From Crocinitomicaceae bacterium (lineage in GTDB: Bacteria > Bacteroidota > Bacteroidia > Flavobacteriales_D > Crocinitomicaceae): a DNA stretch of 64,000 bases. The translations under genes were made by a program, and so were the position numbers. Below the pieces are notes generated by a model. It was given only the letters and a program-made list of their open reading frames with translations. It made no database searches and was not told where the DNA came from. Positions 1 through 64,000 of the stretch are shown here, piece after piece (within the stretch, counting starts at the first letter, position 1; every line of letters starts with the position of its first letter). The stretch covers positions 1 to 64,000 of the forward strand of contig PAQM01000006.1 of the NCBI GenBank assembly GCA_002709305.1, written 5' to 3'.

Positions 1-82
1 AATAGAGGGGACAAGAACATATATTGTAGAAAATGAAGGAGGTTTTTCTCAGACTGTTGAAGAGTCTTGTGATTGCAAATAA
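1..82 (+). CDS. C-terminal end of an unidentified protein (cut by window edge)
   Basis: An open frame starting at base 2 runs to a TAA at 80-82 and encodes 26 residues ending in ESCDCK. The two cysteines near the C-terminus suggest an exported or metal-binding tail, but that is only inference. Too little is present to name a family. It lies on the same strand as the following metalloprotease gene, 184 bases upstream of it, and that gap contains no gene I can support. Confidence 0.5.
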   Translation, partial: IEGTRTYIVENEGGFSQTVEESCDCK

Positions 83-240
83 AATATTAAATTTTGGTCA
101 GTATAAATAAAATCACAGACTTAGACTCTGGTCAAAATTTTAGTGAAAAAATAATTATAGAATAAACACTTAACAAACAGATATAACTATGAAAAACTTC
201 TATTAAGAACAAGAAATAAATGCACCTGTTGACAGAAGTA

Positions 241-398
241 ACCTGCTTACTAAAATTAAGAAAATCATGAAAAAAATATTAACCATCAGTTTATTTATAT
301 TTTTTTTAACGGGCTTCAGTTTTGCCCAATGTGGTTCGAATGAAGTTGAAATTGTCGTTCAAATACTTACGGATGATTACGGCACTGAAACCAGTTGG
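241..398 (+). repeat. Intact member of a duplicated 5'-gene segment
   Basis: These 158 bases cover 26 bases of leader, the start codon and the first codons of the metalloprotease gene. They recur in decayed form at 2430-2586. Similarity begins abruptly at acctgc and stops abruptly after the codons for ETSW. Differences are scattered substitutions plus one deleted base in the second copy, so the copies have diverged for some time. Confidence 0.85.
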
Positions 399-2336
399 AC
401 ATTAACAGACTTGAATGGGGATACCATTGCCCTTGGTGGGCAAGGTGGTGTATACCAAAATACCACTTTGTACGAAGATACCGTTTGCGTTCCAAACACC
501 GAATGTGTTATTTTCAGCATTAATGACACTTGGGGAGATGGCATTTGTTGCACTGTCGGTCAGGGGTCTTACACTGTATATGTCGATGGAACCATAGTGG
601 CTTCAGGTGGTGAGTTTACTTCCTTTGAAAGCGCTAGTTTTAATTGTCCGATTGGTTCTCTTTGCGACAATCCATTTACTGCCCAACTCGGGACAACGGA
701 TGCTCCACTTCCTTATTCTTTTTATGAGTTTACGCCTGATTCAACTGGAAACTATTTCTTTAGCACCTGTGGTTTAACAAGCTGTGACACGAAACTATGG
801 ATATATGAAGATTGTTCTGGTGATGTACTAAGTTATGGCGATGCAGATGCCTTGTTTTATAATGACGATGACTGTGGTTTCCAATCCTATATTGAAGCAT
901 CTTTGACTGCTGGAGAATCTTACATCCTAAAAGTCGGTTTATATAGTGAAACAACCACTTGTAATGATTCGACTGTGTCTTTTAATATCGAGTATGGCGG
1001 TGATCCTTGTTTAGATTGCAATGTAAGTTGTTATGAGCCTTACTTTATAAATTTAAATATTCCTGATAGCTTAAAATGTCTATATGCAACTAATGCTGAG
1101 CGTTATATAGAAAACCTATCAGGTCTTTTGTATGAGTTTAGAAATCCGTTGTGGTCCATTCATCAAAATGGAGAATGGGTAATTTATTTCTATATCGAAA
1201 GTTGGGAAGGACCTGTAACGGATGTTGCTATAAATAACCTAAGAAATGAGTATGAATTTTTGGCAAACCAGTGGCTTGAAGGCCTAACGGATTTTGATTC
1301 TGATGCACCAGATACAGTGTCTATAAAAGTTTTTGGCTTTGTCTTTCAGGACAGTGTTCAGATTGATCCTAGCTTTTACAACACCTATGGCAATTATCCC
1401 ATTGTTACGCATTCGGAGGCAAGCGAATTCATACCTTGGGAACTTAATTTTTCCAATGGAGATGCAGTAGCTGGATGGCTTGGTGATGTGGTTGATTTTG
1501 ACTCCCTACAAGTGGTAGGAAATGATGCAGTTAATTTTCCGAGTGCTACTTTCTCGCCCACTAACTGGAATACTTATATCCATCCAGAAGGGCTAGATAT
1601 GCCATATACAAGGTTTGGGCATAAAACAGAGTGGTATGCAGTTGGCGGAAGAGATATTCTATGGATTGGTGGACTCATTTCAGATTACGCAACTGGAGTA
1701 ACGTCTCAGGAAAGTGCTTTTACACATGAGATGGGACATTGTTTTTTTCATGATGATCTTTATGATGGAGTAAAATACCCTTGTGCTGATGGGCTTGTGT
1801 CGGTAATGAACTCTGGGAACTGGGGACCAGGTGGACCACAGGCATATTATCTTGAGCACGGTACTTACATTACTGATTTTGATCGAGTCATTATGCGTAT
1901 TGTTTGGGAGGCTCAGAAATATCGTGAAAACCTTATAGTTGATATGGATAATGATGGCTTTTGTGCGAATACGGATTGTGATGATAATAACGCCAATATC
2001 AATCCTAATGCAGCAGAAATTCCAAATAATGGAATTGACGAAGATTGTGATGGTTCAGATGCGATGGTTACAACTGCTGCTGACTTAGTTGTTGATAGTA
2101 ACCGTCTAACTTTATATCCAAATCCCACCGATGGAGTTTTTAAAATTCAAGGTGATTTTAATAACTATTCTATTCAAATCCTATCTTCAAATGGAACAAT
2201 CTATCAAGATTTGTCCAATCAAAATAGTCCAATAGAAATAGACCTAAGTACGTTGCCTGCTGGCTTATATTTTGTCAAAGTGGTCAATGGTCAAAATAAT
2301 AATATCAGCTTCCAGAAAATTATAAAAACGGATTGA
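267..2336 (+). CDS. Secreted zincin-type metalloprotease with T9SS sorting domain
   Basis: Predicted exported protein of 689 residues. The N-terminus is a signal peptide ending near SFAQ. Next comes a Cys-rich domain with DDYGTETSW and WGDGICC motifs, seen in other Bacteroidota secreted proteins, then a second Cys-containing beta domain (about 131-245). HEMGH at 487-491 followed by H495 and D496-D497 resembles zincin HExxH sites (M6-like HExxHxxxxxD), and VMNSGN further on could be the Met-turn. Residues 559-598 are a MopE-type Asp/Cys metal-binding motif (DxDxDGF, DCDDNN, DEDCDGSD). The last 79 residues are a T9SS type A sorting domain (LYPNP, LPAGLYFVKV). GC is visibly higher than downstream genes (29 of 60 bases at 541-600 against 15 of 60 at 5701-5760), suggesting transfer. 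Substrate unknown; the protease call rests on the HExxH site. Confidence 0.8.
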   Translation: MKKILTISLFIFFLTGFSFAQCGSNEVEIVVQILTDDYGTETSWTLTDLNGDTIALGGQGGVYQNTTLYEDTVCVPNTECVIFSINDTWGDGICCTVGQGSYTVYVDGTIVASGGEFTSFESASFNCPIGSLCDNPFTAQLGTTDAPLPYSFYEFTPDSTGNYFFSTCGLTSCDTKLWIYEDCSGDVLSYGDADALFYNDDDCGFQSYIEASLTAGESYILKVGLYSETTTCNDSTVSFNIEYGGDPCLDCNVSCYEPYFINLNIPDSLKCLYATNAERYIENLSGLLYEFRNPLWSIHQNGEWVIYFYIESWEGPVTDVAINNLRNEYEFLANQWLEGLTDFDSDAPDTVSIKVFGFVFQDSVQIDPSFYNTYGNYPIVTHSEASEFIPWELNFSNGDAVAGWLGDVVDFDSLQVVGNDAVNFPSATFSPTNWNTYIHPEGLDMPYTRFGHKTEWYAVGGRDILWIGGLISDYATGVTSQESAFTHEMGHCFFHDDLYDGVKYPCADGLVSVMNSGNWGPGGPQAYYLEHGTYITDFDRVIMRIVWEAQKYRENLIVDMDNDGFCANTDCDDNNANINPNAAEIPNNGIDEDCDGSDAMVTTAADLVVDSNRLTLYPNPTDGVFKIQGDFNNYSIQILSSNGTIYQDLSNQNSPIEIDLSTLPAGLYFVKVVNGQNNNISFQKIIKTD

Positions 2337-2370
2337 TAATATAACCTTTTGTACCAACGGCTATATCGCT

Positions 2371-2393
2371 CGTGGCTGCGTTTAGCAGCCATG
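2371..2393. repeat. 9-bp stem-loop
   Basis: CGTGGCTGC (2371-2379) pairs with GCAGCCATG (2385-2393) across a 5-base loop, with one G-T pair. No T-run follows, so it is not a typical terminator. It sits in a wider context (accaacggctata ... gtatggc) that looks like the dispersed intergenic elements common in aquatic Bacteroidota. Confidence 0.6.
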
Positions 2394-2429
2394 GTGTATG
2401 GCAAAAAAACTAGCTGGTTCATTACATTC

Positions 2430-2586
2430 ACCTGCCTATTAAAATTAAGAAAATCATGAAAATAAAATTAATCGTCAGTTTATTTCTATTATTTTTACTG
2501 GCTTCAGTTTTGCCGAATGTGGTTTGAATGAAGTTGAAATTGTCATTCAAATACTTACGGATGATTACAGCTATGAAACCAGTTGG
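2430..2586 (+). pseudogene. Decayed duplicate of the metalloprotease 5' end
   Basis: Aligns base for base with 241-398. The start codon is at 2457 and the signal-peptide codons are recognisable, but one base is missing where the intact copy reads acgggc and this copy reads ctggc. The frame is thrown into a TGA after 23 residues. The shifted continuation still spells the same VEIVIQILTDDY/YETSW residues as the parent, so this was once coding. The match ends abruptly at 2586. Confidence 0.85.
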
Positions 2587-2690
2587 GGAGTTTCTAATCA
2601 AGGAATAAGAGAATATATTAATAATAGACCTAGAGACTGGCCAAAAAGTAATTGGAAAAATAATGAAAGGAAAATCAATAAAAGCCCATA
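2587..2690 (+). pseudogene. Tail of a possible REP-associated transposase, fused to the duplicate
   Basis: Directly after the duplicate breaks off, the same (restored) frame continues for 33 codons to a TAA at 2688-2690. The text includes IREYINNRPRDW followed by basic residues. This resembles the I-R-x-Y-I-x-x-N-P-x-x-W C-terminus of Y1 (REP-associated tyrosine) transposases from Bacteroidota, but the match is short. A chance open frame is possible. Confidence 0.35.
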
Positions 2691-2791
2691 ACAATGTGTA
2701 AAACGACAATAGTCGCTATAAAATAAGGTGAGGTTTTTTTGGTGGAAAAGCGGGGCGGGAAATCCGATAAGTTTGAGGAAGGGAGTTATGG
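2686..2791. repeat. Long imperfect palindrome with CCATAAC / GTTATGG ends
   Basis: CCATAAC at 2686-2692 is exactly complementary to GTTATGG at 2785-2791, enclosing about 92 bases that are GC-richer than the surroundings and hold smaller inverted segments such as ACGACaatagTCGCT. The layout (short 7-base ends, variable folded middle, position right after a stop codon) resembles integron attC sites, but the ends deviate from the RYYYAAC/GTTRRRY consensus. Confidence 0.5.
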
Positions 2792-2797
2792 TTAGGT

Positions 2798-2947
2798 ATG
2801 TCATATGATCAAAAATATGAGCTTCAACAATTTGTATTTCCCAAAGGAGCGACTTACAATAAGGAAAATAACCGAGTTCGAACTCCTGAAGCGCATTTGT
2901 TATTTGAGCTAACTAAAAGAACCACAGGGCTTTGTGAGTATAAAAAA
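2798..2947 (+). pseudogene. C-terminal remnant of a serine recombinase
   Basis: Residues from 2798 read YDQKYELQQFVFPKG, then YNKENNRVRT, then a Leu-rich ELTKR segment. This order (LQ.LVFP.G..Y.....RT..) is the usual C-terminal ending of large serine recombinases and resolvases in Bacteroidota. Only about 50 residues remain, with no catalytic domain, and the frame then runs on into DNA complementary to tmRNA. It begins 7 bases after the palindrome end. Identification is by family memory, without an alignment. Confidence 0.45.
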
Positions 2948-2984
2948 AGCGGAAAACTATCTCGAAATGAGATGGATTCCGCTT
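2942..2984 (-). terminator. Rho-independent terminator of tmRNA
   Basis: On the minus strand AAAGCGGAA and TTCCGCTTT (2977-2985 and 2946-2954) pair around an inner ATCTC/GAGAT stem and are followed by a run of seven T. It begins at the last base of the mature tmRNA. Confidence 0.85.
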
Positions 2985-3386
2985 TGGTGGAGTCGGAGGG
3001 ATTCGAACCCTCGTCCAAACGACCAATAATTAAGGATTCTACATGCTTAGTCATTGATTAGTTTTCGACATATTCTAGGACATAGACACCCAAAAAATAT
3101 GCTTAACTTCTTAACTTCAGGACACCTTAGAAGTGTCGATGACCTTATCTTGTTTGAATGATCCCTTTTAGTCCTAAACTAACAAGAATAGAGTAGAGAA
3201 AGGGAACTTGTCTGTGTACTATTATTCCACTAGATTAAGCTTAGTTAACATTCCATTAATTAAGCAGCAAGTCTGTATGACGTATTGTCAATTATATTTT
3301 GTAGCAATATATTTACGAGATTCACCACAAATCTCGACATGCTTACACTTAATTTTTGATATCGCTGTCAAATCCATTACGACCCC
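2985..3386 (-). ncRNA. ssrA: tmRNA (transfer-messenger RNA)
   Basis: Rescues stalled ribosomes with SmpB by adding a degradation tag. The 5' end GGGGUCGUAAUGGAUUUGACAG is diagnostic, and the 3' end has GGTTCGAATCC as the T-arm followed by CGACTCC and an encoded CCA. The acceptor strands pair over seven positions (GGGGUCG with CGACUCC, one G-U pair). Length is 402 bases, normal for the family. A tag frame ending in GCT GCT TAA is present. The smpB gene lies 768 bases away on the other side of recR, so both partners are close. A terminator follows immediately and a -7 box lies upstream. Confidence 0.95.
3260..3289 (-). other. tmRNA tag-coding frame, predicted tag DNTSYRLAA
   Basis: The minus-strand frame GAC AAT ACG TCA TAC AGA CTT GCT GCT TAA gives a nine-residue tag, the size usual in Bacteroidota. 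The resume codon is inferred from the conserved length and from the upstream AU-rich spacer. The end is YRLAA, where relatives mostly have YALAA. Confidence 0.7.
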
Positions 3387-3398
3387 AAAGAACTATAA

Positions 3399-3406
3399 CA
3401 AAGATA
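3399..3406 (-). promoter_or_regulatory. -7 box for ssrA
   Basis: Minus-strand TATCTTTG matches the Bacteroidetes TAnnTTTG element, 12 bases upstream of the mature tmRNA 5' end, which leaves room for a short leader to be trimmed. No good TTTG -33 element was found at the expected distance. Confidence 0.6.
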
Positions 3407-3451
3407 CCTGTTTTTATGTTGAATTTTTAATAAATTCAATTTTATAATTAA

Positions 3452-4057
3452 TTATATAACAAAAGGTTGTCGATTTAATAGTGATCTACTTAGTGTAATT
3501 TCGTCAGCATATTGCAACTCTGAGCCAACTGAAACTCCTCTTGATAGACTTGATATCTCAATATTTAAATCTTTAATTTTTCGGTAGAGATAAAAATTAG
3601 TTGTATCTCCTTCCATAGTAGCACTGAGAGCAAAAATAATTTCTTTAACTGATTCATTTTTAGCTCTTTCAATTAAAGAGTTTATATTTAGATCTTTAGG
3701 ACCAATACCATCCATTGGTGAGATAATTCCATCAAGAACATGGTAGACTCCTTTATATGATTGAGTTGCCTCAATAGCAAGAATATCTCTAATATCTTCA
3801 ACTACACATATCAAATTTTGATCTCGATTTTTATCTGAGCATATAGGGCAGATGTCGGTGTCAGATATATTGTGACAGATTTGACATTTTTTAATATTTT
3901 CTTTCATAAGAACAAATGAATTTGAGAAGTCTTCAATTTCTTCATTTGATCTCTTCAATAATTCAATAACAAGCCTAAGAGCTGTTCTTTTTCCTATTCC
4001 AGGTAAGCTTGATATTTGATCGACAGCGTTCTCTATGTATTTAGAGTATATTTTCAC
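3452..4057 (-). CDS. recR: Recombination mediator protein RecR
   Basis: RecR works with RecO and RecF to load RecA on gapped DNA. The 201-residue protein has normal length and all parts in order: a helix-hairpin-helix LPGIGKRTA at 18-26, four zinc cysteines C58, C61, C70 and C73 (CQIC...CPIC), and a Toprim core starting VVEDIRD at 85. It lies between ssrA, with which it shares a strand, and the divergent smpB; its start is 97 bases from the smpB start. Such core repair genes make the ssrA side of this locus look stable, in contrast to the relic-rich side below 2985. Confidence 0.95.
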   Translation of the reverse strand: MKIYSKYIENAVDQISSLPGIGKRTALRLVIELLKRSNEEIEDFSNSFVLMKENIKKCQICHNISDTDICPICSDKNRDQNLICVVEDIRDILAIEATQSYKGVYHVLDGIISPMDGIGPKDLNINSLIERAKNESVKEIIFALSATMEGDTTNFYLYRKIKDLNIEISSLSRGVSVGSELQYADEITLSRSLLNRQPFVI

Positions 4058-4154
4058 CTTATAAAGGTATAGATTTATTCACTAAGGATAATTAATTAGA
4101 AGTATTACTTTTGTTAATTATTATAACTTATTATTTAATATTTTCATATATCTA

Positions 4155-4613
4155 TTGAAAAAGCAATTAAACATAAAGAATAAGAAAGCACGTTTTGAAT
4201 ATCATTTGATTGAAGAATTTACTGCTGGTATTGTACTTACTGGTTCTGAGATTAAAAGTGTTCGTCAAAATAAGGCTAGTATACTTGATGCATATATTGT
4301 TTTTAATACTGGAGAGGTATGGGTGAGAAATATGTATATAGATGAATATAAAAATGCTTCTTATAACAATCATAAACCACGTATGGATCGTAAATTATTA
4401 TTAAATAAAAAAGAAATCAATAGTATACAAAAATGGTTAAAGGTTAAGGGTAATACTATTATTCCTATAGAGATGTTTCTATCAGATAATGGTTGGGTAA
4501 AGCTTGTTATCTCTAAAGCAAAAGGAAAAAAGATTCATGATAAACGTCATGATTTAAAAGAAAAGGATGATAAAAGAGATATTGATAGGGCGATTAAAAA
4601 TTTGGCGAATTAA
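4155..4613 (+). CDS. smpB: SsrA-binding protein SmpB
   Basis: Binds tmRNA and brings it to stalled ribosomes. The 152-residue protein shows the family pattern: N-terminal NKKARFEYHL, TGSEIKSVRQNKASI, the NNHKPRMDRKLLLNK segment and the basic C-terminal tail GKKIHDKRHDLKEKDDKRD that probes the mRNA channel. The start is a TTG at 4155: there is no in-frame ATG upstream, and the TTG places the N-terminus where relatives have it (K-K-x-x-N-I-x-N-K-x-A-R-F). Its last 4 bases overlap the convergent menE gene. Confidence 0.93.
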   Translation: MKKQLNIKNKKARFEYHLIEEFTAGIVLTGSEIKSVRQNKASILDAYIVFNTGEVWVRNMYIDEYKNASYNNHKPRMDRKLLLNKKEINSIQKWLKVKGNTIIPIEMFLSDNGWVKLVISKAKGKKIHDKRHDLKEKDDKRDIDRAIKNLAN

Positions 4614-5620
4614 ATCTCTTTGCCTTGTATTTTGTTTCGTCTAATTAAATTATATGATTCAATCCTATTTATTTTTCCACTTGATGTGTAAATAAATTTT
4701 TTCAAAAAGTAAATTTCTTTTGGTATTTGCTTTCTGTCTAATGTTTTAAAATCACTCTTATTTATTTTCATATTTTCATCATTTTCTATGATAAGTATAT
4801 GTTTTTGTCCTAATTTATCATCCGGTATTCCGTAACAGAAAAAAGAAGAGTTAATAATATCAATTAATTTTCCTTCAATAATAGATGGAATAATTTTTAT
4901 TCCGCCACTATTTATAGCTAAGTCAGATCTACCTATCCATTTAAAACTTTTATTTGATTTTAATTCAATTATGTCATTGGTTAATAATTTTTCACAACCT
5001 AGTTTTGGCGCCGTTATCTCAAGACAATTATTAACTATATTTATTTTCACCCCATTAAGAATTTTAAAATAGGATTCATTTTTTAAATTTTTAAGTGCAA
5101 TATGAGATATTGTTTCTGTCATTCCAAAAGTATGATAGCAATTACAACCTAGTTTTTTTATTTCTTTTTTTAGTTTATTTGAAATTGGTCCACCTCCAAT
5201 AATTAGGTTTTTTATATAATTAAATTTTTGTGGGTAATTATCTATAGATACTTTAACTTGGGATGGAACCATTGCAGCAAAGTCAACAAGTTCATTTAAG
5301 TTTTCCAATGGGTTAGAGTTAATGTCTACAACAATTAAATTTAATTTTAAAACAATAGATCTAACAATAATCATAGCTCCACCAATAGTTTTGGGAGAAA
5401 GATTTAATAAGATTGTTTCCCCTTCTTTTAAATTAAAAAAATCACCTGTCATTTTCGCTGAAAATATCATGTTGGTCTTCTTTAATTCTATTGTCTTTGG
5501 CTTTCCCGTAGACCCAGATGTTTTAATTTTAATAGTCGGTGATATGTCATCCCAATTAATAATGAATTCTTTTATCTGAGTGATTAAATTTTTATTCTTT
5601 GTTATATATTTTATAGCCAT
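4610..5620 (-). CDS. menE: o-succinylbenzoate-CoA ligase (MenE-like AMP-binding enzyme)
   Basis: Likely activates o-succinylbenzoate with ATP and CoA in menaquinone synthesis. Evidence is the adenylate-forming P-loop TSGSTGKPK at 34-42, a later YHTFGMTETISHIAL core motif and the WIGRSDLAINSGGIKI hinge with a C-terminal Lys-containing domain (TSSGKINR). At 336 residues it is much shorter than typical acyl-CoA ligases (about 450-500) but in line with compact MenE proteins of Bacteroidota. No other men gene is in the window, so the exact substrate is inferred. It converges on smpB with a 4-base overlap. Confidence 0.8.
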   Translation of the reverse strand: MAIKYITKNKNLITQIKEFIINWDDISPTIKIKTSGSTGKPKTIELKKTNMIFSAKMTGDFFNLKEGETILLNLSPKTIGGAMIIVRSIVLKLNLIVVDINSNPLENLNELVDFAAMVPSQVKVSIDNYPQKFNYIKNLIIGGGPISNKLKKEIKKLGCNCYHTFGMTETISHIALKNLKNESYFKILNGVKINIVNNCLEITAPKLGCEKLLTNDIIELKSNKSFKWIGRSDLAINSGGIKIIPSIIEGKLIDIINSSFFCYGIPDDKLGQKHILIIENDENMKINKSDFKTLDRKQIPKEIYFLKKFIYTSSGKINRIESYNLIRRNKIQGKEI

Positions 5621-5692
5621 TATATTTTTTGGAATAAATATTGTGTTAAAGTTAGTAACTTGTATTAATTTAATATTTTAAAATTTAGTAGT

Positions 5693-6127
5693 ATGAGAAT
5701 TTTACTTTTATTGTTTGTTACATTTTTAATTACATCATTAACTAATGCTCAAGGTCAAGCCAAAGATGGTGAAACTAAATCTAAAGGAATTTTATTTAAT
5801 AATATAACTATAGAGGAAGCAAAAATATTATCTAAGAAAACAGGTAAGTTAATTTTTATAGATTGTTATACAGATTGGTGTGGTCCATGTAAGCGTATGG
5901 CAGCTACTTCATTTATGGATCAGGAAGTAGCTGATTTGTTTAATCAAAAATTTATTAATATTAAAATCGAAATGGAAAAAAATCCAATTGGTTCAGATTT
6001 AGCTAAAAGATATAGAGTGAGGGGATACCCAACATTGTTATTTATAGACTCTGAGGGTATTTTAGTGAGACAACTAGTAGGAATGCAGACATCTATTGCT
6101 TTAATTACTATGGCCAACTCTATTTAA
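5693..6127 (+). CDS. Exported thioredoxin-like protein
   Basis: A 144-residue protein with a signal peptide (cleavage near TNAQ at about 20) followed by a thioredoxin-fold domain. The redox site WCGPCK has Cys63 and Cys66, and the cis-Pro loop is RGYPTLLF. The sequence preceding the site (KLIFIDCYTDWCGPCK) and the following MAATSFMDQEVADLFNQKF are typical of thioredoxin_7 / DsbD-gamma-like proteins that reduce periplasmic disulfides. It stands alone between divergent menE and convergent rpsA, with a shared hairpin downstream. The partner is unknown. Confidence 0.85.
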   Translation: MRILLLLFVTFLITSLTNAQGQAKDGETKSKGILFNNITIEEAKILSKKTGKLIFIDCYTDWCGPCKRMAATSFMDQEVADLFNQKFINIKIEMEKNPIGSDLAKRYRVRGYPTLLFIDSEGILVRQLVGMQTSIALITMANSI

Positions 6128-6148
6128 TAGTGATTTTAATTCATAAAA

Positions 6149-6172
6149 AAAGGCCTTAATAAAAAGGCCTTT
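6149..6172. terminator. Bidirectional hairpin between the thioredoxin gene and rpsA
   Basis: AAAGGCCTT (6149-6157) pairs with AAGGCCTTT (6164-6172). On the minus strand it is followed by a T-run, so it mainly terminates rpsA; the plus-strand side has a weaker T tract. Confidence 0.8.
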
Positions 6173-6194
6173 ATATTAGTTGATATTTTCGATT

Positions 6195-7991
6195 TTATTT
6201 TTTATCGCCCTTATTCATTTTCTCTTTAAGGTCAGCTAATGCATCTAGGTCACCTAAAGTAGATTTTTCAATATTTTGTTTATTTTCTTTTATTGCTTTT
6301 GAATAATTTGAGTTAGATTTTTTTGATTTATCTTTCCCTCCTGAGTTTTTATTCTCAATATCTTCAAAAGTTTTAGTGTGGGAAACAATTATCTTACGAG
6401 AATCTTTATTGAATTCAATTATAACAAAATCTAGTTTATCTTCTATTTTAGCATTAGTACCATCCTCTTTTCTCATATGACGAGCTGGACAGATTGCATC
6501 TAATCCATATGGTAATGAAACTATACCAGATTTATCTTTATTTTCAATTATTGTTCCTTCATGAATAGAACCCTCAGTAAAAGTTGATTCAAATACTTCC
6601 CACGGATTATCTTCAAGTTGCTTATGACCAAGGGATATTCGACGATTAGCACTGTCAATTTCAAGTACAATAACATCCATTAAATCACCAACTTTACAGA
6701 ATTCAGAAGGATGTTTAATTTTCTTTTGCCAAGATAGATCTGAAATATGTATTAATCCATCTACACCTTCTTCTAGTTCAACGAATACACCGAAGTTTGT
6801 AAAGTTTCTAACCTTAGCATTATGTTGAGATTTTAGTGCATATTTACCTTCTATAGCTTCCCATGGATCTGGCATTAATTGTTTAACACCAAGAGACATT
6901 TTTCTTTCATCTTTATCAAGTGTTAATATTGCTGCTTCAATTTCATCTCCAACTTTTAAAAAATCTTGTGCTGATCTTAGATGTTGAGACCAACTCATTT
7001 CAGAAACATGAATTAAGCCTTCAACACCAGGTGCTATTTCTATGAAGGCACCATAATCAGCCATTACAACAACTTTTCCTTTAACTTTATCACCAACCTT
7101 TAATTCGCTATCAAGCTCGTCCCATGGATGAGATTGTAGTTGTTTTAAGCCTAAAGCAATTCTTTTTTTATCGTTATCAAAATCTAGAATTACAACATTT
7201 ATTTTAGTATCTAATTGAACAATTTCTTCAGGGTGATTAACACGTCCCCAAGATAGATCAGTTATATGAATTAGTCCATCAACACCACCTAAATCTATGA
7301 AGACTCCGTAAGATGTAATGTTTTTAACAGTACCTTCTAGAACCTGACCCTTTTCAAGACCTGAAATAATCTGCTTTTTTTGTTCTTCAAGCTCTGCTTC
7401 TATAAGTGCTTTATGGGAGACAACAACATTTTTAAATTCTTGATTAATTTTCACTACTTTGAATTCCATGTTTTTTCCAACATAGAGATCGTAATCTCTA
7501 ATTGGTTTAACATCAATTTGAGATCCAGGTAAAAATGCTTCAAGTCCAAAGACATCAACTATTAGTCCTCCTTTTGTTCTACATTTTACAAAACCTGTTA
7601 TAATTTCACCTGTTTTAAGTACTTCATTGACTTTGTTCCAAGCGCTATGAGTTCTAGCGATTTTGTGAGAAACAACTAACTGACCATATTTGTCTTCTTG
7701 TGTTTCAACATATACCGGAACTACATCACCAACTGCTAAATCAGGGTTGTATCGAAATTCATTTGTTGGAATAACTCCTTCAGATTTAGAATTTATATTG
7801 ATAACGACTTCTTTTTTGTTTATAGAAACAACTGTTCCATCAATAACTTCTTTTTCTGCAACTGAATTTAATGTAGATTGATATTTTTCAGATAGTTCAG
7901 CTCTTTCACTTATAGAATAGCCATCTAATGCAAATGCATCCCAATCAAAATCGGGAGTTCCTTGCATTTCTTTGTTTTTTGTCTTTGCCAT
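6195..7991 (-). CDS. rpsA: 30S ribosomal protein S1
   Basis: S1 helps load mRNA on the 30S subunit. The 598-residue protein consists of successive S1 RNA-binding repeats, recognisable by recurring motifs such as NITSYGVFIDLGGVDGLIHITDL, DYGAFIEIAPGVEGLIHVSEM and NFTNFGVFVELEEGVDGLIHISD, each followed by VGD and a K.R.SLG.KQL. It ends in a Lys- and Ser-rich tail. Length fits the family. It is the only gene in its transcript; the leader carries two stem-loops and a -7 box at 8110-8117, and the terminator is at 6149-6172. In bacteria lacking Shine-Dalgarno sites S1 should be particularly important; that point is general knowledge. Confidence 0.97.
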   Translation of the reverse strand: MAKTKNKEMQGTPDFDWDAFALDGYSISERAELSEKYQSTLNSVAEKEVIDGTVVSINKKEVVININSKSEGVIPTNEFRYNPDLAVGDVVPVYVETQEDKYGQLVVSHKIARTHSAWNKVNEVLKTGEIITGFVKCRTKGGLIVDVFGLEAFLPGSQIDVKPIRDYDLYVGKNMEFKVVKINQEFKNVVVSHKALIEAELEEQKKQIISGLEKGQVLEGTVKNITSYGVFIDLGGVDGLIHITDLSWGRVNHPEEIVQLDTKINVVILDFDNDKKRIALGLKQLQSHPWDELDSELKVGDKVKGKVVVMADYGAFIEIAPGVEGLIHVSEMSWSQHLRSAQDFLKVGDEIEAAILTLDKDERKMSLGVKQLMPDPWEAIEGKYALKSQHNAKVRNFTNFGVFVELEEGVDGLIHISDLSWQKKIKHPSEFCKVGDLMDVIVLEIDSANRRISLGHKQLEDNPWEVFESTFTEGSIHEGTIIENKDKSGIVSLPYGLDAICPARHMRKEDGTNAKIEDKLDFVIIEFNKDSRKIIVSHTKTFEDIENKNSGGKDKSKKSNSNYSKAIKENKQNIEKSTLGDLDALADLKEKMNKGDKK

Positions 7992-8009
7992 TTTGGCTTA
8001 TTTTTTGTA

Positions 8010-8067
8010 TTTCGAGTGCCTTAACTTCTCGAAAGGATTAATAAAACCGCACGATAAAGGCTTGCGG
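8010..8067 (-). promoter_or_regulatory. Two stem-loops in the rpsA leader
   Basis: TTTCGAG (8010-8016) pairs with CTCGAAA (8028-8034), and CCGCA (8047-8051) pairs with TGCGG (8063-8067). Both lie between the predicted transcription start and the rpsA ATG. Such structure is rare in this AT-rich sequence and may mark autogenous control, which is known for rpsA in E. coli; the function here is inference. Confidence 0.5.
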
Positions 8068-8109
8068 AATGTTTTCTTGTTTAATAAATAAGAATAACAT
8101 TTGAGTCGG

Positions 8110-8117
8110 CAAAGATA
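8110..8117 (-). promoter_or_regulatory. -7 box for rpsA
   Basis: Minus-strand TATCTTTG matches TAnnTTTG exactly and would give a leader of about 110 bases. No convincing TTTG was seen at -33. Confidence 0.55.
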
Positions 8118-8156
8118 TGTATAAAATCTGTTATATTACCTTTTTATATAAAGAAA

Positions 8157-8184
8157 AAGGCACTAATAATTTTCTTAGTGCCTT
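8157..8184 (-). terminator. Terminator of the TPR gene / gyrA transcript
   Basis: AAGGCACTAA (8157-8166) is perfectly complementary to TTAGTGCCTT (8175-8184) with an 8-base loop; the minus strand continues with a T-rich CCTTTTTCTTT tract. Confidence 0.85.
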
Positions 8185-8224
8185 AGTTAATTAATTAAAA
8201 AGTTAAAATATTGTATGATTTTAA

Positions 8225-9430
8225 CTATAGCGCATCAGCTCTTTTCTTATATTCTAATGCTTTTGAAGAATTTCCTAAGTTTCTATTAATTTGAAAAAGT
8301 ATATTCAAAACTGCTTTATCATTTGGATAATTTTTGATATATGATTCCAAAGGATTTAATGCTTCTTTATATATTTCTTCACTTTTATTCAGTAATTTAT
8401 TATAATTTGGATCACCAAACTTTAGTTGATTCGCTTCTGTTTTTAGATCTCCTGCCCATGTAACTAAATGTGCGCCTAATTGATATTGGGCATCAGCATA
8501 GTTATTGTCTATTTCTAGAGCTTTTTCTAGAGATATTTTAGCTTTTTCATTTTTTTTGAGCTCTATATATATAGTGCCTATAGTATAATGAAGTTTTTTG
8601 TTTTCTGGATCTGCATTTATTGCATCATTAAGTGCATTTTCTGCAGCAGCAGCATCGCCTGATTCTATATTTGTGTTTACTAATGCTAAAAGCAAGTCAC
8701 GGTTTGAAGGTTCGATTAATCTTACTCTATTTATTATGTTAATTGCTTTTTCAAATTCTTTCATTTTTCTATAAGCTGATGAAGCAGCAATAGCACAAGT
8801 AGTAGATTTGTAACCGATAGAAGCTAATTTTTCATATCCAATTGCGGCATTTTCAAAATCATTTGATTTCTCATAACATACAGATGCATTATATATAGCT
8901 AAACTATCAATTTGATTTATAGCATCACTGTACTTTGCTTGGTATTCAAATAATTCTGCAGCTTCATTAAACTTTTTTAAATTATACAACATATTTCCCA
9001 TTTCGTTGAGCATGTATGCTTTTGTTTCGACAGATGATTCGAAATCACTCTTCATTTTTTTTCCAAGTCCATAACCATACTTAAATGCAGCGATACTTTC
9101 GTCAATTGCATTTTCACCAGCTAGTTTGATGAAGTTTGTGTCTTGCGCTTGAATACCTAATGTTAGGAAATTAGCATATATTTCACCTTTTAACCAGTTG
9201 GTTTTTTGGCTATCTTTTGTGTCAGTATGATTTGAAGCTAAATCAATAAAATCTTTTGCTGATATTAATGCTTTTTTAGCAGATTCTAAATCACCTTTTC
9301 TTAAAGAAGATAGATATTTGTTTTTAAATTCTACTGCTGCACTGGTTTCATTTTTCTTTTGTGCATATGATATAGGAGTAATATAACAAGTTAATATAAT
9401 AAGGCTAATGATTTTTATTGTTTTATTCAT
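8225..9430 (-). CDS. Exported tetratricopeptide-repeat protein
   Basis: A 401-residue protein with a signal peptide (cleavage near ISYAQ at about 24) and at least five helical TPR-like units, for example AAELFEYQAKYSDAI, AAIGYEKLASIGY, AINIINRVRLIEPSN and KISLEKALEIDNNYADAQYQLG. TPR units mediate protein-protein contacts, here in the periplasm. It starts 33 bases after the gyrA stop on the same strand and shares its terminator, so it is probably the distal gene of the gyrA transcript. Its specific role is not known; a structural or assembly factor is plausible. Confidence 0.8.
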   Translation of the reverse strand: MNKTIKIISLIILTCYITPISYAQKKNETSAAVEFKNKYLSSLRKGDLESAKKALISAKDFIDLASNHTDTKDSQKTNWLKGEIYANFLTLGIQAQDTNFIKLAGENAIDESIAAFKYGYGLGKKMKSDFESSVETKAYMLNEMGNMLYNLKKFNEAAELFEYQAKYSDAINQIDSLAIYNASVCYEKSNDFENAAIGYEKLASIGYKSTTCAIAASSAYRKMKEFEKAINIINRVRLIEPSNRDLLLALVNTNIESGDAAAAENALNDAINADPENKKLHYTIGTIYIELKKNEKAKISLEKALEIDNNYADAQYQLGAHLVTWAGDLKTEANQLKFGDPNYNKLLNKSEEIYKEALNPLESYIKNYPNDKAVLNILFQINRNLGNSSKALEYKKRADAL

Positions 9431-9463
9431 TTTTTCGTGTTTAGTTTAAAATATCAAATAATT

Positions 9464-12055
9464 TTATTCTTTTTCATTAATGTCTTCAGCTTCAGATATT
9501 TCTTCTTCACTGTTTGTGTTTTCTTCATCATCATTTCTTGGTACACGAGCTACTGCTGCTATTTCTGATGTTCCTTTTAGGTTAATTAACTTAACACCTT
9601 GTGCAGCTCTTCCCATTGTTCTTATTGTATCTATATGCATACGGATAGTAACACCAGATTTTGTTATTATCATCAAATCTTCTTCATTAGTCACATTTTT
9701 TATAGATAGTAGTTTACCAGTTTTTTCAGTAATATTAAGCGTTTTAACACCTTTTCCGCCCCTATTAGTTATCCTGTAAACTGGTTCATTATCTTTAGGG
9801 TCATTAAGATATGTGCGTTTTCCATAACCTTTCTTTGATACAACAAGAATAGTTGAATATACATCTTCTACACAAATCATTCCAATCACTTGATCGTCAT
9901 CACTAGTTAATGTTACGCCTCTTACACCTGCAGCATTTCTTCCCATAGCACGAACCTTTTCTTCATTAAATCTAATTGCACGTCCATTTGATGTAGCAAG
10001 TACCATTTCATTTTTTCCATTAGTCAATTTTGCTTCTAACAATTCATCACCCTCACGAATTGTAATAGCATTTATACCATTAGTTCTTGGTCTTGAATAT
10101 GCTTCAAGAGAAGTCTTTTTGACTATACCCTTTTTGGTACACATAATTATGTAGTAACTATCTATTAAGTCCCCAATATTCTCTGCTAATCCTTTATCAA
10201 TATCTTCTTGTATTGCAGGCCTTTTAATGAAATTAGGGTCTTTAACATCACCTGTATTAATGAAAGCCATCACTTTGTCATCTTGTTCTATGTTTAAAAG
10301 ATTTTGAATAGCTCTCCCTTTGCTTGTTTTACTTCCTTCAGGAACTTCAAAAACTCGCATCCAAAAACATTTACCTTTTTCAGTGAAAATCAATAAGTAA
10401 TTATGGTTTGTTGCTACAAATAATTCTTCAAGGAAGTCTTTTTCACGAGTAGCAGAACCTTTAGATCCCATTCCGCCTCTGTTTTGTACTTTGTATTCTG
10501 CAAGGCTTGTTCTTTTAATGTATCCAGCATGAGATATAGTAACAACAACTTCTTCGTCTGGAATTAAATCTTCAATTCGCATTTCATTTGCTGAATATTC
10601 AATTTTCGATCTTCTGTCATCACCATACTTATCTCTAATATCTGTTAGTTCATTCTTAATTATATCCATTCTCAGTGATTCTTTATCGAGAATGTCTTTT
10701 AAATTAGAAATCAATTTCATAAGCTCATCAAATTCACCTCTTAACTTGTCTTGCTCTAATCCAGTTAACTGGCGAAGTCTCATTTCAACAATTGCTTTTG
10801 ACTGAATTTCAGTAAGTTTAAATCTTTTAATAAGATTCTCCCTTGCTTCTTCAGGACTTTTTGAAGCTCTTATTATTTTTATTACTTCATCAATATTATC
10901 AGAAGCTATAATTAAACCTTCTAGTATGTGAGCTCTCTCTTCTGCTTTTTTTAATTCATATTTTGTTCTTCTTATTACTACTTCATGACGGAATTCCACA
11001 AAGTTTGAGATTAATTTTTTTAAGTTCACTAACTCTGGTCTTCCATTTACAAGACATATGTTGTTTACTGAAAATGAGCTTTGTAGAGGTGTGTATTTAA
11101 ATAATTTGTTTAGAACTACATTTGGAATTGCATCTCTCTTTAATTCATAAACAATACGCATACCTTTTCTATCCGACTCATCTCGAATGTCAGAAATCCC
11201 GTCAATTTTTTTATCATTTACAAGATCAGCTGTTTTTCTAATCATGTCTGCTTTATTAACTTGATACGGAATTTCTGTAACAATAATGACTTCTTTTCCA
11301 GATTTATCTTCTTCAATTTCAGCTTTTCCTCGCATAACAATTCTTCCTCTTCCTGTTAATAAAGCATCACGTACACCTTCATAGCCGTAAATTGTTCCAC
11401 CTGTTGGGAAGTCTGGTGCTTTCACATGTGTCAATAATTCTTCATCATCTATTTTATTATTATCTATGTATGCAATGGTACCATTAATTACTTCAGTTAG
11501 GTTGTGTGGGGCCATATTTGTCGCCATTCCAACAGCTATTCCGCTAGCTCCATTGATTAAAAGATTAGGTATTTTAGACGGTAATACGGATGGTTCAGAT
11601 ATGCTATCATCAAAATTGGGAACGAAATCAACAGTTTCTTTATCAAGATCTCCGAGCATTTCTTCAGCTATCTTTCTAAGTCTAGCTTCTGTGTAACGCA
11701 TTGCAGCGGGACTATCTCCGTCAATTGAACCGTAGTTTCCTTGTCCGTCAACAAGTGGGTAGCGTAAAGACCATGGTTGTGCCATTCTAACCATAGTATC
11801 ATAAACTGAGCTGTCTCCGTGTGGATGATATTTACCTAGTACTTCTCCGACAATTCTTGCTGATTTTTTATATGGTTTATTAGAATATACACCTAGGTCT
11901 TGCATCCCATATAATACTCTTCTATGAACAGGTTTAAATCCGTCTCTAACATCTGGAAGAGCTCTTGAAACAATTACTGACATTGAATAATCAATGTAAG
12001 CTGATTTCATTTCATCTTCTATGTTAATTTGTATTACTTTTTCACCGTCTGCCAT
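9464..12055 (-). CDS. gyrA: DNA gyrase subunit A
   Basis: Catalytic breakage-reunion subunit of gyrase, which introduces negative supercoils. The 863-residue protein has the catalytic tyrosine Y121 (AAMRYTEAR) and a quinolone-pocket segment [14 protein letters not shown] with Ser82 and Asp86, the wild-type residues at the positions of E. coli Ser83 and Asp87. The C-terminal half contains the beta-pinwheel repeats, with NRGGKGVKT in place of the GyrA-box. The tail is a run of acidic residues (about 841-863). The gene is first in a transcript with the TPR gene and diverges from clpC across 239 bases with a -7 box for each direction. Confidence 0.97.
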
Positions 12056-12187
12056 CTTTACTTTAAATTATTTTAACATTAAAAATCTATAAAAATAGAA
12101 GCATCTAAATTAGTTAATTTAACCATCTTTTTTTTTCTTTTACAACTGTATTTACTAACAAAAAACTGTGGAAAATTGAGAAATCAG

Positions 12188-12195
12188 CAAACTTA
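12188..12195 (-). promoter_or_regulatory. -7 box for gyrA
   Basis: Minus-strand TAAGTTTG fits TAnnTTTG and would give a leader of about 130 bases. No clear -33 element. Confidence 0.45.
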
Positions 12196-12214
12196 TTAAC
12201 AATTTTATTCGTTT

Positions 12215-12222
12215 TATATTTG
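12215..12222 (+). promoter_or_regulatory. -7 box for clpC
   Basis: TATATTTG fits TAnnTTTG, 72 bases before the clpC ATG. No clear -33 element. The heat-shock HrcA/CIRCE or CtsR-type operators were looked for and not seen. Confidence 0.5.
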
Positions 12223-12294
12223 TAAGTGGTTTAAAATCCTCATTTTTACAACATAATAATATATTTTTTACTTAAAAAAACCTTTTAATAGAAT

Positions 12295-14832
12295 ATGGAA
12301 GCTAAGTTTTCTCAAAGAGTTAAAGATGTTATTAGTTACAGTCGCGAAGAAGCTCTAAGATTAGGTAATGATTTTATTGGTGTTGAACATCTTCTTTTAG
12401 GTTTGATTAGAGAAGGTGATGGTAAGGCTATATTGGTTTTAAGTCAGTTTGAATTAAATCTAAAAATGATTCGAAAGGAACTTGAGCAGAATTTAACAAG
12501 AAATACAGGTGTTACAAATCAAAATTTATCAAATATTCCTTTAGTTAAGCAGGCGGAACGGGTTTTAAAATTAACTTATTTAGAGGCAAAGTTATATAAA
12601 AGTTCAACAATTGGAACAGAGCATTTATTACTTTCTATTTTAAAGAATGAGGATAACGTTGCTTGTGGTATTTTAAATAAATATGGTGTAATTTACGAAA
12701 ATGTTAAAGATGAATTAAAGGGAATGGAAAATAAAGAAACAAAATTTAAAGCTGATTTTCCTGAAAGTACAGAGGAAGGTGGGGCAGAAGGTGCGTTTTC
12801 TTCTTCTAGAAAAAAAGTTGATTCTAAATCTAAAACACCAGTTTTAGACAATTTTGGTAGAGACCTAACATCTATGGCTGAAGCTGGGAAATTAGACCCA
12901 ATTGTTGGACGTGAATCTGAAATTGAACGAGTAAGTCAAATTTTATCCCGTAGAAAGAAAAATAATCCAATACTTATAGGTGAACCAGGAGTAGGTAAAA
13001 GTGCTATTGCTGAAGGATTAGCACTTAGGATTGTTCAGCGTAAAGTTTCAAGAGTCCTTTTTAATAAAAGAATAGTTTCTTTGGATTTAGCTTCTTTAGT
13101 CGCTGGAACAAAATATAGAGGTCAATTTGAGGAGAGAATGAAAGCTGTTATGCAGGAAGTTGAACAAAATCCAGATGTAATTTTATTTATAGATGAAATT
13201 CATACAATTATTGGTGCAGGTGGTGCTTCAGGTTCATTAGATGCTTCAAATATGTTTAAACCAGCTTTAGCTAGGGGAGAAATGCAAGCAATTGGAGCTA
13301 CTACAATTGATGAATATCGACAACACATTGAAAAAGATGGTGCCCTTGAAAGAAGATTTCAAAAAGTAATAATTGAACCTACTAGTATTGATGAAACAAT
13401 TCAAATTTTAGAAAACATTAAGGAACGATATGAAGATCATCATTCAGTGAATTATAATTCTGAAGCTATTAAAGCATGTGTGTCTTTAACTGAACGTTAT
13501 ATTACCGATAGACATCTTCCAGATAAAGCAATTGATGCTCTTGATGAAGTAGGTTCTCGTGTTCATTTAAATAATATAAGCGTTCCAAAAGAAATATTAG
13601 ATATTGAGAAAAGAATTGAAAACTTAAAATTAGAAAAAAACGAGGTTATTAAATCACAACAGTATGAAAAAGCGGCAGAACTTCGTGATGTAGAGAGAAA
13701 ATTAATTGAAGAACTTCAAGCTGCAAAAAATAAATGGGAAGAAGATTATAAGTTAAATAGAGTTTTAGTTACTGAATTTCATGTTGCTGAAGTTGTATCA
13801 ATGATGAGTGGTGTTCCTGTAACTAGGATATCTGAATCAGAAACAGGTCGATTGGCTTCTATGGCAAGTGATATAAAGTCACAAGTTATAGGTCAGGACG
13901 ATGCAATTGAAAAAGTTGTTAAGGCTATACAGCGTAATCGTGCAGGTCTTAAAGATCCCAACAAGCCAATTGGATCATTTTTCTTTCTAGGACCAACAGG
14001 AGTAGGTAAAACACAACTAGCAAAGGTTCTTGCTCAATATTTGTTTGATTCTCAAGAATCCTTAATTCGTATTGATATGTCAGAGTATATGGAGAAATTT
14101 TCTATATCTCGTTTAGTTGGAGCACCTCCAGGATATGTTGGTTATGAAGAGGGTGGTCAATTGACAGAAAAAGTTAGAAGAAAGCCATATTCTATTATTT
14201 TGTTAGACGAAATTGAAAAGTCTCACCCAGATGTTTTTAATCTTTTACTTCAGGCTTTAGATGATGGTCATATGACTGATGGTTTAGGTCGTAAAATTGA
14301 TTTCAAAAATACCATACTGATTATGACCTCAAATATTGGAGCTCGACAACTATCAGATTTTGGAACAGGTGTTGGGTTTGGTACTAAAGCTCAATCAATG
14401 CAAAAAGATGAGCACTCTAAAAGTGTTATTCAGAAAGCATTAAGGAAAGCGTTTGCTCCTGAGTTTTTAAATCGTATTGATGATATGATTATTTTCAATT
14501 CTCTTTCTAGAGAAAACATTCATAATATTATTGATATTGAACTTTCTAAATTGTATTCAAGAATATGTGATTTAGGATATTCTATTAAAATGACGGATAA
14601 AGCGAAAGATTTTATTGCACAACAAGGTTATGATGAAAAGTTTGGTGCAAGACCTTTAAAAAGAGCTATTCAAAAGCACATTGAAGATCCATTGGCAGAG
14701 GAAATAGTTAAATCTCGTTTAAATGAAGGTGATTCTATTAAAATAGATATGAAAAGTGGTGATAAAGATTTAACTATAAATATTATAGGAAAAGATAAGA
14801 AGCAAAAGTCAACAAAAAAAAATAAGACTTAG
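12295..14832 (+). CDS. clpC: ATP-dependent Clp protease ATP-binding subunit ClpC
   Basis: Hexameric AAA+ unfoldase that feeds substrates to ClpP. Of 845 residues, the first 150 are two Clp N-repeats ([26 protein letters not shown]). AAA-1 has Walker A GEPGVGKS at 229-236 and the [11 protein letters not shown] Walker B. A UVR-like [16 protein letters not shown] motif in the middle region identifies ClpC rather than ClpA or ClpB. AAA-2 has GPTGVGKT at 566-573 and ends in the D2-small domain with GARPLKRAI. The length is normal and the lysine-rich tail unremarkable. clpP is not in the window. It diverges from gyrA and converges on murQ. Confidence 0.96.
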
Positions 14833-14839
14833 ATATAGT

Positions 14840-15649
14840 TCATTTTTTTGATTTATAATTTTTTATTGCTTCTCTTACACTAGAATATTCATCTAATAAT
14901 TTTTTCGCCTCTTCATATGATACATTTATAGTTTCTTGAATCATTTTTACACCACGATCTAATAGTTTATTATTACTTAGTTGCATATCTATCATCCTAT
15001 TTCCTTTTACTTTACCCATTTTAATCATTAAACTAGTGCTAATCATATTAAGTATTAGTTTTTGAGCAGTTCCGGATTTCATTCTTGTACTACCCGTTAA
15101 AAATTCTGGTCCAACTATTACTGTCATTGGTAATTTAGCCTCTTTTTCAATAGGGTTATTTGGATTACATGTGATTGCTCCTGTTAATAACCCATTTTTA
15201 TTAGCGTATTTTAATCCTCCAATCACATATGGTGTATATCCAGATGCAGCAATACCAATAACTGTGTCAAGTTTGGATAAATTAAATTTATTTAGATCTT
15301 TCCATGCTCCATTAGTATCATCTTCAGCAAATTCAACTGCTTTTCGAATAGCAATATCTCCTCCTGCTATAATACCAATAACTAAATCTGAATCAACTCC
15401 AAATGTTGGCGGGCATTCACTAGCATCAAGTATTCCTAACCTACCACTTGTTCCAGCACCGATATAAAAAAGGCGTCCACCTTTTATCATGCGTTCATAA
15501 CATTTATCTATAAATGATTCGATGGAAGGGATGATTTCATAAACTTTATGTGCGACTGTAACATCTTCAGAATTTATTGCATGTAAAAGTTCTTTAGTTG
15601 ACATTAATTCAAGATTATCATGATTGGAAGAAGATTCAGTTATATTCAT
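14840..15649 (-). CDS. murQ: N-acetylmuramic acid 6-phosphate etherase
   Basis: Cleaves the lactyl ether of MurNAc-6-phosphate to GlcNAc-6-phosphate in peptidoglycan recycling. The SIS-domain signature YIGAGTSGRLGILDASECPPT is at 62-82, with Glu78 at the position of the proposed catalytic acid of E. coli MurQ, and EDDTNG follows near 113. The C-terminal KSGTAQKLILNMIST and small UBA-like helical end are typical. At 269 residues it is slightly shorter than the usual 300. Its ATG shares one base with the stop of the upstream PyrR-like gene (TAATG), so the two are translationally coupled. No MurNAc kinase is nearby. Confidence 0.93.
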   Translation of the reverse strand: MNITESSSNHDNLELMSTKELLHAINSEDVTVAHKVYEIIPSIESFIDKCYERMIKGGRLFYIGAGTSGRLGILDASECPPTFGVDSDLVIGIIAGGDIAIRKAVEFAEDDTNGAWKDLNKFNLSKLDTVIGIAASGYTPYVIGGLKYANKNGLLTGAITCNPNNPIEKEAKLPMTVIVGPEFLTGSTRMKSGTAQKLILNMISTSLMIKMGKVKGNRMIDMQLSNNKLLDRGVKMIQETINVSYEEAKKLLDEYSSVREAIKNYKSKK

Positions 15650-16143
15650 TATACTAAATATGCTTTTTGATTTGATTCATTAAGTATAACTTCTACACGT
15701 TCTTTTAATGTAGTTGATAAAACAAGTCCAACAAAGTCAGCTTTAATAGGGAACTTACGGTGTTTTCTATCTACTAATGCAACTGTTTTTATAGCTTTTG
15801 TTGGTATCTTAAGAATTTCTGTTAATGCATATTGCATTGTTTTTCCAGAATTTAAAACATCATCTACTAGAATTATAAAACCATTTTCTAGAGAATTTAT
15901 ATTAGAAGAAAATTCTATTTTTTTTGATAGAGGTTCAGATTTATTTATAATAATTTCAAAGTTATTAACTTTTATATCAGAGTTTTTTGTGATAATTAAG
16001 GATAATCTATTTGCAAGAGTAACACCATTTCCAACTATACCAATAATATGTATTATTTTTTCTTGAAAGCAATTTTCAATAATTTGATGTGCTAATCGAT
16101 TAATTTTTTGTTCAATTTGTTTATTTGAAAGTATTTCTTGCAT
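15649..16143 (-). CDS. PyrR-like phosphoribosyltransferase
   Basis: A 164-residue type I phosphoribosyltransferase with the PRPP loop ILVDDVLNSGKTMQYAL (about 101-117). The segment VALVDRKHRKFPIKADFVG near 132 closely follows the PyrR pattern LVDRGHRELPIRADYVG, so the protein may be a uracil phosphoribosyltransferase of the PyrR type. Whether it binds RNA is unknown; no PyrR anti-terminator loop was seen before carB. It is coupled to murQ by a one-base overlap and diverges from carB over 227 bases, which hints at a pyrimidine link. A -7 box TACTTTTG lies at 16178-16185. Confidence 0.8.
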   Translation of the reverse strand: MQEILSNKQIEQKINRLAHQIIENCFQEKIIHIIGIVGNGVTLANRLSLIITKNSDIKVNNFEIIINKSEPLSKKIEFSSNINSLENGFIILVDDVLNSGKTMQYALTEILKIPTKAIKTVALVDRKHRKFPIKADFVGLVLSTTLKERVEVILNESNQKAYLV

Positions 16144-16177
16144 AATGAATGAAATTAAACTTCTATTTTAAATGAAT

Positions 16178-16185
16178 CAAAAGTA
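16178..16185 (-). promoter_or_regulatory. -7 box for the PyrR-like gene / murQ
   Basis: Minus-strand TACTTTTG fits TAnnTTTG, giving a leader of about 28 bases. The -33 element is not clear. Confidence 0.45.
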
Positions 16186-16307
16186 ATCTCTTTTTTTTAT
16201 TGTTGTTATCTTCTAAATATTTATTGAATAAAAGTTATTCACGATTTATGTTAAAAACATTATAAAAAACTATTATAAAACAGTATAATCAATGCTATTT
16301 TTTTATC

Positions 16308-16343
16308 TAGATTTGCATTCAATTTAATACTTAATTTAAGTAT
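16308..16343 (+). promoter_or_regulatory. carB -7 box followed by an operator-like palindrome
   Basis: TAGATTTG (16308-16315) fits TAnnTTTG, so transcription should begin near 16321. Six bases later ATACTTAA and TTAAGTAT (16327-16334, 16336-16343) form a perfect 8-bp palindrome around one T. It would lie at the very 5' end of the carB message and could be an operator or an RNA hairpin. Confidence 0.5.
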
Positions 16344-16370
16344 CAGTTTAAACATAAAATTTAATGTCAT

Positions 16371-19187
16371 ATGCCGAAAGATAATTCAATTAAATCTATA
16401 CTTATCATAGGAAGTGGTCCAATTGTTATAGGTCAAGCTTGTGAATTTGATTATTCTGGATCTCAAGCATCGAGATCACTCAGAGAAGAGGGGATTGAGG
16501 TGACATTAATTAATTCAAATCCAGCAACGATAATGACAGATAATGTTGTTGCTGATAATGTTTATTTAAAACCTCTTGAACCAAATAGTATAATAGAAAT
16601 ACTAGAAAAACATGATATAGATGCTGTTTTACCAACAATGGGTGGGCAGACAGGTTTAAATTTATGTATTAAGTGTGATGAGATGGGAATTTGGAGTGAT
16701 CACAATGTTAAAATTGTTGGTGTAGATATTAAAGCCATTGAAATTACTGAGAATAGAGAAGCTTTTAGAGATTTAATGTTGTCTATTGATGTTCCTATGG
16801 CTCCTCAAGAATCAGCAAAATCATTTCTACAGGGTAAAGAGATTGCTCAAGAATTTGGTTTTCCATTATGTGTTAGAGCTTCATATACTTTAGGTGGTGC
16901 AGGAGCATCTATTGTTCATGACCCTAATGACTTTGATACTTTACTTGAAAGAGGATTACAACTTTCTCCGATTCATGAGGTCATGATTGATAAAGCTCTT
17001 TTAGGATGGAAAGAATATGAACTTGAATTATTAAGAGATTCAAATGATAATGTTGTGATTATTTGTTCTATTGAAAATTTTGATCCAATGGGTGTTCATA
17101 CTGGTGATTCTATAACTGTAGCTCCAGCAATGACTTTGTCAGATACTACATTTCAAAAAATGCGAGATATGGCAATTAAAATGATGCGTTCAATTGGTAA
17201 TTTTGCAGGTGGATGTAATGTTCAATTTGCTGTATCTCCTGATGAAAAAGAAGATGTAATTGCAATTGAAATTAATCCTCGTGTATCTAGATCATCAGCT
17301 TTAGCTTCAAAAGCTACTGGTTATCCAATTGCTAAGATTGCTTCAAAACTAGCACTTGGGTATAATCTAAATGAATTAAGCAATCAAATTACAAAGACAA
17401 CATCAGCTTTGTTTGAACCAACTTTAGACTATGTAATTGTTAAAATACCTCGTTGGAATTTCAATAAATTCCCTGGATCAAATAGGGAACTGGGTCTTCA
17501 GATGAAATCTGTTGGTGAAGTAATGGGTATTGGTAGATCTTTTCAAGAAGCTTTGCAGAAAGCCTGTCAGTCATTAGAGATAGGTAGAAATGGTCTTGGG
17601 GCGGATGGTAAAGAATTAACGAACCAAGATAAAATACTTCATAGTTTAGAAAATCCATCTTGGAATCGTTTATTTCATATTTATGATGCAATGAAATTAG
17701 GTATTCCATTTAAAACGATTCAAGAAAAAACAAAAATAGATAATTGGTTTCTTAGACAAATTGAAGAAATGATCAAAATGGAATCAGAGATTCAAAAGTT
17801 TACTTTAGAATCATTACCAAAAGAGCTATTTTTTGAGGCTAAACAAAGAGGATATGCTGATAGACAAATTGCTCATTTATTGAGGTGTTTAGAATCTGAA
17901 GTATATAAAAAGCGTGAAGATTTTGGAATTAATCGTGTATATAAATTAGTTGATACATGTGCGGCTGAATTTGAAGCTAAAACACCATATTATTATTCAA
18001 CATTTGAATATGAAAATGAAAGCATTGTTTCAAATAAAAGAAAAGTTGTTGTTTTAGGTTCTGGCCCTAATAGAATAGGTCAGGGAATTGAATTTGATTA
18101 TAGTTGTGTTCATGGTGTTTTAGCAGCTAAAGAATGCGGTTATGAAACAGTCATGATTAATTGTAACCCTGAGACTGTTTCAACAGATTTTGACACAGCT
18201 GATAAATTATATTTTGAGCCTGTTTTTTGGGAACATATTTATGATATTATTAAACATGAAAAACCTGACGGTGTTATTGTACAATTAGGTGGTCAAACTG
18301 CATTGAAGTTAGCAGAAAAGTTAGAACGTTATGGTATTAAAATTTTTGGAACTAGTTATAATGCATTAGATTTAGCAGAGGATAGGGGGCGTTTCTCAAA
18401 AGTTTTAGAAGAAAATAATATTCCATTTCCCAAATATGGAGTAGTTGAAAGTGCTGAACAGGCATTAACACTTTCTGATGAATTAGGTTTTCCTTTGTTG
18501 GTAAGACCTTCTTATGTTCTTGGAGGTCAAAAAATGAAAATAGTAATTAATCGTGATGATTTAGAGCACCATGTAGTTGATATATTGAATGATATGCCTA
18601 ATAATCAAATTTTATTAGATCACTTTTTAGGGGGTGCAATTGAGGCAGAGGCAGATGCTATTTCTGATGGTGAAGATGTTTATATTATAGGTGTTATGCA
18701 GCATATAGAACCTGCTGGAATTCATTCAGGTGATTCATTTGCTTTATTACCACCATATAATTTAGGTGATTTTGTAATGCAACAAATCGAAGATATTACT
18801 AAAAAAATTGCCATAGAACTTAAGACAGTAGGTTTAATTAACATACAATTTGCAATTAAGGATGATACTGTATATGTAATTGAAGCAAATCCAAGAGCAT
18901 CGAGAACGGTTCCATTTATAGCAAAAGCCTATGATGAACCATATGTTAATTATGCTACAAAGTTAATGCTAGGAGACAAAAAGATAAAAGATTTTAATTT
19001 TAAACCAAACAAAAATGGTTATGCAATTAAAATACCGGTTTTTTCTTATGAAAAATTTCCTGAAGTAAAGAAAGAGTTAGGACCAGAAATGAAGTCTACT
19101 GGTGAAGGAATATTGTTTATTGATTCATTAAAAGACCCTTATTTCCTTAAAATATATTCCGAAAGAAATATGCATTTATCTAAATAA
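16371..19187 (+). CDS. carB: Carbamoyl-phosphate synthase large subunit, short form
   Basis: Makes carbamoyl phosphate from bicarbonate, ATP and glutamine-derived ammonia for pyrimidine and arginine synthesis. Two tandem ATP-grasp synthase halves are clear: GSGPIVIGQACEFDYSG at the start and GSGPNRIGQGIEFDYS near 563, each with a PTMGGQT / VQLGGQT motif and EINPR / EANPRASR metal ligands. The protein is 938 residues, not about 1070, and stops at the end of the second ATP-grasp domain (STGEGILFIDSL...). The C-terminal MGS allosteric domain is absent; I recall the same short form in other Flavobacteriia. carA is not adjacent, and the gene is monocistronic or leads into the YfhO-family gene 45 bases downstream. 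Confidence 0.95.
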   Translation: MPKDNSIKSILIIGSGPIVIGQACEFDYSGSQASRSLREEGIEVTLINSNPATIMTDNVVADNVYLKPLEPNSIIEILEKHDIDAVLPTMGGQTGLNLCIKCDEMGIWSDHNVKIVGVDIKAIEITENREAFRDLMLSIDVPMAPQESAKSFLQGKEIAQEFGFPLCVRASYTLGGAGASIVHDPNDFDTLLERGLQLSPIHEVMIDKALLGWKEYELELLRDSNDNVVIICSIENFDPMGVHTGDSITVAPAMTLSDTTFQKMRDMAIKMMRSIGNFAGGCNVQFAVSPDEKEDVIAIEINPRVSRSSALASKATGYPIAKIASKLALGYNLNELSNQITKTTSALFEPTLDYVIVKIPRWNFNKFPGSNRELGLQMKSVGEVMGIGRSFQEALQKACQSLEIGRNGLGADGKELTNQDKILHSLENPSWNRLFHIYDAMKLGIPFKTIQEKTKIDNWFLRQIEEMIKMESEIQKFTLESLPKELFFEAKQRGYADRQIAHLLRCLESEVYKKREDFGINRVYKLVDTCAAEFEAKTPYYYSTFEYENESIVSNKRKVVVLGSGPNRIGQGIEFDYSCVHGVLAAKECGYETVMINCNPETVSTDFDTADKLYFEPVFWEHIYDIIKHEKPDGVIVQLGGQTALKLAEKLERYGIKIFGTSYNALDLAEDRGRFSKVLEENNIPFPKYGVVESAEQALTLSDELGFPLLVRPSYVLGGQKMKIVINRDDLEHHVVDILNDMPNNQILLDHFLGGAIEAEADAISDGEDVYIIGVMQHIEPAGIHSGDSFALLPPYNLGDFVMQQIEDITKKIAIELKTVGLINIQFAIKDDTVYVIEANPRASRTVPFIAKAYDEPYVNYATKLMLGDKKIKDFNFKPNKNGYAIKIPVFSYEKFPEVKKELGPEMKSTGEGILFIDSLKDPYFLKIYSERNMHLSK

Positions 19188-19232
19188 TTCTATTTATTTA
19201 AATGTTAACTTGAACGAATTAATTTATAAACT

Positions 19233-22208
19233 ATGAATATTAAATCATTTTTAAATAATAATTGGATTCATTTTGCAATTCTTTTTTTGTTCTTAGTTAT
19301 TACAGTTGCATATTTTTCTCCTGAATTTAATGGATATGGTTTAAAACAACATGATATTGAACAACATAAAGGAATGTCCAATGAAATTGAACATTTTAGA
19401 GAAACTACTGGTGAAGAACCTTTTTGGACAAATTCTATGTTTGGTGGTATGCCTGCAGTTCAAATTTCAATCTTATATAATGGTAATTTATTTCAAAAAA
19501 TTAAAATATGGTTTTTGGGGGCAATAGGTGTTACATCTGGAATTTTTTTATTACACCTTATTGGTTTTTATATATTGGGGTTATGTTTACGAATAAAACC
19601 AATAATTTCTTTTTTAGGCTCCCTAGCTTTTTCTTTATCTACTTACGAAATTATTATCCTTCAAGCTGGTCATAATTCTAAAGCAATAGCAGTTGCATTT
19701 ATGGCGCCTGTTCTTGGTGCATTTATAATGTCATATCGAAATAATTGGAAATGGGGAGTTATTCTTTCAGCTTTATTTATGTCATTTGAATTATCTGCAA
19801 ATCATTTACAAGTAACTTATTATTTAGGTTTTCTTCTTTTTGCTATTGGTTTTTATGAATTATTTATGGCAATAAAAATTAAAGAAACTAAACAGTTTTT
19901 TATAACAACTTTCGGCTTAATATGTGCATATACACTTGCTTTAGTGATAAATTATGGGAACATAACATCAACCTATGATTATTCAAAACATACTATTCGT
20001 GGAGCTAACGATTTAACCATAACAGAAAGTGGTAATTCTGTTCAAAATGAAGATGGTTTAGATATTGATTATATTACAAATTGGAGTTATGGAATAGGTG
20101 AATCTTTTACGTTTATATCTCCTTATGTTAAAGGTTCCCATTCTACTTCTTTAAGAAATATGCCATTAGCTTTTAGAGATCAATTAAAAAATTCTGATAG
20201 AACATCTTCTGAAATAAAAAATCTTTATGATTCCTCACCTTTTGGTCTATATTGGGGAGAGCAACCAATTACTTCCGGACCTTTTTACTTAGGTGTTTCA
20301 GTAATATTTTTGGCTATATTATCACTGGTTTTTTTAAAGGATAGAATTAAATGGGTGTTTTTTTTCATAACTATTTTAGCATTAATGCTCTCTTGGGGTA
20401 AAAATTTTATTGGGCTTACAGATTTTTTTGTTGAATATATTCCAGGTTATAATAAATTTAGAACAGTTACTATAATTAATGTTCTAATTGAGTTGTGTAT
20501 TCCTTTAATGGGGGTGTTATTTTTGCAGAAAATATATATAAATCGTGAAGAATTTAAGCTAGAAAATAAAAAGTTCCTTATTACTTCAGCATCTTTTTTA
20601 CTTTTTATGATTGGTATTTATGGAATTGGTTTAGGAGATAATTTCACAAATCCATCGGAAATAAATCAGATTAATGAAATTGAATCTTCTATTAAAGAAC
20701 AAATATATTCTACACCACCTCAACAATTGGCTGAATATGGAATAGATATTAATAATAAAGAACAAATACAAAATTTCATTCAAACTCAAGTTCAACAATA
20801 TGATGATTCTTACAATAATCTTAAAAAATTCCGTTCAGAAATTTTTAATAGTTCAATATTAAGGTCTATAGGATTTTTAGTTTTATCAATTTTAATAATT
20901 TCTTTATTCTTTTTTACTAATATTTCATCAACATTAATTATTGGATCATTTTCATTGCTGATTTTAATTGATTTAGTTCCTGTTAATCGTTTGTATTTAG
21001 GAACTGAGAAGGATGCTTCAGATAATTATATTCATTGGGTTCCTAAAGAAGAAATTTTATATCCTATTAGTTCACAAGAATCTGATATTAAAATATTGGA
21101 TTCAGAAATAGAATTAAATCCAAAACTATCAACATTAGTAGAAGAGGGAAAACTTTTAGGTGAACGAAAAGCAAAAGAATTAGAATATACAGGAAAAGAT
21201 AAAAGAAGAATAATAGATTCATATAAATTTTCAGCTCTAAATATGAACACAAATTATCGTGTGTTTGATCTAAATGGAGGATGGGGGAGTTCTAGGGCTT
21301 CATACTTTCATAAGTCCCTAGGTGGTTACCATGGAGCAAAACTAAGAAATATTCAAAATTTATTTGAGTTTCAAATATCTAAGTCTAATTCCTCAGTTTT
21401 TGATATGTTAAATGTGAAATATTTTATTCAAGGAAATACATTCAATATTAATCCTAAAGCTCTTGGTAATGTTTGGTTAATTAATGATATCAAAACCTAT
21501 AAGACACCAAATGATGAAATTAGAGCATTAGGAGGAACTTATAAACTAAAAAACATGAGCTCTGGTAAGCTTTATGTTAATAGTCAAATTGAGGATTCAA
21601 TTTCTTTATATGGTTCCGAAGATATAATATATATTAAAGAAAATGGTGATTCTATTAATATTCCAATTTCAAATGGCTTAAAAATTGGTCTTAAAGCTAT
21701 TTTAGTTTCAGATATTAATGGCCAAACAAATGTTATTCCTGAGTCAACACTACTTTTAGATACTTTAAATTCATTTATTTCAATGGTTTCAATTGAGAAA
21801 ATTGATGAATTTATACCATCAAAAGAAGCTTTAATGTTGGATTCAGAGTTTAAAAAGATATCAACTAATAAATTTTCTGGAGATGGTTTTATTCAAATGA
21901 AATCATACGCACCAAACAAAATTATTTATGATGCTGATATCAAGGGAAAACAATTTGCTGTTTTTTCTGAAATATATTATCCTGATGGATGGACTGCAAA
22001 AGTTGATGGAAAGAAAGTTGATATAGTAAAAGTCAATTATTTATTAAGAGGTTTAGAATTAAATAATGGCAGTTATGAAATTGAATTTTCATACGATATT
22101 CCAAAAATTAAAAGGTCTAATATTTATTCTATAATTGGAACTATATTTTTGATTTCATTTATTGCTTTTGGATTTTGGAAAATACCAACTGGAACAAGTG
22201 AATCATAG
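19233..22208 (+). CDS. YfhO-family polytopic membrane protein
   Basis: A 991-residue protein with a conserved N-terminus (NWIHFAILFLFL) and, after one membrane span, an extracytoplasmic loop with a DIEQHKGMSNEIEHFRE motif and NSMFGGMPAVQ, then about ten more spans to residue 600. The next 350 residues are a globular extracytoplasmic domain with one final span near 970. This layout matches YfhO-type proteins, some of which take part in glycosylation of cell-surface polymers (lipoteichoic acid in Bacillus). Its donor and acceptor here are unknown. The 3' end overlaps the convergent glycosyltransferase gene by 6 bases. Confidence 0.8.
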   Translation: MNIKSFLNNNWIHFAILFLFLVITVAYFSPEFNGYGLKQHDIEQHKGMSNEIEHFRETTGEEPFWTNSMFGGMPAVQISILYNGNLFQKIKIWFLGAIGVTSGIFLLHLIGFYILGLCLRIKPIISFLGSLAFSLSTYEIIILQAGHNSKAIAVAFMAPVLGAFIMSYRNNWKWGVILSALFMSFELSANHLQVTYYLGFLLFAIGFYELFMAIKIKETKQFFITTFGLICAYTLALVINYGNITSTYDYSKHTIRGANDLTITESGNSVQNEDGLDIDYITNWSYGIGESFTFISPYVKGSHSTSLRNMPLAFRDQLKNSDRTSSEIKNLYDSSPFGLYWGEQPITSGPFYLGVSVIFLAILSLVFLKDRIKWVFFFITILALMLSWGKNFIGLTDFFVEYIPGYNKFRTVTIINVLIELCIPLMGVLFLQKIYINREEFKLENKKFLITSASFLLFMIGIYGIGLGDNFTNPSEINQINEIESSIKEQIYSTPPQQLAEYGIDINNKEQIQNFIQTQVQQYDDSYNNLKKFRSEIFNSSILRSIGFLVLSILIISLFFFTNISSTLIIGSFSLLILIDLVPVNRLYLGTEKDASDNYIHWVPKEEILYPISSQESDIKILDSEIELNPKLSTLVEEGKLLGERKAKELEYTGKDKRRIIDSYKFSALNMNTNYRVFDLNGGWGSSRASYFHKSLGGYHGAKLRNIQNLFEFQISKSNSSVFDMLNVKYFIQGNTFNINPKALGNVWLINDIKTYKTPNDEIRALGGTYKLKNMSSGKLYVNSQIEDSISLYGSEDIIYIKENGDSINIPISNGLKIGLKAILVSDINGQTNVIPESTLLLDTLNSFISMVSIEKIDEFIPSKEALMLDSEFKKISTNKFSGDGFIQMKSYAPNKIIYDADIKGKQFAVFSEIYYPDGWTAKVDGKKVDIVKVNYLLRGLELNNGSYEIEFSYDIPKIKRSNIYSIIGTIFLISFIAFGFWKIPTGTSES

Positions 22209-23249
22209 ATTCTCTGATATTATTTTTATTAGTTTCTTTTCTCTTTTGTTAAAATGAAATTTGGAAATAATTCTTTCTCTAGCCTCTGTTCCTTTTTCTA
22301 AAGTATAATTAGATATAGAGTCTTCTATTATTTTTTCTAAATAAGATATATTTTTTTCTTTTAAAATATAACCAGTATCACCTATTATAAAAGGCATTGC
22401 ACCAGTGTTAGATACGATAGGTACGCAACCTGAAAGCATTCCTTCACATAAAGCATTAGGAAATCCTTCGCTTATTGATAATTGTAAATAAAATTGTTTG
22501 TCTGCAATAAATTCAGGTAATTTATCATGTGGTATATTCTTAATAAGAATTACATTACTAGGAGTTTTAATTTCTAGTTTATTGCCACCTATTATATAAA
22601 ATTTACAGTCTTTAAATTTTTCTGCTATTTTTAAAATCAAATCAATTCCTTTTAGTTTAAGTCCAAAACGACTTCCTAAGTCAGCTGCAATTGTTACAAA
22701 AGATTTTTCCTCTTTTGTTTCTGATATAAACCAATTATCAGGTTTATATCCATTATATATTGTTTCTACTTTTGTTTTAGTGTTTGGAGCGTGAAATAGG
22801 TAGCCTTGCTTTTTAAAATCATCATTCTGATATGTATAATCATATTCAATTAGTGTTTGTGAAACAGGCAAAAGTAAATCTGCATTTTCTATACTTTTTC
22901 GAGTCACAAATCCTAAAAACTTTTTATTAAAATTCCCATATTTTATTGAAGGAAAACTTACAGTATCTGTACCACCTAATATGATAATACATTTCTTTTT
23001 AAATTTATTTGCTAATAAAGTTGGTATATAAGATTGATATCCAGCAAACTGAATTAAAATCCCATTGCTTTTTCTAATATATTTTAATAGAATGAATAAT
23101 TGATATAGAAAAACAAATGGTAGTAAAATTTTATTGTTTAGATTGAATTCACAAATTTTTAATTCATAAATCTTAGAAAGAATTTGAATGTCTTTCATTA
23201 CAAAAGAAGAAAGACCAACATGGATATAAATTATCCTCTTTTTTGACAT
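22203..23249 (-). CDS. Group 4-type glycosyltransferase
   Basis: A 348-residue GT-B glycosyltransferase. The C-terminal nucleotide-sugar domain includes the motif SEGFPNALCEGMLSGCVPIVS, with the two glutamates characteristic of GT4 enzymes, after FYIIGG and a LPEFIADKQFYLQ loop. The N-terminal half contains IIYIHVG and LIQFAGYQSY. The sugar and acceptor are unknown. Its ATG shares one base with the stop of the methyltransferase gene upstream, so they are coupled, and it is the last gene of the S41/DUF1573/methyltransferase run. Confidence 0.8.
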   Translation of the reverse strand: MSKKRIIYIHVGLSSFVMKDIQILSKIYELKICEFNLNNKILLPFVFLYQLFILLKYIRKSNGILIQFAGYQSYIPTLLANKFKKKCIIILGGTDTVSFPSIKYGNFNKKFLGFVTRKSIENADLLLPVSQTLIEYDYTYQNDDFKKQGYLFHAPNTKTKVETIYNGYKPDNWFISETKEEKSFVTIAADLGSRFGLKLKGIDLILKIAEKFKDCKFYIIGGNKLEIKTPSNVILIKNIPHDKLPEFIADKQFYLQLSISEGFPNALCEGMLSGCVPIVSNTGAMPFIIGDTGYILKEKNISYLEKIIEDSISNYTLEKGTEARERIISKFHFNKREKKLIKIISENL

Positions 23250-23944
23250 TAAAAATATTTAGCTTTAATATTTTGAATTAATTGTTTTATTTTCCCTTTT
23301 ACAATAATTGATTTAGATTTTTTATTACGAATTAGTACTATACTCAAGTAATTATTAACATTTGTATGGATTGAGTATGGTTGCATACTTTGTATTTGAA
23401 ATCCAAAAGGGTAGGTGTTATTTAATAAATCTTGTATTGATAATGATTGGTCAATAATTTGTAAATCATTTGGCCTATTATCTCTTATCCAGTTTAACGA
23501 GTTTGGCTCTGGAATATTAATCAAAATCTTTGCGTTTTCACTGCAAACTTTTGCTATGTTTTTAAATAAATTTGAATGTTGTTCTATGGGGATGTGTTCA
23601 AGAACGTCTGGGAATACTATGAAATCAAATTTAATTTTAGATTTGAATTCAGTCATATCATCAACTTTAAATTCAATCGAATCACCTTTATATAATTCAT
23701 TAGCCAGTTTAATACTATTTTGAGAAATATCACATCCTAAAAAACACCCATTTGGAATTGCTTTAATAATTAAGCTGCTTACTGTACCTATACCACATCC
23801 TACCTCTAAAACATTGGAGTTTTTCTTTAATCCTATTTTTTTAAGATTTTTAAATATTATTCTGTGACGAATTGAAACACCAATTTTTTTTTGTTTCTGT
23901 ACAAATTGATCATAAAATTCTTCAATATCTATTTTTTCTGTCAT
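23249..23944 (-). CDS. Class I SAM-dependent methyltransferase
   Basis: A 231-residue protein with the SAM-binding motif I VLEVGCGIGTVSSLI (about 40-54), the acidic GCDIS end of beta-2 and a post-motif IVFPDVLEHIP. This is the UbiE/Methyltransf_11 type. The short C-terminal basic tail (KGKIKQLIQNIKAKYF) may touch the membrane. The substrate is unknown; coupling to the glycosyltransferase gene suggests a modified sugar or glycolipid rather than a quinone. Confidence 0.8.
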   Translation of the reverse strand: MTEKIDIEEFYDQFVQKQKKIGVSIRHRIIFKNLKKIGLKKNSNVLEVGCGIGTVSSLIIKAIPNGCFLGCDISQNSIKLANELYKGDSIEFKVDDMTEFKSKIKFDFIVFPDVLEHIPIEQHSNLFKNIAKVCSENAKILINIPEPNSLNWIRDNRPNDLQIIDQSLSIQDLLNNTYPFGFQIQSMQPYSIHTNVNNYLSIVLIRNKKSKSIIVKGKIKQLIQNIKAKYF

Positions 23945-23988
23945 TTTATGTTTTGTTATTCAAAATGTAAAGAATAAATTTTAAGCAA

Positions 23989-24483
23989 TTATTTTACAAA
24001 TGCTCTAATCTCAAGTTTGTGAATTTTTTCAATAGTATTTGCCGTAACAGTAATTGTTTTTTTAATTTCATTTTTCATACTAGGTTTTGATTTAAAAACA
24101 ACTTCAATCACGTCACTTTTACCAGGGGCGATAGGTTTTTCCGGTTTTTTGGGCATAGTACACCCACAGCTTGCGGAAACATTACTTATAATTAGTGGTT
24201 TGTTACCTGTATTTGTAACTATAAACTCAGTCTTATTTTCTTTTTGAGATATTACATCTCCAAAATTATGATTTAACTTATTAAATTCAAGAGTGGTTAA
24301 GTTTTTTTCATCTCTTTGTTTATCTATATTTTTTAAAGTTTCTTTAATTTCAGAATCCTTTTGGTATCCTGCAGAAAGTGAAGAAGATACTTCTCCATTT
24401 TGTTTTGTAATTGACTCTGAATTATTTATGCATGAGAGTAAAAATAAAACTGATCCAATAATTAAAAAGTTATGTTTATTCAT
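23989..24483 (-). CDS. DUF1573 lipoprotein
   Basis: A 164-residue predicted lipoprotein with a lipobox LLSC at Cys18 and a Ser-rich linker. The C-terminal 95 residues are a DUF1573 Ig-like domain (FGDV..., FIVTNTGNKPLIISNVSASCGCTMP, PGKSDVIEVVF). DUF1573 proteins are abundant in Bacteroidota; their role is not settled, although they are often near cell-envelope genes. It follows the S41 protease gene by 32 bases and precedes the methyltransferase gene by 44, all on the minus strand, consistent with one transcript. Confidence 0.85.
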   Translation of the reverse strand: MNKHNFLIIGSVLFLLSCINNSESITKQNGEVSSSLSAGYQKDSEIKETLKNIDKQRDEKNLTTLEFNKLNHNFGDVISQKENKTEFIVTNTGNKPLIISNVSASCGCTMPKKPEKPIAPGKSDVIEVVFKSKPSMKNEIKKTITVTANTIEKIHKLEIRAFVK

Positions 24484-24515
24484 TAGTTATTTTTTTTAAA
24501 ATTAGAAATTTCTAT

Positions 24516-26102
24516 TTATTTTGATAATAAATTGTAATATTCATTGGTTTCGATTATTTCAATTGCTTTTTGAAGTGCTTCATTAGATTGATTATAAATT
24601 TGATAAAATTCATCATACCCCCATAAATTTTGAGCTAACATTGCTTTTATTCTTAGCTCTAAAATTTCTTTACTTTCTAAATATCCATTTTCGTCAAATT
24701 TAAGATTAGAATCTTCACTTTCTATATAATTAAAAAAACTATCCATAAAATTCTTACTTATTATAAATTCATTTTTGAATATTTTAAAGGTTGGATAATT
24801 ATTTCTTAATTGTTCCCGGTTGTTATTAACATATGTTAATATATAGCTGTTAAGATGACCTCCACTAATTATTGATGTATAGTAATCCGAAATGCCTGAA
24901 GTATCTAATGGAACAAAATAATCTGGCATAATACCACCACCACCATATACTGTTCTTTTTGATTTAAGAGTTTTATATTTTAATGAATCGGGTAATTTAA
25001 TTGAATCTTGATTTGTGAATTCCCCATTTTCATATCTATTTAATAAATCATTTCTATATGAATTGGCATCTTCGTAAGGTTTTTGGATATAACGACCACT
25101 TGGTGTATAATAACGAGCAATAGTAAGTCTTAATTGAGAGCCGTCTGTTAAATTTATTGGTCTTTGAACTAAACCTTTTCCAAATGTTCTTCTTCCTATT
25201 ATTAAACCACGATCCCAATCTTGAATAGCTCCAGAAAGAATTTCACTTGCGCTTGCAGAATATTCATCAGTTAATATAATTAGCTTACCATTTTCCCAAT
25301 TACCTTTTTTTTCACAGGACAAATTACTTCTAGGTTGAACCCGACCTTCAGAATATACAATTAGCTTGTTATCAGATAAAAATTCATCACCTAAAAATTT
25401 TGCTGTATATAAAAGACCTCCACCATTGCCTTGTAGATCGAAAATAAGATTTTTCATTCCTAATTTTTTTAATTTTTTAATACCATTAATAACTTCATTG
25501 TGAGAAGTTCTTGAAAAGGTATTTAGTTTTATATAACCTGTTTTTTTTGAGAGCATATATGTTGCATCTACAGAGTTTATAGGAATAACATCTCTAGTGA
25601 TAGTGAATTTTATTAGTGATTTTTTGTTTTTGCGTTTTATTCCAACACTAACTTTAGAACCCTTTTCACCGAGCAATTTTTTTCTTACTTGACTATTTTT
25701 TAAACCAATACCTGCTACAGATTTATTTTCAATTAAAATAATTTTATCTCCAGCAAGAATTCCTATTTTTTCTGATGGGCCTCCAGGGATTGTTGCAACT
25801 ACATTTAATGTGTCTTTTAGGATTTGAAATCTTATTCCTATACCTACAAAATTGCCATTTATTCTTTCATTGGCATCTTGAACGTCTTCTATAGATAGAT
25901 AAGTAGAATGGGGGTCTAATTCTTCCATTAATGCAATTATGGCAGCTTCGGTTAATAATTTATTTTCTACCTCATCTACGTACATATTATTAATATGACT
26001 AATAACTTCATTGAATTTTTTTATAGAATTATTTTTTTCTGTTTCTTGTGATATACACACCTTAACAATAAACAATAGGCATATTATTATATATATCTTC
26101 AT
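24516..26102 (-). CDS. C-terminal processing peptidase (S41 family)
   Basis: A 528-residue exported serine protease of the CtpA/Prc type. After a signal peptide (CISQ at about 19) it has a PDZ domain (GIGIRFQILKDTLNVVATIPGGP, GDKIILIENKSV) and the S41 core. The catalytic dyad is Ser284 in YSASASEI and Lys309 in RTFGKGLVQ, 25 residues apart as in E. coli Prc. The helical C-terminus carries no extra domain. Likely substrates are periplasmic proteins or lipoproteins. First gene of a four-gene run on this strand. Confidence 0.9.
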   Translation of the reverse strand: MKIYIIICLLFIVKVCISQETEKNNSIKKFNEVISHINNMYVDEVENKLLTEAAIIALMEELDPHSTYLSIEDVQDANERINGNFVGIGIRFQILKDTLNVVATIPGGPSEKIGILAGDKIILIENKSVAGIGLKNSQVRKKLLGEKGSKVSVGIKRKNKKSLIKFTITRDVIPINSVDATYMLSKKTGYIKLNTFSRTSHNEVINGIKKLKKLGMKNLIFDLQGNGGGLLYTAKFLGDEFLSDNKLIVYSEGRVQPRSNLSCEKKGNWENGKLIILTDEYSASASEILSGAIQDWDRGLIIGRRTFGKGLVQRPINLTDGSQLRLTIARYYTPSGRYIQKPYEDANSYRNDLLNRYENGEFTNQDSIKLPDSLKYKTLKSKRTVYGGGGIMPDYFVPLDTSGISDYYTSIISGGHLNSYILTYVNNNREQLRNNYPTFKIFKNEFIISKNFMDSFFNYIESEDSNLKFDENGYLESKEILELRIKAMLAQNLWGYDEFYQIYNQSNEALQKAIEIIETNEYYNLLSK

Positions 26103-26291
26103 GTTCTTAGGTTTATTTTAAATGTTCGAATTTACAAATTATAGTTCTTAAGCTTTATATTATAAGTATAAATAAACATTCTTATGTTTAATTTATTATA
26201 ATTATTTATCTCTTTTTTAATAATTCAATTTTTTTGATTTGTAACAATCATATCTTTTTTTCGTAAAGGGATTTTACTTATTTATAATAAT

Positions 26292-26975
26292 ATGGTCATG
26301 AAGCTTATTATAACATCAATTTTAGCAATATTAATATTTTCAAATTCCACTTATGGAATTAATAATATTTCTAGAATTGAATATCGGGATATGTGGAGTT
26401 CATTAGCTGTTAAGCAAATGTCTCAATTTAAAATTCCTGCTAGTATAAAATTAGAACAAGCAATTTTAGAAAGCGCAAGTGGAAATTCCTATTTAGCAAA
26501 TCAAGCTAATAATCATTTTGGTATTAAGTGTCACAGTTGGAATGGGAAAGAAATTTATTTGAATGATGATAAAAAAGGGGAATGTTTTCGTGTTTATGAA
26601 AAAGTTGAAGACTCTTATTCTGATCATAGTAAGTTTTTGACGAATAATAAACGTTATGCTTTTTTATTTCAATATCAAATAGATGATTATAAATCTTGGG
26701 CTATTGGATTAAAGAAAGCAGGTTATGCAACTGATCCAAAATATCCAAAATTACTTATTAGTATAATAGAGAAATTAGAACTGTTTAAATTTGATTCATA
26801 TCCAAAAATTAAACGTAAACCAACAATTTTAAAGAATTCTTTGAAAGGTGATAAAAATTTAACTGAATTAATTTTTTTGAAATTTAAGGATGATTATGTT
26901 TCTTTTCCCTTAATTAATGTTAAAGAAATCAATTTAATTCAATCTTTTTTTGTGAGGGAGGAAGATTTATTTTAA
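26292..26975 (+). CDS. Exported N-acetylglucosaminidase (FlgJ-type)
   Basis: A 227-residue peptidoglycan hydrolase with a signal peptide ending near TYG at about 22 and a glucosaminidase domain. Glu60 in EQAILESASGNSYLA is the likely catalytic acid; NNHFGIKC and YDVYEKV/DHSKFL-type motifs follow in the family order (here FGIKCHSWNG, FRVYEKVEDSYSDHSKFL). The last 50 residues have no recognisable LysM cell-wall-binding repeat, which relatives in Bacteroidota often carry. It is monocistronic with a terminator at 27004-27028. The start could alternatively be the second Met (residue 3). Confidence 0.85.
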   Translation: MVMKLIITSILAILIFSNSTYGINNISRIEYRDMWSSLAVKQMSQFKIPASIKLEQAILESASGNSYLANQANNHFGIKCHSWNGKEIYLNDDKKGECFRVYEKVEDSYSDHSKFLTNNKRYAFLFQYQIDDYKSWAIGLKKAGYATDPKYPKLLISIIEKLELFKFDSYPKIKRKPTILKNSLKGDKNLTELIFLKFKDDYVSFPLINVKEINLIQSFFVREEDLF

Positions 26976-27003
26976 CAATTATAATTTCATAGAGTATATA
27001 AAT

Positions 27004-27028
27004 AAAGGATCTAATATTTAGGTCCTTT
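27004..27028 (+). terminator. Terminator of the glucosaminidase gene
   Basis: AAAGGATCTAA pairs with TTAGGTCCTTT (11 bp with one G-T pair, 3-base loop), followed by a short T-rich stretch. Confidence 0.7.
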
Positions 27029-27092
27029 CTTGTATTGTAATGTTTGTGTGATTTTTTTTTAATATGTAATATTGTTTTGAAATGAAACTTAT

Positions 27093-28616
27093 ATGACACC
27101 TTCTGATGAATTATTTAAACTTATTAAGTGTTTGACAAAATCTGAAAAAAGATTTTTTAAGTTATTCTCATCTTTACAATCTGGTGATAAAAATTATTTA
27201 AAGATTTTTGATTATTTGGTTGGTCAAGATAAATATGATGAATACGAATTAAAAACAAAGTTTTCAAATGAAAAATTGGTTCATAATTTACCTTCAGAGA
27301 AAAATAATTTATATAAGTTAATTTTAAAAAGTTTAAGAGCTTATCATGATGGAAAATCAATAAATAGTATTCTCAAAAAGAATATTAATAATATTGAAAT
27401 TTTATATAATAAGGGTTTATATAGAGAATTTGCAAAAAAAATAAGTTATGCTAAGAAAATAGCAGAAAAAAACGAAAAATATTCTTACCAATTGGAAATA
27501 GTTAATTGGGAAAAAAAACTAGCTTATATTTCACAAAAAAAAATATTATTAAATATTGAGAAATTAATTGACTATGAGAAATATTTAATGAATCAATTAA
27601 CTGATTTATTTGATATTGATAGAATTTATTCAAAAACAAATATATTGTACTGTCAGAAAGGATTAATGCAAGATCAATCATCTTTAATAATACTTAATGA
27701 TATTGCAACTCCTGTAATTAATAATCCTGAAAAGTTTAAATTATCTAATTCTATAAGGGTACAATCAATATTTTTTTATGTAAGTGGTTTAGTTGAACTA
27801 ATAAATCAAGATTTTAAAAAAAGTTCTTTATTATTTAATAAAACAATCGATGTATTAAATAATAATGTTTCTATCAAATTAGATTCAATTGATCTATATA
27901 TAAAAACATTTTTCCAGTTATTCTGGTCATATATATATAATAGAGAATTTGAAAGGGCTAAAAGAATTATTATCAATATTAAGTCTTTGAAGAATAAAAA
28001 AGAATTGAAATTTTTAAATCTTTCTCCTAGTATATTTTATTATTCTTACAGCCAAGAAATTTTCTTATTCAATTTATATGGTAGGTTTGAAGAAAGTGTC
28101 AATTTAATTATAGAAAATGAAAAGAAGGAGTCTTTAAATTACAGTTCTGTAGATAATGAAGTTAAATTACTTATTAACTATAATAAATCATACAGCTATT
28201 TTGGAATAGGGGATTTTAAAAAATCATTGGTTTATTTAAATAATATTCTTAACAATAAACAAAAAGTTAGACAAGATATTCATGTATTGACTAGGTTGTT
28301 AAATATTATTATTCATTATGAATTAGAGAATTTTGATTTTTTACAGTATCTTATTAAATATTACATTAATTATTTCAATAAAATTGAAGAACCATATGAA
28401 ATAGTTAATATTTCAATGAAATATTTTAGAAAACTTTCAAGAATTTATAATCATTTTGATAAAATAGAAGAGTTAGAAAATTTTCGTACTGAAATTATTA
28501 AACTACCAGAAAATAACATTTTCTTGTTGAATTTTTTAAATATTGAGGCCTGGATAAATAGTAAAATTACAAACCTTAATTTTAAAAAAATAATAAAAGA
28601 GTCTATGGCTAAATAG
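27093..28616 (+). CDS. Conserved-looking all-helical protein of unknown function
   Basis: 507 residues, no signal peptide or membrane span, so cytoplasmic. It starts MTPSDELFKLIKCLTKSEKRFFKLF. The rest is predicted almost entirely helical with TPR-like helix pairs (for example QDFKKSSLLFNKTIDVLNNN, REFERAKRIIINIKSLKN, FKKSLVYLNNILNNKQKVRQD). The strong Lys/Asn/Ile bias matches the AT-rich genome. I believe similar proteins of about 500 residues occur across Bacteroidota, but I cannot name a family. It lies 67 bases upstream of proS on the same strand, with a separate -7 box for proS, so co-transcription is uncertain. Confidence 0.75.
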   Translation: MTPSDELFKLIKCLTKSEKRFFKLFSSLQSGDKNYLKIFDYLVGQDKYDEYELKTKFSNEKLVHNLPSEKNNLYKLILKSLRAYHDGKSINSILKKNINNIEILYNKGLYREFAKKISYAKKIAEKNEKYSYQLEIVNWEKKLAYISQKKILLNIEKLIDYEKYLMNQLTDLFDIDRIYSKTNILYCQKGLMQDQSSLIILNDIATPVINNPEKFKLSNSIRVQSIFFYVSGLVELINQDFKKSSLLFNKTIDVLNNNVSIKLDSIDLYIKTFFQLFWSYIYNREFERAKRIIINIKSLKNKKELKFLNLSPSIFYYSYSQEIFLFNLYGRFEESVNLIIENEKKESLNYSSVDNEVKLLINYNKSYSYFGIGDFKKSLVYLNNILNNKQKVRQDIHVLTRLLNIIIHYELENFDFLQYLIKYYINYFNKIEEPYEIVNISMKYFRKLSRIYNHFDKIEELENFRTEIIKLPENNIFLLNFLNIEAWINSKITNLNFKKIIKESMAK

Positions 28617-28642
28617 TTTTTTCTTTAAGTGATTGAATTTTC

Positions 28643-28650
28643 TATTTTTG
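28643..28650 (+). promoter_or_regulatory. -7 box for proS
   Basis: TATTTTTG fits TAnnTTTG, 33 bases before the proS ATG. The -33 element is not convincing. Confidence 0.4.
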
Positions 28651-28683
28651 CAGATAATAAGTTATTATTGAATTAATTTAAAT

Positions 28684-30162
28684 ATGGGTAAAAAGTACAC
28701 AAAAAGATCTGAAGATTATTCAAAATGGTATAATGAAACTATAAATCGTGCTAATTTGGCTGAAAACTCTGGTGTTCGTGGTTGTATGGTTATTAAGCCT
28801 TATGGATTTGCTATATGGGAAAAGATTCAGAATCAATTAGACGTCATGTTTAAAGAAACAGGTCATCAAAATGCTTATTTTCCTTTATTTGTTCCGAAGA
28901 GTCTTTTCGAGGCGGAGGAAAAAAATGCTGAAGGTTTTGCTAAAGAATGTGCTGTTGTAACTCATCATCGTTTAATGACAGACCCTAATAATTCTAATAA
29001 ATTAATTGTTGATCCAAATGCAAAACTCGAGGAAGAATTAATTGTGAGACCTACATCAGAAGCTATAATTTGGAATACATATAAAGGATGGATACAATCA
29101 TATAGAGATTTACCCATTTTAATAAATCAATGGGCTAATGTTGTTAGGTGGGAAATGAGGACAAGATTATTCTTAAGAACTGCTGAGTTTTTATGGCAAG
29201 AGGGTCATACAGCTCATTCAACTTCTGAAGAAGCTAAATTGGAAACAATTAAAATGAATGATATATATGCTAAATTTGCAGAGGATTATATGGCAATGCC
29301 AGTTATAAAAGGCTTTAAAACAGCAAGTGAACGATTTGCTGGAGCTGAAGAAACTTATTGTATTGAAGCAATGATGCAAGATGGTAAAGCATTACAAGCC
29401 GGCACATCTCATTTTTTAGGACAAAATTTTGCTAAAGCTTTTGATGTAAAATTTACTGATAAAGATGGTAATCAAGACTATGTATGGGCTACTTCTTGGG
29501 GTGTTTCAACTCGCTTAATGGGAGCATTAATTATGACTCACTCGGATGATGAAGGTTTGGTTTTACCTCCTGCTTTAGCTCCCATACAAGTTGTAGCTAT
29601 TCCAATTTGTAACTCAAAAGAGGATTTGATAGAAATTAGTAAAAAAATAAAAGAATTAGAACAGAAATTAAAGCTAAAAGGTATCTCATTTAAATTTGAT
29701 GATGATATGAATCATAGACCAGGTTGGAAGTTCGCTGAATATGAAGCAAAAGGTATTCCTATTCGTTTAGCAATAGGAATGAGAGATTTAAAAAATGAAA
29801 GTATTGAAGTTGCTCGACGTGATGAAAAAACAAAAGAAATAGTAGAATTTAAGAATGTTGATTTGTATATAGAAAATCTTTTAGACAATATTCAAAAAAA
29901 TCTTTATTTGAAAGCTAAAAAATATAGAGAATCGAAAACTCAATATGTTGATTCATATGATGAATTTAAAAAGAAAATAGATAAAGAAGGAGGCTTTTTG
30001 TTGGCTCATTGGGACGGTAGTAAAGAAACAGAACAAAAAATAAAAGATGAAACTAAAGCTACAATCAGGTGCATTCCTTTAAATAGAGCAGAAGAACCAG
30101 GTTATTGTATGGTTACAGGTGCTAAATCATTAGGTCGCGTAGTTTTTTCTAAATCTTATTAA
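28684..30162 (+). CDS. proS: Prolyl-tRNA synthetase, archaeal/eukaryotic-type
   Basis: Charges tRNA-Pro. The 492-residue class II enzyme has motif 2 ([24 protein letters not shown]), motif 3 ([14 protein letters not shown]) and a C-terminal zinc-type extension ending in the characteristic aromatic residue (VVFSKSY). The short form without the bacterial editing insertion, and the N-terminus [21 protein letters not shown], mark the archaeal/eukaryotic type that is usual in Bacteroidota. Followed after 1 base by the unknown gene at 30164, which suggests translational coupling. Confidence 0.96.
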
Positions 30163-30163
30163 A

Positions 30164-30850
30164 ATGAAACCTAAAGAAAATAGAGAAAATATTATTGATG
30201 TTTTAATTAATAAAGCAGCTATGAAACAAGACATAGCTGATTATTCCAAGGAAGTATTTCTTTCTTTTAAACGTATTATACAAGATGAAATCATCGAATT
30301 ACAGAAAGAAATAAATGATAAACGTATAAGATTGAGGTTTGAAGAACAAGGATCATATGAATTTAGATTATTTATTGGTAGTGACCTTATTGTTTTTCAG
30401 TTACACACAAATATTTTTAGACTTCCAGATCATAACCCATTATGGAAAGATAAATATCTTTCTTCTAATCCAGCTAATGGATATTTTGGAATAATTAATA
30501 TTTATAATTTTCTTGCTGAATCATATGAAAAAAATCGTTTTAATGACATTGGATATTTAATTGGAAGGGTGTTCATGAATCACGAAAATCATTTTATGCT
30601 TGATGGACAAGGTGAACTAGGTGCTAAATTTAGAGATCTTAAAAATAATTTAATTTCAGATGATATAATTCGTCAAATAGTACAAAAAACAATTATATAT
30701 GCAATTGATTTTGATTTGATTACTCCACCGTATGAGATAATTAAAGAAGTTTCTCTTGGTCAGATTAAAGCAATTAGTTCTGATCTTCAATTATCTACTG
30801 GCAAATCTATGGGGTTTAAGTTTAGTAATCAAGATTCAGAAATAGTCTAA
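30164..30850 (+). CDS. Unknown cytoplasmic protein coupled to proS
   Basis: 228 residues, no signal peptide or membrane segment. Features that stand out are an acidic-basic N-terminal helix, a beta-rich middle with SDLIVFQLHTNIFRLP and WKDKYLSS, and GRVFMNHENHFMLDGQGELG near 140. I do not recognise the family. The start codon lies 1 base after the proS stop, so it is very likely in the same transcript and translated by reinitiation. A role with proline tRNA charging or translation is an untested guess based on position only. Confidence 0.7.
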   Translation: MKPKENRENIIDVLINKAAMKQDIADYSKEVFLSFKRIIQDEIIELQKEINDKRIRLRFEEQGSYEFRLFIGSDLIVFQLHTNIFRLPDHNPLWKDKYLSSNPANGYFGIINIYNFLAESYEKNRFNDIGYLIGRVFMNHENHFMLDGQGELGAKFRDLKNNLISDDIIRQIVQKTIIYAIDFDLITPPYEIIKEVSLGQIKAISSDLQLSTGKSMGFKFSNQDSEIV

Positions 30851-30865
30851 AAAAAACTTATTTTC

Positions 30866-30896
30866 TTTGTATTTAAAGAATATCAATTTATATTTG
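30866..30896 (+). promoter_or_regulatory. Complete Bacteroidetes promoter before tRNA-Glu
   Basis: TTTG (30866-30869), exactly 19 bases, then TATATTTG (30889-30896) match the TTTG-N19-TAnnTTTG consensus. Transcription would start about 100 bases before tRNA-Glu and may continue into rpsT. Confidence 0.75.
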
Positions 30897-31003
30897 CAAC
30901 CCAAAATGTGAAATAATACTATGAGAATGTATTAAAATAATTCTTATTTTCTTTTGCATTGGTTTATATAAGGGTAGTGACACTAATTGTTGTATAGATT
31001 TTT

Positions 31004-31075
31004 GGCCCATTCGTCTAGTGGTTAGGACGCCAGGTTTTCATCCTGGAAACAGGAGTTCGATTCTCCTATGGGCTA
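31004..31075 (+). tRNA. tRNA-Glu (anticodon TTC)
   Basis: A complete cloverleaf: acceptor GGCCCAT pairs with ATGGGCT (first pair G-U), D arm, anticodon stem CCAGG/CCTGG with loop TTTTCAT giving anticodon TTC, and T arm AGGAG-TTCGATT-CTCCT. Discriminator A is at 31075. No CCA is encoded. It lies 25 bases upstream of rpsT on the same strand. Confidence 0.97.
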
Positions 31076-31100
31076 CATTGAATAAAATAAATTAAATAAT

Positions 31101-31352
31101 ATGGCGAATCATAAGTCAGCAATAAAGAGGATTAGATCTAACGAGTCGAAAAGACTTCGTAATAAATATCAGCATAAAACTGCTCGTAATGCAGTTCGTG
31201 CTCTTAGAGAAACTGCTAATAAAAAAGAAGCTAATAAGAAACTTCCATTAGTTTTTGCAATGTTAGATAAATTAGTAAAGAAAAATATTATTCATAAGAA
31301 TAAAGCTGCAAATATTAAATCAAGCCTTCAATTAAAGGTTAATAGTTTGTAA
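31101..31352 (+). CDS. rpsT: 30S ribosomal protein S20
   Basis: Primary 16S rRNA-binding protein of the small subunit. The 83 residues are highly basic and all-helical, starting MANHKSAIKRIRSNESKRLRNK and ending with HKNKAANIKSSL, both family hallmarks. Normal length. It is downstream of tRNA-Glu, probably on the same transcript, and is followed by a strong terminator. Confidence 0.97.
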   Translation: MANHKSAIKRIRSNESKRLRNKYQHKTARNAVRALRETANKKEANKKLPLVFAMLDKLVKKNIIHKNKAANIKSSLQLKVNSL

Positions 31353-31377
31353 ATTAATTTTTTTAAATGAATTTTTA

Positions 31378-31402
31378 GGGGGCGATGCCCCCTTTTTTTT
31401 TT
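31378..31402 (+). terminator. Strong terminator after rpsT
   Basis: GGGGGC and GCCCCC pair around the loop GAT and are followed by ten T. It is the clearest rho-independent terminator in the window. Confidence 0.95.
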
Positions 31403-31430
31403 AAATTTATTTCATTATCTAACATTTAAA

Positions 31431-33167
31431 ATGAAATTTTTAGTTAGCTTTTTATTTATCTTAATTTCCAATATAGCTTTCCTTCAAGTTTTTCAGAATA
31501 TTGATACAATGTCCTATTTTGATAGAATTAATGGATCTATTGATTCAATAGATGTAAATAGTGGAAATTTACCTTCAACTTTTGATGGTGGTATACCAAT
31601 ATATACTTCAGATGGTGTTACTTCTTTAGATTTATTGAGATCAGTTATGCAAACTAATTTTCAAAATTCACATGAATATTCAAATATTAAGTATTCAGCT
31701 TTACCACATTTAGGATTTGCATACTCATTTGGAGGCCAGGGAGCTCAATTTATTCAAGCAAAATATAATCAGGCATTTACAGATAATTTTTTTATAGATA
31801 TTGATTACGTAAAGTCTAGTGGAAATGGTGTTATAAGAGGTTCAGATTTTTATCTTAATGATTTTGGTGTTCAAATGTTTCGTTTTGGAAAAAAATATTC
31901 AATGAATTTAAAAGGTGCATTTCAACTTAATAAAGTTTCTCATTCAGGAGGTTTAATAAATATAGATTCAACCATTCAACAGTTTGGTTTACAATTTCCT
32001 GATGTAAAAAAAAATGCTAACAGTAAGAATAAAATTGGAGAAATTCATCAGGAAAATTATTTTAATTTTAGATCTGATTCAATAAATAAAATTGGATTAA
32101 AATCCTTTCATAAATATACCGTTAATAATAGATTTTTTGAAGAGTATTCAGATACTTTATCACAGTTATATTCAACAATAAATATTGATTCAAACTCAAC
32201 AAGAGATCAGTATAAATTAGCATCAATATCAAATGGTATTGGTTTTTTTATTTCATCTAAAAAATTCTCTTTTGATGCTTTAGTATATCATAAATATTGG
32301 GGTTTTCAAAATTTAGGAAATCATATTGATACTTCAGAGATTAATTTTGTCTCTAATGTTTCCTTGAAGAGAAAAAAATTCATTATTAAAAACAAGTTTA
32401 ATATAAATATTATTGGTGCTGCAAATGAATTTGAAAACAAGTTAATTAGTCAATATCAAGCTAAAAAAATAAATTTCTATACACGATGTTTTATTGAAAC
32501 TAAAACACAATCACCATTTCAAAGAAGTTATTTTGGTAATAATGTTTCTTATTCATTTACTAACTTAAATAAGCAAACATTAATGGGTGTTGACTCAGAA
32601 ATAAATTTTAATTTCTTAGAAACATTAAAAAATAAATATAGTATTGGTTTTGATGTTAAATTAATTTCTATTAGAAATCCGTTTTTATATAATGGTTCAG
32701 ATTGGTTTAATGACTCTTTAAATTTTAATTTTGGATCATTTTCTATAAGTGGTGGATTTAAATTTGGTCTGTTACACATCAATCCAAGAATTATATATTC
32801 TATCTCTAAAAATGGTCATCTTCCTAATATTCAATGTTTAGGTAGAATTTATATTAAAGGGTATGTGTTTAAAGCAAAAAAACTCGAGGCCTTAATAGGT
32901 TTTGATGCTTCTTATGTTTCATCATTCCGTCTTAGATTATATATGCCATATATGGATACATATGATTGGAATATAGATCAGATTAACACAAACCCTTTAA
33001 GTAATTTTCATGCTTTTCTTTCATTAGGGATTTCTGAGTTTCGTTTTTTTATACGTTATGAAAATATTGGATATTTTTTTAATAATCCTTTACGACAAGA
33101 ATTAGTAAATTATCCAATTGCAGGAAATAGAATTAGAGTAGGAATTACATGGGATTTCTTTAATTAA
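31431..33167 (+). CDS. Putative outer-membrane porin (Porin_10-like)
   Basis: 578 residues with a signal peptide (cleavage near AFLQ at about 19). The rest shows alternating polar and hydrophobic beta-strands with many aromatic girdle residues and ends in RVGITWDFFN, a terminal aromatic typical of outer-membrane barrels. The N-terminal part with GGIPIYTSDG and HLGFAYSFGGQGAQFIQAKYNQAF resembles the putative porin family common in Bacteroidota (PF14121 in my recollection). Substrate unknown. It stands alone between terminator-bounded rpsT and the fabG promoter. Confidence 0.7.
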   Translation: MKFLVSFLFILISNIAFLQVFQNIDTMSYFDRINGSIDSIDVNSGNLPSTFDGGIPIYTSDGVTSLDLLRSVMQTNFQNSHEYSNIKYSALPHLGFAYSFGGQGAQFIQAKYNQAFTDNFFIDIDYVKSSGNGVIRGSDFYLNDFGVQMFRFGKKYSMNLKGAFQLNKVSHSGGLINIDSTIQQFGLQFPDVKKNANSKNKIGEIHQENYFNFRSDSINKIGLKSFHKYTVNNRFFEEYSDTLSQLYSTINIDSNSTRDQYKLASISNGIGFFISSKKFSFDALVYHKYWGFQNLGNHIDTSEINFVSNVSLKRKKFIIKNKFNINIIGAANEFENKLISQYQAKKINFYTRCFIETKTQSPFQRSYFGNNVSYSFTNLNKQTLMGVDSEINFNFLETLKNKYSIGFDVKLISIRNPFLYNGSDWFNDSLNFNFGSFSISGGFKFGLLHINPRIIYSISKNGHLPNIQCLGRIYIKGYVFKAKKLEALIGFDASYVSSFRLRLYMPYMDTYDWNIDQINTNPLSNFHAFLSLGISEFRFFIRYENIGYFFNNPLRQELVNYPIAGNRIRVGITWDFFN

Positions 33168-33220
33168 GTTACATATTGTAATTTATATCATATTCAAATA
33201 TCAATTTTATCGCCTTTCAC

Positions 33221-33228
33221 TATATTTG
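33221..33228 (+). promoter_or_regulatory. -7 box for fabG
   Basis: TATATTTG fits TAnnTTTG, only 12 bases before the ATG, which implies a very short leader. No TTTG at the -33 distance. Confidence 0.5.
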
Positions 33229-33240
33229 TAAAAAAAAATA

Positions 33241-33987
33241 ATGAAATTATTAGAAGGTAAAGTTGTTTTAATTACAGGTGCTTCAAGAGGGATTGGTAAA
33301 TCGATCGCTGAAGAATGTATCATTCATGGTGCTAAGGTTGCATTTACATACCTTTCATCAGTTGAAAAGGCAAAAGCCTTAGAAAATGAATTAAATAGTT
33401 TAGGTGGATTGTCAAAATCTTTTAAATCAGATGCTTCTAATTTTGATGAAGCTGAGAAATTAGTAGACCAAGTAATTAATGAATTCGGAAATATTGATGT
33501 TTTAGTTAATAATGCAGGGATAACAAGAGATACTTTGTTGATGAGGATGACTGAATCACAATGGGATGAAGTAATTAATACAAATTTAAAATCTGTATTT
33601 AATTTAACTAAAGCTGTTCAACGTCCTATGTTAAAGGCAAGAAAAGGATCAATTATCAATATGTCTTCCGTTGTTGGCATTAGTGGAAATTCTGGTCAAT
33701 CAAATTATGCTGCATCTAAGGCTGGACTAATTGGTTTTACAAAATCAATAGCTCAGGAACTTGGTTCAAGAAATATACGTTGTAATGCCATAGCACCTGG
33801 TTTTATTGAAACTGAAATGACTGCTTCTTTGGATGAAAAGGTTGTTGAACAATGGCGTAATAATATTCCTTTAAAAAGGGGAGGAGATCCTAAGGATGTT
33901 GCTAATTTAACGGTCTTTTTAGCATCAGATTTATCAAATTACATTTCAGGTCAAACAATTAATGTTTGTGGGGGAATGTTAATGTAA
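33241..33987 (+). CDS. fabG: 3-oxoacyl-[ACP] reductase
   Basis: Reduces 3-ketoacyl-ACP with NADPH in fatty-acid elongation. The 248-residue SDR protein has the nucleotide-binding GASRGIG at 13-19, NNAG at 90-93 and the catalytic Ser143, Tyr156 and Lys160 (SNYAASK). The C-terminal ISGQTINVCGGMLM is a FabG hallmark. No other fatty-acid synthesis gene is adjacent; hemB follows after 3 bases, suggesting co-transcription. Another SDR function cannot be fully excluded. Confidence 0.88.
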   Translation: MKLLEGKVVLITGASRGIGKSIAEECIIHGAKVAFTYLSSVEKAKALENELNSLGGLSKSFKSDASNFDEAEKLVDQVINEFGNIDVLVNNAGITRDTLLMRMTESQWDEVINTNLKSVFNLTKAVQRPMLKARKGSIINMSSVVGISGNSGQSNYAASKAGLIGFTKSIAQELGSRNIRCNAIAPGFIETEMTASLDEKVVEQWRNNIPLKRGGDPKDVANLTVFLASDLSNYISGQTINVCGGMLM

Positions 33988-33990
33988 AAT

Positions 33991-34962
33991 ATGAATATTA
34001 GGCCAAGAAGAAATAGAAAAAATAGTACAATCAGATCTATGATTGAAGAGACAAGGTTAAGTGTAGATAACTTAATCTATCCTGTTTTTGTTGAAGACGG
34101 CAAGAATATTAAAAAAGAGTTAAAATCCTTGCCAAATCAGTTCTCATGGTCTCTCGATAAGTTATTAAATGAAATTGAATATTGCATATCAATTGGAATC
34201 AAATCATTTGTTCTTTTTCCTGTTATAAATAATCAATTTAAAGACTCTAAAGCTTCTTATAGCTATTCAGATGATAATTTTTATTTAAATGTAATACGTG
34301 TCATTAAAGATACCTTTCCAAACACTTGTTTAATAAGTGATGTAGCTATGGATCCCTATTCATCAGATGGTCACGATGGTATTTATACAAATGGTTTAAT
34401 TCATAACGATGAAACACTCCCTATATTAGGTAAGATGGCTCTTGCGCAAGCGCAAGCTGGCATTGATATTGTCGGACCAAGCGACATGATGGATGGAAGA
34501 GTAGGTTATATCCGTGAAATATTAGATAAAAACAATTTTTCAGATGTTAGTATAATGTCTTATACAGCAAAGTATAGTAGTTCATTTTATGGTCCATTTA
34601 GAGATGTTTTAAAATCTAATCCTAAACATGGCGATAAAAAAGAATATCAAATGAATCCGTCTAATAAACGTGAAGCATTATTAGAAGCTGATTTAGATTT
34701 TGAAGAAGGGGCTGATTTTTTGATGGTTAAACCTGCCTTATGTTATTTAGATATTATTCATCTTTTGAAAGAAAATTTCAATATTCCTATTACTGCATAT
34801 AATGTAAGTGGTGAGTATGTTATGACATATATAGCGAGTAAACATGGATATTTAGATTATAATTCTGCAATGAGTGAAATACTTATAAGTATAAGAAGAG
34901 CAGGTGCTGATGCTATTCTATCTTATTTTGCTAAGGATTTTGCTAATTTAATAAGTAAATAA
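33991..34962 (+). CDS. hemB: Delta-aminolevulinic acid dehydratase (porphobilinogen synthase)
   Basis: Condenses two 5-aminolevulinates to porphobilinogen for haem. The 323-residue protein has the two Schiff-base lysines, K194 (SYTAKYSS) and K247 (MVKPALCYLD), at nearly the E. coli positions. In the metal loop at 117-130 (DVAMDPYSSDGHDG) the zinc-binding cysteines are replaced by Ala/Asp residues, as in the magnesium-dependent type of Pseudomonas. It starts 3 bases after fabG and is followed after 19 bases by the M50 protease gene. Confidence 0.96.
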   Translation: MNIRPRRNRKNSTIRSMIEETRLSVDNLIYPVFVEDGKNIKKELKSLPNQFSWSLDKLLNEIEYCISIGIKSFVLFPVINNQFKDSKASYSYSDDNFYLNVIRVIKDTFPNTCLISDVAMDPYSSDGHDGIYTNGLIHNDETLPILGKMALAQAQAGIDIVGPSDMMDGRVGYIREILDKNNFSDVSIMSYTAKYSSSFYGPFRDVLKSNPKHGDKKEYQMNPSNKREALLEADLDFEEGADFLMVKPALCYLDIIHLLKENFNIPITAYNVSGEYVMTYIASKHGYLDYNSAMSEILISIRRAGADAILSYFAKDFANLISK

Positions 34963-34981
34963 TTTTCTTTTAAATTGATCA

Positions 34982-35923
34982 ATGGAAGATTATAATTTCA
35001 ATCAACAAAAACCAGATTTAATTGATGAAAAGCAAAATAATGGACTATCATTGACTATATTTTCAATGACTCTATTTATTTTGTTTTTTATTGTAATAAT
35101 TGATAATGATATAAGTTTTGTCATGTCGATTTTAATTGTTTTAATAATACATGAATTAGGTCATTTTATTGCAATGAAACTTTTTAAATATGAAAATGTA
35201 AAAATGCTATTTATCCCTTTAATGGGAGCTTTTGTTAAGGGGTCTAGGAAGAAGTATTCACAAAAACAAAGTTTTATTGTAGCCATTTCAGGTCCTTTTC
35301 CAGGAATAGTTATTGGAATAATTCTTATGCTTTATGGCTCACAGATTCAATCATCTATTTTACTTGATTTGGGTATATTATTTTTGATATTAAATATTAT
35401 AAATATCCTACCCTTAGATCCTCTTGATGGGGGACAAATGTTTAAATTATTTGTTAGAAAAAAACATGAATTATTCTTACTCATTTTTTCCTTTATTTCA
35501 TCAATTTTTTTGATTTTATTTGGTTTTATACTTAACAATTATATCATAATGATTTTTGGTTTTTTAATCGGTTTCAAAGTTCGTTCGATGCAAAAAAGAT
35601 ATCAAATTCATAAACAACTTAAAGATTTGAATGTTAATTATGTTACAACATATAATTCATTAAATTATTCGGATTTTTTAAAAATTAAGTGTGTTCTAAT
35701 TGAAAATACGCCATCTCTAAAAAAGTATATTAATTTATTAACAGAAGATCAAATTGATCATATAATTGCAAATCAGGTAAACAATGTGTTGGACGTTCCT
35801 ATTAAAATTGATACATCTTCTTTGTTTAAATTTATTATTCTTATTACATGGATATTACTATTAGTTTCTCCATTTCTATTATTTATTTCTCTTGATTTAG
35901 AATGGTATTTTAGTCTAGTTTAA
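34982..35923 (+). CDS. Site-2-type membrane metalloprotease (M50 family)
   Basis: 313 residues with about six hydrophobic segments. The zinc site HELGH is at 57-61 inside a span, and the second ligand motif NILPLDPLDGG at 141-151 gives Asp149, the paired features of S2P/M50 proteases. The N-terminal 20 residues and a long C-terminal cytoplasmic or lumenal region (230-290) lack a PDZ or CBS domain. Such enzymes release membrane-bound regulators or clear signal peptides; the substrate is unknown. Its 3' end overlaps the convergent GT39 gene by 4 bases. Confidence 0.85.
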   Translation: MEDYNFNQQKPDLIDEKQNNGLSLTIFSMTLFILFFIVIIDNDISFVMSILIVLIIHELGHFIAMKLFKYENVKMLFIPLMGAFVKGSRKKYSQKQSFIVAISGPFPGIVIGIILMLYGSQIQSSILLDLGILFLILNIINILPLDPLDGGQMFKLFVRKKHELFLLIFSFISSIFLILFGFILNNYIIMIFGFLIGFKVRSMQKRYQIHKQLKDLNVNYVTTYNSLNYSDFLKIKCVLIENTPSLKKYINLLTEDQIDHIIANQVNNVLDVPIKIDTSSLFKFIILITWILLLVSPFLLFISLDLEWYFSLV

Positions 35924-37569
35924 TTTTTAGTATTTAGACGTTTGTAGAAACGAAATCCTCCCTTAGATTTTATTAACTTAAAGTTCTTGTTGTTATCAAG
36001 TTCCATATTTGTTGATTTTGAAACTAAATAAACAGGTTTATCAATATTTCCATTTAATAACCAATCTTTATTCAATCTATCATTTTTTAATCCGTAGGGC
36101 TGTTTAGTATAAAAATACTGAGCATAACTTTTATAACCGAAACATTCAACATATACATCTTTATCCTCCAAACTTGAATAAAATTCAATAACAGGCCCCT
36201 GCGTAATCTTTTCTATTTTAGGTATAATAAAAAATAAAATAAAGATTAGAGTTAATCCAATTGTTGAACTAATAGTAATGACTGTTTTAATTATTTTTTC
36301 TTTTTTAAACAGTAAAAATGATATAATAACACCAGTAATAAAATATATCCCTATCATAAATTCCATACCATTCCAATGTACATCATTTTTAAGTGATTCA
36401 ATAGCGAAATCATCATTTATATATGGGAATATTATCTCTTTATTAATTAATATTAACGGTATTAATGTAATTATTAAACCTATTAATAATCCTATTAAAA
36501 GGAATAGTCTCAATACATATTTTTTTAATTGAATTTGTTTATTAATTACACTATTTAAATAAAGTGTAGCTAGGAAAGATATTGGTATATATGACATTGA
36601 GGAATAATGAATAATTTTAGTGGTAACTATACTAAAAGTTATCATAACTACCCAAAAAATACAAACCATCCACTTTTGAATATCAAGAGGTGTATTGATA
36701 TTTTTTTTAAATAACTTAGGGAGAGCAATAATAGATATAGGGAAACATCCTACAAATACAACTAAAAAATGATAATAAAATGGTTGTTTATGTCCAGCAA
36801 CATCGGAGTTAAATAACTCTACTTGATATCTTATAAACTTTATTAGCATATCATACCCATTTTGAAAGTATTCAATAAAAAGCCAGATAGAAATTATAAT
36901 TATAATTCCTAATATGAAAAATAAAATATATTTTATGTGAAGTGATATTTTAAAACGTTTGATTAAAGTATAAGTAACAAAAGTCAACGCAAGTAATAAA
37001 AAACCTACAGGGCCTTTAGTTATAACACTCAATCCACTAAAAATACCAGAAAGAAAAGCGTAGGTTGATTTCTTTTTATGACATTTATCCATTGCTATCA
37101 TCATAAAATATATAGATATGAATATGAAATAATTAAAAATAGGATCAATTATTCCTGATTTGAAGTAGATATGGGGAAGGAGGGAACCAAAATATATAAG
37201 TGCCCAAATTATACCGAATGTTTGATTGAAGTGTTTTCTTCCTATATAAAAAAAAGTGAGAAGGTATATCAGCCCAAAAAATGCGTTTGGAAAACGTGCA
37301 GCAAATTCATTTATACCGAAAAAAAACATTGAAACTACTTGTAACCAAAAAAAGAATGGAGGTTTTTCCCAAAAAGATTGGTAATTAATTTGAACTCTTA
37401 AATAATTATTGCTTTCAATCATTTCTCTTGCTGATTCAGCAAAGTTTATTTCATCCCAGTCAAATAAGTGATTGTGACCTAATCCGACAAAAAAAATGAA
37501 AGATAAAAGAACTAATATTAGAACAGCGAAATATTTATTTGTTGTAAGATGTTTTATGAATATTGACAT
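35920..37569 (-). CDS. GT39/ArnT-like membrane glycosyltransferase
   Basis: A 549-residue integral membrane protein with about 12 spans. The first periplasmic loop carries WDEINFAESAREM, the Asp-Glu pair of protein-mannosyltransferase/ArnT enzymes, followed by NYQSFWEKPPFFFW and RFPNAFFG. These transfer sugars from a polyprenyl-phosphate carrier. Two genes upstream is a GT2 enzyme of the dolichol-phosphate-sugar synthase type, which could supply the donor. Coupled to the PHP gene by a one-base overlap. Confidence 0.85.
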   Translation of the reverse strand: MSIFIKHLTTNKYFAVLILVLLSFIFFVGLGHNHLFDWDEINFAESAREMIESNNYLRVQINYQSFWEKPPFFFWLQVVSMFFFGINEFAARFPNAFFGLIYLLTFFYIGRKHFNQTFGIIWALIYFGSLLPHIYFKSGIIDPIFNYFIFISIYFMMIAMDKCHKKKSTYAFLSGIFSGLSVITKGPVGFLLLALTFVTYTLIKRFKISLHIKYILFFILGIIIIISIWLFIEYFQNGYDMLIKFIRYQVELFNSDVAGHKQPFYYHFLVVFVGCFPISIIALPKLFKKNINTPLDIQKWMVCIFWVVMITFSIVTTKIIHYSSMSYIPISFLATLYLNSVINKQIQLKKYVLRLFLLIGLLIGLIITLIPLILINKEIIFPYINDDFAIESLKNDVHWNGMEFMIGIYFITGVIISFLLFKKEKIIKTVITISSTIGLTLIFILFFIIPKIEKITQGPVIEFYSSLEDKDVYVECFGYKSYAQYFYTKQPYGLKNDRLNKDWLLNGNIDKPVYLVSKSTNMELDNNKNFKLIKSKGGFRFYKRLNTKN

Positions 37570-38738
37570 TAATATTTAATTATTTTACGAATTAAGTATG
37601 TAAGTAGAATCATTAATGCAATCATAGAAAGTCTAAAAAACCATGTTAAAGTGAAAATTGATGTTGGTTTTAAATTAGAATTCAAAGGAATCTTTTTTCC
37701 GTCAAATCTTACTAATGGATTCAAGTATAGATCACTATTTTCATTTCTAGAAACAACTCTAATATATGTATCGTCTTCAGTAAATTTATATGTTCCACTA
37801 TCAGTATTTTCTATTGTTTTTTTTATTACACCATTTTGACCAATAAATTCTAATTTATCAACATTATTTTCAAATTTAATTTTAAAGACATTACTATCAT
37901 TTGCATCAATTTCACAACTGATTAAACGATTATCACAGATGCCATTTTTTGAATTTATAGCATATGATTTACCATTTTTAAGATTATTCAGAATGGAATC
38001 TATATTTCGAGTATTTGAAAAAATATTGTTCCAAATTTTAAAAGTAGCTTCATTATGAATATCGTGAGTATCATCGTTTCCAATAATATATGTTAATCTA
38101 CCTGAAGAAAGCGCCTCATCCCAATATTTATCAGATATTCTATAGTGATTTAGAACTTCTGTTAAGTCGTAATTAACCAATCTTTTCATATCCTCAAATG
38201 TTCTACCACCACCAAATTTTGGGTGAGCCATGGCAATAATTACATTCTTGGATTTTAAATTCTCAATTATTTTTTGTTTATGTGAACTTAATTGAAATAA
38301 TGGATAATCCAAATATGACACATCATTACTATTAATTGCTAAATAATGAGACTTAAATATATTATATCCATGTTCGTACATAGGAACATACAAGTCAGTT
38401 AATCCTTCAGCATATTTACTTATTTTATGATAGTTAGAAATTCCTATTATATCATATTCACGGTTATTATATTCATCATATATTTCTTCTTCTGTATTAT
38501 GGCCATTTGTTAAATTACCCCATGCTATAGAGTGTGCGTGGAAATTTCCTTTAAAAGTATTTAAGGGTAAATTTTCATAAGGATTATGTATATAGTTTCC
38601 ATTGAAAGGTTTAGATTCAGGAAAATTATAAATTGTGGTATTTAAGTACAAGATTGAACTAAAAAAACAAATAACTAATAATAGTATGATTAATGTTTTA
38701 AATAAAAATTTAAAAATTGACTTAATAATTTTATTCAT
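37569..38738 (-). CDS. Membrane-anchored PHP-domain phosphoesterase-like protein
   Basis: 389 residues with an N-terminal membrane span (12-32), an extracytoplasmic domain and a second span near the C-terminus. The domain has metal-binding motifs of the PHP superfamily: HAH at 67-69 (NFHAHS), AMAHPKFGG and GNDDTHD. The last 110 residues before the second span form a beta-rich accessory domain. Substrate unknown. It is translationally coupled with both neighbours, a GT2 and a GT39 enzyme, so a role in carrier-lipid sugar or phosphate handling is a reasonable inference. Confidence 0.8.
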   Translation of the reverse strand: MNKIIKSIFKFLFKTLIILLLVICFFSSILYLNTTIYNFPESKPFNGNYIHNPYENLPLNTFKGNFHAHSIAWGNLTNGHNTEEEIYDEYNNREYDIIGISNYHKISKYAEGLTDLYVPMYEHGYNIFKSHYLAINSNDVSYLDYPLFQLSSHKQKIIENLKSKNVIIAMAHPKFGGGRTFEDMKRLVNYDLTEVLNHYRISDKYWDEALSSGRLTYIIGNDDTHDIHNEATFKIWNNIFSNTRNIDSILNNLKNGKSYAINSKNGICDNRLISCEIDANDSNVFKIKFENNVDKLEFIGQNGVIKKTIENTDSGTYKFTEDDTYIRVVSRNENSDLYLNPLVRFDGKKIPLNSNLKPTSIFTLTWFFRLSMIALMILLTYLIRKIIKY

Positions 38739-39481
38739 TATTTGTGAAAAATTTTTGATTTAAATAATCCTATTTTATTAAAAAAGTACTGAAAGGAAAC
38801 TTTTAAAACACCAAATCCATAAGTTGTACTTCTAGATATATTAATAGAAGAAGCATCATCAAAATATTTTGTAGGGCATGTTATTTCACAAATATCATAT
38901 CCTTTATAAAGTATTTGGGCCAACATTTGATTATCAAAAATAAAATCATCAGAATTAATATTGAAATTAATATCTTTTAATACTGAAGCGGAGAACATTC
39001 TATAACCAGTATGATATTCAGATAATTTTTGATTCATTAAAATATTTTGAGATAATGTTAAAAAACGATTTGCTATATATTTGTACATCGGCATTCCACC
39101 TTTAAGTGCACCTTTTCCAAGTATTCTTGATCCTATAACTACTTGATAAACGTCTTTCGCAATTACATAAGCCATACTTTCAATTAATTTAGGAGTGTAC
39201 TGATAATCAGGATGAAGCATAACAACAATATCTGCTCCTAACTCAAGAGCCTTATTATAGCAAGATTTTTGATTTCCCCCATATCCTTTATTTATTTCAT
39301 GTTTAATTACATGTTTTATGCCAATTTCATTTGCTAATATTGCAGTATTGTCAGTACTACAATCATCGACTAATACAACATCATCTACAATGTCAAAAGG
39401 AATTTCATCATAAGTTATTTGTAATGTTTTTTCAGCATTATATGCTGGAAGAATTACAACTAATTTTTTTCCAAGAATCAT
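38738..39481 (-). CDS. GT2 glycosyltransferase, dolichol-phosphate-sugar synthase type
   Basis: 247 residues, GT-A fold: LPAYNAEKTL start, nucleotide-binding DDCSTDNT (39-46), then ADIVVMLHPDYQYTP with the metal-binding DxD-like Asp, and SRILGKGALKGGMP. There is no C-terminal membrane domain of the kind some homologues carry. Probably transfers a sugar to polyprenyl phosphate, feeding the GT39 enzyme two genes downstream. First gene of the three-gene coupled set, 55 bases after the repeat-protein gene. Confidence 0.85.
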   Translation of the reverse strand: MILGKKLVVILPAYNAEKTLQITYDEIPFDIVDDVVLVDDCSTDNTAILANEIGIKHVIKHEINKGYGGNQKSCYNKALELGADIVVMLHPDYQYTPKLIESMAYVIAKDVYQVVIGSRILGKGALKGGMPMYKYIANRFLTLSQNILMNQKLSEYHTGYRMFSASVLKDINFNINSDDFIFDNQMLAQILYKGYDICEITCPTKYFDDASSINISRSTTYGFGVLKVSFQYFFNKIGLFKSKIFHK

Positions 39482-39536
39482 TATATAAATTATTTAATAA
39501 CAAAAATAAAAACAATGCTAAGATTTTAATTTGAAA

Positions 39537-40016
39537 TTATAAATCTCTTCCAAAGGTATGGATATCATTATGATTTTCTTCAATTTTATCTTTTACCTTT
39601 TTTATTGATTTTGTTAACATAAATATATCAACAGGTGTGTTTTTACGAATCCACAATAGACTCTCTTTATTATCTTCAACTGAAAGTCCAATATGGTATA
39701 GAATATCATATCTATGGGTTTTTAACCATTTTTGAGCACTTTCATTACCTTCTGCAGCATTAACCATTGCTAATAAATGAGGATAACCATTTTTCTCTAA
39801 CCACTCTCTTGCTTCATCTTTTAAATAAATAGCATAAGTTGTCATCACTAATTCTGGATATCCATTATCTTTTAACCAGAATAAAAATTTATCATTTCCT
39901 TCAATTGCTTTACTCCAAGCAATAATTATTTTACCATCATAGTTGATAGGTTTAACAGAATGTTTGACAAGATTATTTATATTGTGTTGTCTTTTTTTTT
40001 TGAAAAAATTAAACAT
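39537..40016 (-). CDS. Unknown protein with four exact 25-residue Trp repeats
   Basis: 159 residues, cytoplasmic. Residues 37-136 form four back-to-back units of exactly 25 residues with a Trp at position 11 of each (W47, W72, W97, W122) and a consensus close to AxEGNxxAxxWLxxNGYPxLxxxx. The unit is predicted as a helix pair. The N-terminal 36 residues are basic and the tail polar. I do not recognise the family. Its start codon overlaps the end of the nucleoside-recognition gene by 8 bases, so it is probably translated with it; a partner role for that membrane protein is inference. Confidence 0.75.
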   Translation of the reverse strand: MFNFFKKKRQHNINNLVKHSVKPINYDGKIIIAWSKAIEGNDKFLFWLKDNGYPELVMTTYAIYLKDEAREWLEKNGYPHLLAMVNAAEGNESAQKWLKTHRYDILYHIGLSVEDNKESLLWIRKNTPVDIFMLTKSIKKVKDKIEENHNDIHTFGRDL

Positions 40017-41241
40017 TTGTATAAAATAAATATGAAATTATTATTGATACTATTATAGCAACAAAATCACATAAAAGCCCTGCGCTTACTGCATATCTAG
40101 TATTTTTTATTTTGACTGAACCAAAATATACTGCAAGTACATAAAATGTCGTCTCTGTTGATCCTTGCATAGTTGCTGCTATTTTTTCTTGAATAGAATC
40201 TATATTAAAGTTGTTTATTATTTCCACATACGCACCTCTAGCACCTCCACCGCTAAGTGGCTTCATAAATGCAACAGGAAGTGCATCAACCCACTCAAGC
40301 ATAGTACAACCAAATACTATGGCAATTTCTTTAATCATATTACTAATAACATCTAGCGAACCTGAAGCTCTAAAAACAGCTATAGCAGAAAGTATAGCAA
40401 TTAAATATGGTATAATTGAAATTGCAACATTAAACCCTTCTTTTGCTCCATCAATAAATGATTCATATACATTTACCTTCTTTTTCCAAGAAAGAAGCAT
40501 AAATAAAATTATTATTAAAAATATAATTAAATTACCTCCAACATTTGATATAATTGGAGCATTTTCAGGGTGATTAATTATATAGTATAATAATATTATT
40601 ATTAGAGTTGTTATGCTGCCTAAGTAAGCAATAATAGTAGTGTTAAACAAGTTGATTTTTTGTCTAATCGAAACATATATTAAACCAAATAGAGATGAAA
40701 TAAAAGTAGTGACTAAAATGGGAAGAAATACACTAGTAGGAGATACTGAATCAACACGTAAAGCAAATATTGATACAGGTATTAATGTTAATCCAGATGT
40801 ATTTAATACTAGAAACATTATTTGAGCATTGGATGCTTTATCCTTGTCTTTATTTAAAGATTGTAATTCTTTCATTGCTTTTAATCCTAAAGGAGTTGCA
40901 GCATTATCTAATCCTAACATGTTTGCGCTAAAATTCATCATCATTGCACCATTTGCAGGGTGATCTTTTGGAACTTCAGGGAATAATCGAGAAAATAAAG
41001 GACTTACGATTTTTGTTAAATATTTAATAGCTCCACCATTTTCGCCAATTTTCATTATTCCCATCCAAAAACAAAGTATTCCAGTTAAAGCTAATGAAAT
41101 AGTAAAGCCAGTTTCAGCAGCTTGGAAAAGAGAATCAATAAGATTTTTAAATATATCTACATCTTGCCAAAAAAATAATTTTATTATTCCAACAATCATT
41201 GAAATAATAAACATACCTATCCATATTCTATTTAATATCAT
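40009..41241 (-). CDS. Nucleoside-recognition domain membrane protein (SpmA/SpmB-type fusion)
   Basis: 410 residues with about nine spans and two gate-like halves. Motifs include AAETGFTISLALTGILCFWMG and AAMQGSTETTFYVLAVYFGSV, as well as SPLFSRLFPEVPKDHPANGAMMMNFSANMLGLDNAATPLG. These match the Gate / nucleoside recognition domain of SpmA and SpmB, here fused in one chain. The transported compound is unknown. It is the upstream gene of the pair with the 25-residue-repeat protein. Confidence 0.85.
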   Translation of the reverse strand: MILNRIWIGMFIISMIVGIIKLFFWQDVDIFKNLIDSLFQAAETGFTISLALTGILCFWMGIMKIGENGGAIKYLTKIVSPLFSRLFPEVPKDHPANGAMMMNFSANMLGLDNAATPLGLKAMKELQSLNKDKDKASNAQIMFLVLNTSGLTLIPVSIFALRVDSVSPTSVFLPILVTTFISSLFGLIYVSIRQKINLFNTTIIAYLGSITTLIIILLYYIINHPENAPIISNVGGNLIIFLIIILFMLLSWKKKVNVYESFIDGAKEGFNVAISIIPYLIAILSAIAVFRASGSLDVISNMIKEIAIVFGCTMLEWVDALPVAFMKPLSGGGARGAYVEIINNFNIDSIQEKIAATMQGSTETTFYVLAVYFGSVKIKNTRYAVSAGLLCDFVAIIVSIIISYLFYTNV

Positions 41242-41316
41242 ATGTAAATATCGTTATTATTTACTAGTATTTTATTCTCAACTCCAACTGAAGTATTAAC
41301 ATGTAGTTAATGATAA

Positions 41317-41880
41317 TTATTTGTCATTTAGACATATTTTAATGAAATTCCCTAGTAAAACATGACCTAAATTACCAGATACTTCTGGATGAAATTGTAC
41401 ACCAAATATTTTTTTTTCTTTATGTTCCATCATTTCATTAGCTGAACTATTTGATGAAGCTATATGATTAAATTGTTTAGGTATTGAAATTATTTCACAA
41501 TGATCTTCCATCATTTCGAATATTAACGGTAAACTAAATAATAAATCACTTGATTTTATTGTATTAATTTTTTCCCAAGTTCTAACTGGAACTATTTTTT
41601 TAATAAAAGAACCATAAATTAAACCTATAATTTGATGTCCAAAACATATTCCTAATATAGGAAACTTAGTAGTTTTTATCCATTTAAATTTTTCAATATA
41701 TGGTTTAGTATCAAATTCACTTAGTAGTATTGGAGCACCTGAAATAATTACACCTTTAATGTTTTTTAAATCGTCTAATTTAAAATCATTTAATTTACAT
41801 ATGTTTACATCAATATTTGGCTTGATAATTTCACCAATATTTTTTGTTTTTTCACTACCACAATCAATAATCAAAATCAT
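41317..41880 (-). CDS. Class I glutamine amidotransferase
   Basis: 187 residues, one domain, homologous to the glutaminase half of GMP synthetase. The nucleophile elbow is GICFGHQIIG and the His-Glu pair is in FGVQFHPEVSG. No synthetase domain follows, so it must pass ammonia to a separate partner or hydrolyse a gamma-glutamyl compound. Its ATG overlaps the tsaC-like stop by 4 bases (41877-41880), and it is the last gene of the mutL operon. Function unknown beyond the reaction class. Confidence 0.75.
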   Translation of the reverse strand: MILIIDCGSEKTKNIGEIIKPNIDVNICKLNDFKLDDLKNIKGVIISGAPILLSEFDTKPYIEKFKWIKTTKFPILGICFGHQIIGLIYGSFIKKIVPVRTWEKINTIKSSDLLFSLPLIFEMMEDHCEIISIPKQFNHIASSNSSANEMMEHKEKKIFGVQFHPEVSGNLGHVLLGNFIKICLNDK

Positions 41881-42491
41881 AATTCTATTTTTCCTATCCC
41901 TTGTCGGATGATTTTAATTTGGTCAATGCAATTAACTATAGTTGAAGGTTCTAGATTTCCAGAGCCACCATCAATGATTAATTCTGCTTTTTGATGAAAA
42001 TTTTCATAAATTATATTTGGATCAGTATAATATTCCTGGATTTTATCTTGACTATCTTTAAGCGATGTTGTTGCAATTGGATTACCTAATAAACTAACTA
42101 TTTTAGTAATAATTTTATTATCAGGTATTCGAATTCCTATTTCTTTTTTTTTATTCTCAAATAAATGTGGAATTTTATTTGTTGCTTCTAATATAAATGT
42201 AAAAGGTCCTGGTAGCGATTTGTTTAGTATTTTATAAGTTCGCCTCTCAATAGGTTTTACATATTCAGATAAATTACTAAGACTAGAAAAAATAATAGAA
42301 AATTTTGCTTTATTTAATTTCACTTTTTTAATCAAGGCTAAATTATATAAAGCGTTTTTATTATATAAATCACAACCTATTGCATAGACAGTATCTGTTG
42401 GAAAGATAATTAATCCTCCTTTTTTTAAAACATTAACAGATTGTTCAATTAATCTATCATCAATATTATTTTTATTTATTTTAATTAACAT
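41877..42491 (-). CDS. tsaC: L-threonylcarbamoyladenylate synthase (Sua5/YrdC family)
   Basis: Makes the threonylcarbamoyl-AMP intermediate for t6A in tRNA. The 204-residue protein has the YrdC fold hallmarks: GGLIIFPTDTVYAIGCDLYN near 27, KVKLNKAKFSIIFSS, GPFTFILEAT and NPIATTSLKDS, then ELIIDGGSGNLEPSTIV. It is the short TsaC form without a Sua5 C-terminal domain. It is embedded in the mutL operon, coupled to the downstream amidotransferase gene by a 4-base overlap and 10 bases after the EEP gene. Some relatives have other functions, so the call is strong but not certain. Confidence 0.88.
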   Translation of the reverse strand: MLIKINKNNIDDRLIEQSVNVLKKGGLIIFPTDTVYAIGCDLYNKNALYNLALIKKVKLNKAKFSIIFSSLSNLSEYVKPIERRTYKILNKSLPGPFTFILEATNKIPHLFENKKKEIGIRIPDNKIITKIVSLLGNPIATTSLKDSQDKIQEYYTDPNIIYENFHQKAELIIDGGSGNLEPSTIVNCIDQIKIIRQGIGKIEL

Positions 42492-42501
42492 TTATATATG
42501 A

Positions 42502-43623
42502 TTAATTTTTAATATAAATATTGCAGTCTATTGCATAATGATCGCTTAATTTATTTTTTTGAACATTAAACTTTTGTGATCCAAGATTTTCAGAATGAAA
42601 AATATAATCAATTCTCATTGGTAAGAATATATCTGCATATGTCGAGCCTATTCCAAATGAAGTATTTCGATAAGCATCGGTTAAAATAGAGTTGAATTGA
42701 TTATAACAATATGAAGTTGGTGTATCATTAAAATCTCCACAAATTATAATATTTTTTTTATGAGAGTTGGTTATATGATTTTTTATCATGTCTACTTGTT
42801 TAGCGCGAACACTATATGCTTTTTGCATTTTTTGCATCATATTGATAATATTATATGATGAATTAGAGTTTTTATTTCTAGAATTAAAAATTTCATAATC
42901 TTCTTTTTCAAGTCTTATAGATTGTAAATGAACATTATATACTCGAAAAGTATCAGTTTTCTTTATTATATCAGCATAAATACAATAATTATAATTCCAC
43001 TTGTGTGTTTTAAAATTAATTTTCCCTTTTTTTATAATAGGGTATTTAGAAAATATAGTTACACCAAATTTTTGTCTTTGTTTATTTTTCTTAGCAAATT
43101 GTTCGTGTATATATTTTATATCCATTATTTCAATTATTGTATCTTTTGTTCTAAATGAAGATGGTGGATCTTGATCATAAAATTCTTGAAAACAGATAAT
43201 ATCAGGATTTTGTTTTTTTACATACTCAATAATTTTATTTTTATTCTTATATGATTGATTTATATTATCATTATATAAATCAAATAGATGAACATTGTAA
43301 CTCATGATTTTAATTAAATTACTGTTTTTGGTAATTTGATTAAATCCAAAACAAAATGTTCGAAAATGAAATTTCCCACCTAATAATATAGTTATTAGTA
43401 TAATAATAGACCACCTAGATCTTTTTATGATCCAAATAATTAGAAGAAATAGATTAATAAAGAAAATGGGTAAATATGCTAATCCAAAAAAAGGTAATAT
43501 AGATATTGAATTGGGTTTTATATTTGGTGAAACGTATGATAAAATAAGAGATAATAAGGAAATGATAGTTATTAAAATGAATAAAGTATTAAAAGCAATT
43601 AGTTTTTTTAATAACTTCTTCAT
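42502..43623 (-). CDS. Membrane-anchored endonuclease/exonuclease/phosphatase-family protein
   Basis: 373 residues. Three hydrophobic segments occupy the first 100 residues (about 12-34, 44-66, 72-88), followed by an EEP domain facing the outside: SYNVHLFDLYN, IICFQEFYD, GDFNDTPTSY and the terminal SDHYAIDCNIYI, all metal or phosphate contacts of the DNase I-like fold. The substrate could be a nucleic acid or a phospholipid. It overlaps the rhomboid stop by 4 bases and precedes tsaC, so it belongs to the mutL operon. Confidence 0.82.
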   Translation of the reverse strand: MKKLLKKLIAFNTLFILITIISLLSLILSYVSPNIKPNSISILPFFGLAYLPIFFINLFLLIIWIIKRSRWSIIILITILLGGKFHFRTFCFGFNQITKNSNLIKIMSYNVHLFDLYNDNINQSYKNKNKIIEYVKKQNPDIICFQEFYDQDPPSSFRTKDTIIEIMDIKYIHEQFAKKNKQRQKFGVTIFSKYPIIKKGKINFKTHKWNYNYCIYADIIKKTDTFRVYNVHLQSIRLEKEDYEIFNSRNKNSNSSYNIINMMQKMQKAYSVRAKQVDMIKNHITNSHKKNIIICGDFNDTPTSYCYNQFNSILTDAYRNTSFGIGSTYADIFLPMRIDYIFHSENLGSQKFNVQKNKLSDHYAIDCNIYIKN

Positions 43624-44528
43624 TGTTCACTTTGTTTAAATAAATAATCTTTTTCTTTTTTTGATAAAGATTCATAACCAGATTTAGATATCTTATCTAA
43701 GATTTTGTCTATTTTATCTTGACGATTTTTATGATCTACATTGTATTCTTCGTCTGTCTTAAAGCGTTTGTTTTTTTGGTGTTTCTTATGGAACTTTAAC
43801 CCTGTATTTCTATTCTTTAATAGTTTAATAAATTTATTCCAAAAGTTATCTGAAAGGTTAATTATATTATTTGGTTTGTTTATATTTTTAATTGATAATA
43901 AACCTATAATTGCCCCACCTAAATGAGCAAAATGAGCGGTGCCATCTTCTTTACCAAGCGCTAATAAATCAAAAGTGATGAATATTCCTGCTAAGAGAAT
44001 AATCCTAACAGGTAAAACACCGAATAAATTAAGTTTCAAATTTGGTCTGTAAAATGCAGTTGCAATAAAAATAGCCATAATTGAACCTGAAGCCCCTACT
44101 ATGATATCATTAAAAATTTGAAGCTTTGGGAAAATGGTGTGCGCAATTATCTCAAATATACCACCAGTTAAGCCACCTATTATATAGATTAGAATCAATC
44201 TTCTACTATTAAATATTTGTTCAAATATTTTACCTGAAAAATATAAAAAAATCATATTAAATAATAAATGCATAAAGTCATAATGTGAGAATATACTTGT
44301 GAATAATCCCCAAGGATGTTTAATGAAGTCAATAAGGTTAGTATGTAAGCCAGATATGTGGTATGTAAAAAAATCAATAAAAACGGATTCATTATTCATT
44401 ACTAACGAAAAGAAAACATCTATAATATTGATTATTAGAAATATACTTACGTTAATAAAAATTATTTTAATGGTCGAGCCACCATTTTTATATTGATATT
44501 TTAATTCATTTAATAAATCCCTTTCCAT
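43620..44528 (-). CDS. Rhomboid intramembrane protease (second of a tandem pair)
   Basis: 302 residues from the ATG at 44528, which shares a base with the stop of the upstream rhomboid gene (TAATG); an upstream in-frame ATG at 44561 would add 11 residues but is less likely. Six spans, with the serine nucleophile in GASGS at Ser147 and the catalytic histidine in AHFAHLGG at His202, plus HYDFMHLLFNM with the L1/TM2 His-Asn residues. The C-terminal 80 residues are a charged cytoplasmic tail (KFHKKHQKNKRFK) absent from its neighbour. Substrates unknown. Confidence 0.87.
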   Translation of the reverse strand: MERDLLNELKYQYKNGGSTIKIIFINVSIFLIINIIDVFFSLVMNNESVFIDFFTYHISGLHTNLIDFIKHPWGLFTSIFSHYDFMHLLFNMIFLYFSGKIFEQIFNSRRLILIYIIGGLTGGIFEIIAHTIFPKLQIFNDIIVGASGSIMAIFIATAFYRPNLKLNLFGVLPVRIILLAGIFITFDLLALGKEDGTAHFAHLGGAIIGLLSIKNINKPNNIINLSDNFWNKFIKLLKNRNTGLKFHKKHQKNKRFKTDEEYNVDHKNRQDKIDKILDKISKSGYESLSKKEKDYLFKQSEQ

Positions 44529-45277
44529 TAATAAAAGTTTTGTCGATCTGTTTTTCGCCAAATTATCACCATTAATATTCCAACTATAGCACCTCCTACA
44601 TGAGCTAAATGAGCAATTTGGTCGTTAGTGTTGAAAAAACTATTATAGGTTTCTAAAATCAGGTATCCACCAATTAAATATTTTGCTTTTATAGGTATTG
44701 GAGGAAATAAAAGCATAAGTTTTGTATTTGGGAATAATAGTGCGAAACCTGAAAGGAGACCAAATATGGCTCCAGAAGCACCTACAATTGTACTTTTAGT
44801 CATTAGTATATAATCACTAAGTATTTGATTTGATTTATTTGAATTAATAGATATTAAATCATATTTTTCGTTAAATATTTTATTGTTAAGTGAAGATAAA
44901 TCATATCCATCCATAAGTAATTGCTCCTTCAATTCAAAAATCTGCCAAACACCAATTGTATTATACAATGCAATTGCTCCTAAACCACATGAAAAATAAA
45001 AAATAAAATATTTTTTGGGACCCCATATACGTTCTAGATGTGAGCCAAACATAACTAATAAAAGCATATTAAATATAATATGAAAATAATCAGTTAAGCT
45101 ATGCATAAACATATGCGTAATAATTTGAAAAGGTTTAAAAAAAAATGAATTAAAATAATGTGCTCCCAATAATTGTGATATATTAATACCTTTTGTTTCT
45201 AAAACATTTGCTGCAAAGAAAAATAATACATTTAGTATTAATAAATTTTTTGTTACAGGTGGTAAATTTTTTAGCAT
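44528..45277 (-). CDS. Rhomboid intramembrane protease (first of a tandem pair)
   Basis: 249 residues with Ser168 in GASGA and His226 in AHLAHVGG as the catalytic dyad, and HSLTDYFHIIFNMLLL carrying the conserved L1 His-Asn positions. A loop of about 50 residues (111-160) with few hydrophobic residues is inserted before the nucleophile span; the neighbouring copy lacks it, so the two probably have different substrates. The pair is inside the mutL operon, 2 bases after mutL, and the stop overlaps the start of the second copy. Confidence 0.88.
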   Translation of the reverse strand: MLKNLPPVTKNLLILNVLFFFAANVLETKGINISQLLGAHYFNSFFFKPFQIITHMFMHSLTDYFHIIFNMLLLVMFGSHLERIWGPKKYFIFYFSCGLGAIALYNTIGVWQIFELKEQLLMDGYDLSSLNNKIFNEKYDLISINSNKSNQILSDYILMTKSTIVGASGAIFGLLSGFALLFPNTKLMLLFPPIPIKAKYLIGGYLILETYNSFFNTNDQIAHLAHVGGAIVGILMVIIWRKTDRQNFY

Positions 45278-45279
45278 GT

Positions 45280-47091
45280 TTATTTTAACTTATCTTCAAT
45301 TTCTTTAAGTGAAATAGTTTCTATTATTTTTTTACCTCTTGGAGAATAAGTATGGTTTTCACATTGAAATAGTTTATCGACTAATGCTTGAATAGATTTA
45401 TTCGTATTAAGGTTTAATTTTTTCATTGCAGTTGATTTTGCAATTGATAAAATTATTTTGTTTGTTATATGAGATTCATCTATCTCTTTATACTCGAGAG
45501 TATCTAAAATATCATCTATACATTCTGATATTGATTCTTCCTGAAGAATAGAGGGGACTGATTTAATAGTTAAAAGATTGTTTTTAATAATACCTCTATA
45601 TCCAAACTTTTTTAATAGATCATAATTTTGTTCCCAAATATTTATTTCATTTATTGATACTTCTTTTTCTAAAGGAAACAATAATTTCTGCGAAGATAAA
45701 CATTTGTTTTCTAGCGACTTAAGTGTTTCTGAATAAGTCATCTGTTCAATAGCTCTTCTTGCATGAATAATCATTAGCCCTGATTTACTTGGTGTTATGA
45801 TATAACTATCTTTTATGAGAAATTTAGAAAAACTTTCTAATGAATTAACAATATCTATTGGCGGATAATTTTCTGTGTTATTTTCTTTTTCTTCATCAAT
45901 AGAATAAAAATTATCCCAATCTACAGAAGACGATTTTGCGGAACCAAAACCCTTGTTAGTTAATCCTTTTGAGTTGTCCTTAGTTTTAAAAGGATTGAAT
46001 TTTGAATTAACTTTAATAATTGGTTCACTAGCAGCTTGAGATAAAATAGAATTTGGTATATCAAAGCTAGATTCTTTATCAAAATCTATTGTAGGAGTGA
46101 TATTATATTTCCCTAAAGATCTCTTTATAGTACTAAGTAATATTGAATAAATATATTTTTCTTCTTCAAATTTAATTTCTGTCTTTGTTGGATGAACATT
46201 TATGTCAATCTTTTTAGTATTAATCTCCATATATATAAAATATCCAGGAAAATTTTCTTTTTTTATTAAACCCTCGAAAGCTTTTGTTATGGCATGATTA
46301 AAATATGAACTTTTGAAAAACCTATTATTGATAAAGAAAAATTGATCTCCACGTGTTCTTCTAGTGTGTTCAGGCTTAACAACAAAACCTTTGATGGTAG
46401 CAATTTCTGTAGATTCTTCTATTGGTACTAGTCTATCATTCCAACTTTCGGTATATAGATTTATAATTCTTTTACGTAAAATACTAGAATGTAGGTTGAA
46501 AATTTCAGCTCCATTATGAGTCAAAGTTAAATTTATTTCTGGGTGCGATAAAGCAATACGAATAAATTCATCTTGAATATGCTTGAATTCCGTAGATTCT
46601 TTTTTTAAAAAATTCCTTCTTGCAGGAACATTGAAAAATAAATTTTTAATTTCAAAAGATGTTCCAATTGGACAAACAACATCTTCTTTTTTTTCAATAT
46701 TACTTCCTTTAATAAATATTAATGTTCCTGTTTCTTGATTTTCAGTTCTAGTTTTCATTTCAACATGAGATATTGCTGAAATTGAAGCGAGAGCTTCTCC
46801 ACGAAAACCTTTTGTTGTTATTCTATATAAATCATTAGGAGTTTTAATCTTACTAGTAGCATGGCGTTTAAAACATTTTTCTGCATCATTAGATGACATT
46901 CCTTTACCATCATCAACAACTTGAATTAATGTTTTTCCAGCATCTTTTATATTTACATCAATATTTAATGCTCCTGAATCAATAGAATTTTCTATAAGCT
47001 CTTTTACAACAGAAGATGGTCTTTGAATAACTTCACCAGCTGCTATTTGATTAGCAATATTTTCAGGTAGTAGATTTATTATATCCATCAA
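45280..47091 (-). CDS. mutL: DNA mismatch repair protein MutL
   Basis: Links mismatch recognition by MutS to strand removal. The 603-residue protein has a clear GHKL ATPase: NQIAAGEVIQRPSSVVKELIENS with the catalytic Glu, DDGKGM and GFRGEALASIS, then the transducer domain with NNRFF and DVNVHPTKTEI. The linker (350-430) is Ser/Asn-rich, and the C-terminal dimerisation domain ends with SIAKSTAMKK. In that domain the endonuclease motif usually written DQHAxxERxxYE reads HARRAIEQMTYSE, so the nicking activity may be weak or absent. Second gene of its operon. Confidence 0.94.
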   Translation of the reverse strand: MMDIINLLPENIANQIAAGEVIQRPSSVVKELIENSIDSGALNIDVNIKDAGKTLIQVVDDGKGMSSNDAEKCFKRHATSKIKTPNDLYRITTKGFRGEALASISAISHVEMKTRTENQETGTLIFIKGSNIEKKEDVVCPIGTSFEIKNLFFNVPARRNFLKKESTEFKHIQDEFIRIALSHPEINLTLTHNGAEIFNLHSSILRKRIINLYTESWNDRLVPIEESTEIATIKGFVVKPEHTRRTRGDQFFFINNRFFKSSYFNHAITKAFEGLIKKENFPGYFIYMEINTKKIDINVHPTKTEIKFEEEKYIYSILLSTIKRSLGKYNITPTIDFDKESSFDIPNSILSQAASEPIIKVNSKFNPFKTKDNSKGLTNKGFGSAKSSSVDWDNFYSIDEEKENNTENYPPIDIVNSLESFSKFLIKDSYIITPSKSGLMIIHARRAIEQMTYSETLKSLENKCLSSQKLLFPLEKEVSINEINIWEQNYDLLKKFGYRGIIKNNLLTIKSVPSILQEESISECIDDILDTLEYKEIDESHITNKIILSIAKSTAMKKLNLNTNKSIQALVDKLFQCENHTYSPRGKKIIETISLKEIEDKLK

Positions 47092-47094
47092 TTA

Positions 47095-47412
47095 TTACCA
47101 GATTTTATTAATTATAGAGTTAATGTTTCCTAAGCCATTAAACATAAAGTAACCTAAGAACAACAAAATTATTATTAACGACAAAATTCTAATATTATAA
47201 TTTGTGTTTGATTTTTTTCTTGTCTGCTTATTATTCCAATTTCTTTTTATAGCATCTCTTAAAAATGGATTTTCTTTATTGATATTATTGTTTTTAACTT
47301 TTGTATAGTATAATTTTTTAATCTCAAGATTTTCCTTTCTTTTATCATAAAACAAAGGCGAATAATGGAATCTTTTGTTCTTAATTCTGTTATTTAGAAA
47401 TTTATATTTCAT
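47095..47412 (-). CDS. Small basic single-span membrane protein
   Basis: 105 residues: a Lys/Arg/Asn-rich cytoplasmic part (1-75) with three short helices, then one membrane span near 76-96 (ILSLIIILLFLGYFMF). It ends 3 bases before the mutL start on the same strand and is the likely first gene of the mutL operon. A -7 box (minus-strand TAAATTTG) lies at 47420-47427, only 8 bases before the start codon. No known family; possibly specific to relatives of this organism. Confidence 0.6.
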   Translation of the reverse strand: MKYKFLNNRIKNKRFHYSPLFYDKRKENLEIKKLYYTKVKNNNINKENPFLRDAIKRNWNNKQTRKKSNTNYNIRILSLIIILLFLGYFMFNGLGNINSIINKIW

Positions 47413-47419
47413 TACAATA

Positions 47420-47427
47420 CAAATTTA
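47420..47427 (-). promoter_or_regulatory. -7 box for the mutL operon
   Basis: Minus-strand TAAATTTG fits TAnnTTTG. It is only 8 bases from the first start codon, so transcription would begin at or close to the ATG, giving a nearly leaderless message. No -33 element is evident. Confidence 0.4.
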
Positions 47428-47533
47428 GCAAATTATATTCCGTTTCTTATCTGAATTTAATTCATTATTATTTTGTTTATAAATAATAAAACGAAATAGA
47501 AATATTCAATTATTACTATTGTATTTTTGATAT

Positions 47534-50137
47534 ATGAATGCAAGAAAAATATTTTTATCAATATTATTAACGTTATTTCTTTTAAATTTTTGTTGTTCTT
47601 TTAGTAAACAAACCACATATAATAATAAAAATCAATCCATTGAATATAATGAATCAAAAAAATGGGTAGATGAAAAAATAAAAAGTCTTTCATTAGAAGA
47701 AAAAATAGGTCAAATATTAATTGTTAATTATAATGTCAATGGAAATAAATTAACTCTAAAAAAAAATGATTCTATTATTAAAAAATATAATATAGGAGGT
47801 GTTTTATTACCCAAATTATCAAGAGATTCTATTTTTATTTATACTAAACGTATTAATAATATATCAAAACTCCCATTATTAATTGGTATAACTGGTTACC
47901 TAAATTTGTATCCTAGTAAAAATAAATCTAAAAAATTCCCTTATAGTTACACATTAGGCGCTGCAAATGATATCCAATTGACAGAGTTAATCGGCAAAAT
48001 GATAGGTCAAGAGTCTAGACGATTGGGTGTTCAAATTAATCTATCACCATCTTTAGATATAATTCAACACTGTGTTAAAACAGGCTATAACCCAAAAAAA
48101 ATCATGAATCATATTGATGTTATTGTCAAAGGACTTAAATCTCAGGGTATACTTACTGAAATTAATGATTTATTCGGGTTAAATAAAGATAATGAAGAAA
48201 GTGAATTTAAAATTGTTGTAGATTTAGAAATAGTAGAAAGTGAAATTAAAAAAATCATAAATAAGGTTAAATCTGGAGAAATAAATGAAGAAAGAATTAA
48301 TGAACGTTGTAGAAAAATTTTAGAACAAAAATTCTTAAACTTTATTAGAGAAACAAAAACGTTAAATAAGACATATTCAGAAGGAGAAATTAAACTTGCT
48401 AAAAGACTTATCTATGAAAAATCGATTACTGTAATAAAAAATGAAGAACAAGTTCTTCCAATTAATAGGTTTGATAAAAAAATCGTTCACATTTCAATAG
48501 GTATAGATTCTATTTCATTAAAAAGGTCAATAAATTTAATTAGTGAAATTGATCATTTTCAATTCAATTCTTTACAAGAAGCTAAAAAAGTTTTTTCATC
48601 AAAATTATCTAATTATGATTTAGTTATTACCACTTTACAATCTAAACAAAAAAATATTGAAAATGAAAAGGACTTAAATGATTGGATAGATATACAAGAC
48701 TCGTTAAATGATAAAATATTAGTCATTTTTGATCATCCATTATTACTTAAAAAAATTAATTTAAATAAAATTAATAGCATTGTAATTGCATATGAAGATA
48801 ATCCAATAGCACTTGATAGAGCTGGTCAATTTTTAATGGGTACTTTTTCTAGTTCAGGTAAACTTCCTGTGGATATTATTTCAAAATATAGAGCAGGAGA
48901 TGGTATTATTATTAATAGTACTGGAAGACTTAAGGATTCTCAACCTGAAGAATTAGGTATTAACCCTATTCAATTATCAGAAATTGATACTATTGTGAAA
49001 AATAGTATTAAATCTAAAGCTTTTCCTGGATGTCAGATTGTTGTTGCAATCAAGGGAAAAGTAATTTATAGAAAATCATTCGGTTATCACACATATGATA
49101 AAATTAGAGAAGTAACTAACACAGATATTTATGATATTGCTTCAATTACAAAAATAGCAGCTTCTACATTAGCTTTAATGCATATGGAGAGTAATAATAA
49201 ATTTAATCTTAATAATAAACTATCATATTATCTTCCAGAACTTAAGGATAAAGATCAATATGGAAATATTAATTTGAAATCAATGATGTCTCATCAATCA
49301 GGTTTGAAATCATGGATTCCTTTTTATATAAAAACATTAAATAATAACGAGCTTAGAAGTGATATATATCAAGACAAAAAAAGCGATTTATTTTCAACTC
49401 AAGTTTCATCAAACTTATGGATTGTGAATGGTTACACTAATAAAATTTATGAACAAATATTAGAAACACCATTAAAAGGTAATCGTTATAAATATTCAGA
49501 TGTTGGTTATTATTTCTTAAAAAAAATCATTGAAAATAAATCAGGTCTATCTCTCGATAAGTATATGAAGAAATATTTTTATAATCCAATAGGTTTGTCA
49601 AATATAACTTATAACCCAACTAAATATTTTCCTCTCAATCAGATTATCCCAACTGAGTATGACACAATATTTAGAAAAGAACAAATACATGGTTACGTTC
49701 ATGATCAGGGTGCGGCAATGATTGGAGGAATAGGCGGACATGCTGGTCTTTTCTCAAATGCTGGAGACTTAGCGAGTTTAATGCAATTACTTTTAAATAA
49801 TGGGGAATATGCTGATATTTCATATATAAATCCTAACGTTGTAAAAAGGTATACTGAATGCCAGTATTGTCCATTAAATAGGAGAGGAGCGGGATTTGAT
49901 AAACCAAAATTAGATTTAAATGGAGGTCCTACTTGTGAATTAGTAAGTTTGTCTAGTTTTGGGCATTCCGGATTTACTGGTACACTTGTCTGGTCTGACC
50001 CAGTAAATGAAATAAATTATGTTTTTTTATCAAATAGAGTTTATCCAAATGCAGATAATTGGAAAATTGTAAAAATGAATGTTCGTACTGATATTCAGAG
50101 GGTTATATATAAAGCACTTAAAGGATCTAAAATATGA
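47534..50137 (+). CDS. Exported GH3/serine-hydrolase fusion with a gutted GH3 domain
   Basis: 867 residues. An N-terminal signal sequence (LLNFCCSFSK, possibly a lipoprotein) precedes a GH3-like region (about 45-300: KIKSLSLEEKIGQILIVN, IGGVLLPKLSRDS, LGVQINLSPSLDI, ERINERCRKILEQK), then a C-terminal beta-lactamase-like hydrolase. In homologues I recall, KHFPGHG and the FTDAL-type catalytic Asp separate LSPSLDI from ERINERC by roughly 180 residues; here only about 80 remain and both motifs are gone. The hydrolase is intact, with Ser537 and Lys540 in SITK, YSD in place of YxN and HSGFTGT as the third motif. Its stop overlaps bshA by 4 bases. In Bacteroidota such fusions are thought to act on the cell wall. 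Confidence 0.85.
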   Translation: MNARKIFLSILLTLFLLNFCCSFSKQTTYNNKNQSIEYNESKKWVDEKIKSLSLEEKIGQILIVNYNVNGNKLTLKKNDSIIKKYNIGGVLLPKLSRDSIFIYTKRINNISKLPLLIGITGYLNLYPSKNKSKKFPYSYTLGAANDIQLTELIGKMIGQESRRLGVQINLSPSLDIIQHCVKTGYNPKKIMNHIDVIVKGLKSQGILTEINDLFGLNKDNEESEFKIVVDLEIVESEIKKIINKVKSGEINEERINERCRKILEQKFLNFIRETKTLNKTYSEGEIKLAKRLIYEKSITVIKNEEQVLPINRFDKKIVHISIGIDSISLKRSINLISEIDHFQFNSLQEAKKVFSSKLSNYDLVITTLQSKQKNIENEKDLNDWIDIQDSLNDKILVIFDHPLLLKKINLNKINSIVIAYEDNPIALDRAGQFLMGTFSSSGKLPVDIISKYRAGDGIIINSTGRLKDSQPEELGINPIQLSEIDTIVKNSIKSKAFPGCQIVVAIKGKVIYRKSFGYHTYDKIREVTNTDIYDIASITKIAASTLALMHMESNNKFNLNNKLSYYLPELKDKDQYGNINLKSMMSHQSGLKSWIPFYIKTLNNNELRSDIYQDKKSDLFSTQVSSNLWIVNGYTNKIYEQILETPLKGNRYKYSDVGYYFLKKIIENKSGLSLDKYMKKYFYNPIGLSNITYNPTKYFPLNQIIPTEYDTIFRKEQIHGYVHDQGAAMIGGIGGHAGLFSNAGDLASLMQLLLNNGEYADISYINPNVVKRYTECQYCPLNRRGAGFDKPKLDLNGGPTCELVSLSSFGHSGFTGTLVWSDPVNEINYVFLSNRVYPNADNWKIVKMNVRTDIQRVIYKALKGSKI

Positions 50138-51255
50138 AAATAGGTATAGTATTATATCCAACTTATGGTGGAAGTGGTGTTGTTGCTACAGAATTAGGTA
50201 AATTATTAGCAAAAAAAAATCATGAAATTCATTTTATAACTTACTCACAGCCAGTTAGGTTAGGTTCATTTAGTGAAAATTTATTTTATCACGAAGTAAG
50301 AGTTTCAGATTACCCTTTATTTGATTATGAGCCATATGAAACAGTATTAGCTAGTAAAATGGTTGATGTGGTTAAACATGAAAAATTAGATTTATTACAT
50401 GTCCATTATGCTATCCCACATGCCTCTGCTGCTTATATGGCAAAAAATATATTAAAATCACAAGGCATTAATATTCCGTTTATTACTTCTCTTCATGGAA
50501 CCGATATTACTTTAGTAGGTAAAGACCCATCGTTTGAGCCAGTTATTACATTTTGTTTAAATCAATCTGATGCTATAACAGCAGTATCAGAAAGTTTGAA
50601 AAATGACACTTATAAGCAATTTTCAACAAATTGTGATATTAAAGTAATTCCAAATTTTGTTAATCTAGAAAAGAATTCGTCTAGGAAAAAAAATAAACTA
50701 CGAAAAAAATATGCTTCTGATGAAGAATCAATACTTTGTCATATTTCAAATTTCAGAAAAGTAAAACGTGTAAAGGATGTTATTAAGGTATTTGATAAAG
50801 TTAATAAGGTTAAAAAGTCTGTAATGTTATTAGTTGGAGATGGACCTGAACGTAATTTAATAGAAGAATTTTGTAGGGAATTAAATTTGTCCAGTCGAGT
50901 TGTTTTTTTAGGTAAAATTCGTGATACATCTAAAGTGCTTGAATTAGCCGATCTATTTTTATTACCTTCAGAAACAGAAAGTTTTGGTTTGGCTGCACTT
51001 GAGGCTATGTCTAAAGGAGTACCTGTAATATCTTCAAATACAGGTGGTATACCAGAAGTGAATATTCATGGTGTTACTGGTTTTTTATCAAATGTTGGTG
51101 ATGTAATAGATATGTCAGAAAATGCTCTATATCTGTTAAAAGACAAAGAAAGATTAAACAATTTTAGTCAAAATGCTTTAAATCGTTCTAAAGAATTTAA
51201 CATTGAAACGATTGTTAAGGAATATGAGGATTTATATTATGATGTATTAAATTAA
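50134..51255 (+). CDS. bshA: N-acetyl-alpha-D-glucosaminyl-L-malate synthase
   Basis: First step of bacillithiol synthesis: joins GlcNAc from UDP-GlcNAc to L-malate. The 373-residue GT4 enzyme has the N-terminus KIGIVLYPTYGGSGVVATELGKLLA, LLHVHYAIPHASAAYMAK and TSLHGTDITLVGKDPSF, the specific BshA signatures, then LPSETESFGLAALEAMSKGVPVISSN with the two catalytic-domain glutamates. bshB and bshC are not in the window. ATG overlaps the stop of the GH3-fusion gene by 4 bases (ATGA), so they are coupled. Confidence 0.93.
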   Translation: MKIGIVLYPTYGGSGVVATELGKLLAKKNHEIHFITYSQPVRLGSFSENLFYHEVRVSDYPLFDYEPYETVLASKMVDVVKHEKLDLLHVHYAIPHASAAYMAKNILKSQGINIPFITSLHGTDITLVGKDPSFEPVITFCLNQSDAITAVSESLKNDTYKQFSTNCDIKVIPNFVNLEKNSSRKKNKLRKKYASDEESILCHISNFRKVKRVKDVIKVFDKVNKVKKSVMLLVGDGPERNLIEEFCRELNLSSRVVFLGKIRDTSKVLELADLFLLPSETESFGLAALEAMSKGVPVISSNTGGIPEVNIHGVTGFLSNVGDVIDMSENALYLLKDKERLNNFSQNALNRSKEFNIETIVKEYEDLYYDVLN

Positions 51256-51258
51256 CAA

Positions 51259-52440
51259 CTAAGTAATATTTTCTATAATCATAGAAGAAGCGCCTCCACC
51301 ACCATTACAAATAGCTGCACAACCATATCTACCTTTATTTTGTTTTAATACGTTAATTAATGTGACAATTATTCTTGAACCAGAATTTCCTAGTGGATGA
51401 CCTAGTGCTACAGCACCTCCATTAACATCAACTTTTTCAGGATCTAATCCTAATTTTTTTGTATTGTATAATCCAACAACAGAAAATGCTTGATTTAATT
51501 CCCAATAATCAATATCTTGAATTTTAAGATTTGCTTTTTTTAAAGCTACAGGGACAGCAAGAGATGGGGCAGTTGTAAATAGTTCTGGATTATGAGATGC
51601 ATCACCGTATCCGATTATTTTTGCAATTGGTTGAATATTTAATGTTTTCATTTTTTCTTTACTTACTAAAACTAATGCTGACGCACCATCATTTAGGGTA
51701 GATGCATTGGCAGCAGTAACTGTTCCATCTTTCGTGAAGACAGGCTTTAATTTTGGAATCTTATCTATTCGAACATTAGAGTATTCTTCATCTTTAGAAA
51801 TAATTATATCATCACCTCGTCTCTGAGGTACTTTAACAGGAATAACTTCATCTTTAAATTTACCATTATCCCATGCAGAAGCCGCTCTTTTATATGATTC
51901 AATTGCAAAATTATCTTGTTCCTCTCTTGTTATATTATTTAAGCTCGCACATTTATCTGCACATACACCCATATGAATATTATTATACACATCTGTTAAT
52001 CCATCTTTCACCATACCATCATAGGCTGTAATATTACCTAATTTACTTCCTAATCGTAGATTTTGATAATGAGGCACCATACTCATGTTTTCCATTCCTC
52101 CAGCAATAACAATATCATTATCTCCACAAATAATTGATTGACTTGCTAAACTCAAGGATTTCATTCCAGAAGCACAAACTTTATTTATCGTAGTACAAGG
52201 AATATTTTCAGATAAACCAGCGAAAATAGCCGCTTGACGAGCCGGGGCTTGGCCTAAATTAGCTTGTAAAACATTACCCATAAATACTTCATCTATTTTA
52301 TCTTTAGAAATATTAGCCTTATCAACAGCTGATTCAATTGCTATTGCTCCAAGTTGTGTTGCAGGGATATTAGATAATCCACCCATAAAACTACCCATTG
52401 GAGTTCTAACAGCAGAAATTATATATACTTCATTATTCAT
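51259..52440 (-). CDS. Acetyl-CoA C-acetyltransferase (thiolase)
   Basis: 393 residues, full-length thiolase. Active cysteine Cys89 in NKVCASGMKS, histidine in GGAVALGHPLGNSG, and the C-terminal cysteine in CAAICNGGGGASS, so all three catalytic residues are present. Likely acetoacetyl-CoA formation or the last step of beta-oxidation; direction and substrate cannot be told from sequence. It stands alone between convergent bshA (3 bases) and the divergent VWA-like gene. Confidence 0.92.
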   Translation of the reverse strand: MNNEVYIISAVRTPMGSFMGGLSNIPATQLGAIAIESAVDKANISKDKIDEVFMGNVLQANLGQAPARQAAIFAGLSENIPCTTINKVCASGMKSLSLASQSIICGDNDIVIAGGMENMSMVPHYQNLRLGSKLGNITAYDGMVKDGLTDVYNNIHMGVCADKCASLNNITREEQDNFAIESYKRAASAWDNGKFKDEVIPVKVPQRRGDDIIISKDEEYSNVRIDKIPKLKPVFTKDGTVTAANASTLNDGASALVLVSKEKMKTLNIQPIAKIIGYGDASHNPELFTTAPSLAVPVALKKANLKIQDIDYWELNQAFSVVGLYNTKKLGLDPEKVDVNGGAVALGHPLGNSGSRIIVTLINVLKQNKGRYGCAAICNGGGGASSMIIENIT

Positions 52441-52511
52441 TTAAAAGAGTTTTTATAATAAATGACAAAATTAATAAATTAAATATTTGAGTTTATTATT
52501 TTAGTAACCAA

Positions 52512-54581
52512 ATGAAATTATTTTCAGATATATCTTTTTTATGGTTGATTCCATTGGCGATTATATGTTTTGTAATTGTTTATTTTTTTTACAAAAAAGA
52601 AAAATTAATAGAGTTTAATCGATCAATTAAAATAATATTAATAATTATTAGAAGTTTAGCATTTTTATTATTATTTATTCTTTTATTTGAAATAACATTT
52701 CAATTCAAAGAAACAAAAATTGAAAAACCTCTTTTCATTAATCTTACAGATAATTCTAGTTCTTTATTAAATTATTCAGATAGTAATTATGTTATTAATA
52801 ACATTAAAAATATTCATCAAAAAATAAAAGAAAAATTTAAAGATAAATTTGAATTTAGAAATTATATAGTAGGTAAAAATGTTAGACTAGATTCTGTTAG
52901 TCTTGATGAGTCTGTTTCTAATTTAAATGCTGGTTTTGATTTTATTTATAATAAATATTTTAACAATAATATTGGAGCAATTTGTTTTATTAGTGATGGT
53001 AATTTTAACATAGGTAGTAGTCCCTTATATGGTTCTGAAAAAATTAAATTCACTCCAATTTTTTCAATTGGTGTAGGAGATACAATTATAAAAAGAGATC
53101 AATTGTTAAGAAATGTTTCAGTTAATGATATTGCGTTTTATAAAAATAAGTTTCCAATTGAAGTGAATATTGAGGCCTCTAAAATGGGTAAAGTTAACAC
53201 AGAATTATCTCTTTGGAAAGATCAACAAAAAATTGATTCTAAGGTCATAAAATATAATGATGGTGATTTGGATTTTATTAACACTAGCTTTATGGTTGAT
53301 GCTAATGATATAGGTTTTAATGCTTATACGGTTAGATTAAAAAAAGAATCTAATGAATCTTCTTATGAAAATAATACCCGAACATTTTACATAGAGGTAA
53401 TTGATTCTAGAAGTAAAATTTTATTGTTAGCGGATGCACCTCACCCAGATATTTCAGCAATAAAACAAGAATTAGAAAAAGATGAAATCATTGATGTTTC
53501 TACATCATTAATAAATAAATGGAATGGAGAATTAAATCCTTATTCATTAGTTATTTGGCACAATCCCACAGAAAAAGACAAGTCAGTTTTAAAAAAAATA
53601 AATGAATCAAAAATTCCAGTATTATATATTTTAGGCAATCAATCATCCAATTCTTTAATTAATGAAATGGATATAGGTGTAAATTTACCTTTATCAAAAT
53701 CTATTGATCAAGCTCAAGGGATATTCTCAAATGATTTTAAATTATTTGAAATTTCTGATAAATTAAAAAAATCTATTAAAATTTGGCCGCCATTGAGTGT
53801 TCCATTTGGCCGTATTACACAAAATCAAAATGAAGTTCTTATTAAACAGAAAATAGGTGAAATAATAAAAAATACACCTATCTTATACTTTACTTCTTTT
53901 GAAAATCAAAAAATAGGTGTATTTATCGGAGAAGGAATATGGAGATGGAAGTTATCTGATTATCTTCAGTATAATAATTCTAATTCATTTAATGAACTTA
54001 TTCAAAAATTAATTCAATACCTGACTATTAAGAAGAATACTGACCCACTTCGTATTAATCTCCCTAAAATAATAAGCAAAAATGAACCTATAATTATTAA
54101 TGCTGAGTTTTATAATTCTTCATTTGAATCAATTACTGAACCTGATATTCAATTAAGCCTTTTTTTAAACAACAAAATTTATAGTAACTATACATTTGCT
54201 AAAAAAACATCTAATTATAAATTAGATTTAGGAACATTAAAGGAAGGGTTTTATAATTGGAATGCTAGTTCTACATATAATGGTAAAAAAATTATTAAGT
54301 CAGGTTCTTTTATAGTTGAAAATAGTTCTATTGAAGATGTTTCTACTCATGCTGACCACAATATACTTGAACAAATTGCATTTAAATCTAATGGTTCGTT
54401 CTATTCTTTAAAAAACACAAAAAATTTATTAGCTGATATAGATAAACGTAAAGATATAGTTAATATTAGCTATCAAGAATCGAATTTTTCAAATTTGATT
54501 GACTGGAAAGTTTTATTTTTTATTATTTCTTCATTATTTATTTTAGAGTGGTTTATTAGAAGATATAACGGGAGCTATTAA
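52512..54581 (+). CDS. VWA-like membrane protein of unknown function
   Basis: 689 residues. Two spans at the N-terminus (9-27 and 41-61), a large extracytoplasmic region and a final span near 666-682. After the second span is LFINLTDNSSSLL; DNSSS at 80-84 fits the DxSxS metal (MIDAS) motif of von Willebrand A domains, and FISDGNFNIGSSPLYGS matches the next VWA strand. Beta-sandwich stretches follow. Similar proteins occur in Bacteroidota gene sets; the role is not known. The small gene at 54649 follows on the same strand. Confidence 0.7.
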   Translation: MKLFSDISFLWLIPLAIICFVIVYFFYKKEKLIEFNRSIKIILIIIRSLAFLLLFILLFEITFQFKETKIEKPLFINLTDNSSSLLNYSDSNYVINNIKNIHQKIKEKFKDKFEFRNYIVGKNVRLDSVSLDESVSNLNAGFDFIYNKYFNNNIGAICFISDGNFNIGSSPLYGSEKIKFTPIFSIGVGDTIIKRDQLLRNVSVNDIAFYKNKFPIEVNIEASKMGKVNTELSLWKDQQKIDSKVIKYNDGDLDFINTSFMVDANDIGFNAYTVRLKKESNESSYENNTRTFYIEVIDSRSKILLLADAPHPDISAIKQELEKDEIIDVSTSLINKWNGELNPYSLVIWHNPTEKDKSVLKKINESKIPVLYILGNQSSNSLINEMDIGVNLPLSKSIDQAQGIFSNDFKLFEISDKLKKSIKIWPPLSVPFGRITQNQNEVLIKQKIGEIIKNTPILYFTSFENQKIGVFIGEGIWRWKLSDYLQYNNSNSFNELIQKLIQYLTIKKNTDPLRINLPKIISKNEPIIINAEFYNSSFESITEPDIQLSLFLNNKIYSNYTFAKKTSNYKLDLGTLKEGFYNWNASSTYNGKKIIKSGSFIVENSSIEDVSTHADHNILEQIAFKSNGSFYSLKNTKNLLADIDKRKDIVNISYQESNFSNLIDWKVLFFIISSLFILEWFIRRYNGSY

Positions 54582-54648
54582 TATTCTGTAAATTCTCGCA
54601 ATAATATTTTAAAATTTTCGTTTTATTTTAAAATCAACAATAAAGCCT

Positions 54649-54801
54649 ATGTTAAAAAAATACTCTGAAATTTCTATTTATAAAAAACCTAAAATATCAA
54701 TCAACAAAGACATAATTATTAATATATTAAATTATAGTAAGTCTATTGAGGTAAAGGAATCTAAAACTATAAAAAAGAATTTTATAATTAAATTAAATTA
54801 A
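54649..54801 (+). CDS. Small basic protein, possible gene
   Basis: An ATG-started frame of 50 codons, MLKKYSEISIYKKPKISINKD at the start and ending in a run of Lys, Ile and Asn. It has a mixture of synonymous codons like the neighbouring genes, and sits 67 bases after the VWA-like gene on the same strand. I recognise no domain. An AT-rich stretch can produce such a frame by chance, so this is a candidate only. Confidence 0.45.
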   Translation: MLKKYSEISIYKKPKISINKDIIINILNYSKSIEVKESKTIKKNFIIKLN

Positions 54802-54825
54802 ATTAAATCATTATTCTATAATTGA

Positions 54826-55278
54826 TTACTTCGTATATTTCATTTCAATATGAGGAATATCATCTTCTAAATATTCTTTACCTGTAGAAATAAAATTATG
54901 TTTTTGGTAATATTTTTCTAAATGTTTTTGGGCAGATATTAAAATTGGAAATTCGCCAAATTCTTTTAGAGTAAAATCTAAAGTAAAAGACATTAATTTG
55001 TGCCCAAGTCCTTTACCTCTAATATTGTTAATAATAACAACTCTACCTATTGAACAATATCCTTGACCTATGTTTGGAGGTATTATTCTTGCGGTAGCTA
55101 TAATATCTCCTTTACCATTACGACAGAATAAATGATAACATCGTTTGTCTTTACCATCTAAGTCTAAATAAGGACAATTTTGTTCAACAACAAAAACTTT
55201 TAACCGTAGGGCAATTATATCATGAAACTCATTTAATGTTAATTCTTTATAGTGTTTTATTTGCCAATTTAAATGCAT
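54826..55278 (-). CDS. GNAT-family N-acetyltransferase (ElaA-like)
   Basis: 150 residues, full GNAT fold: start WQIKHYKELTLNEFHDIIALRLKVFVVEQNCPYLDLDGKD is the ElaA signature, followed by TARIIPPNIGQGYCSIGRVVI and the acetyl-CoA loop IRGKGLGHKLM. Acceptor unknown. It is 27 bases after the carboxylase gene on the same strand, so may share its transcript; no functional link is evident. Confidence 0.85.
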   Translation of the reverse strand: MHLNWQIKHYKELTLNEFHDIIALRLKVFVVEQNCPYLDLDGKDKRCYHLFCRNGKGDIIATARIIPPNIGQGYCSIGRVVIINNIRGKGLGHKLMSFTLDFTLKEFGEFPILISAQKHLEKYYQKHNFISTGKEYLEDDIPHIEMKYTK

Positions 55279-55305
55279 TATTATAATACTATTTTAAATA
55301 TTTCT

Positions 55306-56949
55306 TTATACTTGAATTATTCCAACATTAAACTTTTTTTCTGATTTTTTGTGATTTGCCATATTAATTCCTATCGAAATTACTTTTCTTGTATCAATAG
55401 GGTCAATAATAGAATCCACCCAAAGCCTACTTGCTGCATAATAGGGAGAGGTTTGTTGATCATATTTAGTTTTAATCGAATCAAATAATTCTTTCTCATG
55501 TTTAGAAGTGATTTTTTCTCCGCGAGATTTTAAAGAAGCTATTTCAATTTGAAGTAATACTTTGGCCGCTGCATTACCACTCATTACTGCTATTTCAGAT
55601 GTAGGCCATCCTATAATTAATCTTGGGTCATAAGCTTTACCACACATTGCATAATTACCTGCACCATATGAATTCCCTAATATTATGGTAAATTTTGGCA
55701 CAACAGAATTTGCCATTGCATTAACCATTTTTGCTCCATCTTTTATTATACCACCATGTTCACTTTTTGATCCTACCATAAAACCTGTAACATCTTGAAG
55801 AAAAACTAAAGGAATATTTTTTTGGTTACAATTCATTATGAAACGAGATGCTTTATCTGCTGAATCTGAATATATAACACCACCAAATTGCATTTCTCCT
55901 TTTGCGTTCTTTACTATTTCTCTTTGATTAGCTACTATGCCTACACTCCAACCATCAATACGAGCATAAACACAAACAATAGATTTTCCATAATTGGATT
56001 TATATTCTGTAAATTTTGAATCATCTACAATACATTTAATTATATCTTTTACATTATAAGGTTTTGATCTATCTGAAGGCATTATTTTATATATATCCTT
56101 TGGATCTTTAATAGGTTTAATTGATTTTTTTCTATTAAAACCTGCTTTTTCAGAATCACTAATTTTATCCATTAAATCCCTAATGGTATTTAAGCAATCT
56201 TCATCATTATTTGTTTCATAATCACATACTCCTGAAATATGTGTATGTGTTTTTGAACCACCTAATGTTTCATTATCAATTGACTCGCCTATAGCTGCTT
56301 TCACTAAATATGATCCAGCTAAAAATATTGTTCCGGTTTTATTTACAATTAAAGATTCATCAGACATAATTGGTAGATATGCTCCACCGGCAACACAACT
56401 ACCCATTACGGCTGAAATTTGAACAATTCCCATTGAACTCATAATAGCGTTATTTCTAAAAATACGTCCAAAGTGTTCTTTATCAGCGAAAATTTCATCT
56501 TGCATAGGTAAATATACACCTGCAGAATCTACAAGGTAAATAATAGGGATGTTATTTTCCATGGCGATTTCCTGTGCTCTTAAATTTTTCTTTCCTGTTA
56601 TAGGAAACCATGCACCTGCTTTAACTGTAGAATCATTTGCAACAATAATACATTGTTTACCTGAAACGTATCCTATTACAGTTATAACTCCTCCGGCAGG
56701 GCAACCACCATGATCTTTATACATCCCATAACCAGCCATTGCACCAATTTCAAAATATTCTGCTTTATCATCTAATAACAAATTAATTCTTTCTCGAGCT
56801 GTAAGTTTACCTTTAGCATGTGTTTTTTTTATGCGCTCTTTTCCTCCTCCATCATATATAATATCTAATTCTCGATTTAATTGAGAAATTTTTAGACGCA
56901 TATCATCCATATTTTTATTTAATTCTAACTCTTTCTTTGAGATATTCAT
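55306..56949 (-). CDS. Acyl-CoA carboxylase beta subunit (methylcrotonyl-CoA-type)
   Basis: Carboxyltransferase subunit of 547 residues. It has the crotonase-fold halves, with GKLTARERINLLLDD near the start, GGCPAGGVITVIGYVSGKQCIIVAND, LVDSAGVYLPMQDEIFADKEHFGRIF and GSYLVKAAIGESIDNETLGGSKTHTHISG in the first and LQDVTGFMVGSKSEHGGIIKDGAKMV in the second. PMQDEIF and the THISGVCDY run favour the methylcrotonyl-CoA type (leucine breakdown), but propionyl- or acetyl-CoA cannot be excluded. No biotin carboxylase or biotin carrier gene is adjacent. A -7 box, TATATTTG on the minus strand, is at 56973-56980. Confidence 0.85.
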   Translation of the reverse strand: MNISKKELELNKNMDDMRLKISQLNRELDIIYDGGGKERIKKTHAKGKLTARERINLLLDDKAEYFEIGAMAGYGMYKDHGGCPAGGVITVIGYVSGKQCIIVANDSTVKAGAWFPITGKKNLRAQEIAMENNIPIIYLVDSAGVYLPMQDEIFADKEHFGRIFRNNAIMSSMGIVQISAVMGSCVAGGAYLPIMSDESLIVNKTGTIFLAGSYLVKAAIGESIDNETLGGSKTHTHISGVCDYETNNDEDCLNTIRDLMDKISDSEKAGFNRKKSIKPIKDPKDIYKIMPSDRSKPYNVKDIIKCIVDDSKFTEYKSNYGKSIVCVYARIDGWSVGIVANQREIVKNAKGEMQFGGVIYSDSADKASRFIMNCNQKNIPLVFLQDVTGFMVGSKSEHGGIIKDGAKMVNAMANSVVPKFTIILGNSYGAGNYAMCGKAYDPRLIIGWPTSEIAVMSGNAAAKVLLQIEIASLKSRGEKITSKHEKELFDSIKTKYDQQTSPYYAASRLWVDSIIDPIDTRKVISIGINMANHKKSEKKFNVGIIQV

Positions 56950-56972
56950 GGTTTTTATTAGTAATAGTGATT

Positions 56973-56980
56973 CAAATATA
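56973..56980 (-). promoter_or_regulatory. -7 box for the acyl-CoA carboxylase gene
   Basis: Minus-strand TATATTTG fits TAnnTTTG, giving a leader of about 20 bases. No -33 element. Confidence 0.45.
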
Positions 56981-57079
56981 ATGTTTCTTGCTTGAGATAA
57001 AAAGTTGTTTATGTTAAGTATTTTGATTCATTTTAAAAAAAAAAATAGAAATAATATATAATAGAATTACATTTGACTA

Positions 57080-57724
57080 ATGAAAGACTCCTTTAAATAT
57101 AAAGGTATGAGAAAAAATCTCATTAATGATCTCAAAAATAAAGGGATAAATCAAGAATTAATATTAGAAGCTTTTAATCTTGTTCCACGTCATTATTTTT
57201 TAGATAATGCTTTTGTCGAACAGGCTTATACAGATATACCATTTCAAATTGGTTCTGGACAGACTATAAGTCATCCATATACTGTAGCATTCCAAACACA
57301 ACTATTAAACATTAAGAAAGGTGACAAAGTACTAGAAGTTGGTACTGGGTCTGGATTCCAGACTGCAATATTACACGTTCTTGGAGCCAAAGTATACAGT
57401 ATTGAAAGACATAAAGAATTATATTTAAAAGCTAGTTCTATACTTAAAAAACTTAATTATAGAGCTCATTTAATTTTTGGAGATGGATACAAGGGATTAC
57501 CTAATTTTGCTCCTTTTGACAAAGTAATTATTACTTGTGGTGCACCAAAAATTCCTAAGAATTTAATTAAACAATTAAAAATAGGTGGAATAATGGTAAT
57601 ACCAATTGGAGAGAATAAGAAACAACAGATGAAGAAAATAATTAAAATTTCAGAAAACAAGTTGAATATTGAAGACTGTGGAGTTTTTAGTTTTGTTCCA
57701 ATGTTATCTAAAAAAGTTAAATAA
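57080..57724 (+). CDS. pcm: Protein-L-isoaspartate O-methyltransferase
   Basis: Repairs isoaspartyl damage in proteins using SAM. The 214-residue enzyme has the N-terminal segment VPRHYFLDNAFVEQAYTDIPF, GSGQTISHPYTVAFQ with the substrate-binding Ser, the SAM motif VLEVGTGSGFQTAIL and YSIERHKELY. Length and motif order are normal. It converges exactly on trxB, whose stop begins at the next base, so no room remains for a separate terminator. Confidence 0.93.
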   Translation: MKDSFKYKGMRKNLINDLKNKGINQELILEAFNLVPRHYFLDNAFVEQAYTDIPFQIGSGQTISHPYTVAFQTQLLNIKKGDKVLEVGTGSGFQTAILHVLGAKVYSIERHKELYLKASSILKKLNYRAHLIFGDGYKGLPNFAPFDKVIITCGAPKIPKNLIKQLKIGGIMVIPIGENKKQQMKKIIKISENKLNIEDCGVFSFVPMLSKKVK

Positions 57725-58675
57725 TTAGTGTTCTTTTGAAGCAAGATATCTTTCAGCATCTAAAGCAGCCATACAACCTGTACCTGCCGCTGTTATAGCT
57801 TGGCGATAAGTTTTATCTGCAGCATCTCCAGCCACAAAAACACCAGGTATATTTGTTTTTGATGTTCCTGGCTGTGCATATTTAATATATCCTGTGTTAT
57901 CTAAATCAATATATTTTTTAAAAATTTCTGTGTTTGGTTTATGTCCAATTGCTACAAAAAATCCAGTACAAGGAATTTTTGTTTCTTTTCCTGTGATATT
58001 ATTTTTAACTAAAACAGCATTTACAACTTCACCATCACCTAAAACTTCAATTGTATTAGTGTTATAAAGAATTTCTATATTTTTAGTTTTTTTCACTCTT
58101 TCAGCCATTATTTTAGATGCTCTAAAAACATCTCTCCTAACTAACATCGTTACTTTTGTGCATAATTTAGATAGATAATGAGCTTCTTCACAAGCAGAAT
58201 CTCCTGCACCAACTATAACAGTTTCTTGTCCCTTGTAAAAGAATCCATCACAAACTGCGCAAGCAGAAACTCCACCACCATTTGATAGATAGTGCTGCTC
58301 GCTTTCAAGCCCTAAATACATAGCAGATGCACCAGTAGAAATAACAACTGTTTCAGCGTGAATTTCTTTTCCATTATCAGCCCAACATTTATGAATTTCT
58401 CCTGAAAAGTCCACTCTATTAATAAATCCAAAACGTACATCTGTCCCAAATCTTTTTGCTTGAGCTTCTAATTCCAACATCATCGCTGGACCAGTAACAC
58501 CTTCTGGATATCCAGGAAAGTTTTCTACTTCATTTGTTGTTGTTAATTGACCGCCAGGTTGCATGCCTTGGTACATAATAGGGTGCATTTCAGCTCGTGA
58601 AGCATAAATAGCAGCAGTATATCCCGCGGGACCTGAGCCAATTATAAGACACTTTGTTTTTTCAATATCATTCAT
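57725..58675 (-). CDS. trxB: Thioredoxin reductase
   Basis: NADPH-dependent flavoenzyme that reduces thioredoxin. The 316-residue protein has the FAD loop GSGPAGYTAAIYASRAEM at 13-30, the redox pair Cys139 and Cys142 in CAVCDGFFYKG, the NADPH-binding GAGDSACEEA loop and the C-terminal GDAADKTYRQAITAAGTGC. The CAVC disulfide is a minor variant of the usual CATC. A -7 box, TAATTTTG on the minus strand, is at 58710-58717. The exported thioredoxin-like protein at 5693 is not an obvious partner. Confidence 0.95.
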   Translation of the reverse strand: MNDIEKTKCLIIGSGPAGYTAAIYASRAEMHPIMYQGMQPGGQLTTTNEVENFPGYPEGVTGPAMMLELEAQAKRFGTDVRFGFINRVDFSGEIHKCWADNGKEIHAETVVISTGASAMYLGLESEQHYLSNGGGVSACAVCDGFFYKGQETVIVGAGDSACEEAHYLSKLCTKVTMLVRRDVFRASKIMAERVKKTKNIEILYNTNTIEVLGDGEVVNAVLVKNNITGKETKIPCTGFFVAIGHKPNTEIFKKYIDLDNTGYIKYAQPGTSKTNIPGVFVAGDAADKTYRQAITAAGTGCMAALDAERYLASKEH

Positions 58676-58709
58676 TTTAAATATCCAATTATTAATATTT
58701 TATTAAAAA

Positions 58710-58717
58710 CAAAATTA
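58710..58717 (-). promoter_or_regulatory. -7 box for trxB
   Basis: Minus-strand TAATTTTG fits TAnnTTTG, about 35 bases from the start codon. No clear -33 element. Confidence 0.4.
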
Positions 58718-58793
58718 ATTGATTATTAATTATATCATAATTAATAATGCTAATAAAAAAGATAATAAACTTTTATTTTCAATTGTATTAAAC

Positions 58794-58824
58794 TTTGTAT
58801 TTGATTAAAAAGACTGTAAATTTG
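58794..58824 (+). promoter_or_regulatory. Complete Bacteroidetes promoter for the helicase gene
   Basis: TTTG at 58794-58797, exactly 19 bases, then TAAATTTG at 58817-58824: a full match to TTTG-N19-TAnnTTTG, 25 bases upstream of the ATG. Confidence 0.75.
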
Positions 58825-58849
58825 AAGCCCATTTTTTGGAACATTAAAT

Positions 58850-60361
58850 ATGATAGATACAGAACTATATAAAGCTAAAAAATTATATCCCTTTCAAGAA
58901 AAAACAGTTCAAGTTATACTTGATAAAATAGAGTCTAAAAATCATGATTTCAATTTATTATATCAACTTCCAACTGGTGGAGGAAAGACAGTTATTTTCT
59001 CTGAAATTGCTAAAAGATACATTGAGAAATCAAGTAAAAAAGTCTTAATATTAACACACAGGATAGAGTTATCTATTCAAACTTCAAGGCAACTTTCAGC
59101 AATAAAAGTTGAAAATAAAATTATTAACAGTGAAGTAAAAGAGATAAATAATCCAGATGATTATAAATGTTTTATTGCTATGGTGGAAACATTAAATAAT
59201 CGTCTTCATGAAAATAAAAATTTCATTCAAAATATTGGCTTAGTAATTGTAGATGAAGCTCACTATAATAGCTTTAGAAAGATTTTTCAGTTTTATGTAG
59301 GTGCTAATATATTAGGTGTTACAGCTACTCCTTTAAGTAGTAATAAATCTTTACCTTTAAATGACAATTACAACGAATTAATTGTTGGAGAAAGTATTCG
59401 TTCTTTAATTGATGGAGGTTATTTGTCAGACGCTGAGACTTACACATATGATGTTAATCTACATGGTCTTAAGATAGGTTCAAATGGAGATTTTACTATA
59501 AGTAGTTCGGATGTTGTTTATGGTAATTATTTTATGCAAGAAAAATTATTGTTTGCATATGAAGAGGTGAGTTTAGGGGAAAAGACTTTAATTTTTAATT
59601 CCGGTATTGATACTTCAGTTAGAGTAGAGGAAACGTTTAAAAAAAGAGGGTATAAAATTCGTCATTTAGACTCTACATTTACTGATAAAGATAGGAGGTC
59701 AGTTTTAAGCTGGTTTAAAAATACACCAGAAGCCATACTTACTTCTGTTGGAATATTAACTACTGGGTTTGATGAACCTACAGTCAAGACAATAATATTA
59801 AATAGAGCAACAAGATCACTCACCCTTTATCATCAAATGATAGGTCGTGGATCTAGAAAACTACCTAATAAGTCTCAATTTAAATTGATTGATTTAGGAA
59901 ATAATGTAAAAAGATTTGGTGTTTGGCAAGATTATATTAATTGGCAAGATGCATTTAAATTTCCTGATCGATTTTTAGAATCACGTGTTACAGAATTAGA
60001 AGATCTTGAATTTGTAGCTAAATTTGAATTTCCAAAAGGAACTGAGAACATTTTAGAACTAGAAAAACTTGAAAAATTTAATATTAAAGAAATCTACTAT
60101 GATTGTATTGATAATGGATTTAAAGGTAAAGATGCTGTTGATAAATCCTTAAACAATCATTTTGAAGTCATTTTTGAAGCAGCAGATGATTATTTTCATG
60201 GACTAGAATTACTAGAGCTCCTAAAAGACCATATAGAACATCGTTTAAAGCACTACACAAAATGTATTACCAAAAGTACTCCAAATTACTATAAGTATAT
60301 TGTTGAAACATATAATAGACAACTACGCCAAAAATTAAGAGCAAATTTGGAAGATGAATAA
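58850..60361 (+). CDS. SF2 DEAD/DEAH-box helicase
   Basis: 503 residues, superfamily 2. Walker A is PTGGGKT at 41-47, motif II DEAH at 135-138, motif III VTATP near 157, and the second RecA domain has LTSVGILTTGFDEPTVKTIILNRATRS and YHQMIGRGSRKLP as motifs V and VI. The C-terminal 150 residues contain acidic helices with no extra domain. It most resembles the stand-alone helicases of Bacteroidota, role unknown. It is flanked by trxB and a lipoprotein gene, with no nuclease or methyltransferase neighbour that would suggest a restriction system. Confidence 0.85.
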   Translation: MIDTELYKAKKLYPFQEKTVQVILDKIESKNHDFNLLYQLPTGGGKTVIFSEIAKRYIEKSSKKVLILTHRIELSIQTSRQLSAIKVENKIINSEVKEINNPDDYKCFIAMVETLNNRLHENKNFIQNIGLVIVDEAHYNSFRKIFQFYVGANILGVTATPLSSNKSLPLNDNYNELIVGESIRSLIDGGYLSDAETYTYDVNLHGLKIGSNGDFTISSSDVVYGNYFMQEKLLFAYEEVSLGEKTLIFNSGIDTSVRVEETFKKRGYKIRHLDSTFTDKDRRSVLSWFKNTPEAILTSVGILTTGFDEPTVKTIILNRATRSLTLYHQMIGRGSRKLPNKSQFKLIDLGNNVKRFGVWQDYINWQDAFKFPDRFLESRVTELEDLEFVAKFEFPKGTENILELEKLEKFNIKEIYYDCIDNGFKGKDAVDKSLNNHFEVIFEAADDYFHGLELLELLKDHIEHRLKHYTKCITKSTPNYYKYIVETYNRQLRQKLRANLEDE

Positions 60362-60373
60362 ATCTATTATTTT

Positions 60374-60991
60374 TTAATAAAATAAATTTATGTCGGTTGT
60401 GTCAAATGCAACAGTTTGAGTACTCTTAAGGCCTTGATCTGCTGTTCCAATCACATAGTACTGATAAGAAAAATTGAAGTTTCCATCATTAAAGTATACT
60501 AAAGAGGTATCAACAATACCATATAAAAACTGTTCTCCATTTGGACAACAATTATTACATCCTGATTTTCCTTCTTGTTTAATATATCTTAAAACATCTG
60601 ATGATTGTCCAGAGGAATTGATGAAATTTAATTTAACCCAAGATATTGCTGTAGTTGAAAAATTATATACATTTTCATCTTCAATACTAATATCAGAAAA
60701 TGAAATAGTTTCATCTAGATCAAAGTAGTTGTTTTTTTCTGAAATTATATTATAAAATTCAGTAGGATTTCTTTTAAATGTTAGGGAATACTCTCCATTT
60801 GAATTAGTGTTAGTTTGAGCTATCAATTCATTAGGTGAACCTGATTGAACTTGAAAAATTTTAATAATAGCATTTGATAGAGGGACTGATAAAGAAGAAT
60901 CAAAAACTACTCCTCTAATCGTAACATCGGCTTTTCCTTTATCACAAGAAAAAAGTGTTATTATAAATAATATTAATACAATATGTTTCAT
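60374..60991 (-). CDS. Lipoprotein with a carboxypeptidase-regulatory-like domain
   Basis: 205 residues. The lipobox LFSC gives Cys16, followed by a beta-sandwich of the carboxypeptidase regulatory type (DVTIRGVVFDSSLSVPLSNAIIKIFQV, NSNGEYSLTFKRNPTEFYNI), and a C-terminal Cys-rich patch CNNCCPNGEQ. Such domains are common in Bacteroidota lipoproteins. Function unknown. It converges on the helicase gene, 12 bases apart. Confidence 0.75.
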   Translation of the reverse strand: MKHIVLILFIITLFSCDKGKADVTIRGVVFDSSLSVPLSNAIIKIFQVQSGSPNELIAQTNTNSNGEYSLTFKRNPTEFYNIISEKNNYFDLDETISFSDISIEDENVYNFSTTAISWVKLNFINSSGQSSDVLRYIKQEGKSGCNNCCPNGEQFLYGIVDTSLVYFNDGNFNFSYQYYVIGTADQGLKSTQTVAFDTTDINLFY

Positions 60992-61072
60992 TTTAAAAAA
61001 TATATATCATTTGTTTTTAACAAAGAAAAAGAAATTTATATATTCGCAATCTAACTATTAAAAAAATAAAAA

Positions 61073-61435
61073 ATGTCAGAAGTGAAAAAAAATGGGATGG
61101 CAACAGCATCTCTAGTATTAGGTATTATTTCTATACCAACAGCTTTTATGGGTTGGGTAGGAATTATTTGTGGTATTCTAGCAATTATTTTTGCTATTGT
61201 AGCAAAAAATAAAATTAAAGCTGATTCAGACTTGGCTCATACAAACGGTGCTGCTACAGGAGGATTAATAACTGGTATAATAGGTATGGCCATTGCCATT
61301 ATTATCATTGTAATTGCTTTAATGTTTGTTGCTGCAGTTGTTGATGGTGTTACTGATCTTGAAAATTTACAAGAATTTGGTGATGCTATGGAAAATTTAG
61401 GAAATCAACTTGAAAATATTAGAATTAAATTTTAA
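61073..61435 (+). CDS. DUF4190-type small membrane protein
   Basis: 120 residues with two long hydrophobic hairpins (about 9-45 and 62-92), starting with the DUF4190-like GMATASLVLGIISIP and containing HTNGAATGGLITGIIGMA. The tail is short and acidic. Such proteins are widespread and of unknown function. It is followed after 12 bases by the 139-residue membrane protein gene, so the two are likely co-expressed. Confidence 0.7.
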   Translation: MSEVKKNGMATASLVLGIISIPTAFMGWVGIICGILAIIFAIVAKNKIKADSDLAHTNGAATGGLITGIIGMAIAIIIIVIALMFVAAVVDGVTDLENLQEFGDAMENLGNQLENIRIKF

Positions 61436-61447
61436 AAATATAGTTTT

Positions 61448-61867
61448 ATGGAAGCAATGATAGCTGGAGTAGGTATTGTATTTTTCCTAATTATTTTATT
61501 AGGAGTTATTACAGTTGCAGTTTTTTATTTATTAACTCTATCAAATTTATTGAAGGAAATTTCTGATGAAAACAGACAGGTCCCAGCAGTTAATGTTTGG
61601 TTAATGTTTATTCCTTTATTTAATTTAATTTATCCATTTATTCTTTACCCTAAAATTTGTAATTCCACAAAAAGTGAATTTGAATCAAGAAAACTTGATT
61701 CTGATGGAGATTTTGGTAAGGGATTAGGTTTAGCGATGGCAATTTTGGGTATTGTTGGAATTATTCCAGTAATAGGTGGTATTGCTGGAATTGCTCATTT
61801 AATAATTTTTATAGTTTTTTGGGTTAAAATGGCTGGATATAAAAACACATTAAAATCAAGTAAATAG
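61448..61867 (+). CDS. Small membrane protein of unknown function
   Basis: 139 residues with about three or four spans (8-34, 52-68, 92-112 and 114-130) and a charged loop FESRKLDSDGDF. I do not recognise the family. It sits 12 bases after the DUF4190-like gene and before a strong terminator at 61915-61947, so the two form a short operon. Confidence 0.65.
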   Translation: MEAMIAGVGIVFFLIILLGVITVAVFYLLTLSNLLKEISDENRQVPAVNVWLMFIPLFNLIYPFILYPKICNSTKSEFESRKLDSDGDFGKGLGLAMAILGIVGIIPVIGGIAGIAHLIIFIVFWVKMAGYKNTLKSSK

Positions 61868-61914
61868 ATTAACTTAAATTGCTCAATTAGATTTATAAAT
61901 CAAATTAAATCGTT

Positions 61915-61947
61915 AAAATACCTTATTCTTAATAAGGTATTTTTTTA
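61915..61947 (+). terminator. Terminator after the small-membrane-protein pair
   Basis: AAAATACCTTATT (61915-61927) pairs with AATAAGGTATTTT across the loop CTT, with seven T at its end. Confidence 0.9.
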
Positions 61948-61964
61948 TTAAATTAATTTAAATT

Positions 61965-63650
61965 ATGTCAGAGGATAAAAAAATTATATTTTCTATGGTT
62001 GGTGTTAATAAAGATACTCCAAGTGGAAAAAAAATTCTTAAGAATATATACCTTTCATTTTATTATGGTGCTAAAATTGGAATTATAGGCTTAAATGGGT
62101 CAGGTAAGTCATCTGTCATGAAAATAATTGCAGGTTTAGACAAATCATTTAAAGGAGAAGTAGTTTTTTCAGAGGGATATTCATTAGGTTATCTACCTCA
62201 AGAACCTGAACTTGATTTAAATAAAACAGTCAAAGAAGTAGTTTTAGAAGGAGTTAAAGAAACAGTTGATATTTTAGCTGAATTTGAAAAAATCAATAAT
62301 TCTTTCATGGATGAATCTATTATTAATGATTCTAATAAAATGGATCATTTAATAGCTAGACAAGGAGAAGTTCAAGATATTATAGATTCATTAGATGCAT
62401 GGGAATTAGATACAAAATTAGAAATAGCAATGGATGCATTAAGGTGTCCTCCAGATGATCAATTAATATCGACTTTATCAGGCGGTGAAAAAAGAAGGGT
62501 GGCATTGTGTAGACTTCTACTTAAAAACCCTGACATTTTACTTTTAGATGAACCAACAAACCATTTAGATGCGGAGTCAATAGAATGGCTAGAAAGTCAT
62601 CTTCAACAGTATAAGGGAACTGTTATTGCTGTAACACATGATAGATATTTTTTGGATAATGTTGCAGGTTGGATTTTAGAACTAGATAGAGGAGAAGGTA
62701 TACCTTGGAAAGGTAATTATTCTTCTTGGTTAGATCAAAAAAGTAAACGTTTAAAAGACGAAGAAAAAACAGAATCTAAACGTCAAAAAATTCTTACTAG
62801 AGAATTAGAATGGGTTAGATTAAATCCTAAAGGAAGACAAGCAAAAAATAAAGCTCGTATTAGCAATTATGACAAGTTATTATCTCAAGAATCTAAAGAG
62901 AAAGAGCAGAATTTACAAATCCCAATTCCAAATGGACCTCGTCTAGGTAATAACGTTATTGATGCAAATAATGTATCAAAAGGTTTTGCTGAAAAAATAC
63001 TCTATAATGATTTGAATTTTAGTTTACCTCCTGCTGGTATAGTTGGAATTATCGGTCCTAATGGTGCTGGTAAGACAACAATTTTCAAAATGATAATGAA
63101 TGAATTGAAACCAGATTCTGGTCAATTCATAGTGGGTGATACAGTTAAGTTAGGATACGTAGATCAAACACATGCTGATATACAACCTGAAAAAACAGTT
63201 TTTGAAGTTGTTTCAAATGGATTAGATTACATAGAAATTGGAAATCAAAAAATAAATTCACGAGCTTATTTATCTAAGTTTAATTTTAATGGTTCAGATC
63301 AAAATAAAAAAGTTGGTGTTTTATCTGGTGGAGAGAGAAATAGACTTCATCTAGCAATGACATTAAAAATTGAAGCAAATGTTCTATTATTAGATGAGCC
63401 AACTAACGATATCGACATTAATACTTTACGAGCACTAGAAGAAGGAATTCAGAATTTTGCAGGTTGTGCTGTTATTATATCACATGATCGATGGTTTTTA
63501 GATAGAGTATGCACTCATATCCTTGCATTTGAAGGAGATTCAGAAGTATATAGTTTTGAAGGATCATATACAGAATATGAAGAAAATCGTAAAAAGCGTT
63601 TAGGTGATAATACTCCTAAAAGAATTCGATATAAAAAATTAATTAAATGA
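61965..63650 (+). CDS. ettA: ABC-F translational throttle protein EttA
   Basis: A ribosome-associated ATPase, not a transporter. The 561-residue protein has two ABC domains: Walker A GLNGSGKSS at 42-50 and GPNGAGKTT, signatures LSGGEKRR and LSGGERNR, Walker B LLLDEPTNHLDAESIEWLE and LLLDEPTNDIDINTL. The basic linker with ARISNYDKLLSQESK is the ABC-F linker, and the opening SMVGVNKDTPSGKKILKNIYLSF and the length fit EttA rather than Uup or an antibiotic-resistance ABC-F. The stop overlaps the start of the pepD-like gene by 4 bases. Confidence 0.93.
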   Translation: MSEDKKIIFSMVGVNKDTPSGKKILKNIYLSFYYGAKIGIIGLNGSGKSSVMKIIAGLDKSFKGEVVFSEGYSLGYLPQEPELDLNKTVKEVVLEGVKETVDILAEFEKINNSFMDESIINDSNKMDHLIARQGEVQDIIDSLDAWELDTKLEIAMDALRCPPDDQLISTLSGGEKRRVALCRLLLKNPDILLLDEPTNHLDAESIEWLESHLQQYKGTVIAVTHDRYFLDNVAGWILELDRGEGIPWKGNYSSWLDQKSKRLKDEEKTESKRQKILTRELEWVRLNPKGRQAKNKARISNYDKLLSQESKEKEQNLQIPIPNGPRLGNNVIDANNVSKGFAEKILYNDLNFSLPPAGIVGIIGPNGAGKTTIFKMIMNELKPDSGQFIVGDTVKLGYVDQTHADIQPEKTVFEVVSNGLDYIEIGNQKINSRAYLSKFNFNGSDQNKKVGVLSGGERNRLHLAMTLKIEANVLLLDEPTNDIDINTLRALEEGIQNFAGCAVIISHDRWFLDRVCTHILAFEGDSEVYSFEGSYTEYEENRKKRLGDNTPKRIRYKKLIK

Positions 63651-64000
63651 TCAACATAAAAGATATAGAGCCTAAAGTATTATGGTCTCATTTTTCAGAT
63701 TTAAATGCTATTCCTAGACCTTCAAAAAAAGAAGATCGTATAATTACATTCATGATGAATTTTGGTCAAAATTTGGGGCTTCAAACAATAAAAGATAAAG
63801 TTGGAAATGTTATAATTAAAAAGCCAGCTTCTATAGGAATGGAAAATCATAAAACCGTTATTCTTCAATCGCATCTTGATATGGTTCATCAAAAAAATGA
63901 TGAAACAAAATTTGATTTTAATAATCAAGGTATAGAAATGTATGTAGATGGTGATTGGGTAAAAGCTAATGGAACAACTTTAGGTGCTGATAATGGAATT
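63647..64000 (+). CDS. pepD: Start of a PepD-type aminoacyl-histidine dipeptidase (cut by window edge)
   Basis: 118 residues are present. The start is MINIKDIEPKVLWSHFSDLNAIPRPSKKEDR, the beginning of PepD/PepV-like M20 dipeptidases, then NVIIKKPAS and QSHLDMVHQKND with the first metal-ligand His-Asp pair, and later GTTLGADNGI. The start codon overlaps the ettA stop (ATGA), so the two are coupled. The rest of the gene lies outside the window. Confidence 0.85.
   Translation, partial: MINIKDIEPKVLWSHFSDLNAIPRPSKKEDRIITFMMNFGQNLGLQTIKDKVGNVIIKKPASIGMENHKTVILQSHLDMVHQKNDETKFDFNNQGIEMYVDGDWVKANGTTLGADNGI

Follow-up and report, generated by a model that had tools for sequence, protein, structure and literature searches.

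The window, as the whole stretch of DNA analysed here is called, comprises 64,000 nucleotides from a Crocinitomicaceae bacterium. At positions 47534–50137 of its forward strand lies an open reading frame with an ATG start, which runs for 867 aa without an internal stop; the initial annotation had rightly called the gene long and unbroken. It encodes a GH3/GH3_C/serine hydrolase fusion with a degenerate barrel. Export is predicted, since residues 1–26 (47534–47611) form a hydrophobic, signal-peptide-like stretch as judged by eye. The barrel remnant spans residues 45–255 (47666–48298; delimited by Pfam and orthologue alignment), the Pfam GH3_N profile matching residues 54–208 with 48.3 bits through its positions 2–164 of 316. 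The GH3_C domain is retained at residues 283–462 (48380–48919; Pfam and alignment), the Pfam match (residues 298–449) scoring 13.5 bits, below the cut-off of 31. The serine hydrolase occupies residues 463–867 (48920–50134; Pfam, NCBIfam and orthologue alignment), and its Pfam Beta-lactamase match (PF00144; residues 485–841) reached 133.3 bits against a cut-off of 27. In the PDB, the N-terminal part matched NagZ-type GH3 chains, and the hydrolase matched chains of the carboxylesterase/PBP type. Outside the fusion protein, a bshA-like glycosyltransferase gene (50134–51255, forward strand; ORF and Pfam) starts at 50134, overlapping the stop codon of the fusion gene. The coupling to bshA that had been remarked upon is real in that this overlap measures 4 bases, but it is not peculiar to this gene, as bshA flanks the fusion gene at 25 of the 30 loci examined in the genus. 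Elsewhere in the window (43620–45277, reverse strand), two adjacent rhomboid-like membrane proteins were seen by eye in the translations, beside mutL.

The order GH3 barrel, GH3_C, PF00144 serine hydrolase is the architecture of RmNag3 from Rhodothermus marinus, which its 2020 report presents as the sole enzyme of the GH3 + domain 2 + beta-lactamase type characterised at that time (PMC6987092). RmNag3 is described there as a beta-N-acetylglucosaminidase that hydrolyses pNP-beta-GlcNAc and chitooligosaccharides, and whose active site is formed by domain 1 only (PMC6987092). In the same account the nucleophile lies on strand g, the Asp-His dyad on loop e, an Arg and a Phe on loop d, a Lys-His pair on strand e and an Asp on strand c; the strand c Asp, the strand e Lys-His and the loop d Arg contact the GlcNAc in subsite −1 (PMC6987092). 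The window protein shares with RmNag3 the three-domain order and, by prediction, an N-terminal signal. It belongs to the architecture by descent, having the same domain order and full-length orthologues whose alignment with it covers the remnant, GH3_C and the hydrolase. Unlike RmNag3, it keeps 0 of the 7 residues compared and lacks ~104 barrel positions.

Orthologues were sought in the 34 genomes of the genus, 33 of which gave a match at E ≤ 1e-20; among the matches listed, those that no contig end truncates show open frames of 956–1029 aa. When aligned with them, the window protein was found to be without a loop of 7 residues and without a stretch of ~97 residues that begins at the KHFPGHG...DSH loop and reaches the last strand of the barrel, the nucleophile Asp included. 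The initial annotation had stated that the beginning and end of the GH3 domain are kept and that the section with KHFPGHG and the nucleophile is shortened in frame; the alignment with full-length homologues it had proposed bears this out, and also revealed substitutions well outside the gap. Thus PLLIGMDAEWG of the orthologues reads PLLIGITGYLN (47873–47905), DAEWG having become TGYLN with loss of the substrate Asp; after NLSPSLDI (48038–48061) the 7-residue NSNPxNP loop is missing and FRSYGE has become VKTGY; and a 14-residue segment of the orthologues corresponds in the alignment to INDLFGLNKDNEES. At 48146–48211, GILTEINDLFGLNKDNEESEFK replaces a 24-residue orthologue segment, with loss of the Lys-His pair and the Asp-His dyad. 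The approximate junction of the main deletion falls at residues 226/227 (48209–48214), a position that depends on the alignment. By sequence the (beta/alpha)8 barrel is incomplete: in addition to the partial profile match, 173 of 277 barrel positions are present, while 47 intact barrels have 277–279. Going by the motifs, and with strand numbering from NagZ structures, we take strands 6 and 7 to be gone together with their helices, and strand 8 to stand behind strand 5.

Seven positions, chosen from the active-site description of RmNag3, were scored: Asp, Arg, Lys, His, Asp, His and the nucleophile Asp. The window protein has T, V, N, D, E, E and a gap there (0/7; six replaced, one deleted). 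The substrate residues Asp (DAEW), Arg (FRS) and Lys-His (KH) are thus T, V, N and D, the dyad that follows KHFPGHG is E and E in an uncertain alignment with no DxH in the segment, and the strand g nucleophile of NagZ-type GH3 enzymes (SDA/TDA motif) is deleted. Of the six replaced residues, the Asp and the Arg are at a good distance from the KHFPGHG...DSH segment; the other four fall within it, and the alignment is less secure there. Among 48 full-length barrels, 46 scored 7/7, one (L002) scored 6/7 through an Asp to Asn change, and one (L022) scored 0/7. The GH3 barrel of the window protein therefore looks catalytically dead, and glycosidase activity would be absent. That the enzyme is an active GH3 with relocated catalytic residues is the least credible of the alternatives, since all seven positions are lost, the Lys-His and Arg included, and ~97 residues are gone; beyond an acidic NKDNEESE in the shortened loop, nothing was found in its favour. 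It is also highly improbable that an ordinary full-length gene was altered by an assembly or sequencing error: the comparison covered a single genome of the species, with an estimated contamination of 3.95%, but the substitutions lie far from the deletion, the frame is open, the evolutionary rate is raised over the whole remnant (see below), and other decayed cases exist (L022 and L100).

The serine hydrolase tells the opposite story. The PF00144 motif set SxxK, Y-x-(N/D), (K/H)-x-G is present as SITK (nucleophile motif, residues 537–540; 49142–49153), YSD (second motif, residues 654–656; 49493–49501) and HSG (third motif, residues 811–813; 49964–49972), and S537, K540, Y654, S655, D656, H811 and G813 are invariant across 13 aligned orthologues. 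All 38 conserved polar positions of the hydrolase are kept in the window protein, as they are in L022 (38/38). The claim of an intact hydrolase next to a GH3 domain that has lost its catalytic core thus stood on both counts. Among the NCBIfam models, PBP4B (NF002968) scores highest on the hydrolase (169.5 bits, below the cut-off of 385), the next model reaching 44.3. Escherichia coli PBP4B (YfeW), the protein of that model, differs in having no GH3 fusion, and the window hydrolase scores under its curated cut-off. The PBP4B gene lies within the murQ operon, and Bacillus subtilis NagZ and AmiE break down muropeptides one after the other in the extracellular space (PMC5061867), AmiE being a PF00144 protein inactive on intact peptidoglycan (PMC10653849); the RmNag3 authors also compared their enzyme with this NagZ/AmiE pair (PMC6987092). 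The window protein resembles B. subtilis NagZ (YbbD, PDB 3bmx), a two-domain GH3 to which its residues 25–178 match, and AmiE (YbbE), to which it is likened by membership of the PF00144 family; these are encoded by separate genes, whereas in the window protein the halves are fused and the NagZ half appears dead. By analogy, the most likely substrates of the hydrolase are MurNAc-peptides, on which it would act as a MurNAc-L-Ala amidase like AmiE or as a DD-peptidase like PBP4B. An AmiE-type amidase activity is suggested by the architecture and by the B. subtilis pair.

To compare rates, branch lengths were fitted on the hydrolase topology, with 28 congeners as the comparison set. The terminal branch of the window gene measured 2.45 for the retained part of the barrel (congener median 0.158, maximum 0.838), i.e. 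15 times the median, 0.720 for GH3_C (median 0.230, maximum 0.797) and 0.313 for the hydrolase (median 0.134, maximum 0.521), about twice the median. The L022 gene of a congener (G001), whose barrel is near full-length (266 positions) and carries no large deletion in spite of its 0/7 score, showed the same pattern (3.80, 1.13 and 0.58, respectively). The retained residues were then set against a codon-level simulation of neutral drift with AT-biased mutation, halted at the observed identity. Conserved polar positions were kept at neutral levels, both in the window remnant (4/17; neutral means 5.0–6.1) and in L022 (7/25; neutral 7.0–7.4). Hydrophobic positions were kept in 48 of 57 cases in the remnant (neutral means 42.0–46.0, the observed level being reached in 36–284 of 1000 runs) and in 67 of 85 in L022 (neutral 58.8–62.7). 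Retention of the hydrophobic core had been considered as proof of a fold, on the grounds of a permutation value of 22.6 against 48/57; it was dropped given the 42–46 of the neutral simulation. Gly/Pro positions behaved differently: 10 of 14 were kept in the remnant (neutral means 3.0–5.1), a level that was never attained in 300 runs from each of three starting relatives and was attained in 0, 0, 7 and 6 of 1000 runs in four settings, and 16 of 20 were kept in L022 (neutral 4.9–6.4; 0 of 1000 in four settings). Gly/Pro positions were also kept more than polar ones (Fisher P = 0.012 in the window protein and 0.0008 in L022).

By these data the active site evolves as though free of constraint, unlike the positions at backbone turns, which favours some remaining fold. 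The Gly/Pro retention counts against a barrel in pure decay and suggests that the relic could still be folded, although some of the window branch may be older than the loss of catalysis. A tentative alternative is accordingly that the dead, shortened barrel stays folded as a structural or allosteric element that keeps GH3_C and the hydrolase in position or stable. Both Gly/Pro excesses over neutrality, and those over the polar positions, speak for it; the hydrophobic retention in the remnant, which is not clearly over neutral, does not, the caveat on the age of the branch applies, and relatives devoid of the barrel keep the hydrolase, so that a scaffold would be dispensable at least there. A narrower version, in which the remnant is a stable (beta/alpha)6-like barrel with two beta-alpha units deleted, serving as a pseudoenzyme scaffold on a repeated path that leads from the two-activity fusion by way of a pseudoenzyme to a barrel-free protein, with living relatives at every stage, is rather doubtful. 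A single-sequence fold prediction of residues 38–462, made without an alignment, gave a pLDDT of 36.4 and a pTM of 0.21, values too low to bear on the new fold variant that the initial annotation had named as an alternative. The suggestion in the initial annotation that the remnant is a binding-only module, which would hold a peptidoglycan sugar and guide the hydrolase, finds no support at the old sugar site. The remnant is in frame, putatively expressed and upstream of an intact hydrolase, and the Gly/Pro retention fits such a role too, but an open frame is required anyway, as the predicted export signal and the hydrolase lie on opposite sides of the remnant. Moreover, the Asp, Lys, His and Arg of subsite −1 are all replaced, which makes GlcNAc binding at the old site unlikely, and sister lineages drop the barrel and keep the hydrolase. 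We regard this proposal as very unlikely.

The fate of the barrel in relatives was followed through a search for GH3_C plus hydrolase in 160 genomes of the order, which gave matches in 149; many of the matches listed have frames of only ~450–660 aa. When such short-frame genes were fetched and translated, the hydrophobic leader was seen to run directly into GH3_C, or into the hydrolase in G188, and tblastn with an intact barrel revealed no barrel-like sequence at the 30 short-frame loci tested. The window protein resembles these barrel-less orthologues (g15, G109, f3 g35/g56/g39; G188) in its orthologous GH3_C and hydrolase, or hydrolase alone in the case of G188, and differs in that its gene still has a remnant of about 180 aa. 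The G188 gene (L099; G188:C12:58304-59506) is a 458-aa frame from which both barrel and GH3_C are gone and which bshA adjoins; the search of that genome found a stand-alone GH3 and no other. In G029 the KHFPGHG loop and strand 6 are missing in frame and the nucleophile Asp is kept; this gene spans two contigs, and its genome has another GH3 with a full-profile match. G010 was considered as another decayed case and rejected, as a contig end accounts for its weak GH3 score and the fragment has DAEWG. A scan of contigs for relatives of the window protein outside the genome search returned one locus, with 20% identity; none was found in the viral contigs scanned.

A hydrolase tree was built with 83 genes, of which 78 were counted: 47 with intact barrels, 28 barrel-less and 3 with decayed barrels. 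These numbers are not frequencies because the relatives were picked, not random, the short-frame genes having been taken on purpose among the matches listed and the intact genes being a hand-picked sample. L097, L098, L102 and L031 (cut by contig ends) and L101 (split frame) stayed off the count; short-frame genes of G171, G159, G181, G034, G037 and G031 (contig ends or split frames) were left out, as were family f9 genes (~1000-aa frames, partial matches among those listed). From the 50 fetched stretches, L113, L114 (the L022 gene), L115, L121 and L122 lie outside the tree and L026 (the L100 gene) was omitted, while L087, truncated at its N-terminus where the contig stops, and L096, whose start codon is doubtful, were scored barrel-less from their clade. 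Parsimony required 8 changes on this tree, as opposed to an average of 24.5 and a minimum of 17 with shuffled labels. The eight non-functional groups are 14 g15 genes, 11 genes of one f3 clade, and the singles G145, G109, G188, G029, G001 and the window gene. Deep branches are poorly supported, and L076, which has the g15 label, stands apart from the other g15 genes (support 0.60), so the eight events may be seven. If G145 belongs with g15, the number is likewise seven. On the topology of these 78 genes, then, the barrel would have decayed or vanished about 7–8 times. Genomes of the eight loss lineages have a median size of 2.5 Mb versus 3.4 Mb for those of the 47 intact genes (Mann-Whitney P = 0.0014, or 0.0044 without the incomplete f3 genomes), a trend that is a hint only, since neither phylogeny nor completeness was corrected for (the G001 genome, for one, is 83% complete).

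Another GH3 ORF, 364 aa long, lies in the window genome (2.32 Mb, completeness 99.73%). Its N-terminus is hydrophobic, it carries KHFPGHG...GDTH as well as VTDAMNM, and its nearest PDB sequences are GH3 beta-N-acetylglucosaminidases. The AnmK and NamZ families are also present in this genome, which makes recycling of muropeptide sugars plausible. A newly gained NagZ as a simple replacement was rejected as an explanation: a complete stand-alone GH3 occurs in 28 of the 34 genomes of the genus, in almost all of which the fused barrel is intact, a further three have it in pieces (G005, G007 and G047), and none was seen in G002, G003 and G024. Being so widespread in the genus, the stand-alone gene is older than the barrel decay seen here. 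Among 29 barrel-less or decayed relatives searched, it was complete in 24 and in pieces in G180 and G088; no stand-alone NagZ-like frame was seen in G100, G156 and G029, where GH3 occurs only in longer frames. Since the stand-alone gene is common beside intact fused barrels, redundancy is permissive of barrel decay, not a sufficient cause.

The reading we consider probable, if well short of certain, is as follows: a former two-activity muropeptide enzyme is now a pseudo-glycosidase on a working serine hydrolase, GlcNAc being removed by another enzyme. The observations behind it are the domain anatomy, the loss of active-site residues, the asymmetry of rates, the recurrence in relatives and the presence of the stand-alone gene. 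Against it count the wide occurrence of the stand-alone gene beside intact fused barrels, the three searched relatives in which no stand-alone copy was seen, the PBP4B score under its cut-off and the retained Gly/Pro positions. The ancestor would have been an exported three-domain enzyme with a NagZ-type GH3 barrel, GH3_C and a serine hydrolase, the fusion joining GlcNAc removal with a second muropeptide-cleaving step. The active site would have been lost through substitutions and the in-frame deletion of about two beta-alpha units, leaving the barrel under strongly relaxed constraint and the serine hydrolase under full constraint. As the fusion fits NagZ and AmiE in one chain, the hydrolase would be the second step that was kept; the window protein would now perform that step only, with GlcNAc removal presumably taken over by the stand-alone NagZ-like protein.

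A pseudo-glycosidase on a conserved hydrolase is not a new biochemical system: its biochemistry is ordinary, and its interest lies in the evolutionary series. The orthologues range from intact barrels, through one with a changed substrate Asp (L002), a full-length dead one (L022) and the dead and shortened one of the window gene, to genes with no barrel (27) and one with neither barrel nor GH3_C (G188). Such a series makes it possible to test whether a NagZ-type plus amidase-type fusion brings any benefit when there is already a separate NagZ, and whether it is structural reasons that keep dead enzyme domains in place. A further implication is that naming such genes beta-N-acetylglucosaminidase from their GH3 label is wrong for part of the family. 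A limited literature search returned no title describing a fusion of this kind that has lost its GH3 barrel.

Some further variants were observed among the relatives. L002 (G014), a near relative of the window gene in which the Asp of DAEWG is Asn, keeps 23 of 25 conserved polar barrel positions and has a barrel/hydrolase branch ratio of 3.0; it is possibly an early stage of decay. In L101 (G061:C3) the fused gene is broken within the barrel into frames of 270 and 763 aa. At G037:C3:1267430-1270299 and G034:C6:4487-7313 it is split into side-by-side GH3 (639 and 633 aa) and hydrolase (351 and 380 aa) frames, which are either true splits or sequencing frameshifts.
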